From Bacteroidales bacterium (GTDB lineage Bacteria; Bacteroidota; Bacteroidia; Bacteroidales; UBA7332), in assembly GCA_028687995.1 (NCBI GenBank), contig JAQTZA010000011.1, forward strand, positions 1-64,000: a stretch of 64,000 bases of DNA, given 5' to 3'. Positions 1 through 64,000 of the stretch are shown here, one piece after another (the first letter of the stretch is position 1; each line of letters starts with the position of its first letter). The position numbers and the translations under genes are program-made. Under the pieces are notes generated by a model that worked only from the letters and a program-made list of their open reading frames with translations, ran no database searches and was not told where the DNA came from.

Positions 1-47
1 GCTACATTTATTACTATAACAACAGTAGAATCAAAGCTAAACTAAAA

Positions 48-98
48 GGACTAAGCCCGGTATCATACCGAACTCAGTCCAATTAATCTCTTTTTTTT
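48..98 (+). terminator. Two-part hairpin with T-tract
   Basis: GGACTAAG (48-55) pairs with CTCAGTCC (73-80, one wobble), and inside it CGGTAT (58-63) pairs perfectly with ATACCG (65-70). Eight T residues follow at 91-98 on the plus strand. It would suit the end of a plus-strand gene lying left of the window. On the minus strand it is followed by only four T, so it is a weaker candidate for the end of the aspartokinase gene. Nothing else was recognised in 1-179. Confidence 0.5.
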
Positions 99-179
99 AA
101 TCCGTCCAACTTTTTGGGGGCAGATCAAAATGATTGTCGGCTTTTTAATTTATGACAAAATTGTTTGTAAAATTTGGGA

Positions 180-1448
180 TCACTCCATCCGCATCAAAAA
201 CCGTGCGATACGTCGGGTTCGTTGCGACAGCATAATGGAGCGCCCAGATGTGGTTTCGCTCACAATAGCATCGTTGGTGCCTCGAATGGTCAGCAGTTCG
301 AGACTTTCGTTGTAGCTCACTTTGAAATCGTTGCCCAGTTCATCAATCGCCGCATTGAGGTAGCGGGTATTATCGACACAAACCGAAATACTGACGGCTG
401 AACTTTGAATCAACGAGATTTTGAGGCGATGCTTGTGGAAAACGACAAACGCTTTGGAGAGACTCTCTTCGAGCACAAACGAGAAATCGCGCGGACGAAC
501 CGTGACCAGCACCAGATTCTTGCGTAAAATCAGCACCGGCACATCAATCGGCTTAGCCACAATTCCTTTGATGACCGAACCGGCTTCTGTAGGCGCAGAG
601 AATGGTCGCACATAGAGCGGAATCTGTTTGTTTTCAAGCGGTTTGATGGTTTTGGGGTGGATAATTTGTGCACCACTGTATGCCAACTCCACCGCATCGA
701 AATAGGTTAGTTCGGGTATGTGAACTGTGTTTTGGAAAATTCGCGGGTCAGCATTCAGAATACCAGGCACATCTTTCCAAATGGTCACACTTTCGGCATC
801 GAGTAAATTACCTACCACAGCGGCGGTATAGTCAGAACCTTCGCGCCCAAGTGTTGTGGGGTCGCCTTTGGAGTTGGAGCCGATAAAACCTTGCCCAACG
901 TATATTCTATGCTCTTTGAAATTAGCAGCCGCCTTCATTCTGATGGCAGATTCGTCCATTCGGATATTGGCTTCGCGGAAATTGCTGTCGGTCATCAACA
1001 GTTGACGCATATCCAACCAGCCATTGTGCACGCCGCTATCTTCGAGAAATGCAGAAACAATAGTAGTGGAAATCACCTCGCCATAAGAGACTAAGTGGTC
1101 GTAGCATCGGTCGTAGTCATCGCCAACCTCTTCTGCCACATACTTTTTCATGGTATCGAACAAAGGCTCAATCGCCTGAATTCCTTTCGTTGGTTGACTA
1201 AAAAGCTCTCGAATAATTTCTGTATGATAGGCTTCTATTTCGGCTAATTTAGTTAGTGAAAGTGTTTTTTCAGCCTTCATAAAATGCTCTAAAACCTCTT
1301 CCAGCGCATTGGTTGTTTTCCCCATTGCTGAGACGACTACGAAGAGGTTTCCCTCAACGCCTGATACAATTTTCAAAATATTTCGGATGCCATCAGCCGA
1401 TTTCACCGATGCACCACCAAATTTATAAACCTTCATACTATTCTTCAT
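180..1448 (-). CDS. Aspartokinase (monofunctional)
   Basis: Catalyses ATP-dependent phosphorylation of aspartate, the first step towards lysine, threonine and methionine. The amino-acid kinase fold starts with KFGGAS at residues 9-14 (the usual Thr of KFGGTS is Ala here), followed by GREGSDYTAAV near residue 206 and a C-terminal regulatory ACT region from about residue 300. At 422 residues it fits the monofunctional form; no homoserine dehydrogenase domain follows. Two in-frame ATGs are possible, at 1448 and 1436; the second begins MKVYKFGG and leaves a longer leader after the -7 element at 1464-1471. It stands alone, so its effector specificity cannot be told. Confidence 0.93.
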   Translation of the reverse strand: MKNSMKVYKFGGASVKSADGIRNILKIVSGVEGNLFVVVSAMGKTTNALEEVLEHFMKAEKTLSLTKLAEIEAYHTEIIRELFSQPTKGIQAIEPLFDTMKKYVAEEVGDDYDRCYDHLVSYGEVISTTIVSAFLEDSGVHNGWLDMRQLLMTDSNFREANIRMDESAIRMKAAANFKEHRIYVGQGFIGSNSKGDPTTLGREGSDYTAAVVGNLLDAESVTIWKDVPGILNADPRIFQNTVHIPELTYFDAVELAYSGAQIIHPKTIKPLENKQIPLYVRPFSAPTEAGSVIKGIVAKPIDVPVLILRKNLVLVTVRPRDFSFVLEESLSKAFVVFHKHRLKISLIQSSAVSISVCVDNTRYLNAAIDELGNDFKVSYNESLELLTIRGTNDAIVSETTSGRSIMLSQRTRRIARFLMRME

Positions 1449-1463
1449 GTAAATTCAACAAAA

Positions 1464-1471
1464 CAAAGTTA
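1464..1471 (-). promoter_or_regulatory. -7 element TAACTTTG upstream of aspartokinase
   Basis: TAACTTTG on the minus strand matches the Bacteroidetes -7 consensus TAnnTTTG. It lies 15 bases before the first possible ATG of the aspartokinase gene. No convincing -33 element was picked out. Confidence 0.5.
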
Positions 1472-1512
1472 TAATTTTACTTCGAATTATTTTGAGATAA
1501 AATCCCTTAAGC

Positions 1513-1540
1513 ACAAAAAAAAGCCATCTAACGACGGCTT
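1513..1540 (-). terminator. Rho-independent terminator of trhO
   Basis: Read on the minus strand, AAGCCGTC and GATGGCTT form an 8-bp stem (one wobble) round a GTTA loop and run straight into eight T residues. It lies 24 bases past the trhO stop, between trhO and aspartokinase, so the two genes are probably transcribed separately. Confidence 0.8.
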
Positions 1541-1563
1541 TCTTGAAATTATTTCACAACTCA

Positions 1564-2601
1564 TTATTCACACCCACCATTTAACTTCGGACGGAGGCGA
1601 CTTTTGAAAATCTGACTGCCTGCATATTTTTCACGCAGTTTATCGCGGAAAACATGTCGTTCTACTTCGGGAAGCGACAAAACCTCTTTACACTCGTCGG
1701 AGCAACATTTATTGTATTTCACAGCACACGCCTCGCATTGGATAAAGAGCAAGTGACAATCGTCGTTTGCACAGTTGATATGTGTGTCGCAAGGCGCGCC
1801 ACATTGGTGGCATTTTGCCAACACATCGTCGGTCACGGCCTCTCCCATTCGCTCGTCGAACACAAAGTTTTTTCCGATAAAATTGGAAGAAATTCCCTGT
1901 TTTTTAATCTCTTCGGCATAGGCAATGATTCCGCCGTGAAGCTGATTCACATCTTCGAAACCGTAGTGACGCATATAGGCACTCGCCTTTTCGCAACGCA
2001 CGCCGCCAGTGCAGTAGAGCAAAATCTTCTGATCTTTTTTGTCTTTCAACTCTTCTACCACCATCGATACCTCTTCGCGAAACGTATCTACATCGGGACA
2101 CCAGGCATTCTTAAAACGACCAATTTCGCTCTCGTAATGATTGCGCATATCGACCACGATAGTGTTTTCATCCTCCACAAGTTTATGAAATTCCAACGGA
2201 GAAAGGTGAGTTCCCACATTTGTTACATCAAACTCATCATCAGGCAAACCATCGGCCACAATCTTCTTGCGTACTTTGATTATCAGTTTCAGAAAAGAGG
2301 TTTTATTCTCTTCAATCGCCCATTTGATCGGCATATTTTTAAGTTCTGGCGTATCGTTGAGCAACGACAAAAAAGCATCGAGATTATGCTCTGGCACATT
2401 CATTTGCGCATTGATTCCTTCACGCGCCACATATATTCGCCCATTACAACCCAGGTCAGACAATTTACGATACATATTATCCCGAAATTCTTGAGGATTG
2501 TTTAGAATTACATAGCGATAGAACGAAAGCGTTCTTCGATTAAACGTCTCTGATTCAAGAATTTTCAGTAAATCCTCCTTGCCGTACTTGTTGTGTAACA
2601 T
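1564..2601 (-). CDS. trhO: tRNA uridine(34) hydroxylase TrhO (rhodanese family)
   Basis: Members of this family (formerly YceA) hydroxylate the wobble uridine of tRNA using O2, the first step to 5-methoxyuridine-type modifications. The N-terminal part has the typical GINAQM motif. A rhodanese domain in the middle carries the Cys loop CTGGVRC. The C-terminal end has a cluster of cysteines (CHQCGAPC, then CEAC and CCSDEC) likely to bind zinc. The start at 2601 (MLHNKYGK) is preferred; an upstream start at 2634 adds 11 residues of unlikely sequence. About 345 residues, normal for the Bacteroidetes form. A long open frame on the other strand is an antisense shadow. Confidence 0.92.
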   Translation of the reverse strand: MLHNKYGKEDLLKILESETFNRRTLSFYRYVILNNPQEFRDNMYRKLSDLGCNGRIYVAREGINAQMNVPEHNLDAFLSLLNDTPELKNMPIKWAIEENKTSFLKLIIKVRKKIVADGLPDDEFDVTNVGTHLSPLEFHKLVEDENTIVVDMRNHYESEIGRFKNAWCPDVDTFREEVSMVVEELKDKKDQKILLYCTGGVRCEKASAYMRHYGFEDVNQLHGGIIAYAEEIKKQGISSNFIGKNFVFDERMGEAVTDDVLAKCHQCGAPCDTHINCANDDCHLLFIQCEACAVKYNKCCSDECKEVLSLPEVERHVFRDKLREKYAGSQIFKSRLRPKLNGGCE

Positions 2602-2749
2602 TGTTAATATTTTTGCTTTGAATCTTATAAACAAATAAATGGATGAAATGTTTTTTCCAAAAGACTACAGAGCAAAGAATCAAAAATAAAGACTACTGGT
2701 TTAAATTAGAAAACACGATTTATATTGTTTTTAAGAAAAAATATCGATA

Positions 2750-3316
2750 CTATCTTTTCACTGAAAATTCGAATTCAGAGGCGGGTAAGAAATTATTCTT
2801 TTTCCAATAATATATTCTCTTTTTTGCTTTCACAATCATAGAATCTGGAGTAAATGTAAAATCTCCAATATTCATTTTCAGAGGTGCGGTAAGCGAATAG
2901 TATGCCTTCTTGAGCGGAGCTCCCCACGATTTAGTTGAAGATATTATATAACTATTTCTTTTTAAGGTATTTTGTATGTATGAAATATTTACATCAAGAG
3001 AATCTTTTGGCAGTACAACAATATAAAATACGATTGCATTTTTCAATTTCTGAAAGGGAAGATTACACTGTTTATTTAAATCGTAAACTACAATAGAGTC
3101 CACCTTGGCATTATTATCATAAAAAGGGAAGATAATTTGCTGCCGTACCATTTTTGTAGATGAGTTCTTAAATGAGTATATGCCGTTTGTTGTAAAATAG
3201 TTTTTATCTATCGTGAAATCGATATGCTCTTCATAAAAAGATAATCCATTTTGGGCGAATACATTGGTATACCCGCCCAAAACAATAATTAATATAACAA
3301 AAAAGGGTTTTCTCAT
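2750..3316 (-). CDS. Secreted protein of unknown function
   Basis: 188 residues starting with a clear signal peptide (MRKPFFVILIIVLGGYTNVFAQ, cleavage expected after FA-Q or nearby). The rest is rich in beta-prone stretches and aromatic residues and I do not recognise the family. The start ATG overlaps the stop of the preceding gene by four bases, so it is translationally coupled to the T9SS-sorted protein upstream and the pair are probably one unit. No C-terminal sorting domain is present, so it should remain periplasmic or in the outer envelope. Confidence 0.75.
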   Translation of the reverse strand: MRKPFFVILIIVLGGYTNVFAQNGLSFYEEHIDFTIDKNYFTTNGIYSFKNSSTKMVRQQIIFPFYDNNAKVDSIVVYDLNKQCNLPFQKLKNAIVFYIVVLPKDSLDVNISYIQNTLKRNSYIISSTKSWGAPLKKAYYSLTAPLKMNIGDFTFTPDSMIVKAKKRIYYWKKNNFLPASEFEFSVKR

Positions 3317-4443
3317 CTCTCAATTATATTTATCTTGGATGTGCCATAAACCCGACCATTCATCTTCAAGTTCACGAGATAAATTCCCTTCATCAATTCT
3401 TTTGGTAATTGTACAACACCATTAGCTTCAAATATTTCTACATCAAATACGGTCTGTCCATTGAGAGAACAAACCTCAAGACTACAATTTGAAGAAACAA
3501 CCGGCAACGAAACATTGTATCGTAATACTCTGTTTTTGATTGGATTAGGATAGACTGAAAGCGCAAAACTTCTTTTATCAAGCTGATGGTTCTCAATACC
3601 ACTTTTTAGTGAATCAGTTAAATGAATATCTCTGTAGATTACAGAATCAGGTCGTAGCTTATATTCAATTGGTTCAATTTTAACCGTGTAACCATCTGAA
3701 GTAATGAAAAACTTGGAAGGTCTTCCTGGTGAAGGAGCATAATTATATTCCCAATTATGTTTTTCTGGTTGACAAATGAAAAACTCTAATTTATTGCTTC
3801 TCGAATAAAGAGGAATGGAATATGAACCATCAGATTTAACATTCAAATAAGTGTAGGTTTCATCAGTAAGGAAATACAAATTTGTATCTTTAACCAACAC
3901 ATTGTTTTTATCATAAATAAAACCTTTCATTACACCGCACATACCTAATGTATCATTTTCCACACCAAGAGTTGGAGAATTATCTAAAGTGGTTTTAACA
4001 TTCCAATATCCATCATCACCAAAATTAGCGATAGATTGTCCCTTTTGAGGAGCAAAGGTATTATCAGTCAATAAATTACCATAATTAACTGCTTGGTAAT
4101 CATTATACATATAATAATCTTTTCCAAATGAATTCACCCATATTGAATCAGATTCTGAATTTATGGAAAGATCAGAGACTAAACTATCTTTTCTGACAAC
4201 AATATAATTGCTTTTCGAAAAATCAGGAGATTTTTTCAAACGTGATATTCCAGAATTTGTTTTAATATAAACAGAGTCTATCTGTATATACTTATTACCA
4301 TTCGTAAGCCTTAATTCTAGCACCCAATGACCCAAACTATCAAACGCCAATTCAGAAAAAACAACCTCAGGAGAAGGCAAAGGGTTCCCTTTGACCAACA
4401 ACACACACAAAAGCATAAAGAACAGATGTAAAAGTCTTTTCAT
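3313..4443 (-). CDS. Secreted protein with type IX sorting domain
   Basis: 376 residues with an N-terminal signal peptide (MKRLLHLFFMLLCVLLVKG) and a C-terminal Por/type IX secretion sorting domain of type A: it opens with SVYPNP near residue 295 and ends with the usual GIYLVNLKMNG and a short final strand. The first part, LELRLTNGNKYIQIDSVYIK, suggests a beta-sandwich such as a lamin-tail-like domain, but this is weak. Known family behaviour predicts export across the inner membrane by Sec and then release or attachment at the surface by T9SS. It is followed by the coupled gene at 2750-3316. Function unknown. Confidence 0.8.
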   Translation of the reverse strand: MKRLLHLFFMLLCVLLVKGNPLPSPEVVFSELAFDSLGHWVLELRLTNGNKYIQIDSVYIKTNSGISRLKKSPDFSKSNYIVVRKDSLVSDLSINSESDSIWVNSFGKDYYMYNDYQAVNYGNLLTDNTFAPQKGQSIANFGDDGYWNVKTTLDNSPTLGVENDTLGMCGVMKGFIYDKNNVLVKDTNLYFLTDETYTYLNVKSDGSYSIPLYSRSNKLEFFICQPEKHNWEYNYAPSPGRPSKFFITSDGYTVKIEPIEYKLRPDSVIYRDIHLTDSLKSGIENHQLDKRSFALSVYPNPIKNRVLRYNVSLPVVSSNCSLEVCSLNGQTVFDVEIFEANGVVQLPKELMKGIYLVNLKMNGRVYGTSKINIIER

Positions 4444-4601
4444 AAGAGTAGATTTTAAGGTTTACAATGAGATTATCTAATTTATGTTGTAAAACTAACT
4501 ATTATTTTACTTCCCTACAAATATTTTATAATAAATTTAATTTCAAATATATCTACTCGTAATTTTCAGAAATAAACAGCCATTAATTCGATGATTTTAA
4601 C

Positions 4602-4610
4602 TATTTTTGC
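4602..4610 (+). promoter_or_regulatory. -7 element TATTTTTGC
   Basis: TATTTTTGC matches the Bacteroidetes -7 consensus and lies 22 bases before the ATG at 4633, in the divergent gap between minus- and plus-strand genes. Confidence 0.6.
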
Positions 4611-4632
4611 ACTTTCTTCGAAGTGACCCAAT

Positions 4633-6231
4633 ATGGATAAAAAAGAGATATTGAAATGGAGTGCTGCTACAATCCTAATTTTGTCGGTTTGCGTAGCTGC
4701 TTTTATTGTATATGAGCGGTTTGCTGACGAAAATTCGGCTGCCACTACCGATTTGATGCAGATTATTCCCGATCATTGCGATGCATTCTTGAGCGTTGAC
4801 AAATTTGAACAACTGGACTCTGTGGAACAGAACAGCATGGTGCAATCGTATTTGAAACGAAAAGCAAGTCCATCGTTGCTGAAAACGCTCAGTAAATTGC
4901 GTCCGATGCTATCAAAAGCAAAATGGAGTGATGTCAATTCTCATCTACACGAAATGATTATTTCTTTCCACTCGTGGGAAAAGACTCAAGCGGAGTTGCT
5001 TCTTTTCAAAATGGCAGCCGGCGATAAAGAAGAGGTTGAAAAGATTCTAAACGCATACTTTCAATCGTCGTTTACGCCATTGACTGAAAAAAATGCAGGC
5101 ATCACAGTTACTCACTATTACGTTTCAACAGGTATTAAATTCCACTGTTTTTTCTACAAAGGAATTTTTGCTGGTAGTTTCAACAATCGGTTGATCGATG
5201 AAGCCATCGTGCGGATGAAGCAGAAAAAAGGAGAAAACAGCGATCGGGATTTCATGGACATTGCTGCCGAAAGTCAAAAATCTTCCTCATTGAAGTTTTT
5301 CATTCGATTGAATGGAATTCCACTTCATTATGGAAATAACAGCGAACAGACCGACACCCTCAATTTGGCTGAATGGGTAGCCCCTGAACTCACTTTCGAG
5401 AAAGATAAACTAACATTAAGTTGCTACACTTCTCCTCAGTTTGAAAGTAAAAACTGGCTCAGTTTTCTGATTGGTCAAACTCCCGGTCGCCCTCTCAATC
5501 CGGCGGTGATTGCCAAAGATTGTCCGTTCTGCATCCACTACGGACTAAGTGATCGCGAGCGTTTCAATTTGAATCAACAGGCAGTTTTTGGAGTGCCGGA
5601 AGTAGATTCAACCCTATATCGTGCAGATTTTCTGAGCATCGATTCACTCTTCAATCAACATTTCGATAGCGAAATCAACATTGCCTATTATCCTGTAAAT
5701 GTACCGGAGAAACAGTATCAGAAAATAATCGTTATCCGACTGAAAAACGAGGAGGAATTGAATCAGAAGCTTGGCAAACTTTACGACCTAACGGGTGCGC
5801 TCAACGAAAAAAATGCTCCCGACAGACTTGGCAATTATGCTTTCCCTGATGCTTTTATCTCATCCGTTTTCGGTAAACTTTTCTCACTGAACGAGCAAAC
5901 CATTTATTGCAATGTGAATGAGAATTACCTCATTGTGGCGGCTCGTCCCGAAGTGGTAAATTCATACATCAAGGTGCTAAAAGCCGGACAAAATATCAGC
6001 AGCAAGATTTGGTATCATGAAGTCTCGGGTGACATTGATTCGAAAAGCAATCTTTACTTTATTGGCGGAGGCTCAACGTTTATCGAAGATCGCTACATCC
6101 TTCCATTTGGCATGCCGCATTTCTTGACTGAAAATCAATTTCTATTCAAAAACAACATATTTTGCTTTCAATTTAATGCTGAAGAGAGTTTTATCTATAC
6201 AAATGGAATCATAAAACACCTTAATCCCTAA
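4633..6231 (+). CDS. Membrane-anchored protein of unknown function (DUF3352-like)
   Basis: 532 residues. One hydrophobic segment at about 10-27 anchors the protein, with the large remainder outside the cytoplasm. The layout (anchor, then a long domain beginning with a LMQIIPDHCDAFLSV stretch, repeated alpha/beta blocks) resembles DUF3352 proteins of Bacteroidetes, but I cannot confirm this by eye. It has its own promoter and is followed by purU, which also has its own promoter element, so no operon partner suggests a role. Confidence 0.7.
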   Translation: MDKKEILKWSAATILILSVCVAAFIVYERFADENSAATTDLMQIIPDHCDAFLSVDKFEQLDSVEQNSMVQSYLKRKASPSLLKTLSKLRPMLSKAKWSDVNSHLHEMIISFHSWEKTQAELLLFKMAAGDKEEVEKILNAYFQSSFTPLTEKNAGITVTHYYVSTGIKFHCFFYKGIFAGSFNNRLIDEAIVRMKQKKGENSDRDFMDIAAESQKSSSLKFFIRLNGIPLHYGNNSEQTDTLNLAEWVAPELTFEKDKLTLSCYTSPQFESKNWLSFLIGQTPGRPLNPAVIAKDCPFCIHYGLSDRERFNLNQQAVFGVPEVDSTLYRADFLSIDSLFNQHFDSEINIAYYPVNVPEKQYQKIIVIRLKNEEELNQKLGKLYDLTGALNEKNAPDRLGNYAFPDAFISSVFGKLFSLNEQTIYCNVNENYLIVAARPEVVNSYIKVLKAGQNISSKIWYHEVSGDIDSKSNLYFIGGGSTFIEDRYILPFGMPHFLTENQFLFKNNIFCFQFNAEESFIYTNGIIKHLNP

Positions 6232-6261
6232 CACTAACATTCTGTTTTGGTGCAAAAAAAC

Positions 6262-6270
6262 TATCTTTGC
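6262..6270 (+). promoter_or_regulatory. -7 element TATCTTTGC of purU
   Basis: TATCTTTGC fits the TAnnTTTG consensus and lies 20 bases before the purU ATG at 6290. Confidence 0.6.
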
Positions 6271-6289
6271 GCGTAAATAACAACTGTAG

Positions 6290-7168
6290 ATGACAACAAC
6301 TATTGACAAAACAAATCCGACGGCTATATTGCTGATGCACTGCCCCGACAAACCGGGACTGATTGCATTAGTGACTGATTTCATTAACACCAATGGTGGC
6401 AACATCGTCTATCTCGATCAGCACGTCGATCGCATCGAAGGGGTTTTCTTCATGCGTGTGGAGTGGGAATTAGAGCATTTCGTGATTCATCGGGATAAAA
6501 TCGAAGAGTATTTCTCGACACTTTATGCAAAAAAATATGAGATCACTTATCGTCTCTATTTCAGCGATTATGCTCCTAAAATGGCCATTTTTGTCTCCAA
6601 AATGTCGCACTGCATCTACGATTTATTGGCGCGCTTCATCGCTGGAGAGTGGAATGTTCATATTCCGGTAATTATTAGTAATCACCCCGACCTGGAGAGT
6701 GTGGCCAAACGTTTTGGTATCGAGTTTCATTGTATCCCGATTACCAAAGAGAACAAAGCTGAGCAAGAGGCCATTGAGCATGAATTGCTTCAAAAGCATA
6801 AAATTGATTTCATCGTTTTGGCCCGATATATGCAGGTGGTTTCCGAAGATTTTATCAATAAATATCCGAATAAAATCATCAATATTCACCATTCGTTTTT
6901 GCCTGCTTTTGTGGGTGCAAAGCCTTACCATGCGGCTTTTGAGCGTGGTGTGAAATTGATTGGCGCCACTAGTCACTACGTCACAACTGATTTAGATGCG
7001 GGTCCGATTATAGAACAAGACATCACCCGCATTTCGCACAAAGACACCGTAGAAACATTGGTGCACAAAGGTCGTGATTTGGAGAAAATCGTATTGTCGC
7101 GCGCTGTCGAAAAACACATCGACCGCAAGGTGCTAACGTATAAAAACAAAACGGTGTTGTTTAATTAA
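6290..7168 (+). CDS. purU: Formyltetrahydrofolate deformylase PurU
   Basis: Hydrolyses 10-formyltetrahydrofolate to formate and tetrahydrofolate, balancing one-carbon pools. An ACT domain takes up residues 1-85 (LMHCPDKPGLIALVTDFI), followed by the formyltransferase fold. The catalytic region shows NIHHSFLPAF near residue 198 and the later TSHYVTTDLDAGPIIEQD block with the catalytic Asp. 292 residues, the normal length. The ATG at 6290 follows the promoter element closely and begins just before the ACT domain. Confidence 0.95.
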   Translation: MTTTIDKTNPTAILLMHCPDKPGLIALVTDFINTNGGNIVYLDQHVDRIEGVFFMRVEWELEHFVIHRDKIEEYFSTLYAKKYEITYRLYFSDYAPKMAIFVSKMSHCIYDLLARFIAGEWNVHIPVIISNHPDLESVAKRFGIEFHCIPITKENKAEQEAIEHELLQKHKIDFIVLARYMQVVSEDFINKYPNKIINIHHSFLPAFVGAKPYHAAFERGVKLIGATSHYVTTDLDAGPIIEQDITRISHKDTVETLVHKGRDLEKIVLSRAVEKHIDRKVLTYKNKTVLFN

Positions 7169-7312
7169 GGAGTTGCGACTTGAATTTCACCAACATAATT
7201 ATTTTCAAAAAATACTGACAATTAACAAATTAACGTATACAGTCTATTGTGCTAAGACAATGGTATGAGATAGTATGTTTCTCCTATAAAAACGTTATGA
7301 GCCAATAGTGGA

Positions 7313-7804
7313 ATGAATAAATTATTAATTATATCGATTGTTATATTGCTTATTTCTTGTTCTCAGAAGAAAGTGGAAATTTATACTCCAAATAGCCTTT
7401 CTGACTCTTTAGAGAATGTAATTTCTAGAAGTGAGTTAGATTCACTACTTGACAATTCACCATATTGGAAACTTGTGAATTTCAAAACAACAAATAAAAA
7501 AGAACAAGACGCTTTAGAAATTTTAAAAGAAAAACTTGTTCTTCAAAAAGTTGACATTACGAAATTATTTATATATGAAATTATAGATTATAACGATACT
7601 ATAGTTATTTTTTATTTAGAACATATTGATGGTCTTATTTACTATCATAATCTGAATAAAAAAAACAAAGAATTAGCAAAACATCCAGACAAAAATGGTG
7701 ATTTCGGAACTACACCACCAGCAACAGGAAATGTGACTCAGACTGAAGGATATTATAATGTTGATATAAAAAATGAAACATTAAACATAAATTTCACTCA
7801 ATAA
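7313..7804 (+). CDS. Small lipoprotein of unknown function
   Basis: 163 residues with a lipoprotein signal: hydrophobic IISIVILLIS followed by Cys16, so it should be lipid-anchored. The mature part is rich in Lys, Asn and Ile and ends in a Gly/Pro/Thr stretch (GDFGTTPPATGN). The gene is visibly more AT-rich than purU and hisH on either side, which suggests later arrival. The bases just upstream (GTTATGAGCCAAT at 7294-7306) resemble the cassette-like junctions at 30644, 31972 and 48420. No family recognised. Confidence 0.65.
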   Translation: MNKLLIISIVILLISCSQKKVEIYTPNSLSDSLENVISRSELDSLLDNSPYWKLVNFKTTNKKEQDALEILKEKLVLQKVDITKLFIYEIIDYNDTIVIFYLEHIDGLIYYHNLNKKNKELAKHPDKNGDFGTTPPATGNVTQTEGYYNVDIKNETLNINFTQ

Positions 7805-8009
7805 ATTCGTGAAAAGTTCTATATTTTCAAAAGCAACAAATAGAAAAAAAATAAACTTTCTGAATTTAAAACTAAGTGAATAATTTTTTTTCGTGGTTTA
7901 ACAAATTTCTAGACCCACTTTAGCGAGGGTTTATCGAAGTGTAACCTACGCCTTATTACGAAAGAGATTATAAAATAACAATGACCTCAGTCATAACTCG
8001 TAACATTTA

Positions 8010-8600
8010 ATGAAAATAGCAATAGTAAAATATAATGCCGGAAACATCTACTCGGTCGATCATGCACTGAAACGCTTGGGCGTGAATGCAGTGATTACGG
8101 CTGATAAAGAGGAGCTGATGTCGGCTGATAAGGTGATTTTCCCTGGACAAGGCGAGGCATCCACCACGATGGCGTACCTGAAACAGCATCGGTTGGACGA
8201 GGTGATCAAGAACCTCAAACAGCCGTTGTTTGGCATTTGCATCGGTATGCAGCTCATGTGCCGTCACTCCGAAGAGGGCGACACCGAATGCCTTGGTATT
8301 TTCGACACGGTAGTAAAGAAATTTTTGCCAGAAAAGCACGAAGACAAAATTCCACACATGGGTTGGAACAGCATCTACGACCTCAATCCCGTGTTGTTAC
8401 CCAGATCCATCGAAAACGAATTTGTCTATTTTGTGCATAGCTATTATGTGCCACTGAACGAATTTACTGCAGCAACCACAGACTACGTTCAACCGTTCAG
8501 CGCCGCCATGCAAAAAGATAACTTCTACGCCTGCCAATTTCACCCCGAAAAGAGCGGAAAAGTGGGCGAAGAGATTTTGAAACAGTTTTTAGAAATATAA
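8010..8600 (+). CDS. hisH: Imidazole glycerol phosphate synthase, glutaminase subunit HisH
   Basis: Class I glutamine amidotransferase that supplies ammonia to HisF in histidine synthesis. The nucleophile lies in GICIGMQLM (Cys77), and the other catalytic residues in FHPEKSG (His178, Glu180). 196 residues, normal. It opens a plus-strand group hisH-hisA-hisF that is broken only by a thioredoxin-like gene; the other his genes are not in this window. The gap before it (7805-8009) holds no gene. Confidence 0.95.
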   Translation: MKIAIVKYNAGNIYSVDHALKRLGVNAVITADKEELMSADKVIFPGQGEASTTMAYLKQHRLDEVIKNLKQPLFGICIGMQLMCRHSEEGDTECLGIFDTVVKKFLPEKHEDKIPHMGWNSIYDLNPVLLPRSIENEFVYFVHSYYVPLNEFTAATTDYVQPFSAAMQKDNFYACQFHPEKSGKVGEEILKQFLEI

Positions 8601-8601
8601 A

Positions 8602-8691
8602 ACCTCCCCCAACCCCTGAAACTTGTTCCGCGTGCGGGAAGGAGGGGCTTTAAACTCCCTCCCTTTTGGGGAGGGTTGGGGTGGGGTCTCC
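8602..8691. repeat. Composite GGGAGGG/CCCTCCC hairpin repeat
   Basis: Two hairpin modules in inverted order: CCTCCCCCAACCCC at the left end, GGGAGGGTTGGGGTGGGG at the right end, with smaller palindromes between. The same family occurs at 34809, 37427, 38100 and 40014, always between genes. Here it separates hisH from hisA and could act as an attenuator or mRNA-end structure. An open frame that reads through it into hisA is an artefact. Confidence 0.8.
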
Positions 8692-8703
8692 AATTTACAT
8701 ATA

Positions 8704-9423
8704 ATGATTGAATTAATTCCCGCAATAGACATTATCGATGGTAAATGTGTTCGCCTCACGCAAGGTGATTACGATCAAAAAACCATCTACAACGAAGATC
8801 CATTAGAAGTAGCTAAACAATTTGAAGACAACGGATTGACTCGCCTTCACTTGGTAGATTTAGACGGAGCCAAAGCGCATCACATCGTCAATCACAAAGT
8901 CTTGGAGCGCATTGCCTCCAAAACAAATATGGTAATCGATTTCGGTGGCGGACTGAAAAGCGACAGCGATCTCGAAATTGCCTTCAACTCCGGTGCACAA
9001 ATGGTGACTGGTGGCAGCATCGCCGTGAAGAATCCGGAGATTTTCGCGTCGTGGTTGGAGAAATTCGGCAGCGAACGAATCATCCTTGGAGCAGATGTGA
9101 AAGGCGACAAAATCGCTGTGAGCGGATGGAAAGAGGAGACCGATCTTCGCTTGAACGATTTTCTAAAAAGCTACGTGGACAAAGGCGTTAGCAAAGTGAT
9201 CAGCACCGACATTAGCAAAGATGGAATGCTGCAAGGTCCTGCCACAGAGCTATATCAACAGATGATGATCGATTTCCCGAGTCTCTACATCATCGCAAGC
9301 GGTGGTGTGAGTGGAATGGATGATCTCGAAAAATTGAACGATGTTGGTGTTCACGCCGTGATTTTCGGAAAAGCAATTTACGAAGGTCGCATCAATTTGA
9401 GAGATTTAAAGAGGTTTTTGTAA
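8704..9423 (+). CDS. hisA: Phosphoribosyl-ATP pathway isomerase HisA
   Basis: Converts ProFAR to PRFAR by an Amadori rearrangement in histidine synthesis. The (beta/alpha)8 barrel begins MIELIPAIDIIDG with Asp9 as catalytic base; the matching half-barrel signatures are FGGGLK near residue 82 and IASGGVSG near 198. 239 residues, normal. The ATG at 8704 is chosen because everything upstream in frame is the hairpin repeat. It lies downstream of hisH. Confidence 0.95.
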   Translation: MIELIPAIDIIDGKCVRLTQGDYDQKTIYNEDPLEVAKQFEDNGLTRLHLVDLDGAKAHHIVNHKVLERIASKTNMVIDFGGGLKSDSDLEIAFNSGAQMVTGGSIAVKNPEIFASWLEKFGSERIILGADVKGDKIAVSGWKEETDLRLNDFLKSYVDKGVSKVISTDISKDGMLQGPATELYQQMMIDFPSLYIIASGGVSGMDDLEKLNDVGVHAVIFGKAIYEGRINLRDLKRFL

Positions 9424-9503
9424 GAGAAGTTAGAGGAGTTATAGAAGTTAACGGAAGTTATGTGTCGTCAAAAAAATGAATTCATATTCCTGAATCTTAT
9501 TAT

Positions 9504-10628
9504 ATGAAAAAGTGGTCCATCCTTATTCTAATGTTCCTTCTAATATTGCCTAATTCTTTTGGGCAAAAGGATAAACTATTTTTCTATAAAATCGACGGAA
9601 CGATCAATGCTGATACAGGAAAAATATCTCTGAATTTTCGTTCTGAATTTACGCCAAGTAAGAATAAAGAGATCACAACGCAGGTTAAGAATAAGCAATT
9701 TTCTTTTTCAGGATATATTCCTGCTCCTCAAGGCATATTTCTGTTTTTTGATGAGCGTTATATGTCAGCGGATTTTATTATCGAAAAAGGAGTGCAAACG
9801 ATTACGATAAATGTAGATTCTACTCGGAAAGTCCCTCAAGTGACCAACAAAACAATGAAAGATGAGTACCCTAAATATTCGGCATTCTTCAGACAAATAC
9901 ATGTGAAATGGGATTCATTCTATAAAAAAGATGATAGTCTGAGAACTCATTATAATAATCAAATGCCTGAAGATTTAAAAATAAATCAAACAAAAGAGTA
10001 CAACAATTTATGTGATTTAGACAATAGAACATTATTGCGTTATATAGAAAAAACTCCGAACTCCAATTTGGCGTTTTGGAGAGTTATTCGCTTGAGTGCT
10101 TGGGGATATGAACCAATATTTGATACCATTTACGATGCATTTTCTGAGAAACTCAAAAATGGATATGCTGGTCGAGTTTTGAACAAAAAATTAATTGAAG
10201 GAAGACAACTATCTGTCGGTAAGCAATTTCCAGTTTTGTCGTGCTTTAATATCAACAAAGAGAAGTTTTCATTAGATATTTTCTTAAAAAACAAATTTAC
10301 ATTAGTTGATTTCTGGTATAGTAGATGTGGTCCTTGTAGAGCACAATTCAATCACCTCAGAGAATTATACAGTCAATTCAATAATAAAGGGTTTGAAATT
10401 GTAGGAATATCCATAGACAAAGAAGCAGACGAAAAAAGATGGGAAGAGACTATATTTAAAGAAAAGCTGATTTGGCAGCAATATTTGGATATAAACGGAA
10501 AGGAGACTCGGAGATTATCCGTCAGTGTTTTCCCTACTAATTTCTTTATAGATAGCACAGGAAAAATAGTTTTTAAGAATATTTCTATGGAAGAATTGGA
10601 TGGATTTTTAAGCAGAACCTTGAAGTAA
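9504..10628 (+). CDS. Secreted TlpA-like thioredoxin with DUF4369-like N-terminus
   Basis: 374 residues: signal peptide (residues 1-20, ending NSFGQ), a beta-rich N-terminal part resembling DUF4369, a helical linker, and a thioredoxin-fold domain from about residue 235. The active site is WYSRCGPCRAQF, a CGPC motif, followed by the GFEIVGISIDKEADEKRWEE block and the cis-Pro region VFPTNFFID. Such proteins reduce disulfides outside the cytoplasm. It sits between hisA and hisF but has no evident link with histidine synthesis. The DNA is more AT-rich than its his neighbours, suggesting insertion into the his group. Confidence 0.88.
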   Translation: MKKWSILILMFLLILPNSFGQKDKLFFYKIDGTINADTGKISLNFRSEFTPSKNKEITTQVKNKQFSFSGYIPAPQGIFLFFDERYMSADFIIEKGVQTITINVDSTRKVPQVTNKTMKDEYPKYSAFFRQIHVKWDSFYKKDDSLRTHYNNQMPEDLKINQTKEYNNLCDLDNRTLLRYIEKTPNSNLAFWRVIRLSAWGYEPIFDTIYDAFSEKLKNGYAGRVLNKKLIEGRQLSVGKQFPVLSCFNINKEKFSLDIFLKNKFTLVDFWYSRCGPCRAQFNHLRELYSQFNNKGFEIVGISIDKEADEKRWEETIFKEKLIWQQYLDINGKETRRLSVSVFPTNFFIDSTGKIVFKNISMEELDGFLSRTLK

Positions 10629-10670
10629 TTATCCTGTAAATTGTAAATTGCTAAATTGTAAATATACTAG

Positions 10671-11426
10671 ATGTTAGCCAAACGAATTATACCTTGCCTC
10701 GATGTAAAAGACGGAACAACCGTTAAGGGCATCAATTTTGTGAACTTTCGCGACGCAGGTGATCCTGTGGAATTGGGAAAAATGTACAGCGATCAAGGCG
10801 CAGACGAGTTAGTCTATCTCGATATCACGGCTTCACACGAAGGTCGGAAGACATTTACGCACATAGTGCAGCAAGTGGCCGCCAAAGTGAGTATTCCATT
10901 TACTGTGGGTGGTGGCATCAATGAACTGAAAGATGTGGATAGGCTACTTAATGCAGGAGCCGATAAAGTCTCCATCAACTCATCGGCGTTGCGCAATCCC
11001 GATTTGATCAATCAAATCGCCAAACATTTTGGGTCTCAAGTATGCGTGGTGGCCATCGATGCTAATCTGGAAGAAAACGGATTGTGGAAATGCTACCTCA
11101 ATGGTGGTCGTGTGCCAACCGACCAAACACTTTTTTCGTGGGCAAAAGAGGTAGAGAATCGGGGCGCAGGTGAAATTCTTTTCACCAGTATGACGCACGA
11201 CGGTGTGAAAACCGGTTATGCAAACGAGGCTTTGTGTACATTATCCGAAGAGTTGCATATTCCCATCATTGCCTCTGGTGGTGCCGGAACGATGGAACAT
11301 TTCAGAGATGCCTTTACAATTGGAAAAGCTGATGCAGCATTGGCCGCCAGTGTTTTTCACTTCGGCGAAATACCCATTCAAGAGTTGAAAAGCTATTTGC
11401 GAAAAAACAATATTGTGGTCAGATAA
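10671..11426 (+). CDS. hisF: Imidazole glycerol phosphate synthase, cyclase subunit HisF
   Basis: Uses ammonia from HisH to turn PRFAR into imidazole glycerol phosphate and AICAR. Barrel signatures: [15 protein letters not shown] with Asp11, VGGGI near residue 82, CVVAIDA with the second catalytic Asp near 130, and IASGGAGT near 201. 251 residues, normal. It follows the thioredoxin gene by 42 bases of short A/T-rich repeats. HisH is encoded 2 kb upstream. Confidence 0.95.
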
Positions 11427-11453
11427 ATCACTTTAATTTTTAAGAAAAACACT

Positions 11454-13088
11454 ATGAATCAAGCCATTGAAATATTAAATCTAATCGATTCCTATTTAGG
11501 TAGTGCCGATTGGTTTGTCTATCTCCTTTTTGGAACGGGCGTTTTCTTTACTTTCTATCTCGGATTTCCTCAAATTCGATTTTTCACCCGTGGCTGGAGT
11601 AATCTATTTTCTTCATCCAAGAAAAGTGTAGGCGATACCTCTAAATTCCAATCCTTGACAACCGCTCTTTCGGGGACGGTTGGAACTGGAAACATTGCTG
11701 GTGTGGCGTTGGCGATTCACTTAGGAGGACCAGCAGCACTTTTTTGGATGATGGTTTGCGCTTTTTTCGGCATGACACTCAAATTCGTAGAGGTAACGCT
11801 CTCCCACCGCTATCGAGAAGTGGCAGAAGATGGTAGCATTGCTGGAGGTCCGATGTATTATATGAAAAACAGACTTAAAATGCCATGGCTCGGTGCAATT
11901 TTCTCATTAGCAACGATAGCTTGTTGCTTTGGAACGGGTGGATTGCCGCAAATGAATAGCATGTCGATGGTATTATTCACTACGTTTCACATCGAAACAT
12001 GGATTACGGGAGTTGTCGTAACAACATTAATTGGATTGGCTATTATTGGTGGAATAAAAAGCATCGCTCGAATCAACGTAGCGTTGGCACCAGCAATGGC
12101 CATTTTCTATATTCTGGGAGCACTCTCAGTCATTATATATAATTATACTCAGATCCCACTGGCTCTTGAGACACTTTTCTTAGATTCATTCAACGGGACA
12201 GCAGCAACCGGAGGATTTTTAGGCGCTACAGTCTCTTTGGCATTCAACCGAGGTATGAATCGTGGACTTTTCTCGAACGAAGCCGGACAAGGCTCCTCAC
12301 CTATTGTTCACGCTGCTTCTAAAACATCAAATCCCTTGCACGAAGGGTTTGTGGCGTTATTGGAGCCATTTATCGACACAATTGTGATCTGCTTCTTAAC
12401 AGGTATGGCTATTTTGACAACAAATACTTGGAACGAAAAAAGTTATAACGTTTTCCAGAATGCGGATCTTTCCGTTGTACAAGGATTGTATAGCGAATCG
12501 AACCCAGATCAATTAGCGCAGCTTCATAAACACATCACCAAAGAGAATACTTTACCCTTATTCACAGGAGATCTAGAGATAAAAGATGGGAAGTTAGTCA
12601 ACGGAGATGTTACGCTGATTAACGCCAGATCTGTGGCAGAAAACATCACCTTTTCAGATGCGAATAACCAACCATTTAACGGGCGAATTGGAGTTGCAAA
12701 TGGGAAAGTAGCTGAAAATAAAGCACGAATCAGCGGAAAATCGCTCGTGCATAGTACCAGCCTTTCGCTTTTCGCATTCTCTCGTGGATTTTTTGGAGAT
12801 TGGGGACGCTATATTGTGACCATCAGTCTATTTCTGTTTGCCTTTTCAACAGCTATTTCGTGGTCGTATTATGGCGATAGAGCTGTCACCTATTTGTGGG
12901 GAACCAAATACATTATTTGGTACAAAATTCTCTACCTCGGTGGATTGCTTTTAGCATCTGTTACAGACACAACCATTGTATGGGCATTTTCAGCAGTAAC
13001 CATAGTATTGATGACTTTCCCTAACTTAATTGGATTGATTTTATTGAGAAAAGAGGTAAAAAATATGGTTGTGGAATACAAAGATTAG
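11454..13088 (+). CDS. Sodium/alanine-type symporter (AGCS family)
   Basis: Inner-membrane amino-acid:sodium symporter. Family signatures include GTVGTGNIAGVALAIHLGGP near residue 74 and FNRGMNRGLFSNEAGQGSSP near 264. About ten membrane segments are visible. 544 residues is long for the family because residues 325-430, between late membrane segments, form a mostly hydrophilic insert. The final two or three membrane segments follow it. It begins 27 bases after hisF, so it may be read through from the his group, but substrate is not predictable. Confidence 0.9.
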   Translation: MNQAIEILNLIDSYLGSADWFVYLLFGTGVFFTFYLGFPQIRFFTRGWSNLFSSSKKSVGDTSKFQSLTTALSGTVGTGNIAGVALAIHLGGPAALFWMMVCAFFGMTLKFVEVTLSHRYREVAEDGSIAGGPMYYMKNRLKMPWLGAIFSLATIACCFGTGGLPQMNSMSMVLFTTFHIETWITGVVVTTLIGLAIIGGIKSIARINVALAPAMAIFYILGALSVIIYNYTQIPLALETLFLDSFNGTAATGGFLGATVSLAFNRGMNRGLFSNEAGQGSSPIVHAASKTSNPLHEGFVALLEPFIDTIVICFLTGMAILTTNTWNEKSYNVFQNADLSVVQGLYSESNPDQLAQLHKHITKENTLPLFTGDLEIKDGKLVNGDVTLINARSVAENITFSDANNQPFNGRIGVANGKVAENKARISGKSLVHSTSLSLFAFSRGFFGDWGRYIVTISLFLFAFSTAISWSYYGDRAVTYLWGTKYIIWYKILYLGGLLLASVTDTTIVWAFSAVTIVLMTFPNLIGLILLRKEVKNMVVEYKD

Positions 13089-13169
13089 GGAAAAATCTAT
13101 AAAATATTTCTTTCTCTACTTTAAAAACAATTTGAAAAGTCTATCTTCGTTTATAGAAAAAACATCAAT

Positions 13170-13892
13170 ATGAGAAAACTCATTTTATTAACCGCTTTTA
13201 TCCTACTGACTTTGGGTAAAACGTTTGCACAAGAATACATTGAACAAAACCAGCCCACTGTAGATTTTAAGCGCCTTCATTATGGTTTTTCAATCGGTTT
13301 AAATTCACAAAATCTACTTTTCTCCCATGTGGATCAATCGCTAAATTCACAGCAATGGTACGCCGAAATTCCTTCGCTCAATCCTGGTTTTAGTGTAGGT
13401 TTGGTAAGTGACTTATCTCTGGGAAGATACTTCAATCTCCGATTCAATCCGGGTCTTCATTTTGGAAGTAAAGGGATCGTTATGAGAGAATTTTCAAGCA
13501 ATACGGAGGTCAAACAGGATTTAAAATCGAATTACCTTTATCTCCCTTTGGAAATAAAATATTCATCCCTTCGTCTCAATAATTCTCGACCCTATTTGAT
13601 GTTTGGGGGCGCTGTGGCTTACGATTTAGCTGGTGCTAAAGGTGATACCGAATATTTACGACTTAATCCGATGGATTTTTATCTTGAAGTGGGTGTTGGT
13701 TGCGATATCTACTACAACTATTTCAAATTGATTCCTGAGTTGAAATTTTGTTTTGGATTGGCTAATGTATTGGACAAACAAAGGAGTGACTTAGAAATTC
13801 CAACAAATGGTTCTTTTAATCCCAAAACTTATACTCAAGCCCTTTCAAAAGCGGCTTCTCGCCTAATTGTCCTTACTTTTTATTTTGAATAA
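13170..13892 (+). CDS. porT: PorT-like outer-membrane protein of the type IX secretion system
   Basis: 240 residues with a signal peptide (to about residue 20, TFAQ) followed by an eight-strand type beta-barrel pattern. The sequence RFNPGLHFGSKG and the YLYLPLEIKYSS strand agree with PorT-family proteins needed for T9SS export and gliding. Known from family work, PorT acts as an accessory outer-membrane component. Four other proteins in the window carry T9SS sorting domains, consistent with a working system. Its last 20 bases overlap the end of the convergent GH3 gene. Generic PorT-family barrels are common, so the exact assignment is moderate. Confidence 0.7.
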   Translation: MRKLILLTAFILLTLGKTFAQEYIEQNQPTVDFKRLHYGFSIGLNSQNLLFSHVDQSLNSQQWYAEIPSLNPGFSVGLVSDLSLGRYFNLRFNPGLHFGSKGIVMREFSSNTEVKQDLKSNYLYLPLEIKYSSLRLNNSRPYLMFGGAVAYDLAGAKGDTEYLRLNPMDFYLEVGVGCDIYYNYFKLIPELKFCFGLANVLDKQRSDLEIPTNGSFNPKTYTQALSKAASRLIVLTFYFE

Positions 13893-16878
13893 GCGATTGA
13901 TAAATGGCCTCTTGGATTAAAGTTCTTGTATCCATTTCAGACAATTTCTTGTTCCAACGATTGGGATAAACCCGATTAGATAAGAATATATAAATCAAGT
14001 GATTATCTGGATCTACCCAAAAACAAGTTCCAGTAAAACCAGTATGTCCATAAGTTGAAAGTGGTGCCGAATCGCATGTAGGCCCTTGGTTGGGCTTTTC
14101 TGGATTTGGCTTATCAAATCCTAAACCACGTCTACTATCAGGACTTTTCATTTGCGTAAATATTTGCATTGTCTCCTTTTTCACAAATCTGTCTTCTCCG
14201 TATTCACCGTCATTCAGATACATCTGACATAATTTTGCCAAGTCATTGGCATTTGCAAAAAGCCCTGCATTGCCCTCTACTCCACCAGATAAAGCGGCTA
14301 ACTCATCGTGAGGATAACCAATCAACATCTGTTTACGAAAAAAATGATCATTTTCTGTAGGCGCAATTTTCAGTCTATCTATTCGAGCAAGAGGAAGATA
14401 TCCAGTAGAATATGCTCCCAATTTTGGATATAAATTTTTAGTCAGAAAAGTATCAATCGTCGTATGAGAAAGATATTCCACCATTTTTCGTAACAGCATG
14501 AAATTAAGATCACTATATACATATTTCTGTTTCGATCCCAATTTTGCATCTACAATTTTCTTCATCATCACAGCGTGAAACGACGGATTAATATAAAAAT
14601 TTTCTGCAACTGGAATAGAGTAAGGCGCAATAGCAGTATCTGACACGTATTCATTCAAAAACTTGAAATTCCTTTGGGCAAAACTATTTTCATCAATTTG
14701 GAGTGCATATTTTGTGCTTTTTTTCTTACTTATCAAATCACCTTCATAACTTTTCGGGTCAATTAATAATTGATTGAATGGAATAAAAGAGGGTAACCCC
14801 GATTGATGAAACAGTGCCTCTTTTACCGTAATATCTCCTTTATCGGTTTTTTTTAATTCGGGAATGAATGTTTCCAATTTATCCCGCAGCAAAAATTTAT
14901 CCTGATCATAGAGCATCATCAATGCCGGAAGCGTTGCGGTCGCTTTGGTCATGGAGGCAATATCATATACATCGAAAACATCTACTGGATGCGTATTTGC
15001 GTAATCGAAATAACCAAATCCTTTATTATATACTACGGCTCCATCTTTTGCTACTAATACCTGACAACCGGGTATAGCCCCTTCTGATATTGCCCTTTTT
15101 ACCAAAGAATCTATCAGCATTAGTTTTCGAGAATCAAGCCCAACCGATTCTGGCAACTCATACGCCAGACGTGTTTTGTGAGTACTCAAACCCACACCAT
15201 TAGCAAAAAGTGTATCGATAGAAACCGATAATTTACCCTTTGCCTCTACTCCACCAAATAGCAATTGAGCGGCATAATTCTGCACATCCGGCGTCGCTTC
15301 GTAAGCCATTAGCACTCCATCGGCCCGGTTCACTTCAGCAGCATAGGGTCGAGTCTTGAAAGGAGATGTAAAAAATGAAAGAATTACTCGATTTTTGGAG
15401 GAAAGCAACGATAAAATTTGATTTAATCTTTCTGGAAATCCCTCTTTATCACTGTAAACAGCAACCAAAATGGTTGAATATTCTGTCAATGCTGCCGCAA
15501 TCGATTTGACTTGATCGACAGTATTAGTTTCGGTGATCGTATAAAGTGTAGTCTTAGCATACAGTTTGGTCATTGAATAGAACATACTATTTTTTTCACC
15601 CAAACTAACAACAGCGATAGATTGCTTATCCAAATCTTTGATCGGAACAATATTCGCTTTATTCTTCAACAAAGAGAGCGAATTTGCAGTCAAATTTCGA
15701 TCTAATAGTTCACTATCTCTTGTATTCAGACGATTGACCAATCCATTCGTATCAATTGGATCGTAGTGATTGAGGCCACAAATGTATTTGTAGGTGAGAA
15801 CTTTACAACATTTTATGGCAATAGATTGCTCACTGATTTCGCCTCGTGCCACCGCCTGACGAACGGAATCAACTTCTGCCGCTGGATTTAATGGATTGAG
15901 CAGCACATCATTTCCGGCTTGCAAAGCTTTCACAGAAACGCTTTTGCCATCGCGGGAAATCGCTTTCATCACCAATGCATCGGTAAAAATCAATCCTTCA
16001 AAACCCAGTTCATTCTTCAGTAAATCAGTCACCAAACTGCTTGAAAGCGAAGCCGGAATGGTATCGGAATCGAACGCCGGTAAATACAGATGACCGACCA
16101 TCAAACCCGATAAACCTTCGTTGATGTATTTCTTGAATGGATAAAGTTCCAGTGAATCGAGTCGTGAAAGAGTTAAATCGACAATGGGTAAGTTAAGATG
16201 CGAATCAATCGAGGTATCGCCATGACCTGGAAAATGCTTTCCAACAGACAATACATGACCGCTCTCAAGTCCTTTGGAATAAGCAACAGCGGCAGCCGAC
16301 ACCCGCTCACGATTTTCTCCAAAAGAGCGAATATTGATTACCGGATTATCAGGATTGTTGTTAATATCAAGCACCGGCGCAAAATTTATCTGAATTCCCA
16401 TCAACTTACATTCACGCGCTACTTCTCTTCCATATTCGTAAACCAACCGGGTATCTCTGAGGGCACCTAAAGCAATATTTTTAGGAAAACGAGGTGTTGA
16501 TTCGATGCGCATTGACAAGCCCCACTCACCATCCAAAGCGATAAACAGCGGAACACGCGACTTCGATTGTATTAAATTTGTCAGATTTGCCTGTGTCTCG
16601 ATTTTAGATTTTGCAAATAGAAAACCACCCACTTTTTGGTTTTGAATAAACGAATAGAGCTTCTCTTGATTGTTTTTCGACATAGAAGCATCGACAGTAA
16701 TCATAAAAAGCTGACCAATCTGTTCATCCAACGACAAGGTAGAAAAAACAGAATCGACCCAAGCATTCATCTCCCTCTTATTCGACATCTGAGATAGCAG
16801 ATGGGGAGTTACAGCCAGCGACGATTGTGCAAAAAAGAAAATGAATAACAGAGATGCAAAGCTTTTTTTTCTACTCAT
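13873..16878 (-). CDS. GH3 beta-N-acetylglucosaminidase fused to class C beta-lactamase-like domain
   Basis: 1,001 residues with a signal peptide (to about 22). The first half is a glycoside hydrolase family 3 enzyme of NagZ type: KHFPGHGDTSIDSH near residue 212 carries the His/Asp pair typical of bacterial N-acetylglucosaminidases, followed by a C-terminal GH3 domain. From about 590 there is a serine-hydrolase domain: SMTK near 640 (Ser nucleophile and Lys), YSDLN near 786 in the place of YxN, and HTGFTG near 942 in the place of KTG. The pairing points to peptidoglycan-fragment turnover in the periplasm. The gene for the phosphatase upstream overlaps it by eight bases. Confidence 0.92.
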   Translation of the reverse strand: MSRKKSFASLLFIFFFAQSSLAVTPHLLSQMSNKREMNAWVDSVFSTLSLDEQIGQLFMITVDASMSKNNQEKLYSFIQNQKVGGFLFAKSKIETQANLTNLIQSKSRVPLFIALDGEWGLSMRIESTPRFPKNIALGALRDTRLVYEYGREVARECKLMGIQINFAPVLDINNNPDNPVINIRSFGENRERVSAAAVAYSKGLESGHVLSVGKHFPGHGDTSIDSHLNLPIVDLTLSRLDSLELYPFKKYINEGLSGLMVGHLYLPAFDSDTIPASLSSSLVTDLLKNELGFEGLIFTDALVMKAISRDGKSVSVKALQAGNDVLLNPLNPAAEVDSVRQAVARGEISEQSIAIKCCKVLTYKYICGLNHYDPIDTNGLVNRLNTRDSELLDRNLTANSLSLLKNKANIVPIKDLDKQSIAVVSLGEKNSMFYSMTKLYAKTTLYTITETNTVDQVKSIAAALTEYSTILVAVYSDKEGFPERLNQILSLLSSKNRVILSFFTSPFKTRPYAAEVNRADGVLMAYEATPDVQNYAAQLLFGGVEAKGKLSVSIDTLFANGVGLSTHKTRLAYELPESVGLDSRKLMLIDSLVKRAISEGAIPGCQVLVAKDGAVVYNKGFGYFDYANTHPVDVFDVYDIASMTKATATLPALMMLYDQDKFLLRDKLETFIPELKKTDKGDITVKEALFHQSGLPSFIPFNQLLIDPKSYEGDLISKKKSTKYALQIDENSFAQRNFKFLNEYVSDTAIAPYSIPVAENFYINPSFHAVMMKKIVDAKLGSKQKYVYSDLNFMLLRKMVEYLSHTTIDTFLTKNLYPKLGAYSTGYLPLARIDRLKIAPTENDHFFRKQMLIGYPHDELAALSGGVEGNAGLFANANDLAKLCQMYLNDGEYGEDRFVKKETMQIFTQMKSPDSRRGLGFDKPNPEKPNQGPTCDSAPLSTYGHTGFTGTCFWVDPDNHLIYIFLSNRVYPNRWNKKLSEMDTRTLIQEAIYQSLIQNKK

Positions 16879-17710
16879 TCCAAACTAATTCTAATTGATC
16901 AACCTCTAAACCCATCTTCCCAGCATGGTTGATAACCACCGGTTTTCCATCCAAATTGGCAATTTGAAGTGCATCTTTCAGAAAAGTATGGCTGTGTCCA
17001 CCTAAAATTACATCAATGTTCCGACTTTTGGCAGCCAGCTCCATATCACCAATTTTGTTCTCCCAAGCTTCGTAACTGATGCCTAAATGCGAAAGCACAA
17101 TAACGACATCGCAATGCTCTTCAGTTTTCAGCAATTGAGCATATTTATTGGCCGTTTCTATGGGATTCAAATAGACGATTCCTTCGTATTTCTTGGCAGG
17201 GATCAATCCTTTAGGTTCAACGCCAATGCCAATAACACCAATTTTCAAATCTGCGCGATGAAAAATCACATACGGTTTTATCAATTTTTTCAGCGATGTT
17301 TCCGACACATCGTAATTGGCGCAAATAATGGGATATTTGGCTCTTCTCAATGCTCTTGCTAACGATTCGATGCCATTATCAAATTCGTGGTTACCAAGTG
17401 TTCCCGCATCGTATTTCAAACGGTTCATCATCTCAATTTCCACCTTTCCTTTGAATGCGTTAAAGTATGGCGTACCTTGACAAAAATCGCCATCGTCGAA
17501 CAACAGCAGCGACGGATTTGCTTTTCGAAGTTCTTTCAAAAGTGCTTCCCTGCGGGCCATTCCTCCTTGATCAGGGAATTTTGACGCATTTTTGGAAGTC
17601 GGTTCTATTTGGCTGTGAGTATCGTTGGTATGTGCAATTACCAATTTTTTTTCTGCCGATAGATCACTAATAAAGAATGTGATCAGCACTATAAGTATCG
17701 CTCGTTTCAT
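16871..17710 (-). CDS. 5'-nucleotidase, metallophosphatase domain only
   Basis: 279 residues with a signal peptide (to about residue 19). It contains the calcineurin-like half of a UshA/5'-nucleotidase: AHTNDTHS with metal-binding Asp and His, DDGDFCQGTP, GNHEFDNG and GGHSHTFL. The C-terminal 5'-nucleotidase domain is missing here but encoded by the gene directly upstream (17723-18487), 12 bases away. The two together would make a periplasmic nucleotidase. It overlaps the start of the GH3 gene by eight bases, so the three genes are probably one operon. Confidence 0.9.
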   Translation of the reverse strand: MKRAILIVLITFFISDLSAEKKLVIAHTNDTHSQIEPTSKNASKFPDQGGMARREALLKELRKANPSLLLFDDGDFCQGTPYFNAFKGKVEIEMMNRLKYDAGTLGNHEFDNGIESLARALRRAKYPIICANYDVSETSLKKLIKPYVIFHRADLKIGVIGIGVEPKGLIPAKKYEGIVYLNPIETANKYAQLLKTEEHCDVVIVLSHLGISYEAWENKIGDMELAAKSRNIDVILGGHSHTFLKDALQIANLDGKPVVINHAGKMGLEVDQLELVWNE

Positions 17711-17722
17711 CTTCGTCTAATT

Positions 17723-18487
17723 TTATTTCATTACAGTTATCCGACCATCCAATTTTGCCGTTACAGCTTTTCCTGCTTTCGTACAACTTCTCACGTAGTC
17801 TAGCATTACATCTCGCAATAAAAGACCAGTCTGTTTTCGGTCAGTCGCTTTTTTTAGCGCAATCATCCCATCGTTTCCATCAGCCAGATAATCGATTGTA
17901 GCCACGGTGTAGATTTTGTCGTCTTGAATTGTTGAAGCTCCGATATAGAGATCCGTTACTTTCGAATCGGAGATTTTAAGGGTAGCACCACTCACTCCTG
18001 CACCACCATTTTGGGCAATAAAATCGAATGCTTCCTTCAAATCCTTGCCTTTAATGGATAATACAACCAACTGATTATCGAACGGATAAACTTCAAAAAT
18101 ATTCCCAACGGTGATATTCCCTTTCCGAATTGTGTTTCGCAAACCACCATCGTTCATAAAACCGACATCAACACGAGTTGGTGTAAATTTCGATCCTATT
18201 TCTCGCATCACATCAGCAGTCAGATTCAACAAAAGCGATTCGGGAATTCCACCGCCTAGTTCAACAGGAGTAACACCGATTACTTCGTTCATCTGCTTAC
18301 TCATCTGTTTTTTATACTTTTCAATAAGCTTTACTGTTTTCGGATTCACCAAACTATCGTATTGCGAAGTGATTTGGTAACTTGTACGCTTCACGGATTG
18401 AAGTTCGAGCGGTTTTTGAGCAAAACCAACTGTTCCGGCAAGCAGAAAAACTAATACTAACGATTTTATTCTATTCATTTGCTTCAT
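17723..18487 (-). CDS. 5'-nucleotidase, C-terminal substrate-binding domain only
   Basis: 254 residues. Signal peptide (about 1-23), then the C-terminal domain of UshA/5'-nucleotidases: VDVGFMNDGGLRNTIRKGNI and VYPFDNQLVVLSIKGKDL are the typical substrate-pocket segments, and VATIDYLADGNDG follows. It lacks the metallophosphatase half, which is the next gene downstream. Both have signal peptides, so they could meet in the periplasm as a two-chain enzyme. The order is reversed from that of a single-chain enzyme. Possible starts are 18487 and 18478. Confidence 0.88.
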   Translation of the reverse strand: MKQMNRIKSLVLVFLLAGTVGFAQKPLELQSVKRTSYQITSQYDSLVNPKTVKLIEKYKKQMSKQMNEVIGVTPVELGGGIPESLLLNLTADVMREIGSKFTPTRVDVGFMNDGGLRNTIRKGNITVGNIFEVYPFDNQLVVLSIKGKDLKEAFDFIAQNGGAGVSGATLKISDSKVTDLYIGASTIQDDKIYTVATIDYLADGNDGMIALKKATDRKQTGLLLRDVMLDYVRSCTKAGKAVTAKLDGRITVMK

Positions 18488-18507
18488 TCTTTAATTGTCC
18501 ATTTTCC

Positions 18508-18996
18508 TCAACCCAATTCTATGACTTCCAAATCCTTGAAATCACCTTGATCTATTGTGAACCGAATCAATGTGCGTTGCTTGTGAAAACCCTGTTTACC
18601 GGCTGCTCCAGGATTGATGTAGAGCATATTCAGTTTTTTGTCAAACTTTACTCTCAGAATATGAGAATGCCCGCACACAAACAGTTTCGGTGGATTTGAA
18701 TAGAGTTCCGGGATGATTTCGGGCGCATATTTACCAGGATGGCCGCCAATATGGGTCAGCCAAACATCCGCTCCTTCAATGGTAAAACGAGAATTTACAG
18801 GAAACATCCGCCTCAGTTCATGACCGTCAATATTTCCCACCACCGCTCGAAGCGGCTTTATTTCAGCCAATCGATCCGCTAATTCCACCGAACCGATATC
18901 GCCCGTATGCCATATTTCATCACATTCGCTGAAATACTGAACGTATTTTTCGTCCCACCAGGCATGTGTGTCCGAGAGTAAACCGATGCGAACCAT
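18508..18996 (-). CDS. Small metallophosphoesterase (YfcE/MJ0936 type)
   Basis: 162 residues, cytoplasmic. Metal-binding motifs: GLLSDTHAW at the start, HTGDIGS, VVGNIDGHE, THIGGHPG, and CGHSHILR. The length and motif spacing match the MJ0936/YfcE phosphodiesterases active on phosphodiester model substrates; the natural substrate is unknown. Its ATG overlaps the kdsA stop by one base (TAATG), so it is translated with kdsA. Confidence 0.9.
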   Translation of the reverse strand: MVRIGLLSDTHAWWDEKYVQYFSECDEIWHTGDIGSVELADRLAEIKPLRAVVGNIDGHELRRMFPVNSRFTIEGADVWLTHIGGHPGKYAPEIIPELYSNPPKLFVCGHSHILRVKFDKKLNMLYINPGAAGKQGFHKQRTLIRFTIDQGDFKDLEVIELG

Positions 18997-19811
18997 TAAA
19001 ACGCGTTGATAGTCTGACGAATGGCGGTTAATCGGGTCATCAAACCTTCGAGCAAATCAAGCTGAAGCATATTGGCGCCGTCAGATTTTGCCGTTTTGGG
19101 ATCGTGATGCGTTTCGATAAATAGTCCGTCCACTCCAACAACCACTCCGGCACGGGCAACGGTTTCGATCAAATGAGGCATTCCACCGGTGACACCACTG
19201 GTCTGATTCGGTTGTTGCAACGAATGTGTCACATCGAGCACCACCGGAAAACCAAATGTTTGCATCGAAGGAATACCACGATAATCAACAATCAGGTCGT
19301 AATAACCAAACATCGTTCCGCGATCGGTGATCATGGCGTTCGGATTGCCGGCATCCACAATCTTTTGAGCCGCAAACTGCATGGCTTCGGGCGAAAGAAA
19401 CTGTCCTTTTTTGATGTTGATCACCTTTCCAGTTTCGGCAGCAGCGATCAGAATATCAGTTTGACGACAAAGAAAAGCTGGAATTTGTAGAATGTCGGCG
19501 TACTCAGCCGCCATGGCAGCTTCTTCGGCAGAGTGAATATCGGTAACAGTTGGAATATCGAACGTCTTCCCCACTTTTTGAAGAATCTTCAGCGCCTTTT
19601 CGTCGCCAATGCCGGTAAATGAGCCGTTGCGCGAGCGATTGGCTTTGCGATACGATCCTTTGAAAACGTAAGGAATCTTCAATTTATCGGTCACAGCCAC
19701 CGCTTTTTCGGCAATGTTGAGCGCCATTTCTTCGCTTTCAATCACACAAGGACCTGCTAATAAAAAGAAATTACCGGAATCGGTATGTCGTAAGTTTAAG
19801 TTTGGATACAT
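18996..19811 (-). CDS. kdsA: KDO-8-phosphate synthase KdsA
   Basis: Condenses phosphoenolpyruvate with arabinose-5-phosphate to give KDO-8-phosphate for lipopolysaccharide core synthesis. LLAGPCVIES, FKGSYRKANRSRNGSFTG, and IKKGQFLSPEAM mark the barrel and PEP/sugar sites; DVTHSLQQPN is also typical. 271 residues, normal. It is followed by the phosphodiesterase gene with a one-base overlap. Confidence 0.95.
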   Translation of the reverse strand: MYPNLNLRHTDSGNFFLLAGPCVIESEEMALNIAEKAVAVTDKLKIPYVFKGSYRKANRSRNGSFTGIGDEKALKILQKVGKTFDIPTVTDIHSAEEAAMAAEYADILQIPAFLCRQTDILIAAAETGKVINIKKGQFLSPEAMQFAAQKIVDAGNPNAMITDRGTMFGYYDLIVDYRGIPSMQTFGFPVVLDVTHSLQQPNQTSGVTGGMPHLIETVARAGVVVGVDGLFIETHHDPKTAKSDGANMLQLDLLEGLMTRLTAIRQTINAF

Positions 19812-19815
19812 TTTA

Positions 19816-19908
19816 TTAAGTCGTAAGTTATAAGTCGTAAGTTATAAGTCGTAAGTTATAAGTCGTAAGTCGTAAGTCAAATTTGCTAATTTGCTAATTT
19901 GCTAATTA
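19816..19908. repeat. Two adjacent short tandem repeats
   Basis: 19816-19878 is about four copies of a 15-base unit (TAAGTCGTAAGTTAT). 19881-19908 is three copies of a 9-base unit (ATTTGCTAA). The second run encodes the last residues and stop codon of miaA. Together they fill the whole gap to kdsA. Confidence 0.9.
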
Positions 19909-20788
19909 TCTGAACCTTCTCCTCCATCGGCAGCATAGCATCAATCCAATGAATAGTGAAGCCACGTCGTTCCATTCCCCGAAACCACGTCATTTGCCGT
20001 TTTGCAAATTGATGAATCGCCATTTCGAGTTGCGCAAACATCTCATCAAACGTCAACTGACCGATGATGTAGAGCGTCAGATATTTGTATTCCAACCCAT
20101 AATAGATGAGGTCGTCGGGCGAGACACCTGATTCGATAATCGAACGAACCTCTTCTACCATTCCTTCATCCAAACGGTCTTTCAATCGTTTAGTAATTCT
20201 GTCTCTCCGCACTTCACGATCAATATCCACACCCACAATCAAACTATTGATGGGTAGGAATTCTGTAATATCTGGTTGTTGCATTCGGTAATACTCTTCA
20301 ATCTCGATGGCTCGAATGGCACGTTTCACCGAATCCAGATCGGTTTTGTTGTGCAACTCTTTGTACATAGAAAGTTTTACGGTCAATTCGTCGAGGGTAA
20401 AACCACTGAGTTGCTCTCTTAGTTCACGGTTTTCGGGTACGGCGAGCAATTTGTAGCCTTTCAGCACCGATTCGATGTACATTCCCGTGCCACCGCAGAG
20501 GATTGGAAGTTTGCCTTTCGCCTTGATTTCGGAAAAAACTTTGGCAAAATCGTGCTGATACTCAAACACATTGTATTTCTCTCCTGCATCGCAAATATCA
20601 ATCAGATGATACGGAACTTGACCGTATTCCGACAAATCTTTGCCTGTGCCAATGTCCATTCGACGATATACTTGACGCGAATCGCCACTGATGATTTCCG
20701 TATTCAGCGCTTCGGCCAACGCCACAGCCAGCGATGTTTTGCCCGATGCCGTTGGGCCAAGTATGGTGATTAATTCGTATGGTTTCAT
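19886..20788 (-). CDS. miaA: tRNA dimethylallyltransferase MiaA
   Basis: Adds an isopentenyl group to adenosine 37 of tRNAs reading UNN codons. The P-loop GPTASGKT lies at residues 10-17, followed by IISGDSRQVYRRMDIGTGK and YHLIDICD. A conserved GGTGMYIESVLKG block follows. 300 residues from the start at 20788. That ATG is preferred over one at 20860 because a -7 element sits between the two. The last codons come from a 9-base tandem repeat. Confidence 0.94.
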   Translation of the reverse strand: MKPYELITILGPTASGKTSLAVALAEALNTEIISGDSRQVYRRMDIGTGKDLSEYGQVPYHLIDICDAGEKYNVFEYQHDFAKVFSEIKAKGKLPILCGGTGMYIESVLKGYKLLAVPENRELREQLSGFTLDELTVKLSMYKELHNKTDLDSVKRAIRAIEIEEYYRMQQPDITEFLPINSLIVGVDIDREVRRDRITKRLKDRLDEGMVEEVRSIIESGVSPDDLIYYGLEYKYLTLYIIGQLTFDEMFAQLEMAIHQFAKRQMTWFRGMERRGFTIHWIDAMLPMEEKVQIISKLAN

Positions 20789-20808
20789 TCGACTACGATG
20801 GTTCTGCA

Positions 20809-20816
20809 CAAAAATA
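20809..20816 (-). promoter_or_regulatory. -7 element TATTTTTG of miaA
   Basis: TATTTTTG on the minus strand lies 20 bases before the ATG at 20788. Its position inside a longer possible miaA reading frame decides the start in favour of 20788. Confidence 0.55.
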
Positions 20817-20937
20817 CTAATAACGGTGCAAATAGCCTTAACTATTTCTCTTTTATTCACTAATACAAAGTCGTTGCATAGCTAATTCTATTTTCTTTTT
20901 CCCTTTTAATATTTTTTAAACAAATTAATTTGCAATC

Positions 20938-20973
20938 TATTACGAAACTTTCGTAATATTGCGAAGTATTCGT
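20938..20973 (+). promoter_or_regulatory. Probable repressor operator: perfect 21-bp palindrome plus second imperfect copy
   Basis: The 21 bases at 20938-20958 are a perfect palindrome centred on C20948 (core TTACGAAACTTTCGTAA). A second, imperfect palindrome with half-sites TGCGAA and TTCGTA follows at 20960-20973. A TAnnTTnG-like promoter element (TAATATTG) lies across the junction. The pair sits 16 bases before the BlaI-type gene, as expected for autoregulation. Confidence 0.7.
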
Positions 20974-20989
20974 ATTAAACTTATTATCA

Positions 20990-21346
20990 ATGGAAAAGTT
21001 AACACAACAAGAAGAAGAGGCCATGTTGATTATTTGGCAAACAGAGGGTGGATTTATCAAAGATTTTCTGGAAAAATACGGTGAGTCGCAACCGCCCTAT
21101 ACAACATTAGCCTCCATCGTCAAGAATTTGGAACGCAAAAAATACCTTTCATCCAAACGCTTCGGTAATACCTATCAATATACCCCCATCGTTGCAGAAG
21201 AAGAATACAAGAAGACATTTCTTTCGGGAGTAGTGAAAGACTATTTTGAGAATTCGTACAAAGAGATGGTTTCGTTTTTCGCCCGCGACCAAAAAATATC
21301 GAAAGAGGATTTGGAAGAGATTATTAAATTGATAGAAAAGAAATAA
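20990..21346 (+). CDS. BlaI/MecI/CopY-family transcriptional repressor
   Basis: 118 residues. Winged-helix N-terminal domain (LTQQEEEAMLIIWQTEGGFIKD, then PPYTTLASIVKNLERKKYL as recognition helix region, and a wing GNTYQYTPIV), followed by a dimerising C-terminal helix pair. In known systems the repressor is cut or inactivated by a partner BlaR1/M56 membrane peptidase, and such a partner is encoded 18 bases downstream. It likely binds the palindromes at 20938-20973 and so controls both genes. Confidence 0.92.
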   Translation: MEKLTQQEEEAMLIIWQTEGGFIKDFLEKYGESQPPYTTLASIVKNLERKKYLSSKRFGNTYQYTPIVAEEEYKKTFLSGVVKDYFENSYKEMVSFFARDQKISKEDLEEIIKLIEKK

Positions 21347-21364
21347 TTAGCAAATTACCTTACC

Positions 21365-22969
21365 ATGACACCTCTATTCTACTATTTTCTGAAAGCCTCA
21401 GTCGCATTAACTCTGTTTTACGCTTTCTATCGCCTTTTGTTCGACCGAGACACTTTTTTCGACTGGAAACGAGCTGTGTTAATGGGCAGCGTTGTATTGT
21501 CTACAATCTATCCATTTATCGATATTTCAGGCATTTGGGAACTCAACGAGCCAGTAAAAGAATCCATCATACTCTATTCAACAGTATTACCAGAGATTAA
21601 AGTCAACGTTGCCACACACAAATGGTGGGAGGTAAATAATCTACCGAATGCAATTCGGATGATATACGTTTTGGGTGTATTTCTGCTTCTTATCCGTTTC
21701 ATAATTCAATTCGCTAGTATTCTTCGATTAGTCAGTCAAGGGAACAAGAGTACATTGGATGGAACTAACATTATTCAATTGAAAGGAAATACGGCTCCAT
21801 TTTCATTCTTTAATTGGATTTTCATTAATCCAGAAATCCACAACGAAAACGATTTAAAAGAGATTTTAACTCACGAGCGAACACATGTCAGAGAATGGCA
21901 TTCAATCGATGTGATTTTGAGTGAACTAGCATGTATCGCCTTTTGGTTCAACCCATTTGTATGGCTCACAAAAATCGCAATCCGTCAAAATTTGGAGTTT
22001 TTGGCAGATAATCGCGTGATTGTGTCTGGCTACGATTGCCAAAACTATCAGTATCATTTACTCCGTCTCACTCATCAATCGGCTGCAGCAAACTTAATTA
22101 ATAATTTCAATGTATCAGAACTTAAAAAACGTATTATTATGATGAACAAGAAAAAATCTTCGTCGCTTGGGCTGACGAAATATGCACTGCTGATACCGCT
22201 CGTCAGCGTGCTATTGATTACCAATCAGGCGGAAGTATTGGCGAAAAAAGTGAATTCAAAAATCTCATCGTCTAAAACCGATAATACTGAGATTACTCCG
22301 CCAGCAATTCCTAACCCAAATTCTGGAAATGGTGAAATAGCGCCACCGCCGCCACCGCCTCCAATTATTGGAACCGAAAAGAATACCCCGATTTTTATGC
22401 AAGTAGAGCAAATGCCCGAATACCCAGGTGGTATAGAAGGGTTGATGAATTACTTAGCTAAAAACATTCGCTACCCTAAGGATGCCCAAGAACAGGGTAT
22501 TCAAGGCAGAGTAATCGTTCGATTTATTGTCAATAAAATGGGTGAAGTAGAAAATACTGAAGTGCTCAGAGGCGTAACTAAATCTTTGGATGATGAAGCC
22601 ATACGAGTGGTAAGCGCCATGCAGAAATGGACTCCGGGTAAGCAGAAAGGTGTAAATGTAGCGGTTTATTACACGCTTCCAATCGATTTTAGACTAGCCG
22701 ATAATCAAGCAAAAAAGGGCGACAAAGAATTACAAGTGTATGGTTATGGAAAAAACAGTAACATTAAGAAAGATGATGTTAAACCACCAACTTTGAGTCC
22801 TGATGCTATTTTCTTTGTCGATGGGATTGAGACAAGTAGTGACGCTGTCAAGAAAATTGATCCTAATACTATTGAGAAAATGGAAGTATTGAAAGAAAAA
22901 ACCGCGATTGCAAGATATGGAGAAAAAGGCAAGAATGGCGTGGTGTTAATTACAATGAAGAAAAAATAA
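21365..22969 (+). CDS. M56/BlaR1-type membrane peptidase fused to TonB and plug-like domains
   Basis: 534 residues. About four membrane segments in the first 300 residues enclose a zinc protease site HERTH (residues 170-174), the M56 HExxH motif in variant form (HERTH fits H-E-x-x-H). A proline-rich linker (about 315-335) leads to a TonB C-terminal domain at about 349-445 (YPGGIEGLMNYLAKNIRYP, GRVIVRFIV). The last 55 residues (PDAIFFVDGIE ... YGEKGKNGVVLITMKKK) resemble the plug of a TonB-dependent receptor. It lies next to the BlaI-type repressor, so it is the probable sensor. The signal sensed is unknown; no beta-lactamase gene is adjacent. Confidence 0.88.
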   Translation: MTPLFYYFLKASVALTLFYAFYRLLFDRDTFFDWKRAVLMGSVVLSTIYPFIDISGIWELNEPVKESIILYSTVLPEIKVNVATHKWWEVNNLPNAIRMIYVLGVFLLLIRFIIQFASILRLVSQGNKSTLDGTNIIQLKGNTAPFSFFNWIFINPEIHNENDLKEILTHERTHVREWHSIDVILSELACIAFWFNPFVWLTKIAIRQNLEFLADNRVIVSGYDCQNYQYHLLRLTHQSAAANLINNFNVSELKKRIIMMNKKKSSSLGLTKYALLIPLVSVLLITNQAEVLAKKVNSKISSSKTDNTEITPPAIPNPNSGNGEIAPPPPPPPIIGTEKNTPIFMQVEQMPEYPGGIEGLMNYLAKNIRYPKDAQEQGIQGRVIVRFIVNKMGEVENTEVLRGVTKSLDDEAIRVVSAMQKWTPGKQKGVNVAVYYTLPIDFRLADNQAKKGDKELQVYGYGKNSNIKKDDVKPPTLSPDAIFFVDGIETSSDAVKKIDPNTIEKMEVLKEKTAIARYGEKGKNGVVLITMKKK

Positions 22970-22974
22970 AAAAT

Positions 22975-23034
22975 ATTACCCTATTTATTTAATGCATTAC
23001 AATCGAAGTAATGACAATAAATAAATAGGGTAAT
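22975..23034. terminator. Long AT-rich hairpin after the M56 gene
   Basis: ATTACCCTATTTATTTA (22975-22991) and its exact complement (23018-23034) form a 17-bp stem. The loop holds a second stem, CATTAC (22995-23000) with GTAATG (23008-23013). It begins six bases after the peptidase stop. There is no strong T-tract, so a role as terminator or mRNA-end stabiliser is inferred. The rest of the gap to 23296 holds only a possible 25-residue peptide. Confidence 0.55.
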
Positions 23035-23096
23035 ACATTGAACGGAATCCCTCTCCTGTGCCTTATTTTCCTATATTCTTCCTCCTTAAATTTGCG

Positions 23097-23174
23097 TTAA
23101 CGAGTGCTCTTCAAAGGGTGAAAAGTAAATAAAACCCATAGTAGAATAAAGCCGACAAAAATTATCCTTCTCAT
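23097..23174 (-). CDS. Possible 25-residue hydrophobic peptide
   Basis: ATG at 23174 to TAA at 23097 encodes MRRIIFVGFILLWVLFTFHP followed by LKSTR: basic residues, one membrane-length hydrophobic run, and a basic tail. It lies alone in a 327-base gap. No ribosome binding site is evident and no family is known to me; it may be chance. Confidence 0.25.
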   Translation of the reverse strand: MRRIIFVGFILLWVLFTFHPLKSTR

Positions 23175-23296
23175 AAGCTATTCATTCTATTTTAAAATCA
23201 ATTAAATTAGTGAACCGAGCTTGCTTTTATGTTTTGTGAAATTAATAAACGAAATAGATAAAAACAGCTTCCAATCCCCTTCCATTTAAATACCAG

Positions 23297-24055
23297 TTAT
23301 TGCAACCTAAAATTTATCGGAAGCGTAAATTTAACTCTAACGTTTTCACCCTCAAGCTTTCCAGGAATCCAATTCGGCATGGAGTTTACCACGCGAAATG
23401 CTTCCAAGTCAAGCGCGGGATCTAACTTTCTGACTATTCGAATATCAGATATACTCCCATCCTTTTCTACATAAAACTGAATAATAACTCGTCCTTGAAT
23501 ACATCTCTCTGCCGCACTCACAGGATATCTTATACTAGTTCCGATATATTGCATCAATTTACTATCGCCTCCCGGAAACATGGGCATAGTCTCATAAGGA
23601 AAATAGGTATTCAACTTCACACCAAGGGAATCGTAGCAATTGCCGTCTGTCAATTCTCCTTTTTCAAAAACGTCTTTTCTTCTCTGCTTTCCATTTGGCC
23701 AGTAGGTGCAGAAGTCACCGTTCAACTGTCCATCGGTGTAGAATGCTTTTAAGCGAATATCTCCGTTTTCGAACCACTCCCATTTCTCACCCACCATTTT
23801 TTGTGAAACAATCCGACCTTTTTTATATTCATTCAAAAAGGATTGTTCCATTTTCTTTTGACCTGTTAGGTAATAATCTGTTGTTTTGAATAATGAATCC
23901 TTACCTACCGTGCTTTTTTCGACGATGGTGTAAGTGGTTGCCATCGAAATATCTTTCGTACTATTTCCTTCTGCATCGTAATACACTTTCTCTTGTCCGT
24001 TTACAAAGAAGAAACTACACAATAAGTTGGTCAAAATAAATAATCTCATGTTCAT
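23297..24055 (-). CDS. Secreted MORN/YwqK-like protein with TonB C-terminal domain
   Basis: About 252 residues. Start at 24055 or 24049, each directly before a signal peptide (MRLFILTNLLCSFFFVNGQ). Central residues carry MORN-like repeats (WEWFENGDIRLKAFYTDGQLNGDFCTYWPNGKQ) as in YwqK-type proteins. The last 90 residues are a TonB-type domain (PMFPGGDSKLMQYIGTSIRYP, GRVIIQFYVEKDG), very like that of the M56 fusion 0.8 kb away. No transmembrane anchor is present beyond the signal, so it cannot be a classical TonB. Function unknown. Confidence 0.8.
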   Translation of the reverse strand: MNMRLFILTNLLCSFFFVNGQEKVYYDAEGNSTKDISMATTYTIVEKSTVGKDSLFKTTDYYLTGQKKMEQSFLNEYKKGRIVSQKMVGEKWEWFENGDIRLKAFYTDGQLNGDFCTYWPNGKQRRKDVFEKGELTDGNCYDSLGVKLNTYFPYETMPMFPGGDSKLMQYIGTSIRYPVSAAERCIQGRVIIQFYVEKDGSISDIRIVRKLDPALDLEAFRVVNSMPNWIPGKLEGENVRVKFTLPINFRLQ

Positions 24056-24218
24056 ACGTTTGTTGTTTATTCGTTTTATAAATAGTTGGATTTCTAATAG
24101 ACCATCCATCCAAGCGTTTTATTCGGATAATGGTCATCAATAAGTCGAACCAATGCTCTAAGATCTCTCTACGAGTCATAAATAACAACAAACATGAGAC
24201 ACTAACCCTTCGATATTA

Positions 24219-24638
24219 CTATTCAGCCGTTTGTTCTTGTGGGAATTTTGACATGTCCATATAGAAAATCTCCCACGTATGCCCATCAAAATCCTCAATG
24301 GTTCGCTGTTGCATAAAGCCATAATCTTTCATTTCGGTAGGCTCGATACCTCCTGCCTTAAGACCATTTTCTACGATGCTATTCACCTCTTCTACACTAT
24401 CAGTTAACAAGGAAAACAATCCTGCTAATTTTGATTTGGTGTCAGCAATAGGCTTGGTAGCAAAGGATGCAAACTTCTCGTGCGACAAGATCATTAAAAA
24501 AATATTATCACTCCAAACCATGCACTTTCCAGCATTGTCTGAGAATTGTGGATTGTTCGTAAATCCCAAGGCAGTATAAAAATCCATTGATTTCTGAACG
24601 TCATTCACTGCTAAATTGATAAATATTTGATTTGCCAT
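24219..24638 (-). CDS. VOC (glyoxalase/bleomycin-resistance fold) protein
   Basis: 139 residues with two beta-alpha-beta-beta-beta modules: NLAVNDVQKSMDFYTALGF at the start and TIEDFDGHTWEIFYMD near the end. The pattern matches small VOC proteins (PhnB/YP lactoylglutathione-lyase-like) of Bacteroidetes and others. Possible metal ligands are in the HTWE stretch, but a full set is not evident. Substrate is unknown. Confidence 0.85.
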   Translation of the reverse strand: MANQIFINLAVNDVQKSMDFYTALGFTNNPQFSDNAGKCMVWSDNIFLMILSHEKFASFATKPIADTKSKLAGLFSLLTDSVEEVNSIVENGLKAGGIEPTEMKDYGFMQQRTIEDFDGHTWEIFYMDMSKFPQEQTAE

Positions 24639-24815
24639 GTTGATAATTATTAATTGGTTTTATTAAATAGATTGTTGTAATTTCCTTTTTTTGTTTTCAC
24701 TTTTGTTCTGCATCCAACATTGGTGGGATGTTGTTTTCTTTATGATTCTGATTGCATTTTAGCAATGACGCTCCGAAAATGCGGAACACAACAACCACGC
24801 TACGTTGAACTGAGC

Positions 24816-25883
24816 TCAGAACTTGTTTTTCTTCATATCCTTTTTGTAATTCTTAATCACTTTCCCAAACTCTTTATCTTTTTTTCGTCTCTCTTCGATT
24901 GTTGATTCAAAATGAGCTTTCTCTCGTTCCATTTTCAGGTAGTTTTCATAGGAACTTTTGTCAATTTCTCCTTTTTCTACAGCTTTTAGAACTGAACAAC
25001 CAATTTCGTTGATGTGAGTGCAATCTTTGAATTTGCACTTTTGAGAAAGACTGATAATTCTGTCGAAAGTTGTTTCTAATCCGCCCGTTGTATCAGCAAT
25101 TCCTACTTCTCTCATTCCCGGATTGTCAATAAGAATCCCACCACTTTCAAGAACAATTAATTCTCTGTGACTTGTAATGTGTCTTCCTCTATTTGAGCTC
25201 TGACTAATTGTATCTGTTTTCATTAAAGTTCTTCCTGAAAGGTTATTCAGCAATGTAGATTTTCCAACTCCCGAAGAACCAAGCATACAATATGTCTTAC
25301 CCTTTTCGATAATCTTTTTAAGCGCTTCGTATCCATCCTTCGTTTCATTACTAATTGAAAAAACGAGAATGTCTTTAATTCGCTGTTTAATGCAGTCAGT
25401 GATTTCAGCAATCTTTTGTTCGTTTATCAAATCAATTTTTGTCAGTACAATTATGGGGGTTACTTTCGACGAATAACAAATGGTCAGGTATCTTTCAAGT
25501 CGGTTGATATTAAAGTCCCTGTCAACGGCCTGAATCAGAAACGCATAATCAATATTTGTTGCTATTATTTGTATCTCTCCAAATTGACCAACTGCCTGTC
25601 TTGTAATGATTGAAAGTCTCGGTAATGTTTTATGGATTACTGAAAAATCAGAATCATAAGTTGTCAACGCAACCCAGTCACCAACCGCAGGAAAATCTAC
25701 ACGACTTTGTGCCGAAAAGCGTAAATTTCCAGTTATTTCAGCGTCATATTCACCGTTTTCTGTTTTAACAATATATCTTTCCTTATGTTCTGCAACGACT
25801 CTTCCAATCTCAAAATCTGAAAGGCTACTCTCAATTCTTGATTTTTCGAGTTTGTCAGTATATCCCAAATCTTCTAATTTCAT
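24816..25883 (-). CDS. rsgA: Ribosome biogenesis GTPase RsgA
   Basis: Circularly permuted GTPase that checks late 30S subunit maturation. OB-fold N-terminus; the NKxD-like TKID motif (near residue 147) comes before the P-loop GSSGVGKST (near 203), then DNPGM, as in the permuted family. A zinc knuckle C-x5-C-x-H-x5-C is present (CKFKDCTHINEIGC). The lysine-rich C-terminus is also typical. 355 residues, longer than most Bacteroidetes copies (about 310), and it lies in an accessory stretch, so it may be a second, acquired copy; the window cannot settle this. Confidence 0.92.
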   Translation of the reverse strand: MKLEDLGYTDKLEKSRIESSLSDFEIGRVVAEHKERYIVKTENGEYDAEITGNLRFSAQSRVDFPAVGDWVALTTYDSDFSVIHKTLPRLSIITRQAVGQFGEIQIIATNIDYAFLIQAVDRDFNINRLERYLTICYSSKVTPIIVLTKIDLINEQKIAEITDCIKQRIKDILVFSISNETKDGYEALKKIIEKGKTYCMLGSSGVGKSTLLNNLSGRTLMKTDTISQSSNRGRHITSHRELIVLESGGILIDNPGMREVGIADTTGGLETTFDRIISLSQKCKFKDCTHINEIGCSVLKAVEKGEIDKSSYENYLKMEREKAHFESTIEERRKKDKEFGKVIKNYKKDMKKNKF

Positions 25884-25933
25884 AATGTGTACAATCTTTT
25901 TTTACAATAACCCTATAAATCCCCCATCGGGCC

Positions 25934-26040
25934 GAAAACAACGTTCGCTATTAGGCAATTACATTCCGTCTCCTTTCGTATTATTCGTATCTGTGATCCC
26001 ATCAACTGAACATCATCGTTCTACGGCTTCATATCCTTGG
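25934..26040. repeat. Spacer repeat, copy A
   Basis: About 107 bases closely similar to 27094-27200, in the same orientation. Shared blocks include GTTCGC, GGCAATTA, CCTTTCGTATTATTCG, ATCTGTGAT and CTACGG. It lies between rsgA and the next minus-strand gene, whose last five codons and stop fall inside it. Confidence 0.8.
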
Positions 26041-27067
26041 TGATGGATTTATTTGTCTTATTTTGATCTTTTAAAAGGATAAAATAAAAACCTCCAAAAA
26101 AGAAAACCAGCCCAAGCAGAATATTAACCCAAGGCGTTTCTTTTGCAGCAGCTTCTTTCTCGTGCCAATAATCAACCGATCTTAGATAAGTTCGAAAGCT
26201 ACCTTTTACTGCATACACCGACATATTTTCTTCACTATCCCCCTCTTTCCATACATATCCGCTATGCATGTCTTTTTGGCAATGCTGATAGTCAGCTTTA
26301 GAGATTTCAATACTAATTGTATCTCCCTGTTGCACCTCCTCCAATACCTTATCATCAATCAGCTTGTAGGCTTCATCTTCCACTTGAAAGCTAAAACCGG
26401 GATAGTCTTTAAGGTATATTTCTATCCAATGACTGCTTTTTGAACTTTCTTTCTTGACTGATATAGCATTGGAATGAATTAAAACAGTTTCAACGGATTC
26501 AATTCCATTATCTGCTTTTACAAATGACGGGATTGTCAACAAAAGAAAAAACAATCCAAACCCTGAAATCAATACAAATGTTATGAAATCATGAGATTTT
26601 GAAGGTATTTTTATCTTAGACTTTCCATGTATAAGCACTTTACGCAACTCAGCATAATTTTTATACAACGACGAACTGATGGTGTATCGTTTATTATTGA
26701 CCAAATGGATTTTTAGCTTCAACTCCTCTTTAATCATTTCTTCTGACCAACCGACAATTTCATCTCTTCCAAAGGATCTCTTTTTGAATCCCCAAAAGGT
26801 AAACACAGTCAGTATTCCATTTTCATATTCGAGTTTATCCAGGAAATACAGCATCAATAACCACGGCCCAAAAGCAAAAAAGGCAAAAAACAAAGAACTG
26901 TATAGCTTCTTTGGCATAAAATGGTAACCCATAAAAGCATCATGGAGAAATATCCCGAAAGGAATAGAAAATATACAAGTTGTAAACAAAAATAACAGAA
27001 ATAATTTGAATCTAAACTTACTTCTGAGAATTGTTATATGGGTATTCTTTGTTTGTTGAGGTTTCAT
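26021..27067 (-). CDS. Multi-pass membrane protein of unknown function
   Basis: 348 residues from the ATG at 27067 (MKPQQTKN); a possible upstream start at 27121 lies within repeat copy B and is not favoured. Membrane segments at about 20-40, 55-75, 160-180 and 305-330 flank a cytoplasmic PH-like region (LEYENGILTVFTFWGFKKRSFGRDEIVGW) and an outer beta-rich domain. The last residues KDMKP are encoded inside spacer repeat copy A. No family recognised. Confidence 0.7.
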   Translation of the reverse strand: MKPQQTKNTHITILRSKFRFKLFLLFLFTTCIFSIPFGIFLHDAFMGYHFMPKKLYSSLFFAFFAFGPWLLMLYFLDKLEYENGILTVFTFWGFKKRSFGRDEIVGWSEEMIKEELKLKIHLVNNKRYTISSSLYKNYAELRKVLIHGKSKIKIPSKSHDFITFVLISGFGLFFLLLTIPSFVKADNGIESVETVLIHSNAISVKKESSKSSHWIEIYLKDYPGFSFQVEDEAYKLIDDKVLEEVQQGDTISIEISKADYQHCQKDMHSGYVWKEGDSEENMSVYAVKGSFRTYLRSVDYWHEKEAAAKETPWVNILLGLVFFFGGFYFILLKDQNKTNKSITKDMKP

Positions 27068-27093
27068 TATTACACTTTTTGTATACCGGATTG

Positions 27094-27200
27094 TGAGAAA
27101 ACAGCGTTCGCCATTTGGCAATTAAACACCCCCCTTTCGTATTATTCGAATCTGTGATTCACCAACAGAACTTCATCTTTCTACGGTCTCATATCCATTG
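27094..27200. repeat. Spacer repeat, copy B
   Basis: Diverged direct copy of 25934-26040. On the minus strand its outer ends are roughly complementary (CGTCGCAATGG at one end, CCAAATGGCGAACG at the other). It separates the membrane-protein gene from the YwqK-like gene. Confidence 0.8.
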
Positions 27201-27243
27201 CGACGTGGGGGCAAGCAATTTATAAGATTAATTGTTTTCGGGT

Positions 27244-28380
27244 TTATTTTTTATAATCTAACTCATCAACACATAAAACCCTATAATCAAAATTGAAATT
27301 TTTAGTTGGACAATTATCAATTTTAGGCATAGCATGAATGATTTTGTTAACCTCCTTTTCGAATGATGGAGATAATTTGGGCGTAATTGAATCTATTTCC
27401 ACGATATTAGATTCATTGATCTTTAAAGATAAATTAAAGCTAAAAGTATCCGAACAATCCTTAACATAAAGGGTAAAACCAGCATCAAAATATTCAATAA
27501 TATCAGTAGTATCTTTCAGATTTATCTGTTTGTCTGAATATTTGTTAGCGTTTTGCATTGCTCTGAGTAAATTATTTTCCTTTATAAGTTGGCCTGGTTC
27601 TAAATGGAATGCTTCAGTAATTATAATTTTTTCAGGTTCAAGCATAAGATAAGTAAAGACATCTGTTAAAATGTTCTGTTTTAAACCATCCTGAAAATGA
27701 TAAGTCCCTTTTATAAAAAGACCATTTCGATAGTTGAGTTCGCAAAAAATTTCCGGTATTTCTTTTGTAATCGATTTATTTGATTTTTCGTAAAAAAATT
27801 TTCGATATTCCATTACTGTCCATTTACCATTTTTTAAACCATTTTCTAACTTCCCTTTCAATATGTATTTTATAGAATTGTCGTCATATATTTCTGTTGA
27901 ATAAGATGAAAATTGAGGATTTAAGTAATAAATAAAAGAATATTTACCTGTCTCCTTTTTAAGTATACTTTTCCCCCTTTTATCAAAATACTTTGTCAGT
28001 TTTTCCTTGTTATCATCATAACAAACTTCTTTAAAAATCTGACCATTTTCAAAGAATTCTGTCCAGGTTCCTACCCTGTTATTTTTACTATATTCTGACC
28101 TTAACCGAATGGATCGATTTGGATAATAATAAATAAATTCACCCTCTTTAAGCCCGTTTAAATATTTTCCAGTCATCTCAATGCTTCCATCATAAAAGTG
28201 ATCAGTGACAAGACTATCAAAAGTCATTTTTTGTGAATCAAATCTTGATATCCTAAAATATTTCCCATATTTGAAAGAAGTAACTTCCCATTTTGAATTA
28301 TAAAAAACAGAGTCATAATTCTGAGAGTTTGCAATTTGATAAATGCTAAAAAGGAAGAATGTTAAAATTAGATTTTTCAT
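27244..28380 (-). CDS. Secreted MORN/YwqK-like repeat protein
   Basis: 378 residues with a signal peptide (MKNLILTFFLFSIYQIANSQ). The middle has MORN-like repeats (YDGSIEMTGKYLNGLKEGEFIYYYPNR, GTWTEFFENGQIFKE, GKLENGLKNGKWTVMEY), the pattern used in YwqK-type proteins and in the TonB-tailed protein at 23297. The C-terminal 120 residues form a separate domain that recalls the TonB-fold partner domain but lacks the YPGG motif. The DNA is very AT-rich. Function unknown. Confidence 0.75.
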   Translation of the reverse strand: MKNLILTFFLFSIYQIANSQNYDSVFYNSKWEVTSFKYGKYFRISRFDSQKMTFDSLVTDHFYDGSIEMTGKYLNGLKEGEFIYYYPNRSIRLRSEYSKNNRVGTWTEFFENGQIFKEVCYDDNKEKLTKYFDKRGKSILKKETGKYSFIYYLNPQFSSYSTEIYDDNSIKYILKGKLENGLKNGKWTVMEYRKFFYEKSNKSITKEIPEIFCELNYRNGLFIKGTYHFQDGLKQNILTDVFTYLMLEPEKIIITEAFHLEPGQLIKENNLLRAMQNANKYSDKQINLKDTTDIIEYFDAGFTLYVKDCSDTFSFNLSLKINESNIVEIDSITPKLSPSFEKEVNKIIHAMPKIDNCPTKNFNFDYRVLCVDELDYKK

Positions 28381-28459
28381 TTATATTACTTGGTTGTAAA
28401 TCTGGTATTTATTATAATTTCGTTTTATTGAAGATCTTACTTTTTGTTATTCCCTTGAA

Positions 28460-28484
28460 AATTCCCCCCCGTCGGGGCGGAATT
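28460..28484. repeat. GC-core hairpin
   Basis: AATTCC (28460-28465) pairs with GGAATT (28479-28484), with a CCCCGTCGGGG core between. It sits 80-100 bases upstream of the YwqK-like gene and next to direct repeat A of the transposon region. Confidence 0.7.
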
Positions 28485-28499
28485 ATATTCCATCCCTCA

Positions 28500-28691
28500 G
28501 TTGACCCTACCCTCTTCCAAAGCCGGTCGTTCTGCGTCCCGCATTTACGGGACAGTTTATATTTAAAGCCCCTGCATTTGTTTGCAAATGACCCATCCCG
28601 AATGGAGTTTTGCTTTTAGCACTGATGCCGATAGCTATCGGTACGAGGACGCTACACCAAACAACCCACTACGGTTTATTGCACACTACGG
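28500..28691. repeat. Transposon-flanking direct repeat, copy A
   Basis: About 190 bases repeated at 29560-29763 in the same orientation. Both contain TTGACC(C/A)TA, an inverted GTCCCG...CGGGAC hairpin, TTGTTTGCAAATGACCCATCCCG, and the palindrome CCGATAGCTATCGG followed by GACGCTACACCAAACAACCC. Copy A lacks one arm of a second hairpin. The end of the tnpA gene lies inside it. Confidence 0.85.
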
Positions 28692-29137
28692 CGAACAGAG
28701 GAATCATTAAATTTTTGAAAACCAAATTTTTCTATCAACTCATTAAGCTCCTCTTCCCATGTTTTTTTAGCATGATGACTCTCTTGATTTTTAATGTAGT
28801 TTCGTACTTTATCCACCAAAGACTCCGAAACAGAAACAGCAAAATACTCATCCTGCCATTCAAATTTTTCTTTCAACAATGACTCTTTGTTTATCCAATG
28901 CGATGACTCTCCTTTTATTAATTGCATGATTTGTCTTAAAGTCTGGTCATCACCCAGCGATACCAAACAATGACAATGATCTTTATGTCCATTTACAAAA
29001 TCAATAAATATACATTTCTTTTTGGCATTCTCCCTAATATGTTTCCACATGGCTTTTCTTAACTCCGGTGTTTCCAAATATGGATACCTGTTTTTTGTGG
29101 ACCATACAAAATGAATGTAAACTTTGATAAATGGCAT
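28676..29137 (-). mobile_element. tnpA: IS200/IS605-type (Y1, HUH) transposase TnpA
   Basis: 153 residues from the ATG at 29137 (MPFIKVYIHFVWSTKNR); an upstream TTG start is possible. The HUH pair is in HKDHCHCLVS near residue 52, and the single catalytic Tyr lies in RNYIKNQ near 112. These enzymes move single-stranded DNA by recognising subterminal hairpins, or in the REP-associated form act on palindromic repeats. There is no TnpB partner. It lies between two direct repeats rich in palindromes, and further hairpins follow at 29160-29216 and 29437-29456. The gene appears intact. Confidence 0.88.
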
Positions 29138-29159
29138 ATTCTTAAATTTCAATTTATAC

Positions 29160-29500
29160 TAATTCGGCTAAAGCCTTTTGACTTCTATTATTCAAATGAA
29201 TGGGCTAAAGCCCAATCCAATTCATATTCTTGAATTTTTACTATTAAATAGCAAAGAGCCCATTCAAACCCATTGATTTTTAAATAGATAATTTGAATTG
29301 TCTTATACTTTGAATTGTCTTATACTTTGAATTGCCTCATGTTTTTATTTGCCTCCAGCTTTGTATCTTTTAATTGTCTCCTGCATTTGAATGGCCTCTA
29401 ATTTTGAATTGCCTCTGAATTGCCTCTGAATTGCCTCCAGCTTCAGCTGGAGGACAACAAATATATCAATTCCTTTTATTGGCTTTAGCCAAATCATTAT
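29160..29500. repeat. Hairpins and degenerate TTGAATTGCCTC repeats beside tnpA
   Basis: GGCTAAAGCC (about 29165) and GGGCTAAAGCCC (about 29203) are short palindromes just upstream of tnpA, and TTGGCTTTAGCCAA recurs near 29479. Between them, 29300-29440 is a run of about nine diverged copies of a 11-22 base unit built on TTGAATTGCCTC/TTGTCTTAT. It ends in a CCTCCAGC/GCTGGAGG hairpin at 29437-29456. This and copy B account for most of the 780-base gap; no gene is seen. Confidence 0.75.
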
Positions 29501-29559
29501 TTCTCAACAAATCAATAAATTAAATTTTCCTTTCCTATTTACCATTATTTATTTGCCCC

Positions 29560-29763
29560 AGTTGACCATAGCCTCTTCCAAAGCAGGTCATTCTGCCTCC
29601 CGCTTTTACGGGACGTCGTTTTTTTTCTGAATGCTTCTGCTTTTGTTTGCAAATGACCCATCCCGAAAAGCGGGAGCAGGCTTTGCTTTTAGCACTGATA
29701 CCGATAGCTATCGGTACGAGGACGCTACACCAAACAACCCGTTACGATTTATTGTAGGCTACG
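29560..29763. repeat. Transposon-flanking direct repeat, copy B
   Basis: About 200 bases matching 28500-28691. It retains the full second hairpin CCCGAAAAGCGGG missing from copy A, and the perfect palindrome TACCGATAGCTATCGGTA. The two copies lie about 870 bases apart on either side of tnpA. Confidence 0.85.
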
Positions 29764-29928
29764 CTGGGGCTTATACTTATGGTAAATTATATTTACGTGT
29801 GTTATTAGTTTACCGCTGACAGTCGGTCGATTCCTTGCTTTTTTACAACAAAAGTAGAGAAATCAACCTTGCTTCTCAAATTTATTTCACTGTGCAAACC
29901 TAAGAGCGTGTGTTAGACGCTGTTTTTT

Positions 29929-30621
29929 TCAAAATCCAAAAGTCAATATTCTCTGTTTAAATTTTCCATTCACAATAATCCATAAAACCTCGTAACCACC
30001 AGCTCCGTCGCTATTAGAAGCGGAAATATAAATTGTATTAGTTTTTGTGTCAATATTGACTTTTGTGTAATCTAAGTTTGGTTCGAACAAATTGTCAATC
30101 GGTAGATTTATTTTTTCTTTTCCATAGGTTAGAGTGAATTGTCCATATTTATTTTTAGGAATATATCCGTCTGTCCCCCATATTTCCTTTCCATTTATTT
30201 TTTCCAAATAGCTCATTTCGTTTTTTGAAGCGTCACCTTTATGATATTGCAATTTGTTGTTTTGGGAATTGAATTTGGTCTTGGTCGCAAATAGTTTTAT
30301 TGAGTCTTTTTTAAAAACAACTGTTGAATCAGTTATTCTGCTGTAAGGTACGTTGTCAAATTCTTCAATGAACTTTATTCTGGAATTGTGAACATAACCA
30401 CTTTTTTCATGTCTAATAAAATCATAGTCAGTTGGCCTCCATTCACCTTCGGCTTCCAAGCAATATACGATTTGTCCATTAGTCAAAGTATCAATGACTT
30501 TACTATTGACATTTGGTGATTTCCTGACGTTCACAAAGCCGTCTTTGTCTGAAATAATTCCAAACTGTCCAAATGTAGTTTGGCTGTAAAAACAGATTAA
30601 AAAGAATAAAAATTTTCTCAT
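29929..30621 (-). CDS. Secreted SH3-domain protein of unknown function
   Basis: 230 residues with a signal peptide (MRKFLFFLICFYSQTTFGQ). Residues 22-90 form a bacterial SH3-like domain (DKDGFVNVRKSPNVNSKVIDTLTNGQIVYCLE), often involved in binding cell-wall peptides. The remainder is beta-rich and ends without a sorting domain. The gene lies within a unit bounded on the minus strand by GTTAGGTGCC (22 bases before the ATG) and GCGTCTAAC (after the stop), which are near-complementary, as in integron cassettes. Confidence 0.8.
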   Translation of the reverse strand: MRKFLFFLICFYSQTTFGQFGIISDKDGFVNVRKSPNVNSKVIDTLTNGQIVYCLEAEGEWRPTDYDFIRHEKSGYVHNSRIKFIEEFDNVPYSRITDSTVVFKKDSIKLFATKTKFNSQNNKLQYHKGDASKNEMSYLEKINGKEIWGTDGYIPKNKYGQFTLTYGKEKINLPIDNLFEPNLDYTKVNIDTKTNTIYISASNSDGAGGYEVLWIIVNGKFKQRILTFGF

Positions 30622-30651
30622 AATATCTATTTCTTGTTTTTTTTCTAAAAT

Positions 30652-30789
30652 GGCACCTAACGTTTTGGCGCTTGGCGAAGAAGCGGATTTCGAAGCACTA
30701 AACTGTCTGCCAGCACTGAACTTGATACGAAGCTCAAAACTTCATTTAAGCACTGAACCCGCCTTTTTGCCAAAAGCCTGTTATATGCA
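30652..30789 (-). other. attC-like palindromic site between two genes
   Basis: Read on the minus strand: GCATATAACAGG, TTTTGGCAAAAAGGCGGG at one end, and CGCCAAGCGCCAAAAC then GTTAGGTGCC at the other. Outer and inner arms are imperfectly complementary over about 40 bases, leaving a roughly 60-base centre. The outer boxes fit integron cores RYYYAAC and GTTRRRY (GTTAGGT exactly; ATATAAC partly). The stop codon of the HEPN/Toprim gene falls in the first box. No integrase is in the window, so the integron interpretation is inference. Confidence 0.5.
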
Positions 30790-31956
30790 GTTTTTATATA
30801 TTTCATCAAGTAGTTTCGTCAGTTTAGTAAAGTCATAATTGTCGTTCGCATTTTTTACGCTTTTGAATTCTCTTACGTAATCGTCCTTATTTTCAAGTGA
30901 GCCTTGATAAGCGTCAAATTCTTTGCTGTAATTTGTCCACCTGATTTTGGGTTTAGATTTTGACAAGTCTAAAAAACATTCTATCGCTACTGCCTTACCA
31001 TTTATATTTTCACTTGTTTCTCCTGTTGGTCCTACCGTTAAAAAATTAGTGAATTCCTCAAGTTCAGGAAGTTTCATAATTTTCATCTGTCTAGGCAAAT
31101 TAAGATTGTTAGTCTTGTTAAATTTATCCACTCCTTCTAGGTCATTGTCAAATAGAACAAGTGTTTTGTTTTGAATTCTTATGCTTGTCAAGCCCTGACA
31201 AAACCGATATAAATTTCCTGTGCCTGTGAATGGATAATTATCTTCCATATCAACGAAGGTAAAGAAGTCCAGAATGTCAGGTTTTAGAAGTTCCAAAGAC
31301 TTTTTAATAATAAAAGTGTCTGAACTACCTTCAGTTACAATTAGAAATTTATCAGTTTCCTCAACTCCTACAAAAATTTCTTTTTCGTTTGTCCAGCCTC
31401 CATCAATTACATCTTGAGTTCGCCACTCCAAATTCATTTCTAAGTTGTGAGGGTTTTCAATGAGAAGTCGAAGTGTAAAAAGAGGATCAAGGTTTTCAAA
31501 ATATGCACCTATATCTTTATCTTTAATATCAATATGTTCTTTTAAGTCTTTGAAAGTTTCGTTTAGGAAAATGTTCTCAATAACATATTCGCCTAAATCA
31601 TAATCACCGTCTTCTTTCTTGTTTTTATAGTCTGCAATATTAATTTTTGAAAAAATTGCAAGCATCGTTTCAAAACTAATTTCAGGTAGTTCTAAATAGT
31701 CAGGATAATTGTCGTTATGGTCTTGGAAATGGGTAATTAAAGTTTTTAGTGAGTAACCTAATAATTCAAGTCTGTTTTTTACCCTACCCAAAGAAGTCGA
31801 ATAGCCTGGTTTCAAAATAACTTCATCGTCAGCATAGTAATAAGGTATATCTTTTTTGTCTGATGGCAGAAATAGTTTCGAATAGTCCCTGAAACCAAAG
31901 TTTTTGCCCCAGTCAAGTTCTAATTCTCCTACTCCTAATGATATATATGAACCCAT
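30781..31956 (-). CDS. HEPN/Toprim-associated protein, candidate defence gene
   Basis: 391 residues. The N-terminus (MGSYISLGVGELELDWGKNF, then PYYYADDE) matches the HEPN/Toprim-associated N-terminal domain. A Toprim-like nucleotidyl-transfer/nuclease fold follows: acidic EGSSDTFIIKKSLE near residue 210, FVDMED near 236 and LFDNDLEG near 268 as the DxD strand. Toprim proteins with such partners are often predicted to act against phages. It is transcribed alone, with bases GTTATATGC 24 nucleotides before the ATG and GCATATAAC overlapping its stop. Predicted activity is not tested. Confidence 0.78.
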   Translation of the reverse strand: MGSYISLGVGELELDWGKNFGFRDYSKLFLPSDKKDIPYYYADDEVILKPGYSTSLGRVKNRLELLGYSLKTLITHFQDHNDNYPDYLELPEISFETMLAIFSKINIADYKNKKEDGDYDLGEYVIENIFLNETFKDLKEHIDIKDKDIGAYFENLDPLFTLRLLIENPHNLEMNLEWRTQDVIDGGWTNEKEIFVGVEETDKFLIVTEGSSDTFIIKKSLELLKPDILDFFTFVDMEDNYPFTGTGNLYRFCQGLTSIRIQNKTLVLFDNDLEGVDKFNKTNNLNLPRQMKIMKLPELEEFTNFLTVGPTGETSENINGKAVAIECFLDLSKSKPKIRWTNYSKEFDAYQGSLENKDDYVREFKSVKNANDNYDFTKLTKLLDEIYKNCI

Positions 31957-31979
31957 TGATTTTCGTCTGTGTTAAAATT

Positions 31980-32082
31980 GCATATAACATCTGTGTATAC
32001 GCCACTCAAGTTGTGTATGCGCCATAGCATGGCGCATATATCAGCCTTATGAAAAAGTAAATTATCTGAAATTCAGATAATT
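31980..32082. repeat. Cluster of palindromes upstream of the HEPN/Toprim gene
   Basis: GCATATAACA at 31980-31989 is the start box of the cassette-like unit. A perfect hairpin with arms TATGCGCCAT and ATGGCGCATA round AGC occupies 32016-32038; half of it, ATGGCGCATA, recurs at 32106-32115. A second perfect 23-base palindrome (arms AATTATCTGAA and TTCAGATAATT) lies at 32060-32082. No gene is seen in 31957-32226. Confidence 0.8.
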
Positions 32083-32329
32083 ACAGTTTATTGGTTTGAT
32101 ACGTTTATGGCGCATATCCATTTTGTTAATTTATTGTTAATTTTAAAAATCCAATTTATCTAATGGAATTTTAATTTGATCAAATCCTTTGTCTGTAATA
32201 TGCCTATATAATTAAGGTGCAAATTTCTAGAAGAATATACACTCTGCAAAACCCCTCAATTCCTCATCCCACAAATATACATACTTCACTTTATATTTTG
32301 AGTATTGGCGAATGGAAAAAGTAAACGAA

Positions 32330-32695
32330 ACTGTAAATTTTGGAGTAACTGCGCATTTTATCGGCGAAATAACGTTGTAGATAGGTGCAGCAGCGCAATG
32401 CAACGGAAGGGGATCGATGCACAAAACTACACTTAGGTAGTATAATGGTGTTATTACACAGCGTAAAACTCGCGTAACAGAGAACATTTTTCGAGTAACG
32501 TTGTACAATATAGCTCCAAGGTTATACATAACTGGAGTAACGTTATACATAACTGGAGTAACGTTATACATAACTAGAGTAACGTTGTACATAACTGGAG
32601 TAACGTTGTACATAACTGGAGTAACGTTGTACATTATTACTCCAATGTTATACATAACTGGAGTAACGTTGTGCATTGTTACTCCAGTAATGTTA
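32330..32695. repeat. 21-bp minisatellite (TAACGTTRTACATAACTGGAG)
   Basis: The core 32500-32695 holds about nine copies of a 21-base unit; older, diverged copies continue to about 32330. Because 21 is a multiple of three, frames stay open on both strands, reading VTLYITG on plus and VTPVMYN on minus. Neither has a convincing start context or a plausible non-repeat domain, so it is treated as non-coding. It fills the gap between the cassette-like region and the LuxR gene. Confidence 0.85.
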
Positions 32696-32771
32696 TCTGT
32701 TTTCTGAAAAATGGACAGTAACGAGGGAATACTAAACAGCGTAAATGGAAGAATGAGAAGTGATTTGAGCG

Positions 32772-33494
32772 TCAGATAACGCCCAAATCGTGCAGATACA
32801 TGGAGGCAAATATGATTTCGCGCACGCCTATTTTTTGCGACACCCTGCGGTTGTGGTTACTCACCGTGTTTTTCGCGATGAAGAGTTTGTCGGCAATCTC
32901 TTGGCTGTTGTAGCCCTTGCGGCAGTAGCTGGCAACCTCCAGCTCGCGCGGACAGAAGTAGCAATCTTTCTCTTTGAGCATAAATTTACGGGTGCGCTGT
33001 TGCGTAATATAGACCGATCTATGCGGTTCTGCTGTGTTGGCACCGGCTACGGGATAGAGCCACAGCGCCACCAAATCGGTATGCTCGAGCACCATAAACT
33101 TCAGCAATACCCGCTGATAGATTTCGTGGATGTTGCGCAAGCGACATTCGAAGGAGAGTGCATACTCTTTCAGCTCCTCGGTAGGCAATTTCTCCAGAAA
33201 ATGAAACGCCCGCACACACGCATCGCCGAAGTGCTCCCTATCGGGTGGTGCCACAAACAAACGAAATTCTGCCGCAGATAGCCGTTAAGAATGAAGCTGT
33301 CGGAAGTCGGATGAACCCACATGCAGAAAGTGATATTGACCGCGACCGGGGTAGAAAAGCGCCAGGGTGAGGTTGGAGGCCAAAGCGATTTGTGTCAACT
33401 GCGTCAGATGAAGAGTATCCACCTCCTCTTTTGGATGGGAAAAGGCTGGATGGGCGGTGCTGAATCGCTCGAAAAGGTGTTGAATTCGCTTCAT
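32772..33494 (-). pseudogene. LuxR-type regulator interrupted by two compensating frameshifts
   Basis: The N-terminal frame runs from 33494 to a TAA at 33285. The C-terminal part ends at 32772 and contains a clear LuxR helix-turn-helix (CPRELEVASYCRKGYNSQEI, then IAKNTVSNHNRRVSQKI). Between them, a different frame from about 33315 to 33243 reads SDSFILNGYLRQNFVCLWHHP, far more protein-like than either flanking frame. One extra base in a GGG run and one missing base in a CCC-G run would restore a single 240-residue protein. Either the gene is dead or the sequence has two errors. It is divergent from the gene at 33735. Confidence 0.75.
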
Positions 33495-33734
33495 ATCATG
33501 CGCTGATGTGGTGTTTTTAATAATTGCCTCTAAAGTATACCAAATAATTACAACGCAAAGTATGAAACAACATAAATTATATCAAATCGTGCAAAATTAA
33601 CGACTTATCGCTATTGACAACCTATTTCAATGTTACTAATTTTACACCGAGTAAATCGACTACTCGATGGGTCGCCACTCTTCATCCGATTTTTTATCAA
33701 TTAATTATACTATAACTACTTAAACCTTTTATTC

Positions 33735-34442
33735 ATGGCAATTACATCAAGAATTCCCCGTACGATTGACCTTTTCGATTCGTACATTTCCACCACATCG
33801 GCCTACCTTTTGGCAGGCACTCCGACCAATAATGGCACTCGTCTTGGTTTTTCAGAAAGTGAAATTAGTGGTTGGAATGATATTAACGAAAAGTGGACAC
33901 CAGTCTATAATAAGTACAAAGACAAAAAGACTGGACGGACTACAGCGGTGAAAGATCAGCTGTTGATTTTCATCGACGAAGCGATTGAATATGACCGAAC
34001 ATACAACCTGTTGGATCGTATCGCTGTATCGCTCAATGTGACGGTCAACGACCTCGAAACATTCAACATCAAGAAAGGATTGTTGGAGAAAACCACGCGC
34101 ACTATTCCTACCACAGCCATCAAAGAGTCGGTGCAGCCGATACTAATTCCGTTTGGTGGAGGCACTGTGACGGTGAAATGCTACAGCTCGACCAGTCCAA
34201 GGGCGTCAATCTTTGGTGATGCCGACTCGGTGCAATACCTCTACAGCGTTGATACTCCCGTGCCGGAATCAGCTAATACTCCGGGGCTTATTCAGGGACT
34301 TTCTACCCGCGCCACCTTCGATCTGCACCTCGGTACGCAAAATGGTGGCAAACGAGTTTACATCTTCCTCCGCTGGTACAACACCAAACACCCCGAACTG
34401 GCGGGTCCGTGGAGCGATATGCAAAGCACTTTCTTGCTGTAG
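33735..34442 (+). CDS. Conserved-looking protein of unknown function
   Basis: 235 residues, no signal peptide or membrane segment. An N-terminal helical part (about 1-120, rich in charged residues, TYNLLDRIAVSLNVTVNDLETFNIKKGLLE) is followed by a beta-sandwich (about 125-235, VTVKCYSSTSP, VYIFLRWYN). GC content is higher than in the flanking accessory genes. It is divergently arranged with the broken LuxR-type regulator, which may have controlled it. I do not recognise a named family. Confidence 0.7.
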   Translation: MAITSRIPRTIDLFDSYISTTSAYLLAGTPTNNGTRLGFSESEISGWNDINEKWTPVYNKYKDKKTGRTTAVKDQLLIFIDEAIEYDRTYNLLDRIAVSLNVTVNDLETFNIKKGLLEKTTRTIPTTAIKESVQPILIPFGGGTVTVKCYSSTSPRASIFGDADSVQYLYSVDTPVPESANTPGLIQGLSTRATFDLHLGTQNGGKRVYIFLRWYNTKHPELAGPWSDMQSTFLL

Positions 34443-34483
34443 AGAAACGACTCGCGACCATCCGACCACACCACACTGCGCAA

Positions 34484-34526
34484 CAACGGCTGCCTTCATT
34501 ACATGGAGACAGCCGTTGGTTGTTTT
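34484..34526 (+). terminator. Terminator after the unknown gene at 33735
   Basis: CAACGGCTG (34484-34492) pairs perfectly with CAGCCGTTG (34510-34518) round a 17-base loop, followed by GTTGTTTTAG. It lies 42 bases after the stop. Confidence 0.65.
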
Positions 34527-34739
34527 AGGGTTGAATCGCCTTCAATTGTAGGGTGAGCGCCTCTCATTATTTGCTGCTTGAAAAATAAATTTGGCAAAGA
34601 GGAGCATTCTCCTGACATTCAAATCATTCTGATTTCGAAAGATCGTTAGTACCTAAGATCGAGATAAGATTTTATTTGCAATTTGAATAACTGCTCAGAA
34701 ATAAGGTAAAAAGGTTTAATTTAGACTCATTACCACAAC

Positions 34740-34784
34740 TACTAAGGTTGAAAAAAGGTAGCCAATAAGGTCTTAACCTTAGTA
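34740..34784. repeat. 10-bp inverted repeat in a gene-free stretch
   Basis: TACTAAGGTT (34740-34749) and AACCTTAGTA (34775-34784) are exact complements. Related fragments (AAGGTTTAA, CTAAGGTTG, TCAACCTTATC) recur nearby. The whole 34443-35015 gap has no recognisable gene; it holds the terminator, this repeat and one hairpin of the GGGAGGG family. Confidence 0.65.
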
Positions 34785-34808
34785 ACCTGAATTCGGGATA
34801 AGAAATGC

Positions 34809-34844
34809 ACCACTCCTCCCCATTTGGGGAGGCTGGGAGGGGTC
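34809..34844. repeat. Single hairpin of the GGGAGGG family
   Basis: CCACTCCTCCCC and GGGGAGGCTGGGAGGGG form a 5-bp perfect plus longer imperfect stem. It is a lone module of the family that occurs as pairs at 8602, 37427, 38100 and 40014. Confidence 0.75.
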
Positions 34845-35010
34845 AGAATGACAAATAAATGAATAATTTCGTTATCCCGACTCAGATTAGTAGAAAAACG
34901 ACATATACACACCTCAACCTTATCACCTTATTGATACGTTGAGTTTAGCCATTTATTGCTCTCTTATCCCAAACTTAGGCTATCAAAACCACAAAACGAG
35001 ATTATTTGAT

Positions 35011-35019
35011 TATTTTTGC
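35011..35019 (+). promoter_or_regulatory. -7 element TATTTTTGC of the cyclophilin gene
   Basis: TATTTTTGC lies 33 bases before the preferred ATG at 35052 and 6 bases before another ATG at 35025; a start at 35052 leaves a more normal leader. Confidence 0.6.
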
Positions 35020-35051
35020 GATTCATGAATCAAACAAAACTATCCCCTGAT

Positions 35052-35870
35052 ATGAAAAAAATTGCAACACTCTTCGTCTTGACCTTTTACTTCACAACAC
35101 TGTTTGCAACCAACAAAAACAACGAATCGCTCGTACGGTTGCAGACGACAAAGGGCGATATTGTTGTGAAACTGTATGCAGAAACGCCCAAACACCGAAT
35201 GAACTTCCTAAAACTAGTGAAAGCAGGGCACTACGATGGACTGTTGTTTCACCGAGTGATAGCCAACTTCATGATTCAGGCGGGCGATCCGGTGTCGCGA
35301 AATGCCATAAAAGGTCAATCGTTGGGCTCAGGCGATGTGGGTTATACCGTTCCTGCCGAAATCATTTATCCAAAATATTTCCATAAAAAAGGGGTATTAG
35401 CTGCAGCTCGTGAAGGCGACAAAAATAATCCCAAGCGGGCATCTTCTGGTTGTCAGTTTTACCTGGTCGTGGGGCATGCCTTTACCGATTTGCAACTATC
35501 AGATATGGAACTGGCTAAAAAGAAAATCCTGAAAGCGACACTTCTTCAGAAAATAATGAGGACAAAACAGGAAGAACTGAATCGTTATAAAGCATCGAAG
35601 AACGACGGTAAAGTGAAAGATTTGCAAGAAATGATTTCGAAAGAGGTAGAAAAGGCACTCATGAAAGACTCTTCCTACAAATTCACAGACGAGCAATGGA
35701 ATGCATACAAAACCATCGGAGGAACTCCACATTTGGATAATGCTTACACGGTTTTCGGCGAAGTGACGGAAGGTCTCGACATCGTAGAAGCTATCTCTAA
35801 AACAAAAACAGGAAAAGAGGATAGACCGATTGAAGATATTCGGATTTTGAAAGCGACGGTGGTTCAATGA
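35052..35870 (+). CDS. Secreted cyclophilin-type peptidyl-prolyl isomerase
   Basis: 272 residues from 35052, where a signal peptide begins directly (MKKIATLFVLTFYFTTLFA). Cyclophilin motifs: FHRVIANFMIQAGD, SLGSGDVGYTVPAE and SSGCQFYLV; the final strand is near VFGEVTEGLDIVEAIS. A charged helical insert of about 85 residues (HAFTDLQLSD to KTIGGTPHL) splits the domain, as in some Bacteroidetes homologues. It acts as a folding helper in the periplasm. Confidence 0.92.
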   Translation: MKKIATLFVLTFYFTTLFATNKNNESLVRLQTTKGDIVVKLYAETPKHRMNFLKLVKAGHYDGLLFHRVIANFMIQAGDPVSRNAIKGQSLGSGDVGYTVPAEIIYPKYFHKKGVLAAAREGDKNNPKRASSGCQFYLVVGHAFTDLQLSDMELAKKKILKATLLQKIMRTKQEELNRYKASKNDGKVKDLQEMISKEVEKALMKDSSYKFTDEQWNAYKTIGGTPHLDNAYTVFGEVTEGLDIVEAISKTKTGKEDRPIEDIRILKATVVQ

Positions 35871-35885
35871 TGATGAAACCTCACC

Positions 35886-36291
35886 CTATATTTCTCTCGA
35901 GTTGGTGAGAGCTACATTCTTTTCTATTTCTGAAATAAAATATGCTGCATTTACAAGTAAAATTTGACAGGTTTCTTTATCACAAGAAACAAAATCGTCG
36001 TAATCTCCAGCATGCCTTCGATCAAATAAGTCAGAGAAATACCGCCCCATTTCTTTCGAAATTATTCCTGATTGGATGAACTGGTGACCAAATTGTTGTC
36101 TAACTCCTTTGTGTTTGTGTTTTAATATCATGCTTTAACAATAATGCACTAATGGCATAATAACACGCATAATATGTTCTATTTATTGATCCATTTAGAA
36201 AGCCCGATTGTAGCATTGTTTCTGCTTCAAGCAATGTTTCTCTTGAACGGCTAATTCTATAATTTATCAATTCTATAAGCTCACTACTCAT
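35886..36291 (-). pseudogene. HEPN toxin-like gene broken by a frameshift in a CA run
   Basis: The first 61 residues (start 36291, NGSINRTYYACYYAISALL) and the last 75 (KGVRQQFGHQFIQSGIISKEMGRYFSDLFDRRHAGDYDDF) lie in different frames but join as one HEPN protein (PF05168 type). The break is in ACACAAACACAAAGG near 36120; two more bases (CA) would restore the continuous frame (KTQTHKGVRQQF). HEPN proteins of this kind are often RNA-cleaving toxins paired with an MNT nucleotidyltransferase, here the gene upstream, which overlaps it by four bases (ATGA). The break implies loss of toxin or a slippage switch. Confidence 0.8.
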
Positions 36292-36605
36292 AACAAAACG
36301 CCCTCCCTTTCAATATTTTGGTAAAATGGAGTTATTTTATGTCGGCCTTCCCACTCTTTTCGTGTAAAAATAATCGGACTAATCACTTTGCCTGTATCGA
36401 ACTCTAAGTCATATAATGGATCTGAAATATGACGTTCATCTTCGTATGTCAAAGCTTCTTTATCTAATAAAATGAGCACATCTACATCAGACTCTTTTCT
36501 TTGATTTCCTCTTGCAAAAGACCCATATAGGACAACAGTAGCCAACGGTTCGGTAGCCAAGACTATCTCTTTGATTTTTGCCAATAGAATTTTTCGACTA
36601 ATCAT
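36288..36605 (-). CDS. MNT nucleotidyltransferase, antitoxin of an MNT-HEPN pair
   Basis: 105 residues. Minimal nucleotidyltransferase motif VLYGSFARGNQRKESDVDVLI with G28-S29 and the metal-binding D40 and D42. In studied MNT-HEPN systems the MNT protein modifies the HEPN toxin with AMP. Its stop overlaps the start of the HEPN gene by four bases. It appears intact, unlike the HEPN gene. Confidence 0.88.
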   Translation of the reverse strand: MISRKILLAKIKEIVLATEPLATVVLYGSFARGNQRKESDVDVLILLDKEALTYEDERHISDPLYDLEFDTGKVISPIIFTRKEWEGRHKITPFYQNIEREGVLL

Positions 36606-36691
36606 ATCTTTTCAGTTAAGTTGTAATACAAAGATAACTATTTCCATTTTAGAAAATTAGCCACAATTAAATTTAATGATTTCCTGAGTTG

Positions 36692-37420
36692 CTATTTCAA
36701 TCTCTCTTCCGCCTCCTTCAGCGATTCAGGGCTACCGACATCCACCAGATAACAATCGTTAATAAGGTATGCACGTAAGTCTTTTTTCAACGCCACCGAG
36801 AGATAGTAGTCGATGATGGAGAAATTCCCCTCCCACTTGTTCATTTCGGAGAGAACGGATGGAGAGAGAATATGCACGCCTCCAAACGAATATTTGTGGT
36901 AATCGGCGGGTTTAAAGTTCTGAATTGGCGACTTCACTTCTCCTGTCACGCTGTTCGTCCAACCACGCATGTGGCCTTCGTCGTCAAAGAGCAGTGAGCG
37001 GTCAGCATCCACTTGTTTCACCAAAAGCGTAGCATCAGATTTATTTTCCAAATGTTGGCGATACATCGCAGACAAATCTATGTCGGTGAGAATATCAACA
37101 TTATGCACCAAGAACGGCTTTCCGTCGTCGAAAAACGAGGAGGCTTTCTTGATTCCACCACCTGTTTCTAGCAGCAAACCTCGCTCGTCGGAGATTTCGA
37201 TGCGAATGCCAAAACGGTTATTATCGTCGAGAAACTGAATGACCTGATCGGCAAAATGATGTACATTGACGATGATTTCGTCGAATCCGGCTGCAATCAG
37301 CTTTTCGATGGTGATTTGAAGCAACGGTTTACCTGCAACAGGAACCAACGCTTTGGGCATCGATTCGGTGTAGGGTTTGAGGCGCGTGCCGAGTCCGGCA
37401 GCGAATATCAGGGCTTTCAT
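36692..37420 (-). CDS. Sugar-1-phosphate nucleotidyltransferase (MurU-like)
   Basis: 242 residues. The nucleotide-binding signature is at the start, FAAGLGTRLKPYTESMPKALVPVAGKPLL, with GxGTRL and PKAL. ETGGGIKKA and HNVDILTDID (metal-binding Asp) follow. It resembles MurU, which makes UDP-MurNAc from MurNAc-1-phosphate in cell-wall recycling, or mannose-1-phosphate guanylyltransferases; I cannot choose by eye. The 3' neighbour is the MNT-HEPN pair and the 5' neighbour is gmk, separated by a hairpin repeat. Confidence 0.85.
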   Translation of the reverse strand: MKALIFAAGLGTRLKPYTESMPKALVPVAGKPLLQITIEKLIAAGFDEIIVNVHHFADQVIQFLDDNNRFGIRIEISDERGLLLETGGGIKKASSFFDDGKPFLVHNVDILTDIDLSAMYRQHLENKSDATLLVKQVDADRSLLFDDEGHMRGWTNSVTGEVKSPIQNFKPADYHKYSFGGVHILSPSVLSEMNKWEGNFSIIDYYLSVALKKDLRAYLINDCYLVDVGSPESLKEAEERLK

Positions 37421-37426
37421 ACTAGA

Positions 37427-37538
37427 GACCTCCCCAACCCCTCCTAAGGAGGGGCTTTAGAGAGCAATTATTTAAAGTTTACATTAAATTATGGTAACAT
37501 TTCACCCTCCCTTGTGGGGAGGGACGGGGTGGGGCTAT
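37427..37538. repeat. Paired GGGAGGG-family hairpins; supplies end of gmk
   Basis: Module one is 37427-37458 (CCTCCCCAACCCCTCC with AGGAGGGG), module two 37503-37538 (CCCTCCC with GGGAGGGACGGGGTGGGG). They are in inverted order. Module two lies within the gmk frame and codes for its last residues. Confidence 0.85.
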
Positions 37539-38091
37539 TAAAAAATGACTGCAAAACTGCTAATGTTTCGGCTTGTGCTTTGTGGAGATCGTCGTTCACA
37601 ATCACCACATCGAATTGAGGTGCGAAACCGAGTTCAAACTCTGCTTTGGCAATGCGCGACTCAATAACTTCCGCCGAATCAGTTTGGCGAAAGTGAAGGC
37701 GTTTGCGTAGCTCTTCGATGCCCGGAGGCTGAATGAACACCGCCAAAGCACGGTCGCCGTAGTATTTCTTGATATTGATACCACCCACCACATCGAGGTC
37801 GAAAATCGCATGATGACCACTGTCGAGAATGCGCTCTACTTCCGACTTCAACGTACCGTAGTAACGGTCTTTGTAAACCTCTTCGTACTCCAGAAACTCA
37901 TCGTTGGCTATCTTCGCACGGAACTCATCCGGCGAAAGAAAATAATACTCTACGCCGTTCTGCTCCGCTCCTCGTGGCGGACGACTGGTAGCAGACACCG
38001 AAAATGCAAGACCTAGATCTTGTGACAGTAAATAGTTGATGATGGTCGATTTCCCCGAACCCGACGGGGCTGAAAAGATGATAATTTTCAT
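37489..38091 (-). CDS. gmk: Guanylate kinase Gmk
   Basis: Phosphorylates GMP to GDP. The P-loop APSGSGKSTI is at residues 8-17 from the start at 38091 (MKIIIFSAP); an ATG at 38112 lies at the edge of a hairpin repeat and is not favoured. The GMP-binding block SVSATSRPPRGAEQNGVEYYFL and RYYGT follow. After the normal end (VLQSFF) the frame continues through SPTPSLPTREG, encoded by the inserted hairpin module, to a stop at 37489. That tail is probably harmless. Confidence 0.93.
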   Translation of the reverse strand: MKIIIFSAPSGSGKSTIINYLLSQDLGLAFSVSATSRPPRGAEQNGVEYYFLSPDEFRAKIANDEFLEYEEVYKDRYYGTLKSEVERILDSGHHAIFDLDVVGGINIKKYYGDRALAVFIQPPGIEELRKRLHFRQTDSAEVIESRIAKAEFELGFAPQFDVVIVNDDLHKAQAETLAVLQSFFNSPTPSLPTREGEMLP

Positions 38092-38099
38092 AATACAGA

Positions 38100-38230
38100 A
38101 GCCCCTCCCCAACCCTCCCCAAAAGGGAGGGAGTATTAAGGCAAATTTTAATTCTATGTAATCTTAATAAACATTTTTAAGCCCCTCCTTTGGAGAGCTT
38201 GTCCCGCCTGAGCGGGAGGTTGGGGAGGCT
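38100..38230. repeat. Paired GGGAGGG-family hairpins between gmk and yicC
   Basis: Module one: 38100-38134 (CCCCTCCCCAACCCTCCCC with GGGAGGG). Module two: 38181-38230 (CCCCTCC, a CCCGCCTGAGCGGG hairpin, GGTTGGGGAGG). Module two ends at the yicC stop. Confidence 0.85.
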
Positions 38231-39102
38231 TACAACACATTCAGCACCTGCTCCTTGATTTGCTCCAGTTCGTCTTTCATCATCACTACGATCTTTTGCA
38301 TTTCGGCATGGTTCGATTTCGAGCCTAATGTATTGATTTCACGACCAATCTCTTGTGTGATAAAGCCTAGTTTTTTGCCTTGACCTTTGCCTGTCTCCAT
38401 TGTTTCGATAAAGTAGTTCAAGTGGTGGCTCAGACGGTGTTTCTCTTCGTTGACATCCAGTTTTTCGATGTAGAAAATCAGCTCTTGCTCGAAGCGGTTG
38501 CGGTCGTAATCCACATTTTCGAGTTTAGAAATGGCTTCTTGTAGGCGAGATTTCACTTTTTCGATGCGCTCAGCGTCATACGGCTCAACCTCTTTCAACA
38601 GCGAAGCAATCGATTCGATTTTCTGCATAAACATCCGTTGCAGCCCCGCTCCTTCTTGCTGGCGAAACTCGTTGAACTGTGCTACGGCTTCCATCAATGT
38701 ATCGTGCACCACGCTCCACTCCTCTTCGTCCAACGTTTGAACTTCAGCTTTGAGCACATCGGGCATACGCAGCACCACCGAAAACCAATCGGCTGGCAAC
38801 GCAATGCCTGAATTTTCAGAAATTTGTTTGATTTGCTGAATGTATGCCTCCACCACCGACTGATTGATTTGAGTAGAAACCTCTTTGCCAATGCTTTCCA
38901 CATAGATGGAAAGATCAATCTTACCCCGTTCGAGCTGTTGCGACAATTCGTTACGAATCTCCATCTCTTTTTCGCGATAAATATTCGAGATTCGCGTCGA
39001 AAGATCGAGTTGTTTGCTATTTACTGATTTAATTTCAACAGTCACCTTCTTAGACGAAAGTTCTGCAACAGCTTTACCGAAACCGGTCATTGATAGAATC
39101 AT
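38230..39102 (-). CDS. yicC: YicC-family endoribonuclease
   Basis: 290 residues. N-terminal YicC-like signature SMTGFGKAVAEL and KSVNSKQLDLSTR, then a helical middle (coiled coil around 150-230) and C-terminal DUF1732 part (FIETMETGKGQGKKLGFITQEIGREINTLGSKS). YicC proteins are RNases acting in RNA turnover. It lies downstream of its own promoter element and upstream of gmk, the usual yicC-gmk order. Confidence 0.93.
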   Translation of the reverse strand: MILSMTGFGKAVAELSSKKVTVEIKSVNSKQLDLSTRISNIYREKEMEIRNELSQQLERGKIDLSIYVESIGKEVSTQINQSVVEAYIQQIKQISENSGIALPADWFSVVLRMPDVLKAEVQTLDEEEWSVVHDTLMEAVAQFNEFRQQEGAGLQRMFMQKIESIASLLKEVEPYDAERIEKVKSRLQEAISKLENVDYDRNRFEQELIFYIEKLDVNEEKHRLSHHLNYFIETMETGKGQGKKLGFITQEIGREINTLGSKSNHAEMQKIVVMMKDELEQIKEQVLNVL

Positions 39103-39169
39103 ACTCTTTTTATGTTTGAGAAGTTAAGGAGTTATCAGGAGTTAAGAAGTAAAGAATTGTTTTCTCCTG

Positions 39170-39177
39170 CAAAATTA
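39170..39177 (-). promoter_or_regulatory. -7 element TAATTTTG of yicC
   Basis: TAATTTTG on the minus strand, 67 bases before the yicC ATG. The leader holds short GAGTTAAGG-type repeats. Confidence 0.45.
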
Positions 39178-39219
39178 GTTTTTTATCCTTTAAAAATCGG
39201 TTTGTGTTTGTAAAAAATA

Positions 39220-39227
39220 TAACTTTG
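39220..39227 (+). promoter_or_regulatory. -7 element TAACTTTG of tsaB
   Basis: TAACTTTG lies 87 bases before the tsaB ATG; TTTG copies at 39201 and 39207 are possible -33 elements. It is divergent from the yicC promoter. Confidence 0.45.
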
Positions 39228-39314
39228 CACTTCAACCCCACAGATAAGAGACAGGTATTGGGGTCAGATTACATCTTTTCAGTAAATTAGTATAAAAATT
39301 CACTCACAATTTTA

Positions 39315-40013
39315 ATGGCGGTAATACTCAATATTGAGACCTCTACATCTGTATGCTCCGTAGCGTTGTCGAAAGATGGTGCAGTGGTTTTCAACCGACA
39401 CAACTACGATGGGCAATCGCATGGGACTCATCTAGGAGTCTATGTTCAAGAAGCTTTAGAATACACTCAAAATAATGATTTAACACTCGAAGCCGTTGCG
39501 ATCAGTTGCGGACCGGGTTCATATACGGGACTAAGAATCGGAGTTTCGACTGCAAAAGGACTTTGCTACGCCAAAGACATTCCGCTGATTGCCATCAACA
39601 CGCTCGAAGTGTTGGCTTGCGAGTTGCTTTTCGACTTCAACATCGACGAAGAAGCTTTGCTCTGTCCGATGATTGATGCGCGACGGATGGAGGTTTATGC
39701 GGCGATTTACGACCGCGCGCTGAATGCTGTGAAATCTGTTTCGGCAGATATTATCGACGAAACATCGTATCGCAATCTACTCGACAAACATAAAATCATC
39801 TTCTTTGGCGATGGAGCCGAGAAATGCAAAGCATCGCTTTCGCACCCCAATGCAACGTTTGTAGCTGACAAACACCCGTTGGCCGATTATATGATTGCAT
39901 TATCTGAAAAGGCATTCAACGCTGAGCAATTTGTAGATGTAGCGTATTTCGAGCCTTTCTATTTGAAAGAATTTGTGGCAATCACACCGAAAGATAAAGT
40001 ATTAAAGCAATAG
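39315..40013 (+). CDS. tsaB: tRNA threonylcarbamoyladenosine synthesis protein TsaB
   Basis: Inactive ASKHA partner that supports TsaD in making t6A37 in tRNA. MAVILNIETSTSVCSVAL at the start and SCGPGSYTGLRIGVSTAKGLCYA near residue 64 are typical. 232 residues, normal. Sua5/TsaC, which makes the activated carbamoyl-AMP for the same pathway, is encoded at 62278 in this window. Hairpin repeats follow its stop. Confidence 0.93.
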   Translation: MAVILNIETSTSVCSVALSKDGAVVFNRHNYDGQSHGTHLGVYVQEALEYTQNNDLTLEAVAISCGPGSYTGLRIGVSTAKGLCYAKDIPLIAINTLEVLACELLFDFNIDEEALLCPMIDARRMEVYAAIYDRALNAVKSVSADIIDETSYRNLLDKHKIIFFGDGAEKCKASLSHPNATFVADKHPLADYMIALSEKAFNAEQFVDVAYFEPFYLKEFVAITPKDKVLKQ

Positions 40014-40129
40014 GCCTCCCCCAACCCCTCCAAATGGAGGGGAGAAAGATGAGGAAAATTACACACTATAACAAAAAATCTAAGTCCCACAAAACTCTCT
40101 CCCTTTTGGGGAGGGCTGGTGTGGGGCTT
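40014..40129. repeat. Paired GGGAGGG-family hairpins between tsaB and DUF4290 gene
   Basis: Modules at 40014-40043 (CCTCCCCCAACCCCTCC with GGAGGGG) and 40095-40129 (CTCTCCC with GGGAGGGCTGGTGTGGGG), in inverted order, separated by 50 bases. Confidence 0.85.
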
Positions 40130-40142
40130 GAAATCAAAAACT

Positions 40143-40757
40143 ATGGAATACTTCACCGGATTAAAGAACCTTGTTTTACCAGAATATGGACGAAACATCC
40201 AAAACATGGTAGATCATGCACTGACCATCGAAGACCGTGCAGAGCGCACTCGCTGTGCCAAGACTATCATTAACCTGATGGGAAATATGTTTCCTCACCT
40301 CCGCAACGTCGAAGATTTCAAATACAAACTGTGGGATCACCTCGCCATTATGGCTGATTTCCAACTCGATATTGATTATCCTTACGAGATTGTAAAGAAA
40401 GAAAACCTTTACACTCGTCCCGATACTGCGCCTTACAAATCAGGTCGCATCAAGTACCGCCATTATGGTATGGTAATTGAGAATATGATTCAAAAGGTGT
40501 TTGAATATCCCGAAGGCTCACCCGAGCGCGAACAATTGATTTTGCTGGTAGCCAATCACATGAAAAAAAGCTACATTTCGTGGAATAAAGAGGGTGTGGA
40601 TGATGCGAAGATTTTCCAAGACTTGGCGGAATACACCAAAGGAAAACTGACCATCGCTCTGGGTTCGATGAAATTATTCGAAATCAAAGACAATCAGCCA
40701 CGTCTGAATAAGCCTAAGATGAATAACAATAACATGAAGAAGCAAGGCAAAAACTAA
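40143..40757 (+). CDS. DUF4290 protein
   Basis: 204 residues from the ATG at 40143 (MEYFTGLKNLVLPEYGRNIQ), beyond the hairpin repeat. The pattern YGRNIQNMVDHALTIEDRAERTRCAKTIINLMGN, then KLWDHLAIM and NHMKKSYISWNK, is the Bacteroidetes-wide DUF4290 family, often near tsaB or murA as here. Function is unknown. The last 30 residues are Asn/Lys-rich. Confidence 0.9.
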   Translation: MEYFTGLKNLVLPEYGRNIQNMVDHALTIEDRAERTRCAKTIINLMGNMFPHLRNVEDFKYKLWDHLAIMADFQLDIDYPYEIVKKENLYTRPDTAPYKSGRIKYRHYGMVIENMIQKVFEYPEGSPEREQLILLVANHMKKSYISWNKEGVDDAKIFQDLAEYTKGKLTIALGSMKLFEIKDNQPRLNKPKMNNNNMKKQGKN

Positions 40758-40799
40758 TGTGCCAATTAGTTAATGTGCTAATTTGAAAATTAAAAAGAT

Positions 40800-40890
40800 A
40801 GGCCACCAAGACTCTAAATCACAAAGGAAACACAAAAAGAATTATTCTTCGCGAAACTTTGAGCCTCGGTGACTTTGTGGCTAAAAAAAC
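40800..40890. repeat. Imperfect inverted repeat before murA
   Basis: GGCCACCAAGACTC / ATCACAAAGG at the left and CTTTG / GGTGACTTTGTGGC at the right are roughly complementary over about 25 bases. Repeats of this 'GCCACAAAG' type recur in many Bacteroidetes intergenic regions. Confidence 0.6.
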
Positions 40891-40902
40891 AACATAAAAA
40901 AT

Positions 40903-42207
40903 ATGGGATCATTCATTATTGAAGGCGGACATCGCCTCAGCGGAGAAATCACCCCACAAGGCGCGAAGAATGAAGCGCTACAAATCATTTGTGCTACACT
41001 GCTCACACCCGAAGAGGTGATTGTGCACAACATTCCCAACATTCTCGACATCAACAACCTGATTCAACTTCTGGCTGACATGGGCGTGAAGGTGGTCAAA
41101 CTTAGCGCAAACAGTTACAGCTTCAAAGCTGATGCAGTGAATCTCGATTACTTGAAATCAGCTGATTTCCTGAGTCGTAGTGCTTCGTTGCGCGGTTCGG
41201 TGATGATTGTCGGTCCGTTGGTGGCTCGCTTTGGCTATGCCGTGATTCCCAAACCAGGTGGTGATAAAATCGGTCGTCGTCGCCTCGACACTCACTTTAT
41301 CGGAATACAAAAACTGGGTGCCGACTTCAACTACAACGAAGCCGAGCAACTTTACGAAATAAAAGCTGACAAACTTGTCGGAACCTACATGTTGCTCGAC
41401 GAAGCATCGGTGACGGGAACAGCAAACATCGTGATGGCTTCTGTCTTTGCGGAAGGCACTACCACCATATACAACGCAGCTTGTGAACCTTATTTGCAAC
41501 AGCTCTGCAAAATGCTAAACGCGATGGGTGCACATATTACTGGCGTGGGTTCGAATTTGCTTCATATCGAAGGTGTGAAAGCGATGCACGGTTGCACCCA
41601 CAAAGTGCTGCCAGATATGATTGAAATCGGTAGCTTCATCGGCATGGCAGCTATGACTGGTTCGGAGTTGACCATCAAAAATGTCTCATATCCCGACCTC
41701 GGCATCATTCCCGACAGCTTTCGCCGCTTGGGTATTCAACTCGAACTGCGTGGCGATGACATTTACATTCCGCAACAAGACTCTTACACCATCGACACCT
41801 TTATCGATGGCTCAATTATGACCATTGCCGATGCCATTTGGCCAGGATTAACGCCTGACTTACTAAGTGTTTTTCTGGTAGTAGCAACCAAAGCCAAAGG
41901 AAGTGTGTTGATTCACCAAAAGATGTTCGAAAGTCGTCTCTTCTTTGTGGATAAATTGATTGATATGGGGGCTCAAATCATCCTGTGCGACCCTCACCGT
42001 GCCACGGTGATTGGTAATGGCGGATTATATCCGTTGCGTGCTTCAAATATGTCTTCACCCGACATTCGAGCAGGTATTGCCTTGTTGATTGCCGCCATGG
42101 CTGCCGAAGGAACAAGCACCATCGACAACATCAACCAAATAGATCGTGGTTACGAAAGCATCGACGAGCGGCTGAATGCTCTCGGAGCAAAGATTACGAG
42201 AAAGTAG
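40903..42207 (+). CDS. murA: UDP-N-acetylglucosamine 1-carboxyvinyltransferase MurA
   Basis: Adds enolpyruvate to UDP-GlcNAc, the first committed step of peptidoglycan synthesis. GGHRLSGEITPQGAKNEAL near the start carries the conserved Lys-Asn pair. The active-site loop reads KPGGDKIGRRRLDTHF near residue 121: Asp stands where most MurA proteins have the catalytic Cys115 that fosfomycin alkylates. Asp at this site is known to keep activity and give fosfomycin resistance. 434 residues, normal. Confidence 0.95.
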   Translation: MGSFIIEGGHRLSGEITPQGAKNEALQIICATLLTPEEVIVHNIPNILDINNLIQLLADMGVKVVKLSANSYSFKADAVNLDYLKSADFLSRSASLRGSVMIVGPLVARFGYAVIPKPGGDKIGRRRLDTHFIGIQKLGADFNYNEAEQLYEIKADKLVGTYMLLDEASVTGTANIVMASVFAEGTTTIYNAACEPYLQQLCKMLNAMGAHITGVGSNLLHIEGVKAMHGCTHKVLPDMIEIGSFIGMAAMTGSELTIKNVSYPDLGIIPDSFRRLGIQLELRGDDIYIPQQDSYTIDTFIDGSIMTIADAIWPGLTPDLLSVFLVVATKAKGSVLIHQKMFESRLFFVDKLIDMGAQIILCDPHRATVIGNGGLYPLRASNMSSPDIRAGIALLIAAMAAEGTSTIDNINQIDRGYESIDERLNALGAKITRK

Positions 42208-42232
42208 ATTTTCAACCAAATAAATATTGAAC

Positions 42233-42265
42233 CGCTTGCACATTATTTTGTGTAAGCGTTTTTTT
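42233..42265 (+). terminator. Terminator of murA
   Basis: CGCTTGCAC and GTGTAAGCG form a 9-bp stem with one mismatch round ATTATTTT and run into T7. It lies 26 bases after the murA stop. Confidence 0.85.
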
Positions 42266-42321
42266 ATGAGAAAAATTACATCATTACAAATAACCAATTG
42301 ATAATTTATCAAAATAAATAT

Positions 42322-42329
42322 TAGCTTTG
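42322..42329 (+). promoter_or_regulatory. -7 element TAGCTTTG of the DUF2167 gene
   Basis: TAGCTTTG fits TAnnTTTG and lies 47 bases before the ATG at 42377. Confidence 0.5.
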
Positions 42330-42376
42330 CAAAAACAAACAACTAGATATTTTACAAACCTCAATAAAAATAATTT

Positions 42377-43267
42377 ATGAAGAAAATCATTTTATCTCTA
42401 CTTGCACTCATTGTGATGAATATGAATAGTATAGCGCAAGAAGAGGATAGTACAGAACTAAGAAACAAGGAGATAGAAAACTCTTTGATTTACAAAACAG
42501 GAGTAATAGAACTCAGACAAGGAAATGCCAAATTGACTGTTCCCAAAGGATTTCGTTTTCTCGATGAGAAACAAGCTATGTATGTTTTGACTGATTTATG
42601 GGGAAACCCTGCCGATAGTACAATCTTGGGACTTCTAGTACCAGCAAACAGAAGTGTGATGGACTCAAATGGTTGGGTTTTCACCATTAGTTTCGATGAA
42701 ATGGGATATGTAAAAGACGATGATGCCGACGACATAGATTACGATGAACTACTCAAAGAGCAACAAAAAGAGACCAACGATGAAAACCCTGAACGAATTA
42801 AAGAGGGATATGATCCTATTGATCTTGTGGGATGGGCATCGATGCCATTTTACGACAAAGATAAAAAAATATTACATTGGGCGAAAGAGCTTAAATTTGG
42901 AGAGGATAGTATTCATACTTTGAATTATAACCTTAGAATATTAGGTAGAAAAGGAGTTTTCGTACTCAATGCAGTAGCCTCTATGGACGAATTATCAGAA
43001 GTGAAATCAAACATTAATAATGTAATCGATTGCGTTGAATTTGATAAAGGTCACAGCTATTTCGATTTTGACCCTAAAATCGATAATGTGGCAGCCTGGA
43101 CAATTGGTGGTTTAGTAGCTGGTAAATTATTGGCAAAAGCCGGTTTATTTGTATTGCTTTTGAAATTCTGGAAATTAATTGCTGTTGCCGTTGCAGGATT
43201 TGGTGGTGGTATTTGGAAATATTTCAAAAAAAAGAAAGCAGAAAATAAATCTATAGATAGAGAATAA
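42377..43267 (+). CDS. DUF2167 membrane protein
   Basis: 296 residues with a signal peptide (to about residue 20). The main domain shows the DUF2167 pattern: TVPKGFRFLDEKQA, DLWGNP, GWVFTISFDEMGYVKDDDADDIDYDELL, VGWASMPFYDKDKKILHWAKEL and LNYNLRILGRKGVF. A membrane segment near residues 240-275 precedes a Lys-rich cytoplasmic end. The family's function is unknown. Confidence 0.9.
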   Translation: MKKIILSLLALIVMNMNSIAQEEDSTELRNKEIENSLIYKTGVIELRQGNAKLTVPKGFRFLDEKQAMYVLTDLWGNPADSTILGLLVPANRSVMDSNGWVFTISFDEMGYVKDDDADDIDYDELLKEQQKETNDENPERIKEGYDPIDLVGWASMPFYDKDKKILHWAKELKFGEDSIHTLNYNLRILGRKGVFVLNAVASMDELSEVKSNINNVIDCVEFDKGHSYFDFDPKIDNVAAWTIGGLVAGKLLAKAGLFVLLLKFWKLIAVAVAGFGGGIWKYFKKKKAENKSIDRE

Positions 43268-43292
43268 GAGTTGTAATTTGAGATTTAATTTT

Positions 43293-43338
43293 GAGGAGCC
43301 ATTTATCCATTTATTAGGATAAACGGCTCCTCTTTTTT
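43293..43338 (+). terminator. Terminator of the DUF2167 gene
   Basis: GAGGAGCC-A-TTTATCC pairs with GGATAAA-C-GGCTCCTC (15 bp with one mismatch) round an eight-base loop and runs into T6. Confidence 0.93.
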
Positions 43339-43384
43339 GGCGAACTTATTTCATAAAAAAAATGTTTTATAATAAACAAAAAAA

Positions 43385-44095
43385 ATGGCAAAAACGAATC
43401 TTCACACAGCAGATAGTCGTGGTCTTGCAGACCATGGATGGTTGAAAAGTAGACACACCTTTAGTTTTGCAAATTATCACAACACGGAGCGTATGCACTT
43501 CGGAGCACTGCGTGTATTAAACGATGATATGGTAGAGGCTGGAAAAGGTTTTGGAACACATCCTCACGATAATATGGAAATAATCTCCATCCCTCTTGAA
43601 GGTGATTTGGAGCACAAAGACAGCATGGGCAATGTATCAGTCATAAAATATGGCGACATACAGGTGATGAGTGCTGGCAGAGGAATTGCACACAGTGAAT
43701 ACAACAAAAACAAAGATGCTCGGGTTAAATTTCTGCAAATTTGGGTATTCCCTAATCAAAAAAGTGTGACCCCTCGCTACGATCAATTAACTCTGAACGT
43801 CGAAGATAGACACAATCGCTTGCAACAGGTTCTTTCTCCGAATGCTGAAGACGAAGGGGTTTGGATTTATCAGAATGCGTGGTTTCATCTTGCCAAATTC
43901 GATAAAGGATTTACCAGTGAATACTCGATAAAATCAGAGGGAAATGGTGTGTATGTATTTGTATTAAGTGGAGAGATAACCATTGAGAATCAAATGCTAA
44001 ATACACGAGACGGATTTGGAATATGGGAAACAGATAAGTTTTCTATCACGGCAGAGACTGAAGCTGAATTTTTGTTGATGGAAGTTCCCATGTAA
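43385..44095 (+). CDS. Pirin-family cupin protein
   Basis: 236 residues, two cupin barrels. The first has the metal site GTHPHDNMEIISIPLEGDLEHKDSMGN, giving three His and a Glu. The second is diverged. Pirins bind iron; some degrade quercetin and the physiological role in bacteria is mostly unknown. N-terminal RGLADHGWLKSRHTFSFANY is typical of YhhW/YhaK-type pirins. Confidence 0.92.
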   Translation: MAKTNLHTADSRGLADHGWLKSRHTFSFANYHNTERMHFGALRVLNDDMVEAGKGFGTHPHDNMEIISIPLEGDLEHKDSMGNVSVIKYGDIQVMSAGRGIAHSEYNKNKDARVKFLQIWVFPNQKSVTPRYDQLTLNVEDRHNRLQQVLSPNAEDEGVWIYQNAWFHLAKFDKGFTSEYSIKSEGNGVYVFVLSGEITIENQMLNTRDGFGIWETDKFSITAETEAEFLLMEVPM

Positions 44096-44226
44096 TTTTA
44101 GCAGTTAAATACATCCTTTTTACTTAAATAACTGATATATAGACTGAAATCATTTTGATTTCGTGCAGAAGCACAATAATTTGGCATCGAGAAATAAGAA
44201 TCAACTTCAAAAAAAATAATTTCCCG

Positions 44227-45690
44227 ATGAAAAAGAATCAAAAAAATCTGCAAAAATTTGGACTTACCTTTGTGTGTTTATTCGTCATCACGAATATCTA
44301 TTCGCAAACCACCTCCTATCCCATCGTAGATACTGGGGAAATCGATTTTTACGACAACTCTTCCATCATTAGTGCACCTACTAAAAGCTCTGCCTTTTAT
44401 GGTCAAGACGCCACCTATGCAGGAAACCAACCCTCTTACACCGACAATGGTGACGGCACAGTGACTGACAACGTCACTGGTTTGATGTGGCAAAAAGAGA
44501 TGGGCACAAAAATAAATTACAAATCTGCCTTTACAAAAGCCGACACACTTACGCTGGGTGGTTACTCCGATTGGAGAGTGCCGACCATCAAAGAGCTCTA
44601 TTCTTTGATTTTGTTCACTGGATCGGTTCGTGGCGCTGTTGCCATTGATAAATTTATCGACACCAACTACTTCAATCAGCCGCTCGGCGATACATCCATT
44701 GGCGAACGAGAGATTGATGCGCAAACTTGGTCATCCACCCAATACAAAGGGGTAACAATGTACAACGATTCTACAATTTTTGGCGTCAATTTTATCGATG
44801 GGAGAATAAAAGGCTATCCAAAATATCAGCCAGGAAGTGGAAATACGATTCCGAAATCGATGTACTTCAGAATGGTGCGTGGAAACAAAGATTATGGCAA
44901 AAATAATTTCATAGAAAACAACGATGGCACAATTAGCGATTTTGCTACCGGATTGATGTGGCAAAAAGCCGACGATGGTCAGACTCGCAATTGGGAAAAC
45001 GCATTATCTTACGCTGAAGGCTTAGAATTGGCGGGACATTCAGATTGGCGTTTACCGAACGCTAAAGAGCTTCAAAGCATTGTGGATTACAACCGCTCTC
45101 CCTCCTACACTCAATCGCCTGCCATTGATCCAATATTTTCCACCAGTTCTATGGTAGATCCCGATGGTGTCGCTGGTCAATATCCCTATTTCTGGACCAG
45201 CACAAGTCATTTGGATGGAGTAAATCCATACAATTCAGCAGTCTACATAGCTTTCGGAAAAGCACAAGGACAAATGTCAGGAACATTACTCGATGTGCAT
45301 GGCGCAGGGGCTCAACGCAGCGATCCAAAAAGTGGTACTGCTTCCGATTATCCTACTTATTTCGGGCCACAAGGTGATGTACGGTATGTGTATAACGCTG
45401 TGCGATGTGTTAGAAACATTTCCTCTGCAAATTCGGTTACAACAAATAAATTGCAAAATGAGCCAACAATTTCGATAGACTCTACCTCAGGAAATTGCTA
45501 CATATCGCTACATAAAAGCTTTCAGAAGATTCAAATAGACGTATTTGATAGCGTAGGAAAGAGTTTAAAGCAGGCACACTCGTCGAATGCAGACAAATTT
45601 TACTTCAACCTATCAGCATATCAGAAAGGCATTTACATTGTAATTCTGACACTTGATAATTCAATTACTTCACGCAAAATCGTATGGTAA
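44227..45690 (+). CDS. Secreted protein with two DUF1566 (Lcl) domains and T9SS sorting domain
   Basis: 487 residues from the ATG at 44227, which opens a signal peptide (MKKNQKNLQKFGLTFVCLFV ... NIYSQ). Two copies of the DUF1566 unit are visible: DNGDGTVTDNVTGLMWQKEM ... GGYSDWRVPTIKEL and NNDGTISDFATGLMWQKADD ... GHSDWRLPNAKEL. A T9SS type A sorting domain occupies about the last 75 residues (NCYISLHKSF ... SAYQKGIYIVIL). DUF1566 domains occur in surface adhesins and a collagen-like Legionella adhesin. Expected at the cell surface. Confidence 0.85.
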   Translation: MKKNQKNLQKFGLTFVCLFVITNIYSQTTSYPIVDTGEIDFYDNSSIISAPTKSSAFYGQDATYAGNQPSYTDNGDGTVTDNVTGLMWQKEMGTKINYKSAFTKADTLTLGGYSDWRVPTIKELYSLILFTGSVRGAVAIDKFIDTNYFNQPLGDTSIGEREIDAQTWSSTQYKGVTMYNDSTIFGVNFIDGRIKGYPKYQPGSGNTIPKSMYFRMVRGNKDYGKNNFIENNDGTISDFATGLMWQKADDGQTRNWENALSYAEGLELAGHSDWRLPNAKELQSIVDYNRSPSYTQSPAIDPIFSTSSMVDPDGVAGQYPYFWTSTSHLDGVNPYNSAVYIAFGKAQGQMSGTLLDVHGAGAQRSDPKSGTASDYPTYFGPQGDVRYVYNAVRCVRNISSANSVTTNKLQNEPTISIDSTSGNCYISLHKSFQKIQIDVFDSVGKSLKQAHSSNADKFYFNLSAYQKGIYIVILTLDNSITSRKIVW

Positions 45691-46239
45691 TTAAACCTCC
45701 ATCCATTTTGGATTGAATTTTACTATTTCTGTGTGAATTCTACAATCCGTATCGTGTGCGCCTAGCAGATAGCCGATGCTCATCAAAAACTCATTTACAA
45801 TTTCGCCACCTGTAAAACGAAACGTCTTTTTGAACAATTTCACCCACTCTTCTTTCGTTTTGGGGTGATGATGCGAAAGCCAAGCCTGAAAAGAGCCAAA
45901 TTCGTCTTGCAACCTCAAAATTGCTTGTGCATTGGCAATTGCTGCCTCAATTTTCAATCGATTGCGAATAATAGTTGCATCTGCCAATAATCTTAGTCGA
46001 TCTTCGTCGGAGTATGCAGCCACTATTTTCACATCGAAATTGTGGTATGCGTTTCGAAAACCGGCCTCCTTCTTCAAAATTGTCTCCCAACTCAATCCGG
46101 CTTGATTGATCTCGAGGACCAAGCGACCAAAAAGCTCATTATCGTCCGCAATTGGAAATCCATATTGAGTATCGTGATAGCGTTTGTGAATCGCTTTTTT
46201 CTCTTCATTCATTGTCTCGATGGCAGTGCAGTAGGACAT
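45691..46239 (-). CDS. DNA-3-methyladenine glycosylase I (Tag) family protein
   Basis: 182 residues. HhH-type glycosylase fold of the Tag family: RYHDTQYGFPIADDNELFGRLVLEINQAGLSW with the typical QAGLSW, then FRNAYHNFD and the zinc-ligand region HDTDC near the end, paired with Cys4 and His near 23. Tag removes 3-methyladenine from DNA. Its N-terminal region departs from E. coli Tag, so substrate is likely but not sure. It is convergent with the DUF1566 gene, stop to stop with no gap. Confidence 0.87.
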   Translation of the reverse strand: MSYCTAIETMNEEKKAIHKRYHDTQYGFPIADDNELFGRLVLEINQAGLSWETILKKEAGFRNAYHNFDVKIVAAYSDEDRLRLLADATIIRNRLKIEAAIANAQAILRLQDEFGSFQAWLSHHHPKTKEEWVKLFKKTFRFTGGEIVNEFLMSIGYLLGAHDTDCRIHTEIVKFNPKWMEV

Positions 46240-46391
46240 TTTATTTCAATTTCTAAGTTTATACTTCTCGAACAAAGTAAACCATTTATTTGAATTTATG
46301 CAACTAATCAATCAACGAGTAAATTTCTAAAATTAAAAAAGAACTTTTGCCCTACACTTTTGTTTTACTGATTCAACAATCAAATAAAATT

Positions 46392-46820
46392 ATGAACTCA
46401 TACTCATTACTTCAGACAAGCCATTCTTGGTGGGCAGCTCTCACCATTATTTTATTATTCGTCGCTCTGACAAACTCAGTATTTGGAATGAATTCGAAAC
46501 GTATATTTTCGGTCAAAGACAGAAAAATTGCGCTCATTGCCATGACTTTTGCACATCTACAACTTATTTTGGGATTAGTTCTGTATTTCGTTTCACCTAT
46601 CGGGTTTAGTGCATTGGGACAAATGAGTAGCGCTATACTACGATTAACATCGCTGGAACATCCTCTTGTTGGAATCGTCGCCATCATACTGATAACCATT
46701 GGTTGGTCGAAACACAAAAAAGCTGATAACGATACCCGCAAATTCAAACAAATTTCCATTTTCTACGGAGCAGGACTACTATTGATTCTAAGTAGAATCC
46801 CATGGTCGTTGTGGTTTTAA
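46392..46820 (+). CDS. Four-helix membrane protein of unknown function
   Basis: 142 residues from the ATG at 46392. Four membrane segments (about 13-30, 48-66, 90-108, 118-138) with two short loops; conserved-looking His in SHSWWAAL and LEHP. Similar small Bacteroidetes proteins are often labelled cytochrome b-like, but no heme ligation pattern can be confirmed. Confidence 0.75.
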   Translation: MNSYSLLQTSHSWWAALTIILLFVALTNSVFGMNSKRIFSVKDRKIALIAMTFAHLQLILGLVLYFVSPIGFSALGQMSSAILRLTSLEHPLVGIVAIILITIGWSKHKKADNDTRKFKQISIFYGAGLLLILSRIPWSLWF

Positions 46821-46841
46821 TACAAAGTTAAGACATAGAAA

Positions 46842-46880
46842 AACCCACTCCAGATTGAATTCTAGAGTGGGTTAATTTTA
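46842..46880. terminator. Bidirectional terminator
   Basis: AACCCACTC pairs with GAGTGGGTT (9 bp) round a 14-base loop; T-rich on the plus side (TTAATTTTATC) and four T on the minus side. It sits between convergent genes. Confidence 0.8.
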
Positions 46881-47534
46881 TCAGATTTTATCAGATTCCA
46901 CAATCGTCACTCCTACTTTTTCCATCAACGACTCGCGAATCAAACACGCTGCCACTTTCGATGCTTCCACGCCTCTGTATTTTCGCAATTTTCCGATTAA
47001 TAACGGAGCAAATAATTTGATCAACGGAGTCATAATCACCTCTCCCAGTCGGAATTCCTGACGATCGCCCAATAGCAGAGAAGGGCGAGCAATCACCAAA
47101 CGATTGAACCCAATCTCCATCAAACTCTGCTCCATCTCCCCTTTTGTACGGATGTAAAAATTGGAAGAGGTGTGATTCGCACCCAAAGAAGAGACTACAG
47201 CAAAGCTACTTACCTTGTTTTGGCGGCATGCTTTGGCAGCATTCACCACATATTCGTAATCAATCTTATATTGTGCAGCCTCACTGCCGGCTTTCTTTAT
47301 CGTAGTGCCCAATGCACAAAAGACATAATCCACGGAGTGTTCCCATGTTTGTGGCAGCGCATCGAAATCGACGACCTGTTGTATCAACTTCGGGTCGCTT
47401 ACCTCCAAGCGCTTACGCACCCAGACGGTCACCGTTTCAAATCGTTCGTCTGCCAAGAGCTGTTTCATCAACTCCTGCCCTATAAGTCCACTTGCGCCAA
47501 TAATCAACGCTTTGCTTGTCGTTTTCTTCATCAT
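46881..47534 (-). CDS. NAD(P)-binding Rossmann protein (atypical SDR, HTATIP2-like)
   Basis: 217 residues. Dinucleotide site at the start: ALIIGASGLIGQELMKQLL. Middle signatures VDYVFCALGTTIKKAGS, SSFAVVSSLGANHTSSNFYIRTKGEME and RPSLLLGDRQEFR match the HTATIP2/YwnB-like NAD(P)H-binding oxidoreductase group. Substrate unknown. Confidence 0.88.
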   Translation of the reverse strand: MMKKTTSKALIIGASGLIGQELMKQLLADERFETVTVWVRKRLEVSDPKLIQQVVDFDALPQTWEHSVDYVFCALGTTIKKAGSEAAQYKIDYEYVVNAAKACRQNKVSSFAVVSSLGANHTSSNFYIRTKGEMEQSLMEIGFNRLVIARPSLLLGDRQEFRLGEVIMTPLIKLFAPLLIGKLRKYRGVEASKVAACLIRESLMEKVGVTIVESDKI

Positions 47535-47671
47535 TTTTATTCTTCTACCTTGTGTACTCTTTTTAATTTCTTGAGTAGCTGTTAAAATAGGTCGCTTTCT
47601 CCATAACTGACTTTATCGCCTTCTTAAAAGCTCGTTGTGCTAGGTTCTACTATCGGGAATTTATTTCAACC

Positions 47672-47709
47672 TGGTCTTCATGCTCGGTCTTGCAGACCGC
47701 ACGAAGTCC
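47672..47709. repeat. Extended hairpin downstream of the unknown membrane-protein gene
   Basis: CGGTCT-TGC-AGACCG (47685-47699) is a perfect hairpin, extended outwards by GGTCTTCATGC and GCACGAAGTCC with two mismatches. On the minus strand it follows the unit-end box GGCTACAAT (47715-47723), in the position expected of an attC-like site. Confidence 0.7.
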
Positions 47710-47735
47710 TATGTATTGTAGCCAGTTTTTATTTA

Positions 47736-48200
47736 TTATGTTTCATGTTGTTCAACCTTAATAACCTTACCATTCTCAAAATAGATGTCCAAAACATCAG
47801 GGTCAATATTAAATAATCCTGGAACAAATCCTAAGTCATAAGCAACGTGATTATCGTCATATCTATAAAAATCACTGCCCAATAGATTAATAACTTCATC
47901 TTTTGTTTTCCCAATCAATAATTCATGTTCAATAATATCATGCGACATTTTGTATCGTTCGTCCTTGTTCAAATCCCATTTTTGTTTATTAAAGTCAGTT
48001 TTTGGATAATATAAAATCGAAAAAATCCAAATCATCACGATTCCAACATAAAGAATTGGACTTAGAATAATTGTCGGAATAATAGCTAAAAATCTTCTGT
48101 TTTTATCATTACCAAGTTTGAACTTTTTTAAAATCCATTTTGACAAAAAGTAAACTGGAATTGCTAATATCAGTATTATTATCGGAACTTCTAAACTCAT
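47736..48200 (-). CDS. Membrane protein of unknown function
   Basis: 154 residues: two membrane segments (about 5-20 and 43-65) and a soluble C-terminal domain (HELLIGKTKDEVINLLGSDFYRYDDNHVAYDLGFVPGLFNIDPDVLDIYFENGKV) whose pattern of 'GKTKDEVINLLG' and 'YDLG' is seen in many small outer-membrane-associated BamE-like proteins, though that is only a resemblance. It lies one base after the small gene upstream (48202), so the two are one transcript and one cassette-like unit. Confidence 0.7.
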   Translation of the reverse strand: MSLEVPIIILILAIPVYFLSKWILKKFKLGNDKNRRFLAIIPTIILSPILYVGIVMIWIFSILYYPKTDFNKQKWDLNKDERYKMSHDIIEHELLIGKTKDEVINLLGSDFYRYDDNHVAYDLGFVPGLFNIDPDVLDIYFENGKVIKVEQHET

Positions 48201-48201
48201 T

Positions 48202-48396
48202 TTATTCTAATATTTTATCAATTGATTGTTTATCTACTCGAATGGCTTCCAAAATTATCCTAGCCAATTTTTTATCATTAATTTTTGCTTTATCAAATGT
48301 GTCCATTAATCCAGTTAAGTATAATCTTTCGTTAACAGTCATACCTCCAAGTCCATCAACCTTTTCCACTTTTTTGTAAATATCATCTTTTGTCAT
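48202..48396 (-). CDS. Small conserved-looking protein of unknown function
   Basis: 64 residues from the second ATG (MTKDDIYKKVEKVDGLGGMT); an ATG nine bases earlier is possible. All-alpha prediction, charged (NERLYLTGLMDTFDKAKINDKKLARIILEAIRVD). I know similar short proteins in other Bacteroidetes but no function. It precedes the membrane-protein gene. The first bases of the unit, GTTGTAGCCAATTTTAGA on the minus strand (48420-48437), lie 23 bases before it. Confidence 0.75.
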   Translation of the reverse strand: MTKDDIYKKVEKVDGLGGMTVNERLYLTGLMDTFDKAKINDKKLARIILEAIRVDKQSIDKILE

Positions 48397-48738
48397 TTGT
48401 TTCAATTTGCAGGTGATTCTCTAAAATTGGCTACAACATCAATATAACTGCAACTCCAATTTTCATACGCTCACCTGCATTGCGCTTATATCCACTTTGT
48501 GTACATTTTCAAAAATTATTAACATATTGAATTGATGCAATAACAAATGATACTAAACTCGTTGAGTTCACAAGATTTCTGGTCAAAGTTTACGAATGGA
48601 TGTTTTGGTTTATTTTTTCAAAGATAAATATATTAATCAGAAAGTCAAATTAAACTATTCGCTTCACTTCTTCAAAAAAAACGAGCAGAACCCTCTTCGA
48701 CAAACATTTCATCAAGTCCGACTTAAATCAACCCTAAC

Positions 48739-49150
48739 TCGGCAGACACCGACCATCCTTTGGCAGACATCGACCAAACTTTGGCAGACATCGAACATCC
48801 TTCGGCAAAGATTGAACATTCCTTGACAGAGATTGACCCTACCTCGGCACAGATTGACCGAGCTTTGGCACAGATCGAACGTCCTTTGGCAGACATCGAA
48901 CGTCCTTTGGCAGACATCGAACGTCCTTCGGCACAGATTGAACATTCCTTGACAAAGATTTACCCTACCTCGACACAGATTGTCCGAGCTTTGGCACAGA
49001 TTGACCGAGCTTTGGCACAGATCGAACGTACTTCGATAGACATCGAACGTCCTTCGGAAGACATCTAACGTCCTTCGGCAGACATCTAACGTCCTTCGGC
49101 AGACATCTAACATTCCTTGACAGAGATTGACCCTACCTCGGCACAGATTA
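48739..49150. repeat. Second 21-bp minisatellite (GGCAGACATCGAACGTCCTTT)
   Basis: About 20 copies of a 21-base unit with related variants (GGCACAGATTGACCGAGCTTT, GACAGAGATTGACCCTACCTC). The frames on both strands are open over hundreds of bases; plus reads heptads such as PLADIER, minus reads FDVCQRT. Neither has a sound start or non-repeat domain, so it is scored as non-coding. It is unrelated in sequence to the minisatellite at 32330. The rest of 48406-49220 holds nothing else recognised. Confidence 0.88.
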
Positions 49151-49220
49151 TTCCTATGTTGACAAACAAAAAAAGGCCACCTCACGGCAGCCCTTCATAT
49201 CTAACAATTCTTTTTAAGAT

Positions 49221-50210
49221 TTAGAATTTCTTGAATCCCATTATTTCACGCACTTCCGCCACCGTTTTACTTGCACTTTCACGCGCCTTTTCTGCTCCCA
49301 TATTCACCACTTTGTGCAAGTATTCTGCATCATTTTGTATGTCGAAAATGCGCTCGCGGATAGGCTCTGTGACAGCAATAATATCTTCCGCCAACTGCTT
49401 TTTAAGATCTCCGTAGCGGATTTCGCAGTTGTTGTGTTTCTCTTCGAAGTACGCCACCGTATCGGGGGTAGATACCACTTTCAGAATGGTGAAGAGGTTT
49501 TCAACCGCTTCGTGTTTCACGCTGTTGGGTTCGGTCGGCCCTTGGTCGGTGACGGCTTTCATCACCTTTTTGCGAATCACGGCTGGTTCGTCGAACAAGT
49601 AGAGACCGTTGCCCTCCGATTTACCCATCTTTCCGCTGCCATCGAGTCCGGGGATTTTCACCAACTCCGAACCGAAGTTATACGCCGTCGGTTCTGGGAA
49701 ATAGTCCACACTGTACAACGAGTTGAAGCGTTTTGCAAAATTGCGTGTCATCTCCAGATGTTGCTCCTGATCTTTACCCACCGGCACTTTGTTTGCTTTG
49801 TGTAGCAGAATATCAGCCGCCATCAGCGTTGGATAGGTCAGTAATCCAGCATTTACGTTGTTTTTTTGTTGACGGATTTTATCTTTGAATGAGGTTGTTT
49901 TTTCTAGTTCACCCACATACGCGTGCATATTGAGCAACAGATAAAGCTCTGTCACTTCGGGCACGTCACTCTGTACAAATATGGTTGAAGCCTCTGGATC
50001 AAGCCCTGCTGCCAAGTATTCCGACAACACCTGACGGACATTGTGATGCAACAGTTTCGGATCGGGATGTGTGGTGAGTGAGTGATAATCGGCAATGAAG
50101 AAGAAGCACCTATTTTCGTGCTGCATTTTTATGAAGTTACGTAACGCTCCAAAGTAATTTCCCAAGTGAAGATTTCCGGTGGAACGAATTCCGCTGACTA
50201 CTGTTTCCAT
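49221..50210 (-). CDS. trpS: Tryptophanyl-tRNA synthetase TrpS
   Basis: Charges tRNA-Trp. Class I signatures: the HIGH equivalent GNLHLGNY near residue 14 and the KMSKS equivalent GKMGKSEGN near 193. 329 residues, normal. ATG at 50210 follows a good promoter. No T-box or leader control seen. Confidence 0.96.
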   Translation of the reverse strand: METVVSGIRSTGNLHLGNYFGALRNFIKMQHENRCFFFIADYHSLTTHPDPKLLHHNVRQVLSEYLAAGLDPEASTIFVQSDVPEVTELYLLLNMHAYVGELEKTTSFKDKIRQQKNNVNAGLLTYPTLMAADILLHKANKVPVGKDQEQHLEMTRNFAKRFNSLYSVDYFPEPTAYNFGSELVKIPGLDGSGKMGKSEGNGLYLFDEPAVIRKKVMKAVTDQGPTEPNSVKHEAVENLFTILKVVSTPDTVAYFEEKHNNCEIRYGDLKKQLAEDIIAVTEPIRERIFDIQNDAEYLHKVVNMGAEKARESASKTVAEVREIMGFKKF

Positions 50211-50238
50211 ACAAAAATTGTTGTTTTTTATTTGAATG

Positions 50239-50270
50239 CAAAAGTAGTGATATTTTTCAGGAGTGACAAA
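50239..50270 (-). promoter_or_regulatory. -33/-7 promoter of trpS
   Basis: On the minus strand TTTG (50270-50267) is followed after 20 bases by TACTTTTG (50246-50239), matching the Bacteroidetes -33 and -7 elements. The leader is about 25 bases. Confidence 0.65.
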
Positions 50271-50276
50271 TACGCT

Positions 50277-51332
50277 TTATCTAGAAATAAATTCCTTCTG
50301 ATGGTAGACTCTCCCATCCTGCACCACTTGGATGAGATAGACGCCCTTTTGAAAAGACGATACATCGATTGATTCAACACTTTGTGTAGCAGAAGAGGCA
50401 AAAACTTTTTTTCCCTCGATTGAAAAGATAGAGTATGAGAATGTTGGATTCGGGGCTGTAATTTGAATGAAGTGACCTTGATTCACTATTTTTATATCCG
50501 ATAATGAGTGTGCATTATGCATATCGGTAGGAATATTGCTCCAAGCAAAGGTCGTTTTGTTTCCCCATATATATTCTATTAAATCGGGATAGTCGATGAA
50601 TGGATTTCGGTTGCTCTGCAATGTATATACGATGTCGTTTCGAGTGGTCTCTTTTACACTCACTGGATCCATTCGATGCCATTTGAGTAACAAATCCAAC
50701 CCCCAAGGCAAAATGGATGGATAAGCTCCGAGGGTAATCATATATTGCCCTGTAGCGTCAGTTCGCCACGTAGTATAATCCTGATAACAGGTAGCCATAT
50801 AGAAATAGGTACGTGCAAAATCGCCTTTAAATTCATCAGCAGGTTCAAATCCTTTGCCAGTATATCCTGGTGTGATGGAGGTTCCGCTTTTACTAACACC
50901 ATTATTCATCGTCGTAACCCCAACTTCACTCAATGGATTGTTGCTTTTCGATTGATTGATAGACGAATTGGCAGGATAGAGATTGTTCAAATCGCTGTAA
51001 GCATATTCGTTATCAACTGTAGGACCACCCCACCACGAATTGGGCACACAATGCTCTTTATCCAACGTGGAATGATCTGAGAAATAGGTAACGTTGGCAG
51101 AATACATATCCCAAATTTGAGATGGATTCTCTGGACGACAATCCGTTTGAGCATAATATGTCCATAACGCTGAGTAACTCAAATGAACATGAGTCTTTAT
51201 TGCGAGATGCACTGCCGTCTTTAGTTCAGACGTTTTTTTGCCTTCCAGTGTGCTATAATAATTGATAGGAATTTCGGCAAAAACATATAAATTGAGAAAG
51301 ATAAAAGTAAGGAATCCAATGATTCGTTTCAT
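50277..51332 (-). CDS. Secreted endonuclease I with T9SS sorting domain
   Basis: 351 residues from the ATG at 51332 (MKRIIGFLTFIFLNLYVFAE, signal peptide). Endonuclease I family: DKEHCVPNSWWGGP (catalytic His) and DLNNLYPANSSINQSKSNNPL are the key blocks; FARTYFYMATCYQDYTTW also fits. A T9SS sorting domain forms the last 75 residues (APNPTFSYSIFSIEGKKV, GVYLIQVVQDGRVYHQKEF). Expected to degrade DNA outside the cell, for nutrients or biofilm DNA. Confidence 0.92.
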   Translation of the reverse strand: MKRIIGFLTFIFLNLYVFAEIPINYYSTLEGKKTSELKTAVHLAIKTHVHLSYSALWTYYAQTDCRPENPSQIWDMYSANVTYFSDHSTLDKEHCVPNSWWGGPTVDNEYAYSDLNNLYPANSSINQSKSNNPLSEVGVTTMNNGVSKSGTSITPGYTGKGFEPADEFKGDFARTYFYMATCYQDYTTWRTDATGQYMITLGAYPSILPWGLDLLLKWHRMDPVSVKETTRNDIVYTLQSNRNPFIDYPDLIEYIWGNKTTFAWSNIPTDMHNAHSLSDIKIVNQGHFIQITAPNPTFSYSIFSIEGKKVFASSATQSVESIDVSSFQKGVYLIQVVQDGRVYHQKEFISR

Positions 51333-51626
51333 ACTAATTCGAAAAATAAAGAACGCTGATTGTTTGTGCAAAACAACAAATTATTTTTCGCAAAATAGAC
51401 AAAACTTATCTAAATAATTTATAAAATTAACTATTTTAAACTGACCTATATTATTGAATTTCAGCTAATTAAATAATAGTATCGATACAAATAAATGCTA
51501 TTTTATCTCTTTATACAAAAGTTAAAGTCATTAAAATTATTCATTATAGAATATTAAAAAAAATATTAATCCAAAATAAATTTATATATTTTTTTAGAGA
51601 AATACTTGAAGATGAGAAACAGAATT

Positions 51627-54600
51627 CTAAATAAGTATCAACTTACGATATAGAATTCGATGAGACAAAGTATCTCTTATTAGTAGTAAATATGCACCTT
51701 TAGCATACATCGAAGTTGAGACAATCTGTTTTTGAAAAGTTTGTAGAACACGACCACTTAAAGAGCAAATTACTCCCTCAAAGTCACTCGCATCTGTATG
51801 GATATAAAGTATTTTATTCAGTCTATCACTATAAGCCAAATATTTAGGTTCAATAAATACTGATGAAATATCATCCATTCCATCTTTCGTAACTTCAAAT
51901 CGCAATGTATCTAAAGAACAATAATTTTTAGAATCATTAGCCCTTAGCACAATTTCATATTTGCCTATCGCTTTAAGAGAACTATTGAGAAAAATATGCC
52001 CTGATCCATTGTCGGTAGGTTGATATTCAGCAAAATCAGGCAGGGAAATCGCCGCAATATCGATATTATCATTTTCGGTATCGGTATAATGAATATCAAT
52101 GGTATCATTGGAAGCTAAAGCGTAAATAGGCAATCGTATCGTTTGTAATAGCGGTTTGTGATTTAATTCGTAACCATAGAGCGCAAGTTCGTTCACTTCT
52201 GCCGAAGAGCCATTCCATTGCGAAATTCGCACAAATTGCGTAAAGATATTGACATCGAAATTAACCCACGAATTATATGCCGTTGTAGAATAATCAATCC
52301 AACTTGCCCATAAACCAGGTTGACCAATCGAAAATGATAAAGTTCCCACATTATTCATATCGTGCACCTTCAACTTGCGAATCACATACTCTCTACCCAA
52401 ATCGAAATAGATGTGATAAGGGGCTTTGGCATTGGTAAAATAGGGCTTCCAATTTGCACTTACAGGATGTTGATTTAAAATGGGATCGAACGATTGTTCG
52501 TCCACTAATAGTGCTGCAGAATTTACACTACCTCCTTCAACCAAATCGTGTATCATACTATTATTCAACAAAATACGCTGAATTGGTTGAGCTTCATCTA
52601 CTACAAATTCTATAGTTTGATTGATGTACAATCCATAATCATCTTTAGCAGTAACGGTGCATTTATACGCCCCTGATTGAGTAAAATTAGGTTGAGTCAA
52701 AATCCAGCCTACACCGTTACCTTTATCTAGAAAAGTGACAAATTCAGGTAAATTACTAGCGATCAGCTTTATTACATCATTGTCTGCATCCGTAAATTGA
52801 ACAAAAATGGTATCTTTCTCTCCCTCTAAAACGTGCTGCTCAGCCACTGCAGACCAAACAGGAGCGTTTGGATGATATTCCACCACTCTTATTACCGAAG
52901 ATATCGTAGTAGAAGCGCAACCATCGTTTACCGTCACATCATAATGAAAATATCCTCGAACAGTATCATTTGGCGTAAATGTTAGTTGATATATCGAATT
53001 AGATTTCTCTACTTTTACAATATCAGAACTCAATGAAGTACTGACATTCAAGATATTACATCCAGAGAAACCATCGTCAGAAATAGTAAGCGGAAACACA
53101 GATTTCTGTCCCGCAAAAACGGTCAACGAATCAATTTTACCAATTTGAGGCGGCATATTGATGGCGTGCATATATGAAATCTCCACCCCGTTTAGTTTAC
53201 TGTTATTCGCAATTTTCTTCAACATCAAGTCTATCTTTCCATCAAATACATCGACAATATAACTCTTTTTCAAAGCATTGTAACCAACTTGCTGATAGAT
53301 ATTTAGATTCATTTTCCTCAACTCATTTTCTAGATAAATAGAGAAGACCTCAATTTGATTACTGTTCACTTCGTTTGCTCGTTCTGCAAAAAAGAGATTT
53401 ACCTCGTACCGACCATTCGAGCACGAATATTCAAAAAGCATATCCTCCATGCCAATGCCGTTGTATCGATATGGACCAAATAGATTATTAGGAGCCCCTG
53501 TTGTATTTGTACCAGTCCAAATTGCCGAACCTGTTCCCGATGAATAGTTAGCTTCGTAACTAGAACTATTACCACTGTCCTTCTGCCAGTTAATAGGATT
53601 ATCTTCAAGTTCACTTCCACCATAATTCACACGATAAATTACACGACCTGGAGTTAAAACAGGTTGAACTATATGCATTTTAAGTGTGTCGATAGCAGCT
53701 TCCGAATAACCGTCTTCGGCTTTAACAACAATACTATAATCTCCTGTGATCAAATAAGTTGGCTTGATATAAAGTGAAGCAGTCGTCTTTGTCTGAACAA
53801 AATCCACGAAGTCGGGCATGCTTTCAAATGAGTATCGAATACTATCGCCGTCAGAGTCAATTCCAGAAATATCAGCGACCATTTTGAATGCTGACTCCAT
53901 CGAAATCGAATTCAATTTAGGCAATGTAACTGGATGATTATCAGCCTCCTTAACTGCTATCTTTAAGGCTTGTCTTGCCACTGCTCCATGACTTGCATCT
54001 TTGGCAATTATTGAGACATAATAGACCCCTTTTTGCTGAGTTCTAGCATCCACTTTTAGGAGAGCTGTACCGCTTGGCCCTTGCACTAGCGACACAAAAG
54101 ATGGCAAACCTTTTGCCGAAAAAGCAATATTATCATTATCTTCAACTGTTGCTATTAGAACAACCTCCTGATAATCACCCTTATTCATTATAATATCAGG
54201 AATATATCTGATGATTGGCATCGCATTGAAAGTATGAGTCAATCCATTTTTTGGTCCAATTGAAGAATATGATGAAGGATTTGATCCATCAGGTTGAAAC
54301 AAACCATCTATTAAAGTATAGTTAAATGATTGAACTGTAGTGCTTTTATTATTCAAATTTTCTTTCAATAATGGTGCTTGAGCTTCTAGGAAATTCCCTG
54401 TCGAATTGTATTTATTGTTATTTACATAGAGATCAAAATAGCTGTTTTTCAATATAATAAACGGCATTTCGAGCATTCCATTAAAATAATTGTTTTCGAT
54501 GCGTAATGGGGCTCCTACAATGGGGGTATATCTATCATCTGAATAAATTCCTCGATTGTTTTCGAAGTAATTATTCGAAATCTGCATATCTCCCATTCCA

Positions 54601-55406
54601 AAAATGGCGACGCCATCGGCAGGTGCTTTTATGAAAATATTGTTGTAGAACTTACCAATACTATTGCCTCCTAACTGAGAGTTATTTAGCTGACCTATAG
54701 AGTTTTCCAAACCTGAGTTAAAGCAGAAATTATTATAAGCTTCAGCATCTTCCACACAATTTGCTATCTGAAATGCCTCTCTACCAGAGTTAGTAATCAC
54801 GTTGTTGTAAATTCTAACATGACGAAACTCCATTCCCGGCGATTTGGTTTCGCCAATATACATCGACTCTGAGCAATGATCGATAAAATTGTCATGTATG
54901 GCTAAATGGCTAAAAACGGGATAAGGGACAGGTGGATGCCCACCGAAATCTTTCTTAGCGTGCACTCCTAACGAACAACTGTCGATGTGTAGATTTTCTG
55001 CTTCGCAATGAGTAGAATACTGCTCAAATGAGAGTCCAAATGAAGGACCTTTTAAATAAAATCCATAATGTTTGCTGGCATCTCCTCTCCCTGAAATTTT
55101 GATGTATTTGCAGTTTTCGAACATAATAGCAGGCATCGTACCTCCTTTAATGCTTACTAATCCATCTTTGTTAATAAAAACGATTGGGTTCTGTTCATTA
55201 CCCTCCAACGCACGAAACTGCAATCGGCTTTTTCGTTCTGATAAAATATAAACGGTATCACCACCTACAGGCGTAGAGAGAAAACTAGATGAAGAAAAGA
55301 TAATCTGCGATGATTCTCCTATGGTAAATGAGCGACAATAGCTAGATAGTTGGATAAAAAATCCAAAAACAAACAACAGAATGATATGTCTCAACACGCT
55401 ATTCAT
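51627..55406 (-). CDS. Large multidomain surface protein: beta-helix, malectin, F5/8C-like, Ig-like repeats, T9SS sorting domain
   Basis: 1,259 residues from the ATG at 55406, directly before a signal peptide (MNSVLRHIILLFVFGFF); an ATG at 55460 is less likely. Residues 30-390 form a right-handed beta-helix (many NN, YNN turns). Cadherin/dystroglycan-like domains lie at about 390-585. A malectin-like domain is at about 585-745 (RVNYGG, FFAERA, FDGKIDLMLKK). Further Ig-like domains cover 750-950. A discoidin (F5/8 C) domain is at 960-1075 (FDLGREYVIRKLKVHD). Another Ig-like domain and a T9SS sorting domain end the protein. Likely polysaccharide-binding surface protein; lyase activity is possible but active-site residues are not clear. 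Confidence 0.85.
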   Translation of the reverse strand: MNSVLRHIILLFVFGFFIQLSSYCRSFTIGESSQIIFSSSSFLSTPVGGDTVYILSERKSRLQFRALEGNEQNPIVFINKDGLVSIKGGTMPAIMFENCKYIKISGRGDASKHYGFYLKGPSFGLSFEQYSTHCEAENLHIDSCSLGVHAKKDFGGHPPVPYPVFSHLAIHDNFIDHCSESMYIGETKSPGMEFRHVRIYNNVITNSGREAFQIANCVEDAEAYNNFCFNSGLENSIGQLNNSQLGGNSIGKFYNNIFIKAPADGVAIFGMGDMQISNNYFENNRGIYSDDRYTPIVGAPLRIENNYFNGMLEMPFIILKNSYFDLYVNNNKYNSTGNFLEAQAPLLKENLNNKSTTVQSFNYTLIDGLFQPDGSNPSSYSSIGPKNGLTHTFNAMPIIRYIPDIIMNKGDYQEVVLIATVEDNDNIAFSAKGLPSFVSLVQGPSGTALLKVDARTQQKGVYYVSIIAKDASHGAVARQALKIAVKEADNHPVTLPKLNSISMESAFKMVADISGIDSDGDSIRYSFESMPDFVDFVQTKTTASLYIKPTYLITGDYSIVVKAEDGYSEAAIDTLKMHIVQPVLTPGRVIYRVNYGGSELEDNPINWQKDSGNSSSYEANYSSGTGSAIWTGTNTTGAPNNLFGPYRYNGIGMEDMLFEYSCSNGRYEVNLFFAERANEVNSNQIEVFSIYLENELRKMNLNIYQQVGYNALKKSYIVDVFDGKIDLMLKKIANNSKLNGVEISYMHAINMPPQIGKIDSLTVFAGQKSVFPLTISDDGFSGCNILNVSTSLSSDIVKVEKSNSIYQLTFTPNDTVRGYFHYDVTVNDGCASTTISSVIRVVEYHPNAPVWSAVAEQHVLEGEKDTIFVQFTDADNDVIKLIASNLPEFVTFLDKGNGVGWILTQPNFTQSGAYKCTVTAKDDYGLYINQTIEFVVDEAQPIQRILLNNSMIHDLVEGGSVNSAALLVDEQSFDPILNQHPVSANWKPYFTNAKAPYHIYFDLGREYVIRKLKVHDMNNVGTLSFSIGQPGLWASWIDYSTTAYNSWVNFDVNIFTQFVRISQWNGSSAEVNELALYGYELNHKPLLQTIRLPIYALASNDTIDIHYTDTENDNIDIAAISLPDFAEYQPTDNGSGHIFLNSSLKAIGKYEIVLRANDSKNYCSLDTLRFEVTKDGMDDISSVFIEPKYLAYSDRLNKILYIHTDASDFEGVICSLSGRVLQTFQKQIVSTSMYAKGAYLLLIRDTLSHRILYRKLILI

Positions 55407-55520
55407 CAGATTCAATTTGTTGAATAACAAATTTAAGAATAAATCTGAAAAAAGGTTCATTAATTCACAATCTTAGCATATATTGAAGTAGAAAAAGTTA
55501 AGAATAAAGTTTATAAAACC

Positions 55521-55557
55521 AAAAATTCCCACAAACAAGTGTTTGCAGGAATTTTTT
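55521..55557 (-). terminator. Terminator of the OmpP1 gene
   Basis: AAATTCC-CA-CAAACA pairs with TGTTTG-CA-GGAATTT in a near-perfect stem with A/T runs on both sides. It lies 15 bases after the OmpP1 stop, with T5 on the minus strand. Confidence 0.8.
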
Positions 55558-55571
55558 CAAATATTATAATC

Positions 55572-57128
55572 TTAGAATTTAACGCCGAAGGTAAAAAGAA
55601 TTTGGTTTGTTGTTGTTTTTAGAGTTGCTTTATCTGGTACATTCCATTTTGTGCCATCATGTATTGGTGAAAATGCATATACATCTTCACTTGCTTGACG
55701 AGATACGAAGGCAAAATCGGTAAAATAGTTTCCAAAACGATACCCAAAACCTCCAGTAAAATAAGTTGCACCTTTATCTAATGTGTAATGTGGTAATGTG
55801 GAACCAAAGACATCTACTTCAACATTCTGATTCAACACATTGGTTTTGATAAACGATGCTTGATTTGCATATCCGCCACGCAAACTAAATTGTGGTGTTA
55901 ATCGAAATTCTCCACCAATTTTGATATTATGTCCTGGTCCCATATCTTGTTGGATATAATCATTGGCTGCCCACCCATATCCATCTGGGTCTTTCATCGA
56001 CATATTAGAATAGTCAACATATTCGTATTCAAAACTCAAAACGCCTTTTTTCCCAAAAATAAATGCGGAACTTACTTGCATTTTAAAAGGTGTGCGGAGA
56101 GAGTACTCTGAAAATGAGTTCAATGGCGTAGAGGTATTTTTATCCGATGTACCATTATTCCACCTTACATTGGCATCGTAATAGTCAGTTAATTTATAAT
56201 AGATGGGCGTGTGCACAGCCAATCCAAATCGAAAAAAATCAATCGGTCTTAGAATAACACCTGCTTTTAAATCAATTCCCGAACCTCTGGTTTCTAGGTA
56301 ATTATTCAATGTATAATCTACGGGGTCTCCTAAATTCTCACTATAATTTGATGTCATTCGATAATTCAGGTCTGTGATGCCAATGGTAGTACCAAAATAA
56401 AACACATCATAAATATTACCACCAAAAGAGATGTTGTATTCATCAATATTTCCTCTTTCCGACACCTTAAGAGTCGCATTCGGGTTTAATGAGCCAATAC
56501 CTTTGTATTTGTAATTATTATCAATATTAGAAGGGTTTACAGGATCAATCAAAAACGAGTTCCAACCTAATACACTAATCCATGGATAGTTATCATATCC
56601 AGAGTATGAATTTGTCACATCCAAATTTGCAGCCAAAACTCCCTGTCCATGATTATTATTGTTAGTAACTGTCGAAATATAATCTGTTAAAGAAAATGAC
56701 AAATTCTTTCCTGAAGTTTGGTAATTTCTATAAAAATCTTTCAATCTATTAAAACCAATTCCAAAATTGAAATTCACCAATCCTTCTACGTCAGGTTTGA
56801 ATGTACCTATATATGCCATATTATTGAAATTGAATTTGATATTGCTCGCATCAACTCCAGTTCCTTTCCACATAGTGCTTGTAGATACATTACTCAAATT
56901 AGCGGTACCCGAAAATTCAGATGAGCGATAAACTCCAATCCCTGCCGGATTGTTTGCCAAAGCTGAAATATCACCACCTAAAGCTCCAAAAGCACCACCC
57001 ATACTCATATAACGAGCTGTACCATTTAGATCCGACTTCGAGTATTTCAATGCATCCATTTCCGACTGTGCCAATATTACTCCTGCGAACAAAAAGAGGC
57101 AGGCTGATGCTAAAACTATCTTTTTCAT
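55572..57128 (-). CDS. OmpP1/FadL-family outer-membrane transport protein
   Basis: 518 residues with a signal peptide (MKKIVLASACLFLFAGVILAQ). N-terminal family signature: NGTARYMSMGGAFGALGGDISALANNPAGIGVYRSSEF. Many alternating strands and aromatic belts follow, ending in a C-terminal strand FGVKF as expected for BAM-inserted barrels. Family members carry hydrophobic molecules. Substrate unknown. It is the second gene after the Gly/Tyr-rich protein gene, 62 bases downstream. Confidence 0.9.
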   Translation of the reverse strand: MKKIVLASACLFLFAGVILAQSEMDALKYSKSDLNGTARYMSMGGAFGALGGDISALANNPAGIGVYRSSEFSGTANLSNVSTSTMWKGTGVDASNIKFNFNNMAYIGTFKPDVEGLVNFNFGIGFNRLKDFYRNYQTSGKNLSFSLTDYISTVTNNNNHGQGVLAANLDVTNSYSGYDNYPWISVLGWNSFLIDPVNPSNIDNNYKYKGIGSLNPNATLKVSERGNIDEYNISFGGNIYDVFYFGTTIGITDLNYRMTSNYSENLGDPVDYTLNNYLETRGSGIDLKAGVILRPIDFFRFGLAVHTPIYYKLTDYYDANVRWNNGTSDKNTSTPLNSFSEYSLRTPFKMQVSSAFIFGKKGVLSFEYEYVDYSNMSMKDPDGYGWAANDYIQQDMGPGHNIKIGGEFRLTPQFSLRGGYANQASFIKTNVLNQNVEVDVFGSTLPHYTLDKGATYFTGGFGYRFGNYFTDFAFVSRQASEDVYAFSPIHDGTKWNVPDKATLKTTTNQILFTFGVKF

Positions 57129-57190
57129 ATTCTATATTTTTATAAAACTAATGTGTAATACAATAAGATTTATTACACTCTTTCATTCAT

Positions 57191-58498
57191 TTATCTTCTT
57201 CCGGATCTACCACCACCGCCACTATTACTACTACCTGATGACGTGCTACCGCTAGATGAACTTCCAGAGCTATACGATGGAGTACTAGTTGAATAAGATG
57301 AAGAGCGACCACTTGAATAGTTGCTATTACTACTACTTCCACTACTATATCCACTACTTGAATTACTAGAGGAAGAGCGTGTAGGAGAATCCGATGAACC
57401 TGTAGAATAGTTTGTGCGTGGAGATGAACTTGTTGGCTCAGTTCTTACAACTCTTGTTGTATTCGCATTGCTATTAACAGGTGAGGTATAAGGTGAGCTT
57501 GTTGGACGAGTATATCGTGTATTTGAATTATTCGCATTTGTTGTAGTTCCGTTTGCAGGGTCAGATGAAGTTCTAGGATTGCGAGGTTGTGATGTGTAGG
57601 TATTCGAGTTACCCGATCGGCCTTGAATTGGATTTGTTGAATTATTATCATTTGAATAACGATTACTTCGACCTTCAATTGTAGAACTATTAGCTGTGCT
57701 ATAACCTACATTATTAGTTGCATTTCCGTAACGATCGGTTCTTGGGCTATAATTATTATTCGTTGGACGTCTGCCATTACCGTTTTGATTATTGTAGTTA
57801 TTCGAATAATTGGAACCATACGAATTTCCATAATATCCACCGTGGCCATATCCATACCCATAATAATTGTTACAATATCCATAACCTCCATAATAACCAG
57901 AGTAATAGGGAGAATACCACGAATTACACCCATACCCCCAACCTGAACCATACCAACCCATGCTCCACGATGGATAATAAGAGTGAGGTGCCCACATATA
58001 ATTCCAATAATAAGGATTGGTCCATGTTGGTGTTACCCAAGCATAATTACCATCAGAATATACATTCCAGTCGTAACTATTCAAATAATATATGTCTGTA
58101 TAAGCTGGGTCGCTAATGTGTACAATAAAACGAGGATTGTGAAAGCGACGAATACGTTCAGCATATTCAAAATCGGATTTAGATCCATTAAATTCATTTA
58201 TATATCGACCAGCTTGTGCCACTGAATCAGCATAGGCAATACTATCGCGAGTATATTGATCTACATCGGCATATCGACGATTGTATTCATCTACATCTCG
58301 TTCGTAAGCGGTGGGTTGAACATATTGTTTCTGTTGTTTTTGTGCCTCCTGAATCTCCTTTTGTTTCTTTTGAACAATGGGATTTTCTTCTCCTTTACTA
58401 GCGTAAATATCATCCTCAATAAAGAGTTTTCCCTGAGCCAACAAGGCGGCTGGAAGAAGAATCATCAAAATCAATGAAGTGAATTTAAAAGTTTTCAT
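57191..58498 (-). CDS. Secreted Gly/Tyr- and Ser/Thr/Asn-rich protein
   Basis: 435 residues with a signal peptide (MKTFKFTSLILMILLPAALLAQ). About 25-140 is a charged Gln/Lys/Asp-rich part (IYASKGEENPIVQKKQKEIQ), 145-230 is a Trp/Tyr/Gly-rich region with many YYGYGY-like turns, and 230-435 is low-complexity Ser/Thr/Asn/Arg ending GGGGRSGRR. A strong ribosome binding site (GGAGG) precedes the ATG. Similar Bacteroidetes proteins are of unknown function. No sorting domain. Confidence 0.8.
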   Translation of the reverse strand: MKTFKFTSLILMILLPAALLAQGKLFIEDDIYASKGEENPIVQKKQKEIQEAQKQQKQYVQPTAYERDVDEYNRRYADVDQYTRDSIAYADSVAQAGRYINEFNGSKSDFEYAERIRRFHNPRFIVHISDPAYTDIYYLNSYDWNVYSDGNYAWVTPTWTNPYYWNYMWAPHSYYPSWSMGWYGSGWGYGCNSWYSPYYSGYYGGYGYCNNYYGYGYGHGGYYGNSYGSNYSNNYNNQNGNGRRPTNNNYSPRTDRYGNATNNVGYSTANSSTIEGRSNRYSNDNNSTNPIQGRSGNSNTYTSQPRNPRTSSDPANGTTTNANNSNTRYTRPTSSPYTSPVNSNANTTRVVRTEPTSSSPRTNYSTGSSDSPTRSSSSNSSSGYSSGSSSNSNYSSGRSSSYSTSTPSYSSGSSSSGSTSSGSSNSGGGGRSGRR

Positions 58499-58742
58499 TG
58501 GGGTACCTCCTATGGTTAAGTTCTGTTGATGTTAAGACAATTGATGAAGAAAAAAGTTTAACCGTCTAAATAAATTGCTTATTTTTGTGGGTTGTTTCCA
58601 ACGTCAATGTAAATCAATGATGCCGATGTAAATTAAATTGCTGCATCTTTTACATTTTTTAGCCTTCTGTTTCAAACAAAGATAATGTATTCCATCGGAC
58701 TAAGTGAGTTCTATGGATTCTTTTAATTAATTTTTAGACTCT

Positions 58743-59585
58743 ATGAACGATTATATTCAAGTCGATATACAATTTTCTCCGTACGACGAAATATTTGGTG
58801 ATGTTACAGCTTCACTTTTGGGCGATCAAGGTTACGAAAGCTTTACTTTTTCTGCGAATGGCATGTCTGCTTATGTTGTCGAAAGTTTGTTTGAAGAAAA
58901 AGTCTTGGAGGATATACTTTCTGACTTGATGTTTGAGACTTCTACCTCTTTTACATACAAACGTATTGTTTCACAAAATTGGAACGAAGAGTGGGAGAAA
59001 AACTATTTCCAGCCAATCGTAATTGAAAATAAGTGTGTGATACATAGCACCTTCCATCAAAACATTCCGGAGGCGGAATACGATATCGTTATCGACCCCA
59101 AAATGGCTTTTGGCACTGGTCATCACGAAACAACGAGTCTGATGCTCGCTCACTTACTACAAATGGATGTAAAAGGCAAATCGTTGCTTGATATGGGTTG
59201 TGGCACTGCCGTGCTCGCTATTCTTGCAAAAATGAAAGGTGCTGATCAAGTTGTCGGAATCGATATTGACGAATGGGCTGTCACAAATGCAAAAGAAAAC
59301 ATTGGTTTAAATCAAACATCAGATATTGTTATTCTTTTAGGAGGTGCTGAAATTCTCGCTGAAAAAAAATTCGATATCATTCTTGCTAATATAAATAGAA
59401 ACATTCTATTAAATGATATTCATCATTACGCAGCTTGCCTAAAACCTAAAGCGGAATTGATTATGAGCGGATTCTATGTTGAAGATATTCCCTTCATTCG
59501 TGAAGAAGCTGAGAAAAACAATCTTTCGTTTGATTCTCACACGGAAAAAAATCGCTGGGTATCAGTCAAATTCATTAAAAATTAA
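58743..59585 (+). CDS. prmA: Ribosomal protein L11 methyltransferase PrmA
   Basis: Methylates ribosomal protein L11. SAM-binding motif LLDMGCGTAVLAILAKMKGA near residue 161, then the IILANINRNILLND motif near 221 in place of the usual NPPY-like loop. N-terminal recognition domain (about 1-100). 280 residues, normal. A TATTTTTG element at 58580 would give a leader of about 150 bases. Confidence 0.93.
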   Translation: MNDYIQVDIQFSPYDEIFGDVTASLLGDQGYESFTFSANGMSAYVVESLFEEKVLEDILSDLMFETSTSFTYKRIVSQNWNEEWEKNYFQPIVIENKCVIHSTFHQNIPEAEYDIVIDPKMAFGTGHHETTSLMLAHLLQMDVKGKSLLDMGCGTAVLAILAKMKGADQVVGIDIDEWAVTNAKENIGLNQTSDIVILLGGAEILAEKKFDIILANINRNILLNDIHHYAACLKPKAELIMSGFYVEDIPFIREEAEKNNLSFDSHTEKNRWVSVKFIKN

Positions 59586-59606
59586 ACTTTTCGTAATTGT
59601 AATTTG

Positions 59607-59636
59607 TTTGATTTCATTTAATCATTCTATTTTTGC
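59607..59636 (+). promoter_or_regulatory. -33/-7 promoter of dxs
   Basis: TTTG (59607-59610) and TATTTTTGC (59628-59636), 17 bases apart, 39 bases before the dxs ATG. Confidence 0.6.
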
Positions 59637-59675
59637 GATTCTTGAAACCATACTTTGATATACATAACATAATAT

Positions 59676-61571
59676 ATGTCCTATAATTTTTTAGATAAAA
59701 TAGATTCTCCTGCCGATTTACGTCATTTACCACAAGATAAGCTAATTGAAGTTTCAGAAGAACTCAGACACTTTATTATTGATGTGCTCTCGAATAATCC
59801 TGGCCATTTTGCGGCAAGCTTGGGTGTTGTGGAACTTACGGTAGCATTGCATTATGTGTACAATACACCTTACGACCGAATTGTATGGGACGTAGGTCAT
59901 CAGGCTTATGGTCATAAAATATTGACTGGCAGACGCGACACTTTTCACACCAATCGCAAATTTGGTGGATTAAGCGGTTTCCCTAATCCAAAAGAGAGCG
60001 AATATGATGCGTTTGTAGCCGGACATGCTTCGACTTCTATTTCCGCCGCCTTGGGCATGGCTGTAGCCTCCTCACTTAAAAACGAGCATGACAAACATGT
60101 CGTAGCGATTATTGGTGATGGCTCCATGACAGGCGGAATGGCTTATGAAGGTTTAAATAATGCCTCTATCAATCCAAACAAGCTTTTGATTATCCTGAAT
60201 GACAATCAAATGGCAATTGATAATAACGTCGGTGGGTTGAGTGAATATTTGGTGAACCTAACAACTTCTCACGCCTATAATCGATTGCGATACGATATCT
60301 ATCGTACGTTACGCAAATTCAAACTTATCAACGATGATCGAAAAGATTCCATCATTCGATTCAATAACAGTCTTAAATCTTTGCTCACAGGTCAACACAA
60401 CATTTTTGAAGGATTAAACATTCGTTATTTTGGTCCTGTTGATGGACACGATGTTAATCAAATGATAAAGGTGCTGAATGACATCAAGGATTTGAATGGC
60501 CCCAAGATTCTGCACGTTATTACAAAAAAAGGTAAAGGCTTCGAACCAGCAGAAAAATCTGCAACAGTTTGGCATGCTCCAGGTCTCTTCAACAAAGAAA
60601 CGGGAGAACGTTATGTGAAAAGCGAACTAAACGAACCGCCACTCTATCAAGATGTTTTTGGCTATACATTGGTAGAATTAGCTGAGAAAAATGATAAAAT
60701 TGTTGGCGTCACACCAGCTATGCCGTCGGGTTGCTCCATGACACACATGATGCGAAAAATGCCTACTCGTTCATTCGATGTTGGCATTGCCGAAGCGCAC
60801 GCTGTTACCTTTTCAGCAGGTATGGCAAAGGAAGGTTTGATGCCTTTCTGCAACGTTTATTCTTCTTTTATGCAACGTGCTTACGATCAAATTATTCACG
60901 ACGTAGCTTTGCAAAATATAGACATGGTAATGTGCCTCGATCGTTCCGGGCTTGTTGGGGAAGATGGAGCAACGCATCATGGAGTTTTTGATATTCCTTA
61001 TTTACGTTGCGTTCCCAATATTACGATTGCCTCTCCTATGAACGAACATGCGTTGCGTAATCTAATGTTTACCGGACAGCAGCCCAAAATGGGACCGTTT
61101 GTTATACGTTATCCAAGAGGTAAAGGTGTTTGCATTGATTGGGAAAACGAAATGGAAGTAATGCCAGTAGGTAAAGGTCGATGTTTGACTGAAGGTTCTA
61201 CGGTCGCTATCTTATCTATCGGACATATTGGAAACGATGTCGCAAAAGCAATTGACAAAACCAAATCTGATGGTTTTAAGTTTGCTCATTATGATATGAT
61301 TTTTGTGAAGCCAATTGATGAAGAGTTACTACATATTGTTGCGAAAAAATTTGACAAAATTGTCACAGTTGAATCTGGCGTTTTAAAAGGTGGCTTTGGA
61401 TCAGCAGTGTTAGAATTCCTATCCGATAACAATTACAATATCCCAGTAAAACGCATTGGTCTTGCCGATAATTTCGTTGAACATGGATCTGTACCCGAAT
61501 TGAATAAATTCTGCCACATTGATGTTGATTCAATTCTGGATCAAATTATCACATTTGCAAAAAAGAAATAG
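59676..61571 (+). CDS. dxs: 1-deoxy-D-xylulose-5-phosphate synthase Dxs
   Basis: Condenses pyruvate with glyceraldehyde-3-phosphate in the MEP isoprenoid pathway, using thiamine diphosphate. HVGHQ-like [15 protein letters not shown], the TPP motif [17 protein letters not shown] ... NDNQMAID, and transketolase-type C-terminal part ([19 protein letters not shown]). 631 residues, normal. It is next to prmA but has its own promoter. Confidence 0.96.
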
Positions 61572-61665
61572 TTTTTTCGTTATCAATTAAACTATTTAAT
61601 TTCAAGTTGGTCTTAGTGTTAAATCTTTAATTTTCACAAAGTACTAACTTCTAAATTTTATGACA

Positions 61666-62124
61666 ATGAAAAAATTGATTATCGCTCTTGTAATAGGAGC
61701 ATTTGCAGTCAGTGTTGCGTCGGCACAAGGTCCCAGAGAACTTACTCCTGAAAAAGTTGACAAATTTCAGAAAAAAAGAATTGAGCATTTGAAATCTGAT
61801 CTCAATCTAAACGAGAAACAGGTTAAACTGATTCAAGCTCTTTTTGATGCACAACAAAAACAAATGGAAGAGATGCATCAAAATAGCGAAAAATCTAAAG
61901 CTGAGAATCGCGAGATAATGATGAAGATGAAAGATGAGCGCTCTGCAAAAATGAAGTCGATATTGACTACAGAGCAGTTTGAAAAATTCACTGAAATACA
62001 GAAAAAAGCTGTTGAAAAAATGAAAGAGAAAAGGGCCGAACGATCTGATTCAACGATGGTGAAAGAGAAAAGAAAAATAAAAAAACACAAGTCAAAAAGC
62101 GAAGATGCTCCCGTTGAAAATTAA
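61666..62124 (+). CDS. Spy/CpxP-like periplasmic protein
   Basis: 152 residues (ATG at 61666, or 61660 with two more). Signal peptide (MKKLIIALVIGAFAVSVASAQ), then a mostly helical, highly charged chain with Spy/CpxP-like blocks: FQKKRIEHLKSDLNLNEKQVKLIQALFD and MKSILTTEQFEKFTEIQKK. The latter two match the LTxxQ-type pairs of the family. It ends in a Lys/Arg-rich tail. A chaperone-like or metal-sensing role is inferred from the family only. Confidence 0.82.
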   Translation: MKKLIIALVIGAFAVSVASAQGPRELTPEKVDKFQKKRIEHLKSDLNLNEKQVKLIQALFDAQQKQMEEMHQNSEKSKAENREIMMKMKDERSAKMKSILTTEQFEKFTEIQKKAVEKMKEKRAERSDSTMVKEKRKIKKHKSKSEDAPVEN

Positions 62125-62143
62125 ATTTCAATATATTTACTCT

Positions 62144-62182
62144 AACAATGCCGAAAATAATCTTTTCGGCATTGTTCTTTTT
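62144..62182 (+). terminator. Terminator of the Spy-like gene
   Basis: AACAATGCCGAAAA pairs perfectly with TTTTCGGCATTGTT (14 bp) round TAATC and is followed by C-T5. It lies 19 bases after the stop. Confidence 0.93.
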
Positions 62183-62250
62183 AAGGCAAAATTAATCTCA
62201 TAAATAGATTTATAACCACCGAATAACTTCCTATTCTAGTTTAAAAATAC

Positions 62251-62259
62251 TATTTTTGC
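62251..62259 (+). promoter_or_regulatory. -7 element TATTTTTGC of sua5/tsaC
   Basis: TATTTTTGC lies 18 bases before the ATG at 62278. An AGGAG box follows at 62260-62264, which could also serve as a ribosome binding site. Confidence 0.6.
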
Positions 62260-62277
62260 AGGAGTAATAAACTTCTT

Positions 62278-62841
62278 ATGCAACAAGATATTATTGAAGC
62301 GTGCAAAGTCCTACAAGCTGGAGGTGTTATCATTTATCCTACTGATACCGTTTGGGGAATTGGATGTGATGCCACCAATGAAGCGGCAGTCCAAAAGGTA
62401 TTTGAGATAAAAAAAAGAGCCGATTCGAAAGCTATTTTGGTTTTGGTTGACTCATCTGTGAAAGTAGATTTCTATGTCAGTGATGTTCCCGAAATTGCTT
62501 GGGATTTAATCGAATATACTGAAAAACCACTCACTCTTATTTATCCAAATGCTCGTAATCTTGCACATAATTTGGTTGCAGAAGATGGGAGTATTGGTAT
62601 TCGCGTGACAAAAGAAGAATTCTCTCACAAGTTGTGTCAACGTTTTCGCAAAGCAATCGTCTCAACTTCTGCTAATATTAGCGGCAAACCTACGCCATCA
62701 AATTTTGATGAAATTGAGGAAGAAATTTTGAATTCAGTGGATTATGTAGTTAACTACAGACAAAATGATGTTTCAAAACCCAAACCATCAGGCATTATAA
62801 AAATTGACAAAGGTGGTCTTTTCAAAATTATACGTGAATAA
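62278..62841 (+). CDS. tsaC: Threonylcarbamoyl-AMP synthase (Sua5/YrdC/TsaC)
   Basis: Makes threonylcarbamoyl-adenylate for t6A37 of tRNA. 187 residues: VIIYPTDTVWGIGCDATNEAAVQKVFEIKKRADSKAILVLV at the start and VSTSANISGKPTPSNFDEIE near residue 140 are typical. This is the short YrdC form without a Sua5 C-terminal domain. tsaB lies at 39315. The next gene starts three bases after its stop. Confidence 0.93.
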   Translation: MQQDIIEACKVLQAGGVIIYPTDTVWGIGCDATNEAAVQKVFEIKKRADSKAILVLVDSSVKVDFYVSDVPEIAWDLIEYTEKPLTLIYPNARNLAHNLVAEDGSIGIRVTKEEFSHKLCQRFRKAIVSTSANISGKPTPSNFDEIEEEILNSVDYVVNYRQNDVSKPKPSGIIKIDKGGLFKIIRE

Positions 62842-62844
62842 TTG

Positions 62845-64000
62845 ATGGCTATAAATAAACAAATAATCAAATATCTTATTGCCGACATCGTTGCCATTTC
62901 TGCGGCATGGATTGTATTCAACATATTACGATTTCATCTAGTTGCCTATGTCAATTTCACTGATTTAGGAGATTATCTATGTTATTATCAGATTTTATGG
63001 GGACAATTTTGGACAACAGTTCTTACGCTTACCATTTATTATCATTCTGGATTTTATAATAAATCCAACCTCAAATCAAGGCTTTCAGAGCTTGTAAACA
63101 CCTTTTATTCATCTTTAATTTCTGCTTTTTTCCTTTTTTTCATCATCGTAATCAATGACTTACCTCGTGATTACTCAATCTACTATTCTTTATTATCTGC
63201 ACTATTTTTACTGCTGTTTTTTTTCACATATATTCCTCGTCTAATTATCACTCAATCTTCTATACGGGATGTACACCATCGCCGTATAGGATTCAATACA
63301 TTGGTTATTGGCACAGGTGAAAAGGCTCAAGCCTTAATAAATGAAATAAACAAATTGCGTTATGGATTAGGGTACAATATCGTTGGATGCATTACTGCTG
63401 AGAAAGTAAAATCTAAAATTGACAAAGAGCAAATCTTAGGTGATTTTAGTGATTTAGAGCATGTAATAAAAGAAAATAATATCACTGAACTTCTTGTCGC
63501 TTTGGAGACAAAAGATAGTGATACATTGCTTAATCTTGTATATCAACTATTTCGATTTAATCTTCCAATAAAGGCACTTCCCTCAAAATATGACATACTA
63601 TCGGGAAGTGTAAAAATGGATACCATTTATGCCACTCCATTGGTGGATGTTTCTCGGAATAATTTACATGAATGGGAGAAGAACATAAAAAAAACGGGAG
63701 ATATTTTCTTGTCCATTATCATCATGATACTCTTTTTCCCTTTGTTTATCTATATTGCACTCCGAATAAAATTAGATTCGAAAGGTCCTATCTTTTATAG
63801 CCAAGAACGGATTGGATATCGAGGTCATCCGTTTCAAATCTACAAATTTCGCTCAATGTATACTGATGCAGAAACAGAATCTCCACAATTATCGAATGAC
63901 AACGATGCACGTATTACTCCTTTCGGTAAATTTCTAAGAAAATATAGGTTGGATGAATTACCTCAATTTTGGAATATTCTAAAAGGAGACATGGCACTTG
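62845..64000 (+). CDS. Polysaccharide-initiating sugar transferase (WcaJ/WbaP type), cut by window end
   Basis: ATG at 62845, reading to the end of the window (385 codons so far, no stop). Membrane segments lie at about 10-30, 50-75, 95-115, 120-140 and 285-310, with a Rossmann-like domain between (FNTLVIGTGEKAQALINEI). The C-terminal sugar-transferase part has KFRSMYTDAE, ARITPFGKFLRKYRLDELPQFWNILKGDMAL. It moves a sugar phosphate onto undecaprenyl phosphate to begin exopolysaccharide or O-antigen. It is three bases after tsaC, so co-transcribed. The donor sugar cannot be told. Confidence 0.92.
   Translation, partial: MAINKQIIKYLIADIVAISAAWIVFNILRFHLVAYVNFTDLGDYLCYYQILWGQFWTTVLTLTIYYHSGFYNKSNLKSRLSELVNTFYSSLISAFFLFFIIVINDLPRDYSIYYSLLSALFLLLFFFTYIPRLIITQSSIRDVHHRRIGFNTLVIGTGEKAQALINEINKLRYGLGYNIVGCITAEKVKSKIDKEQILGDFSDLEHVIKENNITELLVALETKDSDTLLNLVYQLFRFNLPIKALPSKYDILSGSVKMDTIYATPLVDVSRNNLHEWEKNIKKTGDIFLSIIIMILFFPLFIYIALRIKLDSKGPIFYSQERIGYRGHPFQIYKFRSMYTDAETESPQLSNDNDARITPFGKFLRKYRLDELPQFWNILKGDMAL

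What the first reader, a model, noticed from the sequence alone, without database searches (positions are those of the whole stretch)
29905..31995. Two consecutive cassette-like units with self-complementary ends, one holding a candidate defence gene
On the minus strand the first unit begins GTTATATGC (31989-31981) and its end, overlapping the HEPN/Toprim stop, is GCATATAAC, the exact reverse complement. The second begins GTTAGGTGCC (30661-30652) and ends GCGTCTAAC (29912-29920 on plus), a 7/9 match to the expected complement. Between them lies a palindromic site of about 130 bases. A cassette start complementary to its own end is the signature of integron cassettes, because attC is rejoined when the cassette circularises. 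No integrase or attI is in the window, so either the platform lies elsewhere or this is another repeat system that mimics integrons.
Basis: partly seen in the sequence, partly recalled or inferred. Interest (0 to 1): 0.82.

Follow-up and report, generated by a model that had tools for sequence, protein, structure and literature searches.

The report
Bacteroidia integron with unusual integrase
The two units are real integron gene cassettes, part of a widespread and apparently undescribed kind of integron in Bacteroidia bacteria that uses a different type of integrase and also carries the tetracycline-resistance gene tet(X).

Summary
The window carries a decayed integron platform on the minus strand: the last 21 codons of an integrase (32211-32149), an attI-like site (32038-31986), a HEPN/Toprim cassette, a complete 136-nt attC (30788-30653; 112 bits, E 2.6e-24 with a model that left it out), an SH3 cassette, and a cut attC. 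The same genome holds an intact platform (contig C7) and a seven-ORF array (C4) with a 77% copy of the SH3 cassette. Homologous integrases occur in 182/395 sampled genomes of the class, attC sites in 271/390, strongly together. These integrases lack the ~42-aa additional domain that defines IntI and instead carry one to three N-terminal HARP-like domains; they lie 5' of attI, in cassette direction. attC hairpins show strong covariation, and the bottom strand folds better. tet(X2) and tet(X3) are cassettes of this system: identical from GTT onward, preceded by an attC in one plasmid and by an attI plus integrase fragment in the other. It works like an integron but fails the IntI membership test: a new variant of a known kind. 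Recombination itself, and the role of the HARP-like domain, are inferred, not shown.

The parts
32149..32211 (-). Remnant of the C-terminal 21 codons of the integrase (LYRHITDKGFDQIKIPLDKLD)
   Evidence: tblastn with the C7 integrase: 76% identity over 21 aa, E 1.5e-4; same remnant type at C2 (71%)
31986..32038 (-). attI-like site: 23-bp palindrome TATGCGCCATGCTATGGCGCATA (32016-32038), repeated half site GGCGTATACACAGAT, then GTT
   Evidence: 73% over 238 nt to C22 and 77% over 143 nt to C18, both ending at the cassette start; palindrome + GTT found after the integrase stop in most relatives
30653..31988 (-). Cassette 1 (GTTATATGC ... GCATATAAC) with its attC
   Evidence: sequence; exact 9-nt self-complementary ends; CM hit
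30781..31956 (-). HEPN/Toprim gene, 391 aa, cargo of cassette 1 (candidate defence gene)
   Evidence: Pfam PF18871 E 3.7e-27; no PADLOC hit; no homologue at E<=1e-20 in 390 class genomes
30653..30788 (-). Complete attC site, 136 nt
   Evidence: R1 132 bits; leave-out R2 112 bits E 2.6e-24; covariation of the family
29912..30661 (-). Cassette 2 (GTTAGGTGC ... GCGTCTAAC)
   Evidence: 77% homologous unit in the C4 array; similarity falls off at both cassette ends
29929..30621 (-). SH3_3-domain protein, 230 aa, cargo of cassette 2
   Evidence: Pfam PF08239 E 1.6e-7
29814..29920 (-). Cut distal attC (5' arm only) followed by a repeat found at the distal end of two other arrays of the genome
   Evidence: 97% over 76 nt to C6, 95% over 56 nt to C18; no CM hit

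Best explanation
This is a decayed platform of an integron lineage found in Bacteroidia. A tyrosine recombinase (an Xer/IntI-like catalytic domain with one to three N-terminal HARP-like domains, no IntI additional domain) binds a palindromic attI just 3' of its own gene. It recombines attI, between G and TT of GTT, with the hairpin formed by the bottom strand of attC on a circular cassette, so cassettes enter as single ORFs in the direction of the integrase gene, and it excises them the same way. In the window the integrase has been deleted to its last 21 codons and the distal attC is cut, so the two cassettes can now move only if another copy, such as the intact integrase on contig C7, acts in trans. 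Shown here: cassette ends, attC structure and covariation, attI, gene order, co-occurrence, absence of the IntI domain, identical cassettes joined to different sites exactly at GTT. Inferred: that this recombinase does the reaction, that the bottom strand is the substrate, that the HARP-like domain helps read folded attC, that C7 can act in trans.
For: Own genome: intact integrase + attI + cassette on C7 and partial integrase + attI on C22; seven-ORF array on C4 with attCs and the SH3 cassette. Class-wide: 182/395 genomes with the integrase, 271/390 with attC, 166/178 integrase genomes also have attC against 105/212 others, Fisher p 1.6e-22. First cassette after the integrase has exact 9-nt self-complementary ends in 31/38 loci against 6.3 expected. 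attC: 93.7% of cells paired, 17/20 pairs changed on both sides, covariation 0.605 against at most 0.086 when slid; bottom-strand arms fold better in 23/24. 121/133 array ORFs run in the integrase direction. tet(X2)/tet(X3): same cassette after attC or after attI, 49/49 nt identical from GTT on. Literature: Riemerella anatipestifer took up aph(3')-IVb without homology together with a 140-bp attC-like 3' hairpin; recombinase not named (PMC13148043).
Against: No recombination assay or circular junction seen. The recombinase is assigned by adjacency and co-occurrence; 105 genomes have attC without a homologue at the threshold used (top 3 candidates scored per genome), so other recombinases may serve there. 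In G001 the integrase is 225 bp from the first cassette and its attI is not clear. The HARP assignment is weak by fold (4o66 at E 0.76).
Confidence: 0.87

Rival explanations
1. A canonical IntI integron: cassettes put in place by a true IntI acting in trans or lost from the genome.
For: attC, attI and cassette logic are the same as in IntI integrons; class 1 cassettes pass the same self-complement test.
Against: No protein over the IntI cut-off in the genome; one same-class genome among 108 phylum genomes with a match at E<=1e-50, 105 of them over the cut-off; the adjacent integrases lack the insert in 39/39; model R1 finds nothing in two canonical integrons.
Confidence: 0.05
2. Host XerC/XerD or another tyrosine recombinase recombines the sites, and the adjacent integrase does something else.
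For: XerC/D are in every genome and use related chemistry; half of the genomes without a close integrase homologue still have attC.
Against: Integrase 3' end sits next to attI in most loci; strong co-occurrence; Xer sequences fall far outside the integrase clade.
Confidence: 0.06
3. Not an integron: palindromic ends of IS200/REP-type or other insertion units that happen to look like attC.
For: A Y1 (IS200-like) transposase lies nearby at 28676-29152.
Against: Covariation of a 20-pair attC stem, AAC/GTT invariance, arrays of unrelated ORFs, attI next to integrases, tet(X) junctions.
Confidence: 0.02

Closest known systems
Sedentary chromosomal and mobile integrons with IntI (classes 1-4, Vibrio superintegrons)
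   Same: attI, arrays of mostly single-ORF cassettes in one direction, hairpin attC with AAC/GTT cleavage boxes and bottom-strand bias, self-complementary cassette ends
   Different: Integrase lacks the additional domain (alpha-I2), carries N-terminal HARP-like domains, and lies 5' of attI in the cassette direction; attC belongs to a separate family (no R1 hit in class 1 or Diaphorobacter integrons)
'Reverse' integrons of Spirochaetota
   Same: Integrase gene in reverse orientation relative to classical integrons (PMC9668308)
   Different: Those are filed as IntIs, which by that paper carry the additional domain; here it is absent
NCBIfam NF040815 / TIGR02249 (site-specific tyrosine recombinase / integron integrase)
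   Same: C7 integrase scores 219.3 and 220 bits, under the cut-offs 220 and 265; some plasmid copies already bear the name 'integron integrase'
   Different: Matches TIGR02249 in two pieces with the additional-domain region missing
SMARCAL1 HARP domain
   Same: Pfam HARP best 5.8e-7 in the N-terminal domain; profile hits 4o66 at E 0.042; a scan of 390 genomes for HARP hits these integrases in at least six genomes
   Different: Fused to a recombinase, no helicase; fold match weak
attC-like 3' hairpin of aph(3')-IVb in Riemerella anatipestifer (PMC13148043, 2026)
   Same: Homology-free uptake of a gene with a ~140-bp attC-like tail in a Bacteroidia species
   Different: That study names no recombinase, attI or platform

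Membership tests
Integron (functional system) | attC sites: R and L boxes, conserved AAC/GTT, folded hairpin | tested here: met
   AACA and CGTT invariant in 24/24
Integron (functional system) | Cassette start complementary to its own attC R'' end | tested here: met
   window 9/9 and 7/9; 31/38 loci; class 1 control
Integron (functional system) | attI next to the integrase gene, insertion at GTT | tested here: met
Integron (functional system) | Arrays of single-ORF cassettes in one direction | tested here: met
   121/133 ORFs same direction; many attC hits per locus
Integron (functional system) | Bottom-strand preference | tested here: inconclusive
   bottom arms fold better in 23/24 by energy; no assay
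Integron (functional system) | Site-specific recombination by the integrase | not testable with these tools
   indirect only: tet(X2)/tet(X3) junctions, published uptake
Integron (functional system) | Common promoter Pc driving cassettes | not tested
   -
IntI (integron integrase family) | Additional domain between patch II and the HxLRH box | tested here: not met
   72-78 aa against 115 in IntI, 39/39 sequences; 65-71 against 107-108
IntI (integron integrase family) | TIGR02249 score over 265 bits | tested here: not met
   220 bits in two pieces
IntI (integron integrase family) | Groups with IntI in a tree | tested here: not met
   72 Bacteroidia integrases form one group (SH-aLRT 91), IntI another (100), with insert-less relatives on the IntI side (quick method)
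Tyrosine recombinase | Catalytic R...H-x-x-R...H...Y | tested here: met
   R141, H230, R233, H256, Y265 invariant in A2; nearest folds XerA 5hxy and VchIntIA 2a3v
HARP domain | Match to the HARP profile or fold | tested here: inconclusive
   sequence in favour, fold weak

The most novel reading that the evidence does not exclude
Integron recombination exists in a second integrase lineage that never had the IntI additional domain: either an independent origin or the ancestral state, with HARP-like domains doing the job of recognising folded attC. It is a major route of gene exchange, including defence and resistance genes, in Bacteroidia, and it is the original mobiliser of tet(X).
Probability: 0.5. 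Interest if true: 0.94.

Novelty: new variant of a known kind. Interest (0 to 1): 0.88.

Why it matters
The additional domain is described as the defining mark of integron integrases (PMC9668308, PMC2426708), and the IntegronFinder 2.0 survey named one complete integron in Bacteroidetes proper, in Salinibacter (PMC9024848). Here more than half of sampled Bacteroidia genomes hold attC sites, and 182/395 a dedicated integrase without that domain. That makes the question of how folded attC is recognised without alpha-I2 directly testable, gives a recombinase candidate for the unexplained gene uptake in Riemerella, and shows that tet(X), which gives tigecycline resistance, is an integron cassette: the tyrosine recombinase ('TnpF') fragment beside tet(X3) is the end of this integrase followed by its attI.

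Tried and rejected
Single-sequence folding of the site: not significant, misleading. Rfam: no attC family. RNAalifold on a mixed attC set: no structure, because the alignment mixed lengths; solved by using one length class. Simple arm scan: 159 against 55-58 by chance, too noisy, and it missed the window site; replaced by the covariance model. HEPN/Toprim homologues in the class: none, so no presence/absence test of that cassette. Genus relatives of the window locus: too distant for an empty-site comparison. Viral contigs: many Xer-like integrases at 37-50% identity, not followed. I considered that the Bacteroidia integrases are IntIs that lost the domain; the tree does not favour it, but support is moderate and the search was quick.

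Full report
Observation. Cassette 1 runs on the minus strand from GTTATATGC (31988-31980) to GCATATAAC (30788-30780), an exact complement; cassette 2 from GTTAGGTGC (30661-30653) to GCGTCTAAC (29920-29912), 7/9. Their genes are a HEPN/Toprim protein and an SH3_3 protein. Folding the site alone was not significant on either strand.

The platform in the same genome. Blastn of the region against its own genome showed that the sequence upstream of cassette 1 matches contig C22 (73% over 238 nt) and C18 (77% over 143 nt), both ending at the cassette start. On C22 the match begins in the 3' end of a tyrosine recombinase gene. Contig C7 holds an intact 557-aa homologue followed by a palindrome, GTT and a cassette with exact complementary ends. 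Contig C4 holds a seven-ORF array with several attC sites, and its last cassette is a 77% homologue of the window's SH3 cassette; similarity drops at the cassette ends. In the window itself the last 21 codons of the integrase are still readable at 32211-32149 (76% identity, E 1.5e-4). So the window locus is a decayed platform: attI intact, integrase gone, distal attC cut. The whole genome has 12 attC matches at E up to 0.0031.

Distribution. The integrase has homologues at E<=1e-60 in 182 of 395 sampled genomes of the class. I read 40 of these loci. Most have, 20-150 bp after the integrase stop, a locus-specific palindrome, a few bases, then GTT. In 31 of 38 loci a GTT there starts a unit whose 9-nt end is the exact complement further on, against 6.3 expected. 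Several contigs end soon after the integrase, as repeats would cause. Named hosts of close homologues include Aquiflexum, Rufibacter, Winogradskyella, Flavobacterium, Algoriphagus and Pontibacter.

attC. Twenty-four attCs of one length class, window included, were aligned by sequence. A 20-pair stem gave 93.7% of cells paired, 17 pairs changed on both sides, and a covariation score of 0.605; slid structures reached at most 0.086 and none of 500 shuffles came near. AACA and CGTT are invariant. A covariance model without the window site and its three nearest rows finds it at 112 bits, next best 13. On the top strand A-C mismatches are conserved at one inner position in 23/24 and at a second in 13/24; on the bottom strand they become G-T pairs, and bottom-strand arms fold better in 23/24, as expected if the bottom strand is the substrate, the preference known for IntI (PMC11641012). 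attC occurs in 271 of 390 genomes; 166 of 178 integrase-bearing genomes have it against 105 of 212 others (Fisher 1.6e-22). A class 1 integron passes the same self-complement test, but the model finds no site there or in a Diaphorobacter integron.

The integrase. Its best PDB match is the integron integrase VchIntIA (2a3v), aligned in two pieces around a missing stretch. The segment between KGxxDR and LRHSF is 72-78 aa in 39 of 39 Bacteroidia integrases and 115 in true IntIs. TIGR02249 scores 220 bits against a cut-off of 265. In 395 genomes of the phylum 105 have a match over the IntI cut-off, and one genome of this class is among the hits. In a tree with insert columns left out, 72 Bacteroidia integrases form one group (SH-aLRT 91), true IntIs another (100), with insert-less proteins of other phyla on the IntI side and host Xer far outside (quick method). 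Each complete one has an N-terminal extension of about 65-90 aa units, by eye in one to three copies. Pfam's HARP model matches three of 21 (best 5.8e-7); a profile of the domain hits the SMARCAL1 HARP structure 4o66 at E 0.042; a scan of 390 genomes with the HARP model lands inside these integrase frames in at least six genomes; Foldseek puts 4o66 second but at E 0.76. I call it HARP-like. SMARCAL1/HARP is an annealing helicase with branch-migration activity (PMC4035279), hence the hypothesis that the domain reads folded attC. That step is speculation.

Cargo. 121 of 133 ORFs in 18 arrays run in the integrase direction. Cargo is varied: restriction-modification, GmrSD, Schlafen-type helicase, streptomycin adenylyltransferase, MerT. 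In the window's own genome one C18 platform carries a multiubiquitin/ThiF set and a Hachiman pair (HamA 2.8e-132, HamB 1e-246), the other a DndB-like gene and a HEPN gene. So the HEPN/Toprim cassette fits a pattern of defence cargo, although its own defence role is untested.

tet(X). A 70.6% identical integrase fragment lies on about 50 Acinetobacter plasmids. In the records opened it is the gene beside tet(X3). Between them stands an attI: TATACGCCATTTGGCGTATA, GCCACTT, GTT. In a Bacteroides xylanisolvens plasmid tet(X2) is a complete cassette: attC before it (65.8 bits), GTTATGTGCC, the gene, GGCACATAAC (exact 10-nt complement), attC after it (94.2 bits, E 1.8e-21). tet(X2) and tet(X3) are identical for 49 nt from GTT onward and unrelated before it. 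One cassette joined to two different sites exactly at GTT is the trace that site-specific integration leaves. The end behind tet(X3) is a cut attC whose R'' differs from its own start, so that side has been rearranged. A Riemerella tet(X) has the same attC as tet(X2) (94.7 bits); tet(X4) in E. coli keeps only the start of that end. A Chryseobacterium plasmid carries both a full integrase (56.8%) and an attC (118.5 bits).

What is known. In the papers held here integrons are reported in Bacteroidota in general terms (PMC8618304, PMC9668308); IntegronFinder 2.0 found a complete one in Salinibacter (PMC9024848). A 2026 paper saw homology-free uptake of aph(3')-IVb with an attC-like tail in Riemerella and called the mechanism unresolved (PMC13148043). 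Ten searches found no description of this integrase type or of tet(X) as a cassette, but subscription papers and preprints are not held, so novelty is provisional.

Verdict. It works like an integron; it is not an IntI integron by the accepted definition. The recombination step, the identity of the recombinase and the role of the HARP-like domain remain to be shown.

Noticed in passing
window 29814-29915; L074 (C6) 6795-6870; L071 (C18) 5495-5550: A 55-76 bp sequence (GGTTGATTTCTCTACTTTTGTTGTAAAAA...) sits at the distal end of three different arrays in this genome; a boundary repeat or a shared cut attC, unexplained.
   Followed up: partly
L070 840-5824 minus (C18): Second platform of the genome: multiubiquitin/ThiF/DUF6527 set and a Hachiman HamAB pair downstream of an attI, separated by a degenerate attC.
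   Followed up: yes
L071 3395-5550 (C18): Third platform with a DndB/DpdB-like gene and a HEPN-domain gene behind an attI-like site.
   Followed up: partly
L362 4052-6222; L366 1312-2836; L367 2290-2426: tet(X3), tet(X2) and a Riemerella tet(X) lie in attI/attC contexts of this integron type.
   Followed up: yes
window 32500-32700: Tandem repeats of GTAACGTTATACATAACTGGA beside the truncated integrase.
   Followed up: no
window 28676-29152 and 29290-29450: IS200-like Y1 transposase and a run of TTGAATTGCCTC-type repeats next to the array.
   Followed up: no
L215, L219, L212: HARP-like N-terminal domains also on integrases in MAGs labelled Undinarchaeales, Spirochaetota and Firmicutes; L215 and L219 branch near IntI in the tree. 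May be mis-binned.
   Followed up: no

Follow-up and report, generated by a model that had tools for sequence, protein, structure and literature searches.

Unit C and its genes

Unit C is located at 47668..48437 on the minus strand of the 64-kb window, i.e., the whole stretch of DNA analyzed here. It reads GTTGTAGCCAATTTTAGA from position 48437, where it starts at G/TTGTAGCC (the slash marks the border), and extends to the right end of a 3' hairpin, this right border being approximate (GGTTGAAAT at about 47668-47660). Two open reading frames are contained in it on the minus strand, gene 1 (48202..48396, 64 aa) and gene 2 (47736..48200, 154 aa), neither of which could be assigned to a Pfam family; a relative of gene 1 (50 % identity, 36 aa) is encoded in a cassette-rich region (G001:C1, L193). 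The start GTTGTAGCCAATTTTA and the end AAAACTGGCTACAAT of the unit form a long complementary pair, and the inverted pair 47716-47729/48423-48436 is one of only two inverted repeats of at least 14 nt within 47000-49000. The attC-like 3' end (47652..47723, minus) comprises the R'' sequence GGCTACAAT (47723-47715) and an imperfect hairpin (47709-47672) and is referred to as a type-2 end (AATACATAG..CTTCGTGCGGTC..). Joined to the start of the same unit, it folds at -19.5, compared to -5.6 ± 2.0 in shuffles. Start, R'' sequence, hairpin and both genes had been placed at the same positions in the first-pass annotation, and all of them were confirmed.

The match between start and end of unit C covers 8 of 9 bases, with G opposite T at the first position. 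Since congener units with the type-2 3' element likewise end with AAT and not with AAC, this deviation is systematic. Two other type-2 cassettes in congeners, one of them present in both congeners, match their own starts, again with G opposite T at position 1; for five more type-2 copies, no matching start was found within 2.5 kb. The hairpin of unit C also occurs at the ends of other units of its own genome (C21, C6) and in two congeners, and the type-2 element runs on beyond the hairpin in congeners. Repeated long palindromes of the GCGCGAGTTTAGCGATAGCGTAACTCGCGC type are present behind several cassette ends in the genus (L193, L194, L191, L192, L190), where they truncate the type-2 element at differing points. 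A search of Rfam gave no match at gathering score. Assignment of the 3' element as the end of a group II intron was dropped, since the gap between hairpin and border amounts to only about 9 nt.

An attI-like site of weak resemblance (GAGCGTATGAAAATTGGAGTTGCAGTTATATTGATG/TT) is located at 48437..48472 (minus). Compared with the attI of unit A and with G1C1b, it outscores all 52 background GATGTT sites; compared with the attI of C7 or G1C5, it does not outscore all of them. No recombinase gene or stub adjoins unit C. An orthologous empty site could not be found in congeners because local gene order is not kept in them, the neighbouring tRNA-synthetase gene alone being common to them. Minisatellites with a period of 21 nt, differing in sequence, are located upstream of both cassette platforms of the window (32446-32697 and 48699-48992).

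Units A and B

A second array is located on the same strand about 16 kb away. It is preceded by a C-terminal stub of a recombinase gene (32143..32211, minus; LYRHITDKGFDQIKIPLDKLDF plus stop codon), which corresponds to approximately the last 22 codons and is recovered by tblastn with the intact recombinase encoded at C7 of the same genome (see below; 76 % over 21 aa, E 4e-5). The stub stands immediately before the attI of units A and B (31988..32126, minus), which ends GGCGCATACACAACTTGAGTGGCGTATACACAGATG/TT, is 83 % identical to the attI at G000:C22 and 78 % to the copy at C18, and also resembles the attI of Runella. Unit A (30661..31988, minus; R'' at 30788-30780, right end ACG/TTAGG at 30661) is a cassette with attC and carries a gene (30781..31956, minus) for a protein of 391 aa with an N-terminal HEPN/Toprim domain (PF18871). 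Its 3' end forms a 125-nt palindrome (R'' TGCATATAAC AGGCTTTTGGC ... GCCAAGCGCC AAAAC GTTA), directly abutted by the start of unit B. The latter cassette (29912..30661, minus) starts with GTTAGGTGCC and ends with GCGTCTAAC (29920-29912), the two showing partial complementarity (11/15), and encodes an SH3 domain protein of 230 aa (29929..30621, minus), the homologue of which in Brumimicrobium (L112) likewise forms a cassette, whose start and end pair perfectly over 9 nt. Since recombinase codons precede the attI of unit A, the A/B array represents a decayed integron-like platform.

In the vicinity, a gene for a Y1 (IS200-like) transposase (28676-29152) is flanked by direct repeats (28495-28690/29556-29763, 83–91 % alike), resembling a REP-associated transposase unit. 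At 32772-33510 (minus), on the upstream side of the A/B platform, there is a reading frame with internal stops, the 3' part of which is similar to LuxR-type regulators.

Start motif and start/end complementarity

The first-pass annotation had regarded a common start sequence as diagnostic of the units, naming hits no more frequent than chance as the outcome that would speak against this. For the start motif alone, chance frequency is what was found: the motif GTTNNNNGCMAATTTTA with up to 3 mismatches matches 81 times in the window (86 expected), and the proposed genome-wide search with the similar pattern GTTRNRNGCMANTTT gave 8 matches, the same number as its reversed control. By itself, the start motif is thus not informative. 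Likewise, the pattern GCCAARCNCNNNNACGTTA has about as many matches in 198 relatives as its reversed control; several of its matches are true attC-like sites.

The proposed complementarity of start and end withstood scrutiny. A rule was applied which demands complementarity at positions 2-10, A opposite C at position 11, at least three of four pairs at positions 12-15 and ends 300-1500 nt apart. It is satisfied at exactly two places in the window, i.e., at 48437 (unit C) and at 31988 (unit A) on the same strand, and at none in 30 shuffles.

The first-pass annotation had also inferred dispersed insertion. Its core holds, in that independent units are present at separate places. A random scatter does not, because A and B constitute a short array whose attI-like site follows the recombinase stub, while unit C is solitary, at an attI-like site of weaker resemblance; hence, there are several insertion platforms. 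The isolated units, the repeated palindromes and the Y1 transposase nearby would also suit MITE-like insertion elements, or ones mobilized by XerCD or by a REP-type transposase, with ends complementary by chance. However, each unit end matches its own start rather than a common terminal repeat, and adjacent units, arranged head to tail, are separated by just one hairpin, rendering such an origin highly improbable. The units are instead cassettes in the manner of integrons, an identity that the first-pass annotation had left unnamed.

Cassette anatomy across Bacteroidota

A pattern from the left arm of the 3' element of unit A, taken from relatives, was used to collect attC-like sites in at least 120 stretches of the genome collection. 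Nearly all matches belong to Bacteroidota, distributed over many families, and represent near-identical elements between variable flanks, this near-identity being partly due to ascertainment, since selection relied on an exact 19-base pattern; a minority are unrelated chance matches. When the reverse complement of the 9-mer following an attC-like site was sought downstream, 34 of 59 sites had one (swapped partners: 1.6 expected, maximum 6); for the 9-mer preceding the site, sought upstream, 43 of 76 did (1.9 expected, maximum 6). Among 75 cassettes, positions 12-15, which were outside the selection, are paired to 80–89 % as compared to 31–65 % expected, position 11 is always A and stands opposite C or G in 96 %, and pairing ends at position 16. 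Units A and C conform to this anatomy. The two ends of a cassette thus appear to form one attC in the excised circle, following the logic of integron cassettes. The second cassette of Runella carries a gene matching the candidate phage-defence family PDC-S06. A search of plasmids with attC as DNA query yielded only two weak matches, both from Riemerella.

In predicted folds of the joined circle junctions, the bottom strand is more stable in 43 of 44 cases, with unit C as the one exception (top strand -19.5, bottom strand -16.6). For classical integrons, the bottom strand has been reported as the substrate (PMC2727003). A hairpin 3' of genes and the folding of a single strand could also reflect an RNA feature, i.e., a terminator or a long-range transcript structure, rather than a recombination site. 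Yet the paired ends are 500-2300 nt apart with whole genes between them, the preference for the bottom (non-coding) strand is opposite to the expectation from selection on transcripts, and the pattern adjoins a recombinase gene. An RNA feature is accordingly the least credible of the explanations weighed here, even less so than insertion elements.

Recombinase genes adjoining the cassettes

The own genome encodes an intact tyrosine recombinase (557 aa) at C7 (G000:C7), together with an attI ending GTTCGCATACACAGTTG/TT and three self-complementary cassettes, as well as a broken recombinase copy with attI at C22. A further attI copy (G000:C18:59919-60052, L268) is 78 % identical to that of unit A and has no self-complementary cassette behind it by the test applied.

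Tyrosine recombinases adjoin several arrays; in Runella, Belliella and a Bacteroidales genome, some 90-110 nt separate the end of the gene from the first cassette. A search by recombinase protein alone, independent of attC, provided 50 testable loci. In 30 of them, a self-complementary first cassette comes after the recombinase gene, compared to 2.6 expected from shuffles and to 4 of 49 in the upstream control; the cassette starts at a median distance of 96 nt past the recombinase stop codon (33-255 nt, 30 of 50 loci). By anatomy, an attI-like site is indicated in 30 of the 50 loci, often as a palindrome plus TATANACAA/GTT. The other 20 loci have no first cassette by the self-complementarity test.

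The catalytic residues R417, K442, H506, R509, H532 and Y541 (alignment numbering) are kept in at least 93 % of 34 recombinases. The best PDB match of the C7-type recombinase is the integron integrase of Vibrio (2a3v), which aligns on both sides of an unmatched stretch; residues about 182-243 of 2a3v (about 62) find no match, the recombinase having 19 residues there. Correspondingly, the GLRxxE-HxLRH spacing is 91-98 in Bacteroidia recombinases versus 132-133 in six IntI. With 220 bits, the recombinase scores below the TIGR02249 cut-off (265) and falls outside the IntI family by this model, and its score of 219 is below the cut-off of the XerA model NF040815 (220). Phylogenetically, the six IntI group as a clade (100/99) distinct from the 63 proteins of the new family, placement of the latter on one side of a branch being weakly supported (57/51); the two Xer rows form long branches, and the own genome's Xer-like proteins are separate from the new recombinase family.

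Full-length recombinases (C7, Runella) carry N-terminal repeats that match HARP and DUF5710 at sub-threshold level, other members being shorter. In the recombinases of L198, L090 and L122, a beta-beta-alpha unit recurs within the N-terminal 180-285 aa, matching HARP, UvsW_N and DUF5710 below threshold. This domain possibly reads DNA structure. Since the AlphaFold model of the Runella recombinase is poor (mean pLDDT 55), its Foldseek ranks (2a3v first, XPB domain weak) represent leads only.

Comparison with known systems

The Bacteroidia system shares with classical integrons (class 1, Vibrio superintegron) the recombinase gene with adjoining attI, the head-to-tail cassettes with small, mostly unknown-function genes, the imperfect-palindrome 3' sites with G/TT border and cassette-specific R''/R' complementarity, and the better predicted folding of the bottom strand. 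Unlike classical integrons, the Bacteroidia recombinase is devoid of the IntI-specific insert of roughly 40 residues and is extended by N-terminal repeats in full-length members, the attC stem reaches into the cassette by 15 nt and has a constant A-C mismatch at position 11, the attI contains a palindrome and the recombinase gene is oriented toward the array. Cassettes ending in an attC whose R'' is complementary to their own start, a hallmark of integrons, are present. From its sequence features, the system appears to work like an integron, yet it fails the defining IntI test.

XerCD/pdif modules are defined by a 28-bp dif-like site with XerC and XerD arms. XerA, XerC and XerD likewise are tyrosine recombinases of similar core length, and the XerA model NF040815 scores the recombinase almost as high as the integron model. 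In contrast to pdif modules, the borders observed here are G/TT hairpin ends, and the recombinase family adjoins cassette arrays and is separate in the tree.

CALIN are defined by at least 2 attC within 4 kb and no integrase near. Unit C is single; in the A/B array, one attC is good and the other decayed, and a recombinase stub is present. Both resemble CALIN in lacking an intact adjoining recombinase; they differ in that a stub persists beside A/B and an intact recombinase is encoded elsewhere in the genome.

Distribution and plasmid contexts

Going by its relatives, the own genome belongs to the class Bacteroidia and probably to the Bacteroidales. Relatives of the recombinase were found at E 1e-60 in 94 of 198 Bacteroidia genomes (47 %) and 67 of 121 genera, this count referring to members of the recombinase family and not to proven integrons. 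Classical IntI scores above cut-off in only 1 of the 198. In a sample of the wider phylum (as defined by GTDB), it does so in 84 of 296 genomes, nearly all of them outside the class Bacteroidia. The two recombinase families are split by class in a near-clean manner.

The frequency of classical IntI in the wider phylum (84/296), together with the recognition of attC clusters without IntI as a kind of their own (PMC9024848), could suggest that the cassettes represent remnants of the CALIN type, or imports mobilized through the classical IntI of another species, and that the Bacteroidia recombinase adjoining some arrays does something else. Against this stand the near-absence of IntI from Bacteroidia and the location of the Bacteroidia recombinase, which in 30 of 50 loci precedes a self-complementary first cassette by 33-255 nt. 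Moreover, the R boxes of IntI sites are short, whereas the stem of the attC sites described here measures 15 nt and includes a fixed mismatch. Mobilization by a foreign IntI is consequently judged very unlikely, if the least improbable of the three alternatives.

A recombinase, an attI-like site and a self-complementary cassette are jointly present on the Chryseobacterium plasmid NZ_CP041688.1 (L230); as the full set is carried there, the platform can be plasmid-borne. On Acinetobacter plasmids, the TnpF/"xerD" recombinase beside tet(X3) and tet(X5) is 70.6 % identical over 238 aa to the C7 recombinase; behind it come an attI-like palindrome ending CACTTG/TTATGTGCC and, next, tet(X3) or tet(X5). 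Differing from the recombinase of the own genome, this gene is shorter and resides on plasmids with ISCR2. Both resistance genes occupy the position of a first cassette (L229 4052-6120, FJ012881.1; L228 4052-6073, NZ_CP044520.1). Behind tet(X3), part of an attC-like element is present, the R'' of which matches the start only partly. The context has been named xerD-tet(X3)-res with ISCR2 and its recombinase xerD or tpnF, not as part of an integron (PMC8635130, PMC7530245).

Proposed mechanism

Cassette anatomy, self-complementarity, the order recombinase-attI-cassette and conservation across the class are directly apparent from the sequences. Unit C is very probably a gene cassette of a Bacteroidota integron-like system employing a tyrosine recombinase of the C7 family. 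In this system, a recombinase of the 557-aa C7 family would join a circular cassette to attI, presumably performing the catalysis itself. The recombination site would be the hairpin formed by the two ends of the cassette, the last bases ..AAAACTGGCTACAAT pairing with the first TTGTAGCCAATTTT.., and by the imperfect palindrome between them, with the bottom strand as probable substrate. After strand exchange at the G/TT of attI, the likely point of crossover, the cassette would begin at the attI border and carry its hairpin downstream of the genes, and arrays would grow through repeated insertion. The insert of IntI has been described as essential for integron function (PMC8138268); its absence from the Bacteroidia recombinases is counted against the assignment of unit C to an integron-like system.

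A more far-reaching reading, in which confidence is less than even, is that a second, separately specialised integron lineage serves the Bacteroidia. Its integrase would read the folded, single-stranded attC without the IntI insert. The N-terminal repeats of full-length members, weakly similar to HARP/XPB-type DNA-recognition folds, may read attC, and the 15-nt R stem with its fixed mismatch may provide strand choice. On this reading, the tet(X) genes that Acinetobacter plasmids carry today would have had their original platform in this lineage.

Implications for Bacteroidia

Integrons are regarded as almost absent from Bacteroidetes; a survey of 2022 reported one complete integron there, in Salinibacter (PMC9024848). 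No earlier description of a Bacteroidia integron-like system was found in the open-access full-text papers searched; the novelty of the system is therefore provisional. In the present sample, 47 % of the Bacteroidia genomes show indications of an integron-like system with a recombinase family of its own. Surveys defining integrons by classical IntI would overlook the system. As a route of gene exchange, it would be large and so far unstudied, and at least one of its cassettes carries a gene that matches a candidate phage-defence family. Furthermore, it would serve as a natural test of the need for the IntI insert in recombination of folded attC, and the mobile context of tet(X) may have originated from it.
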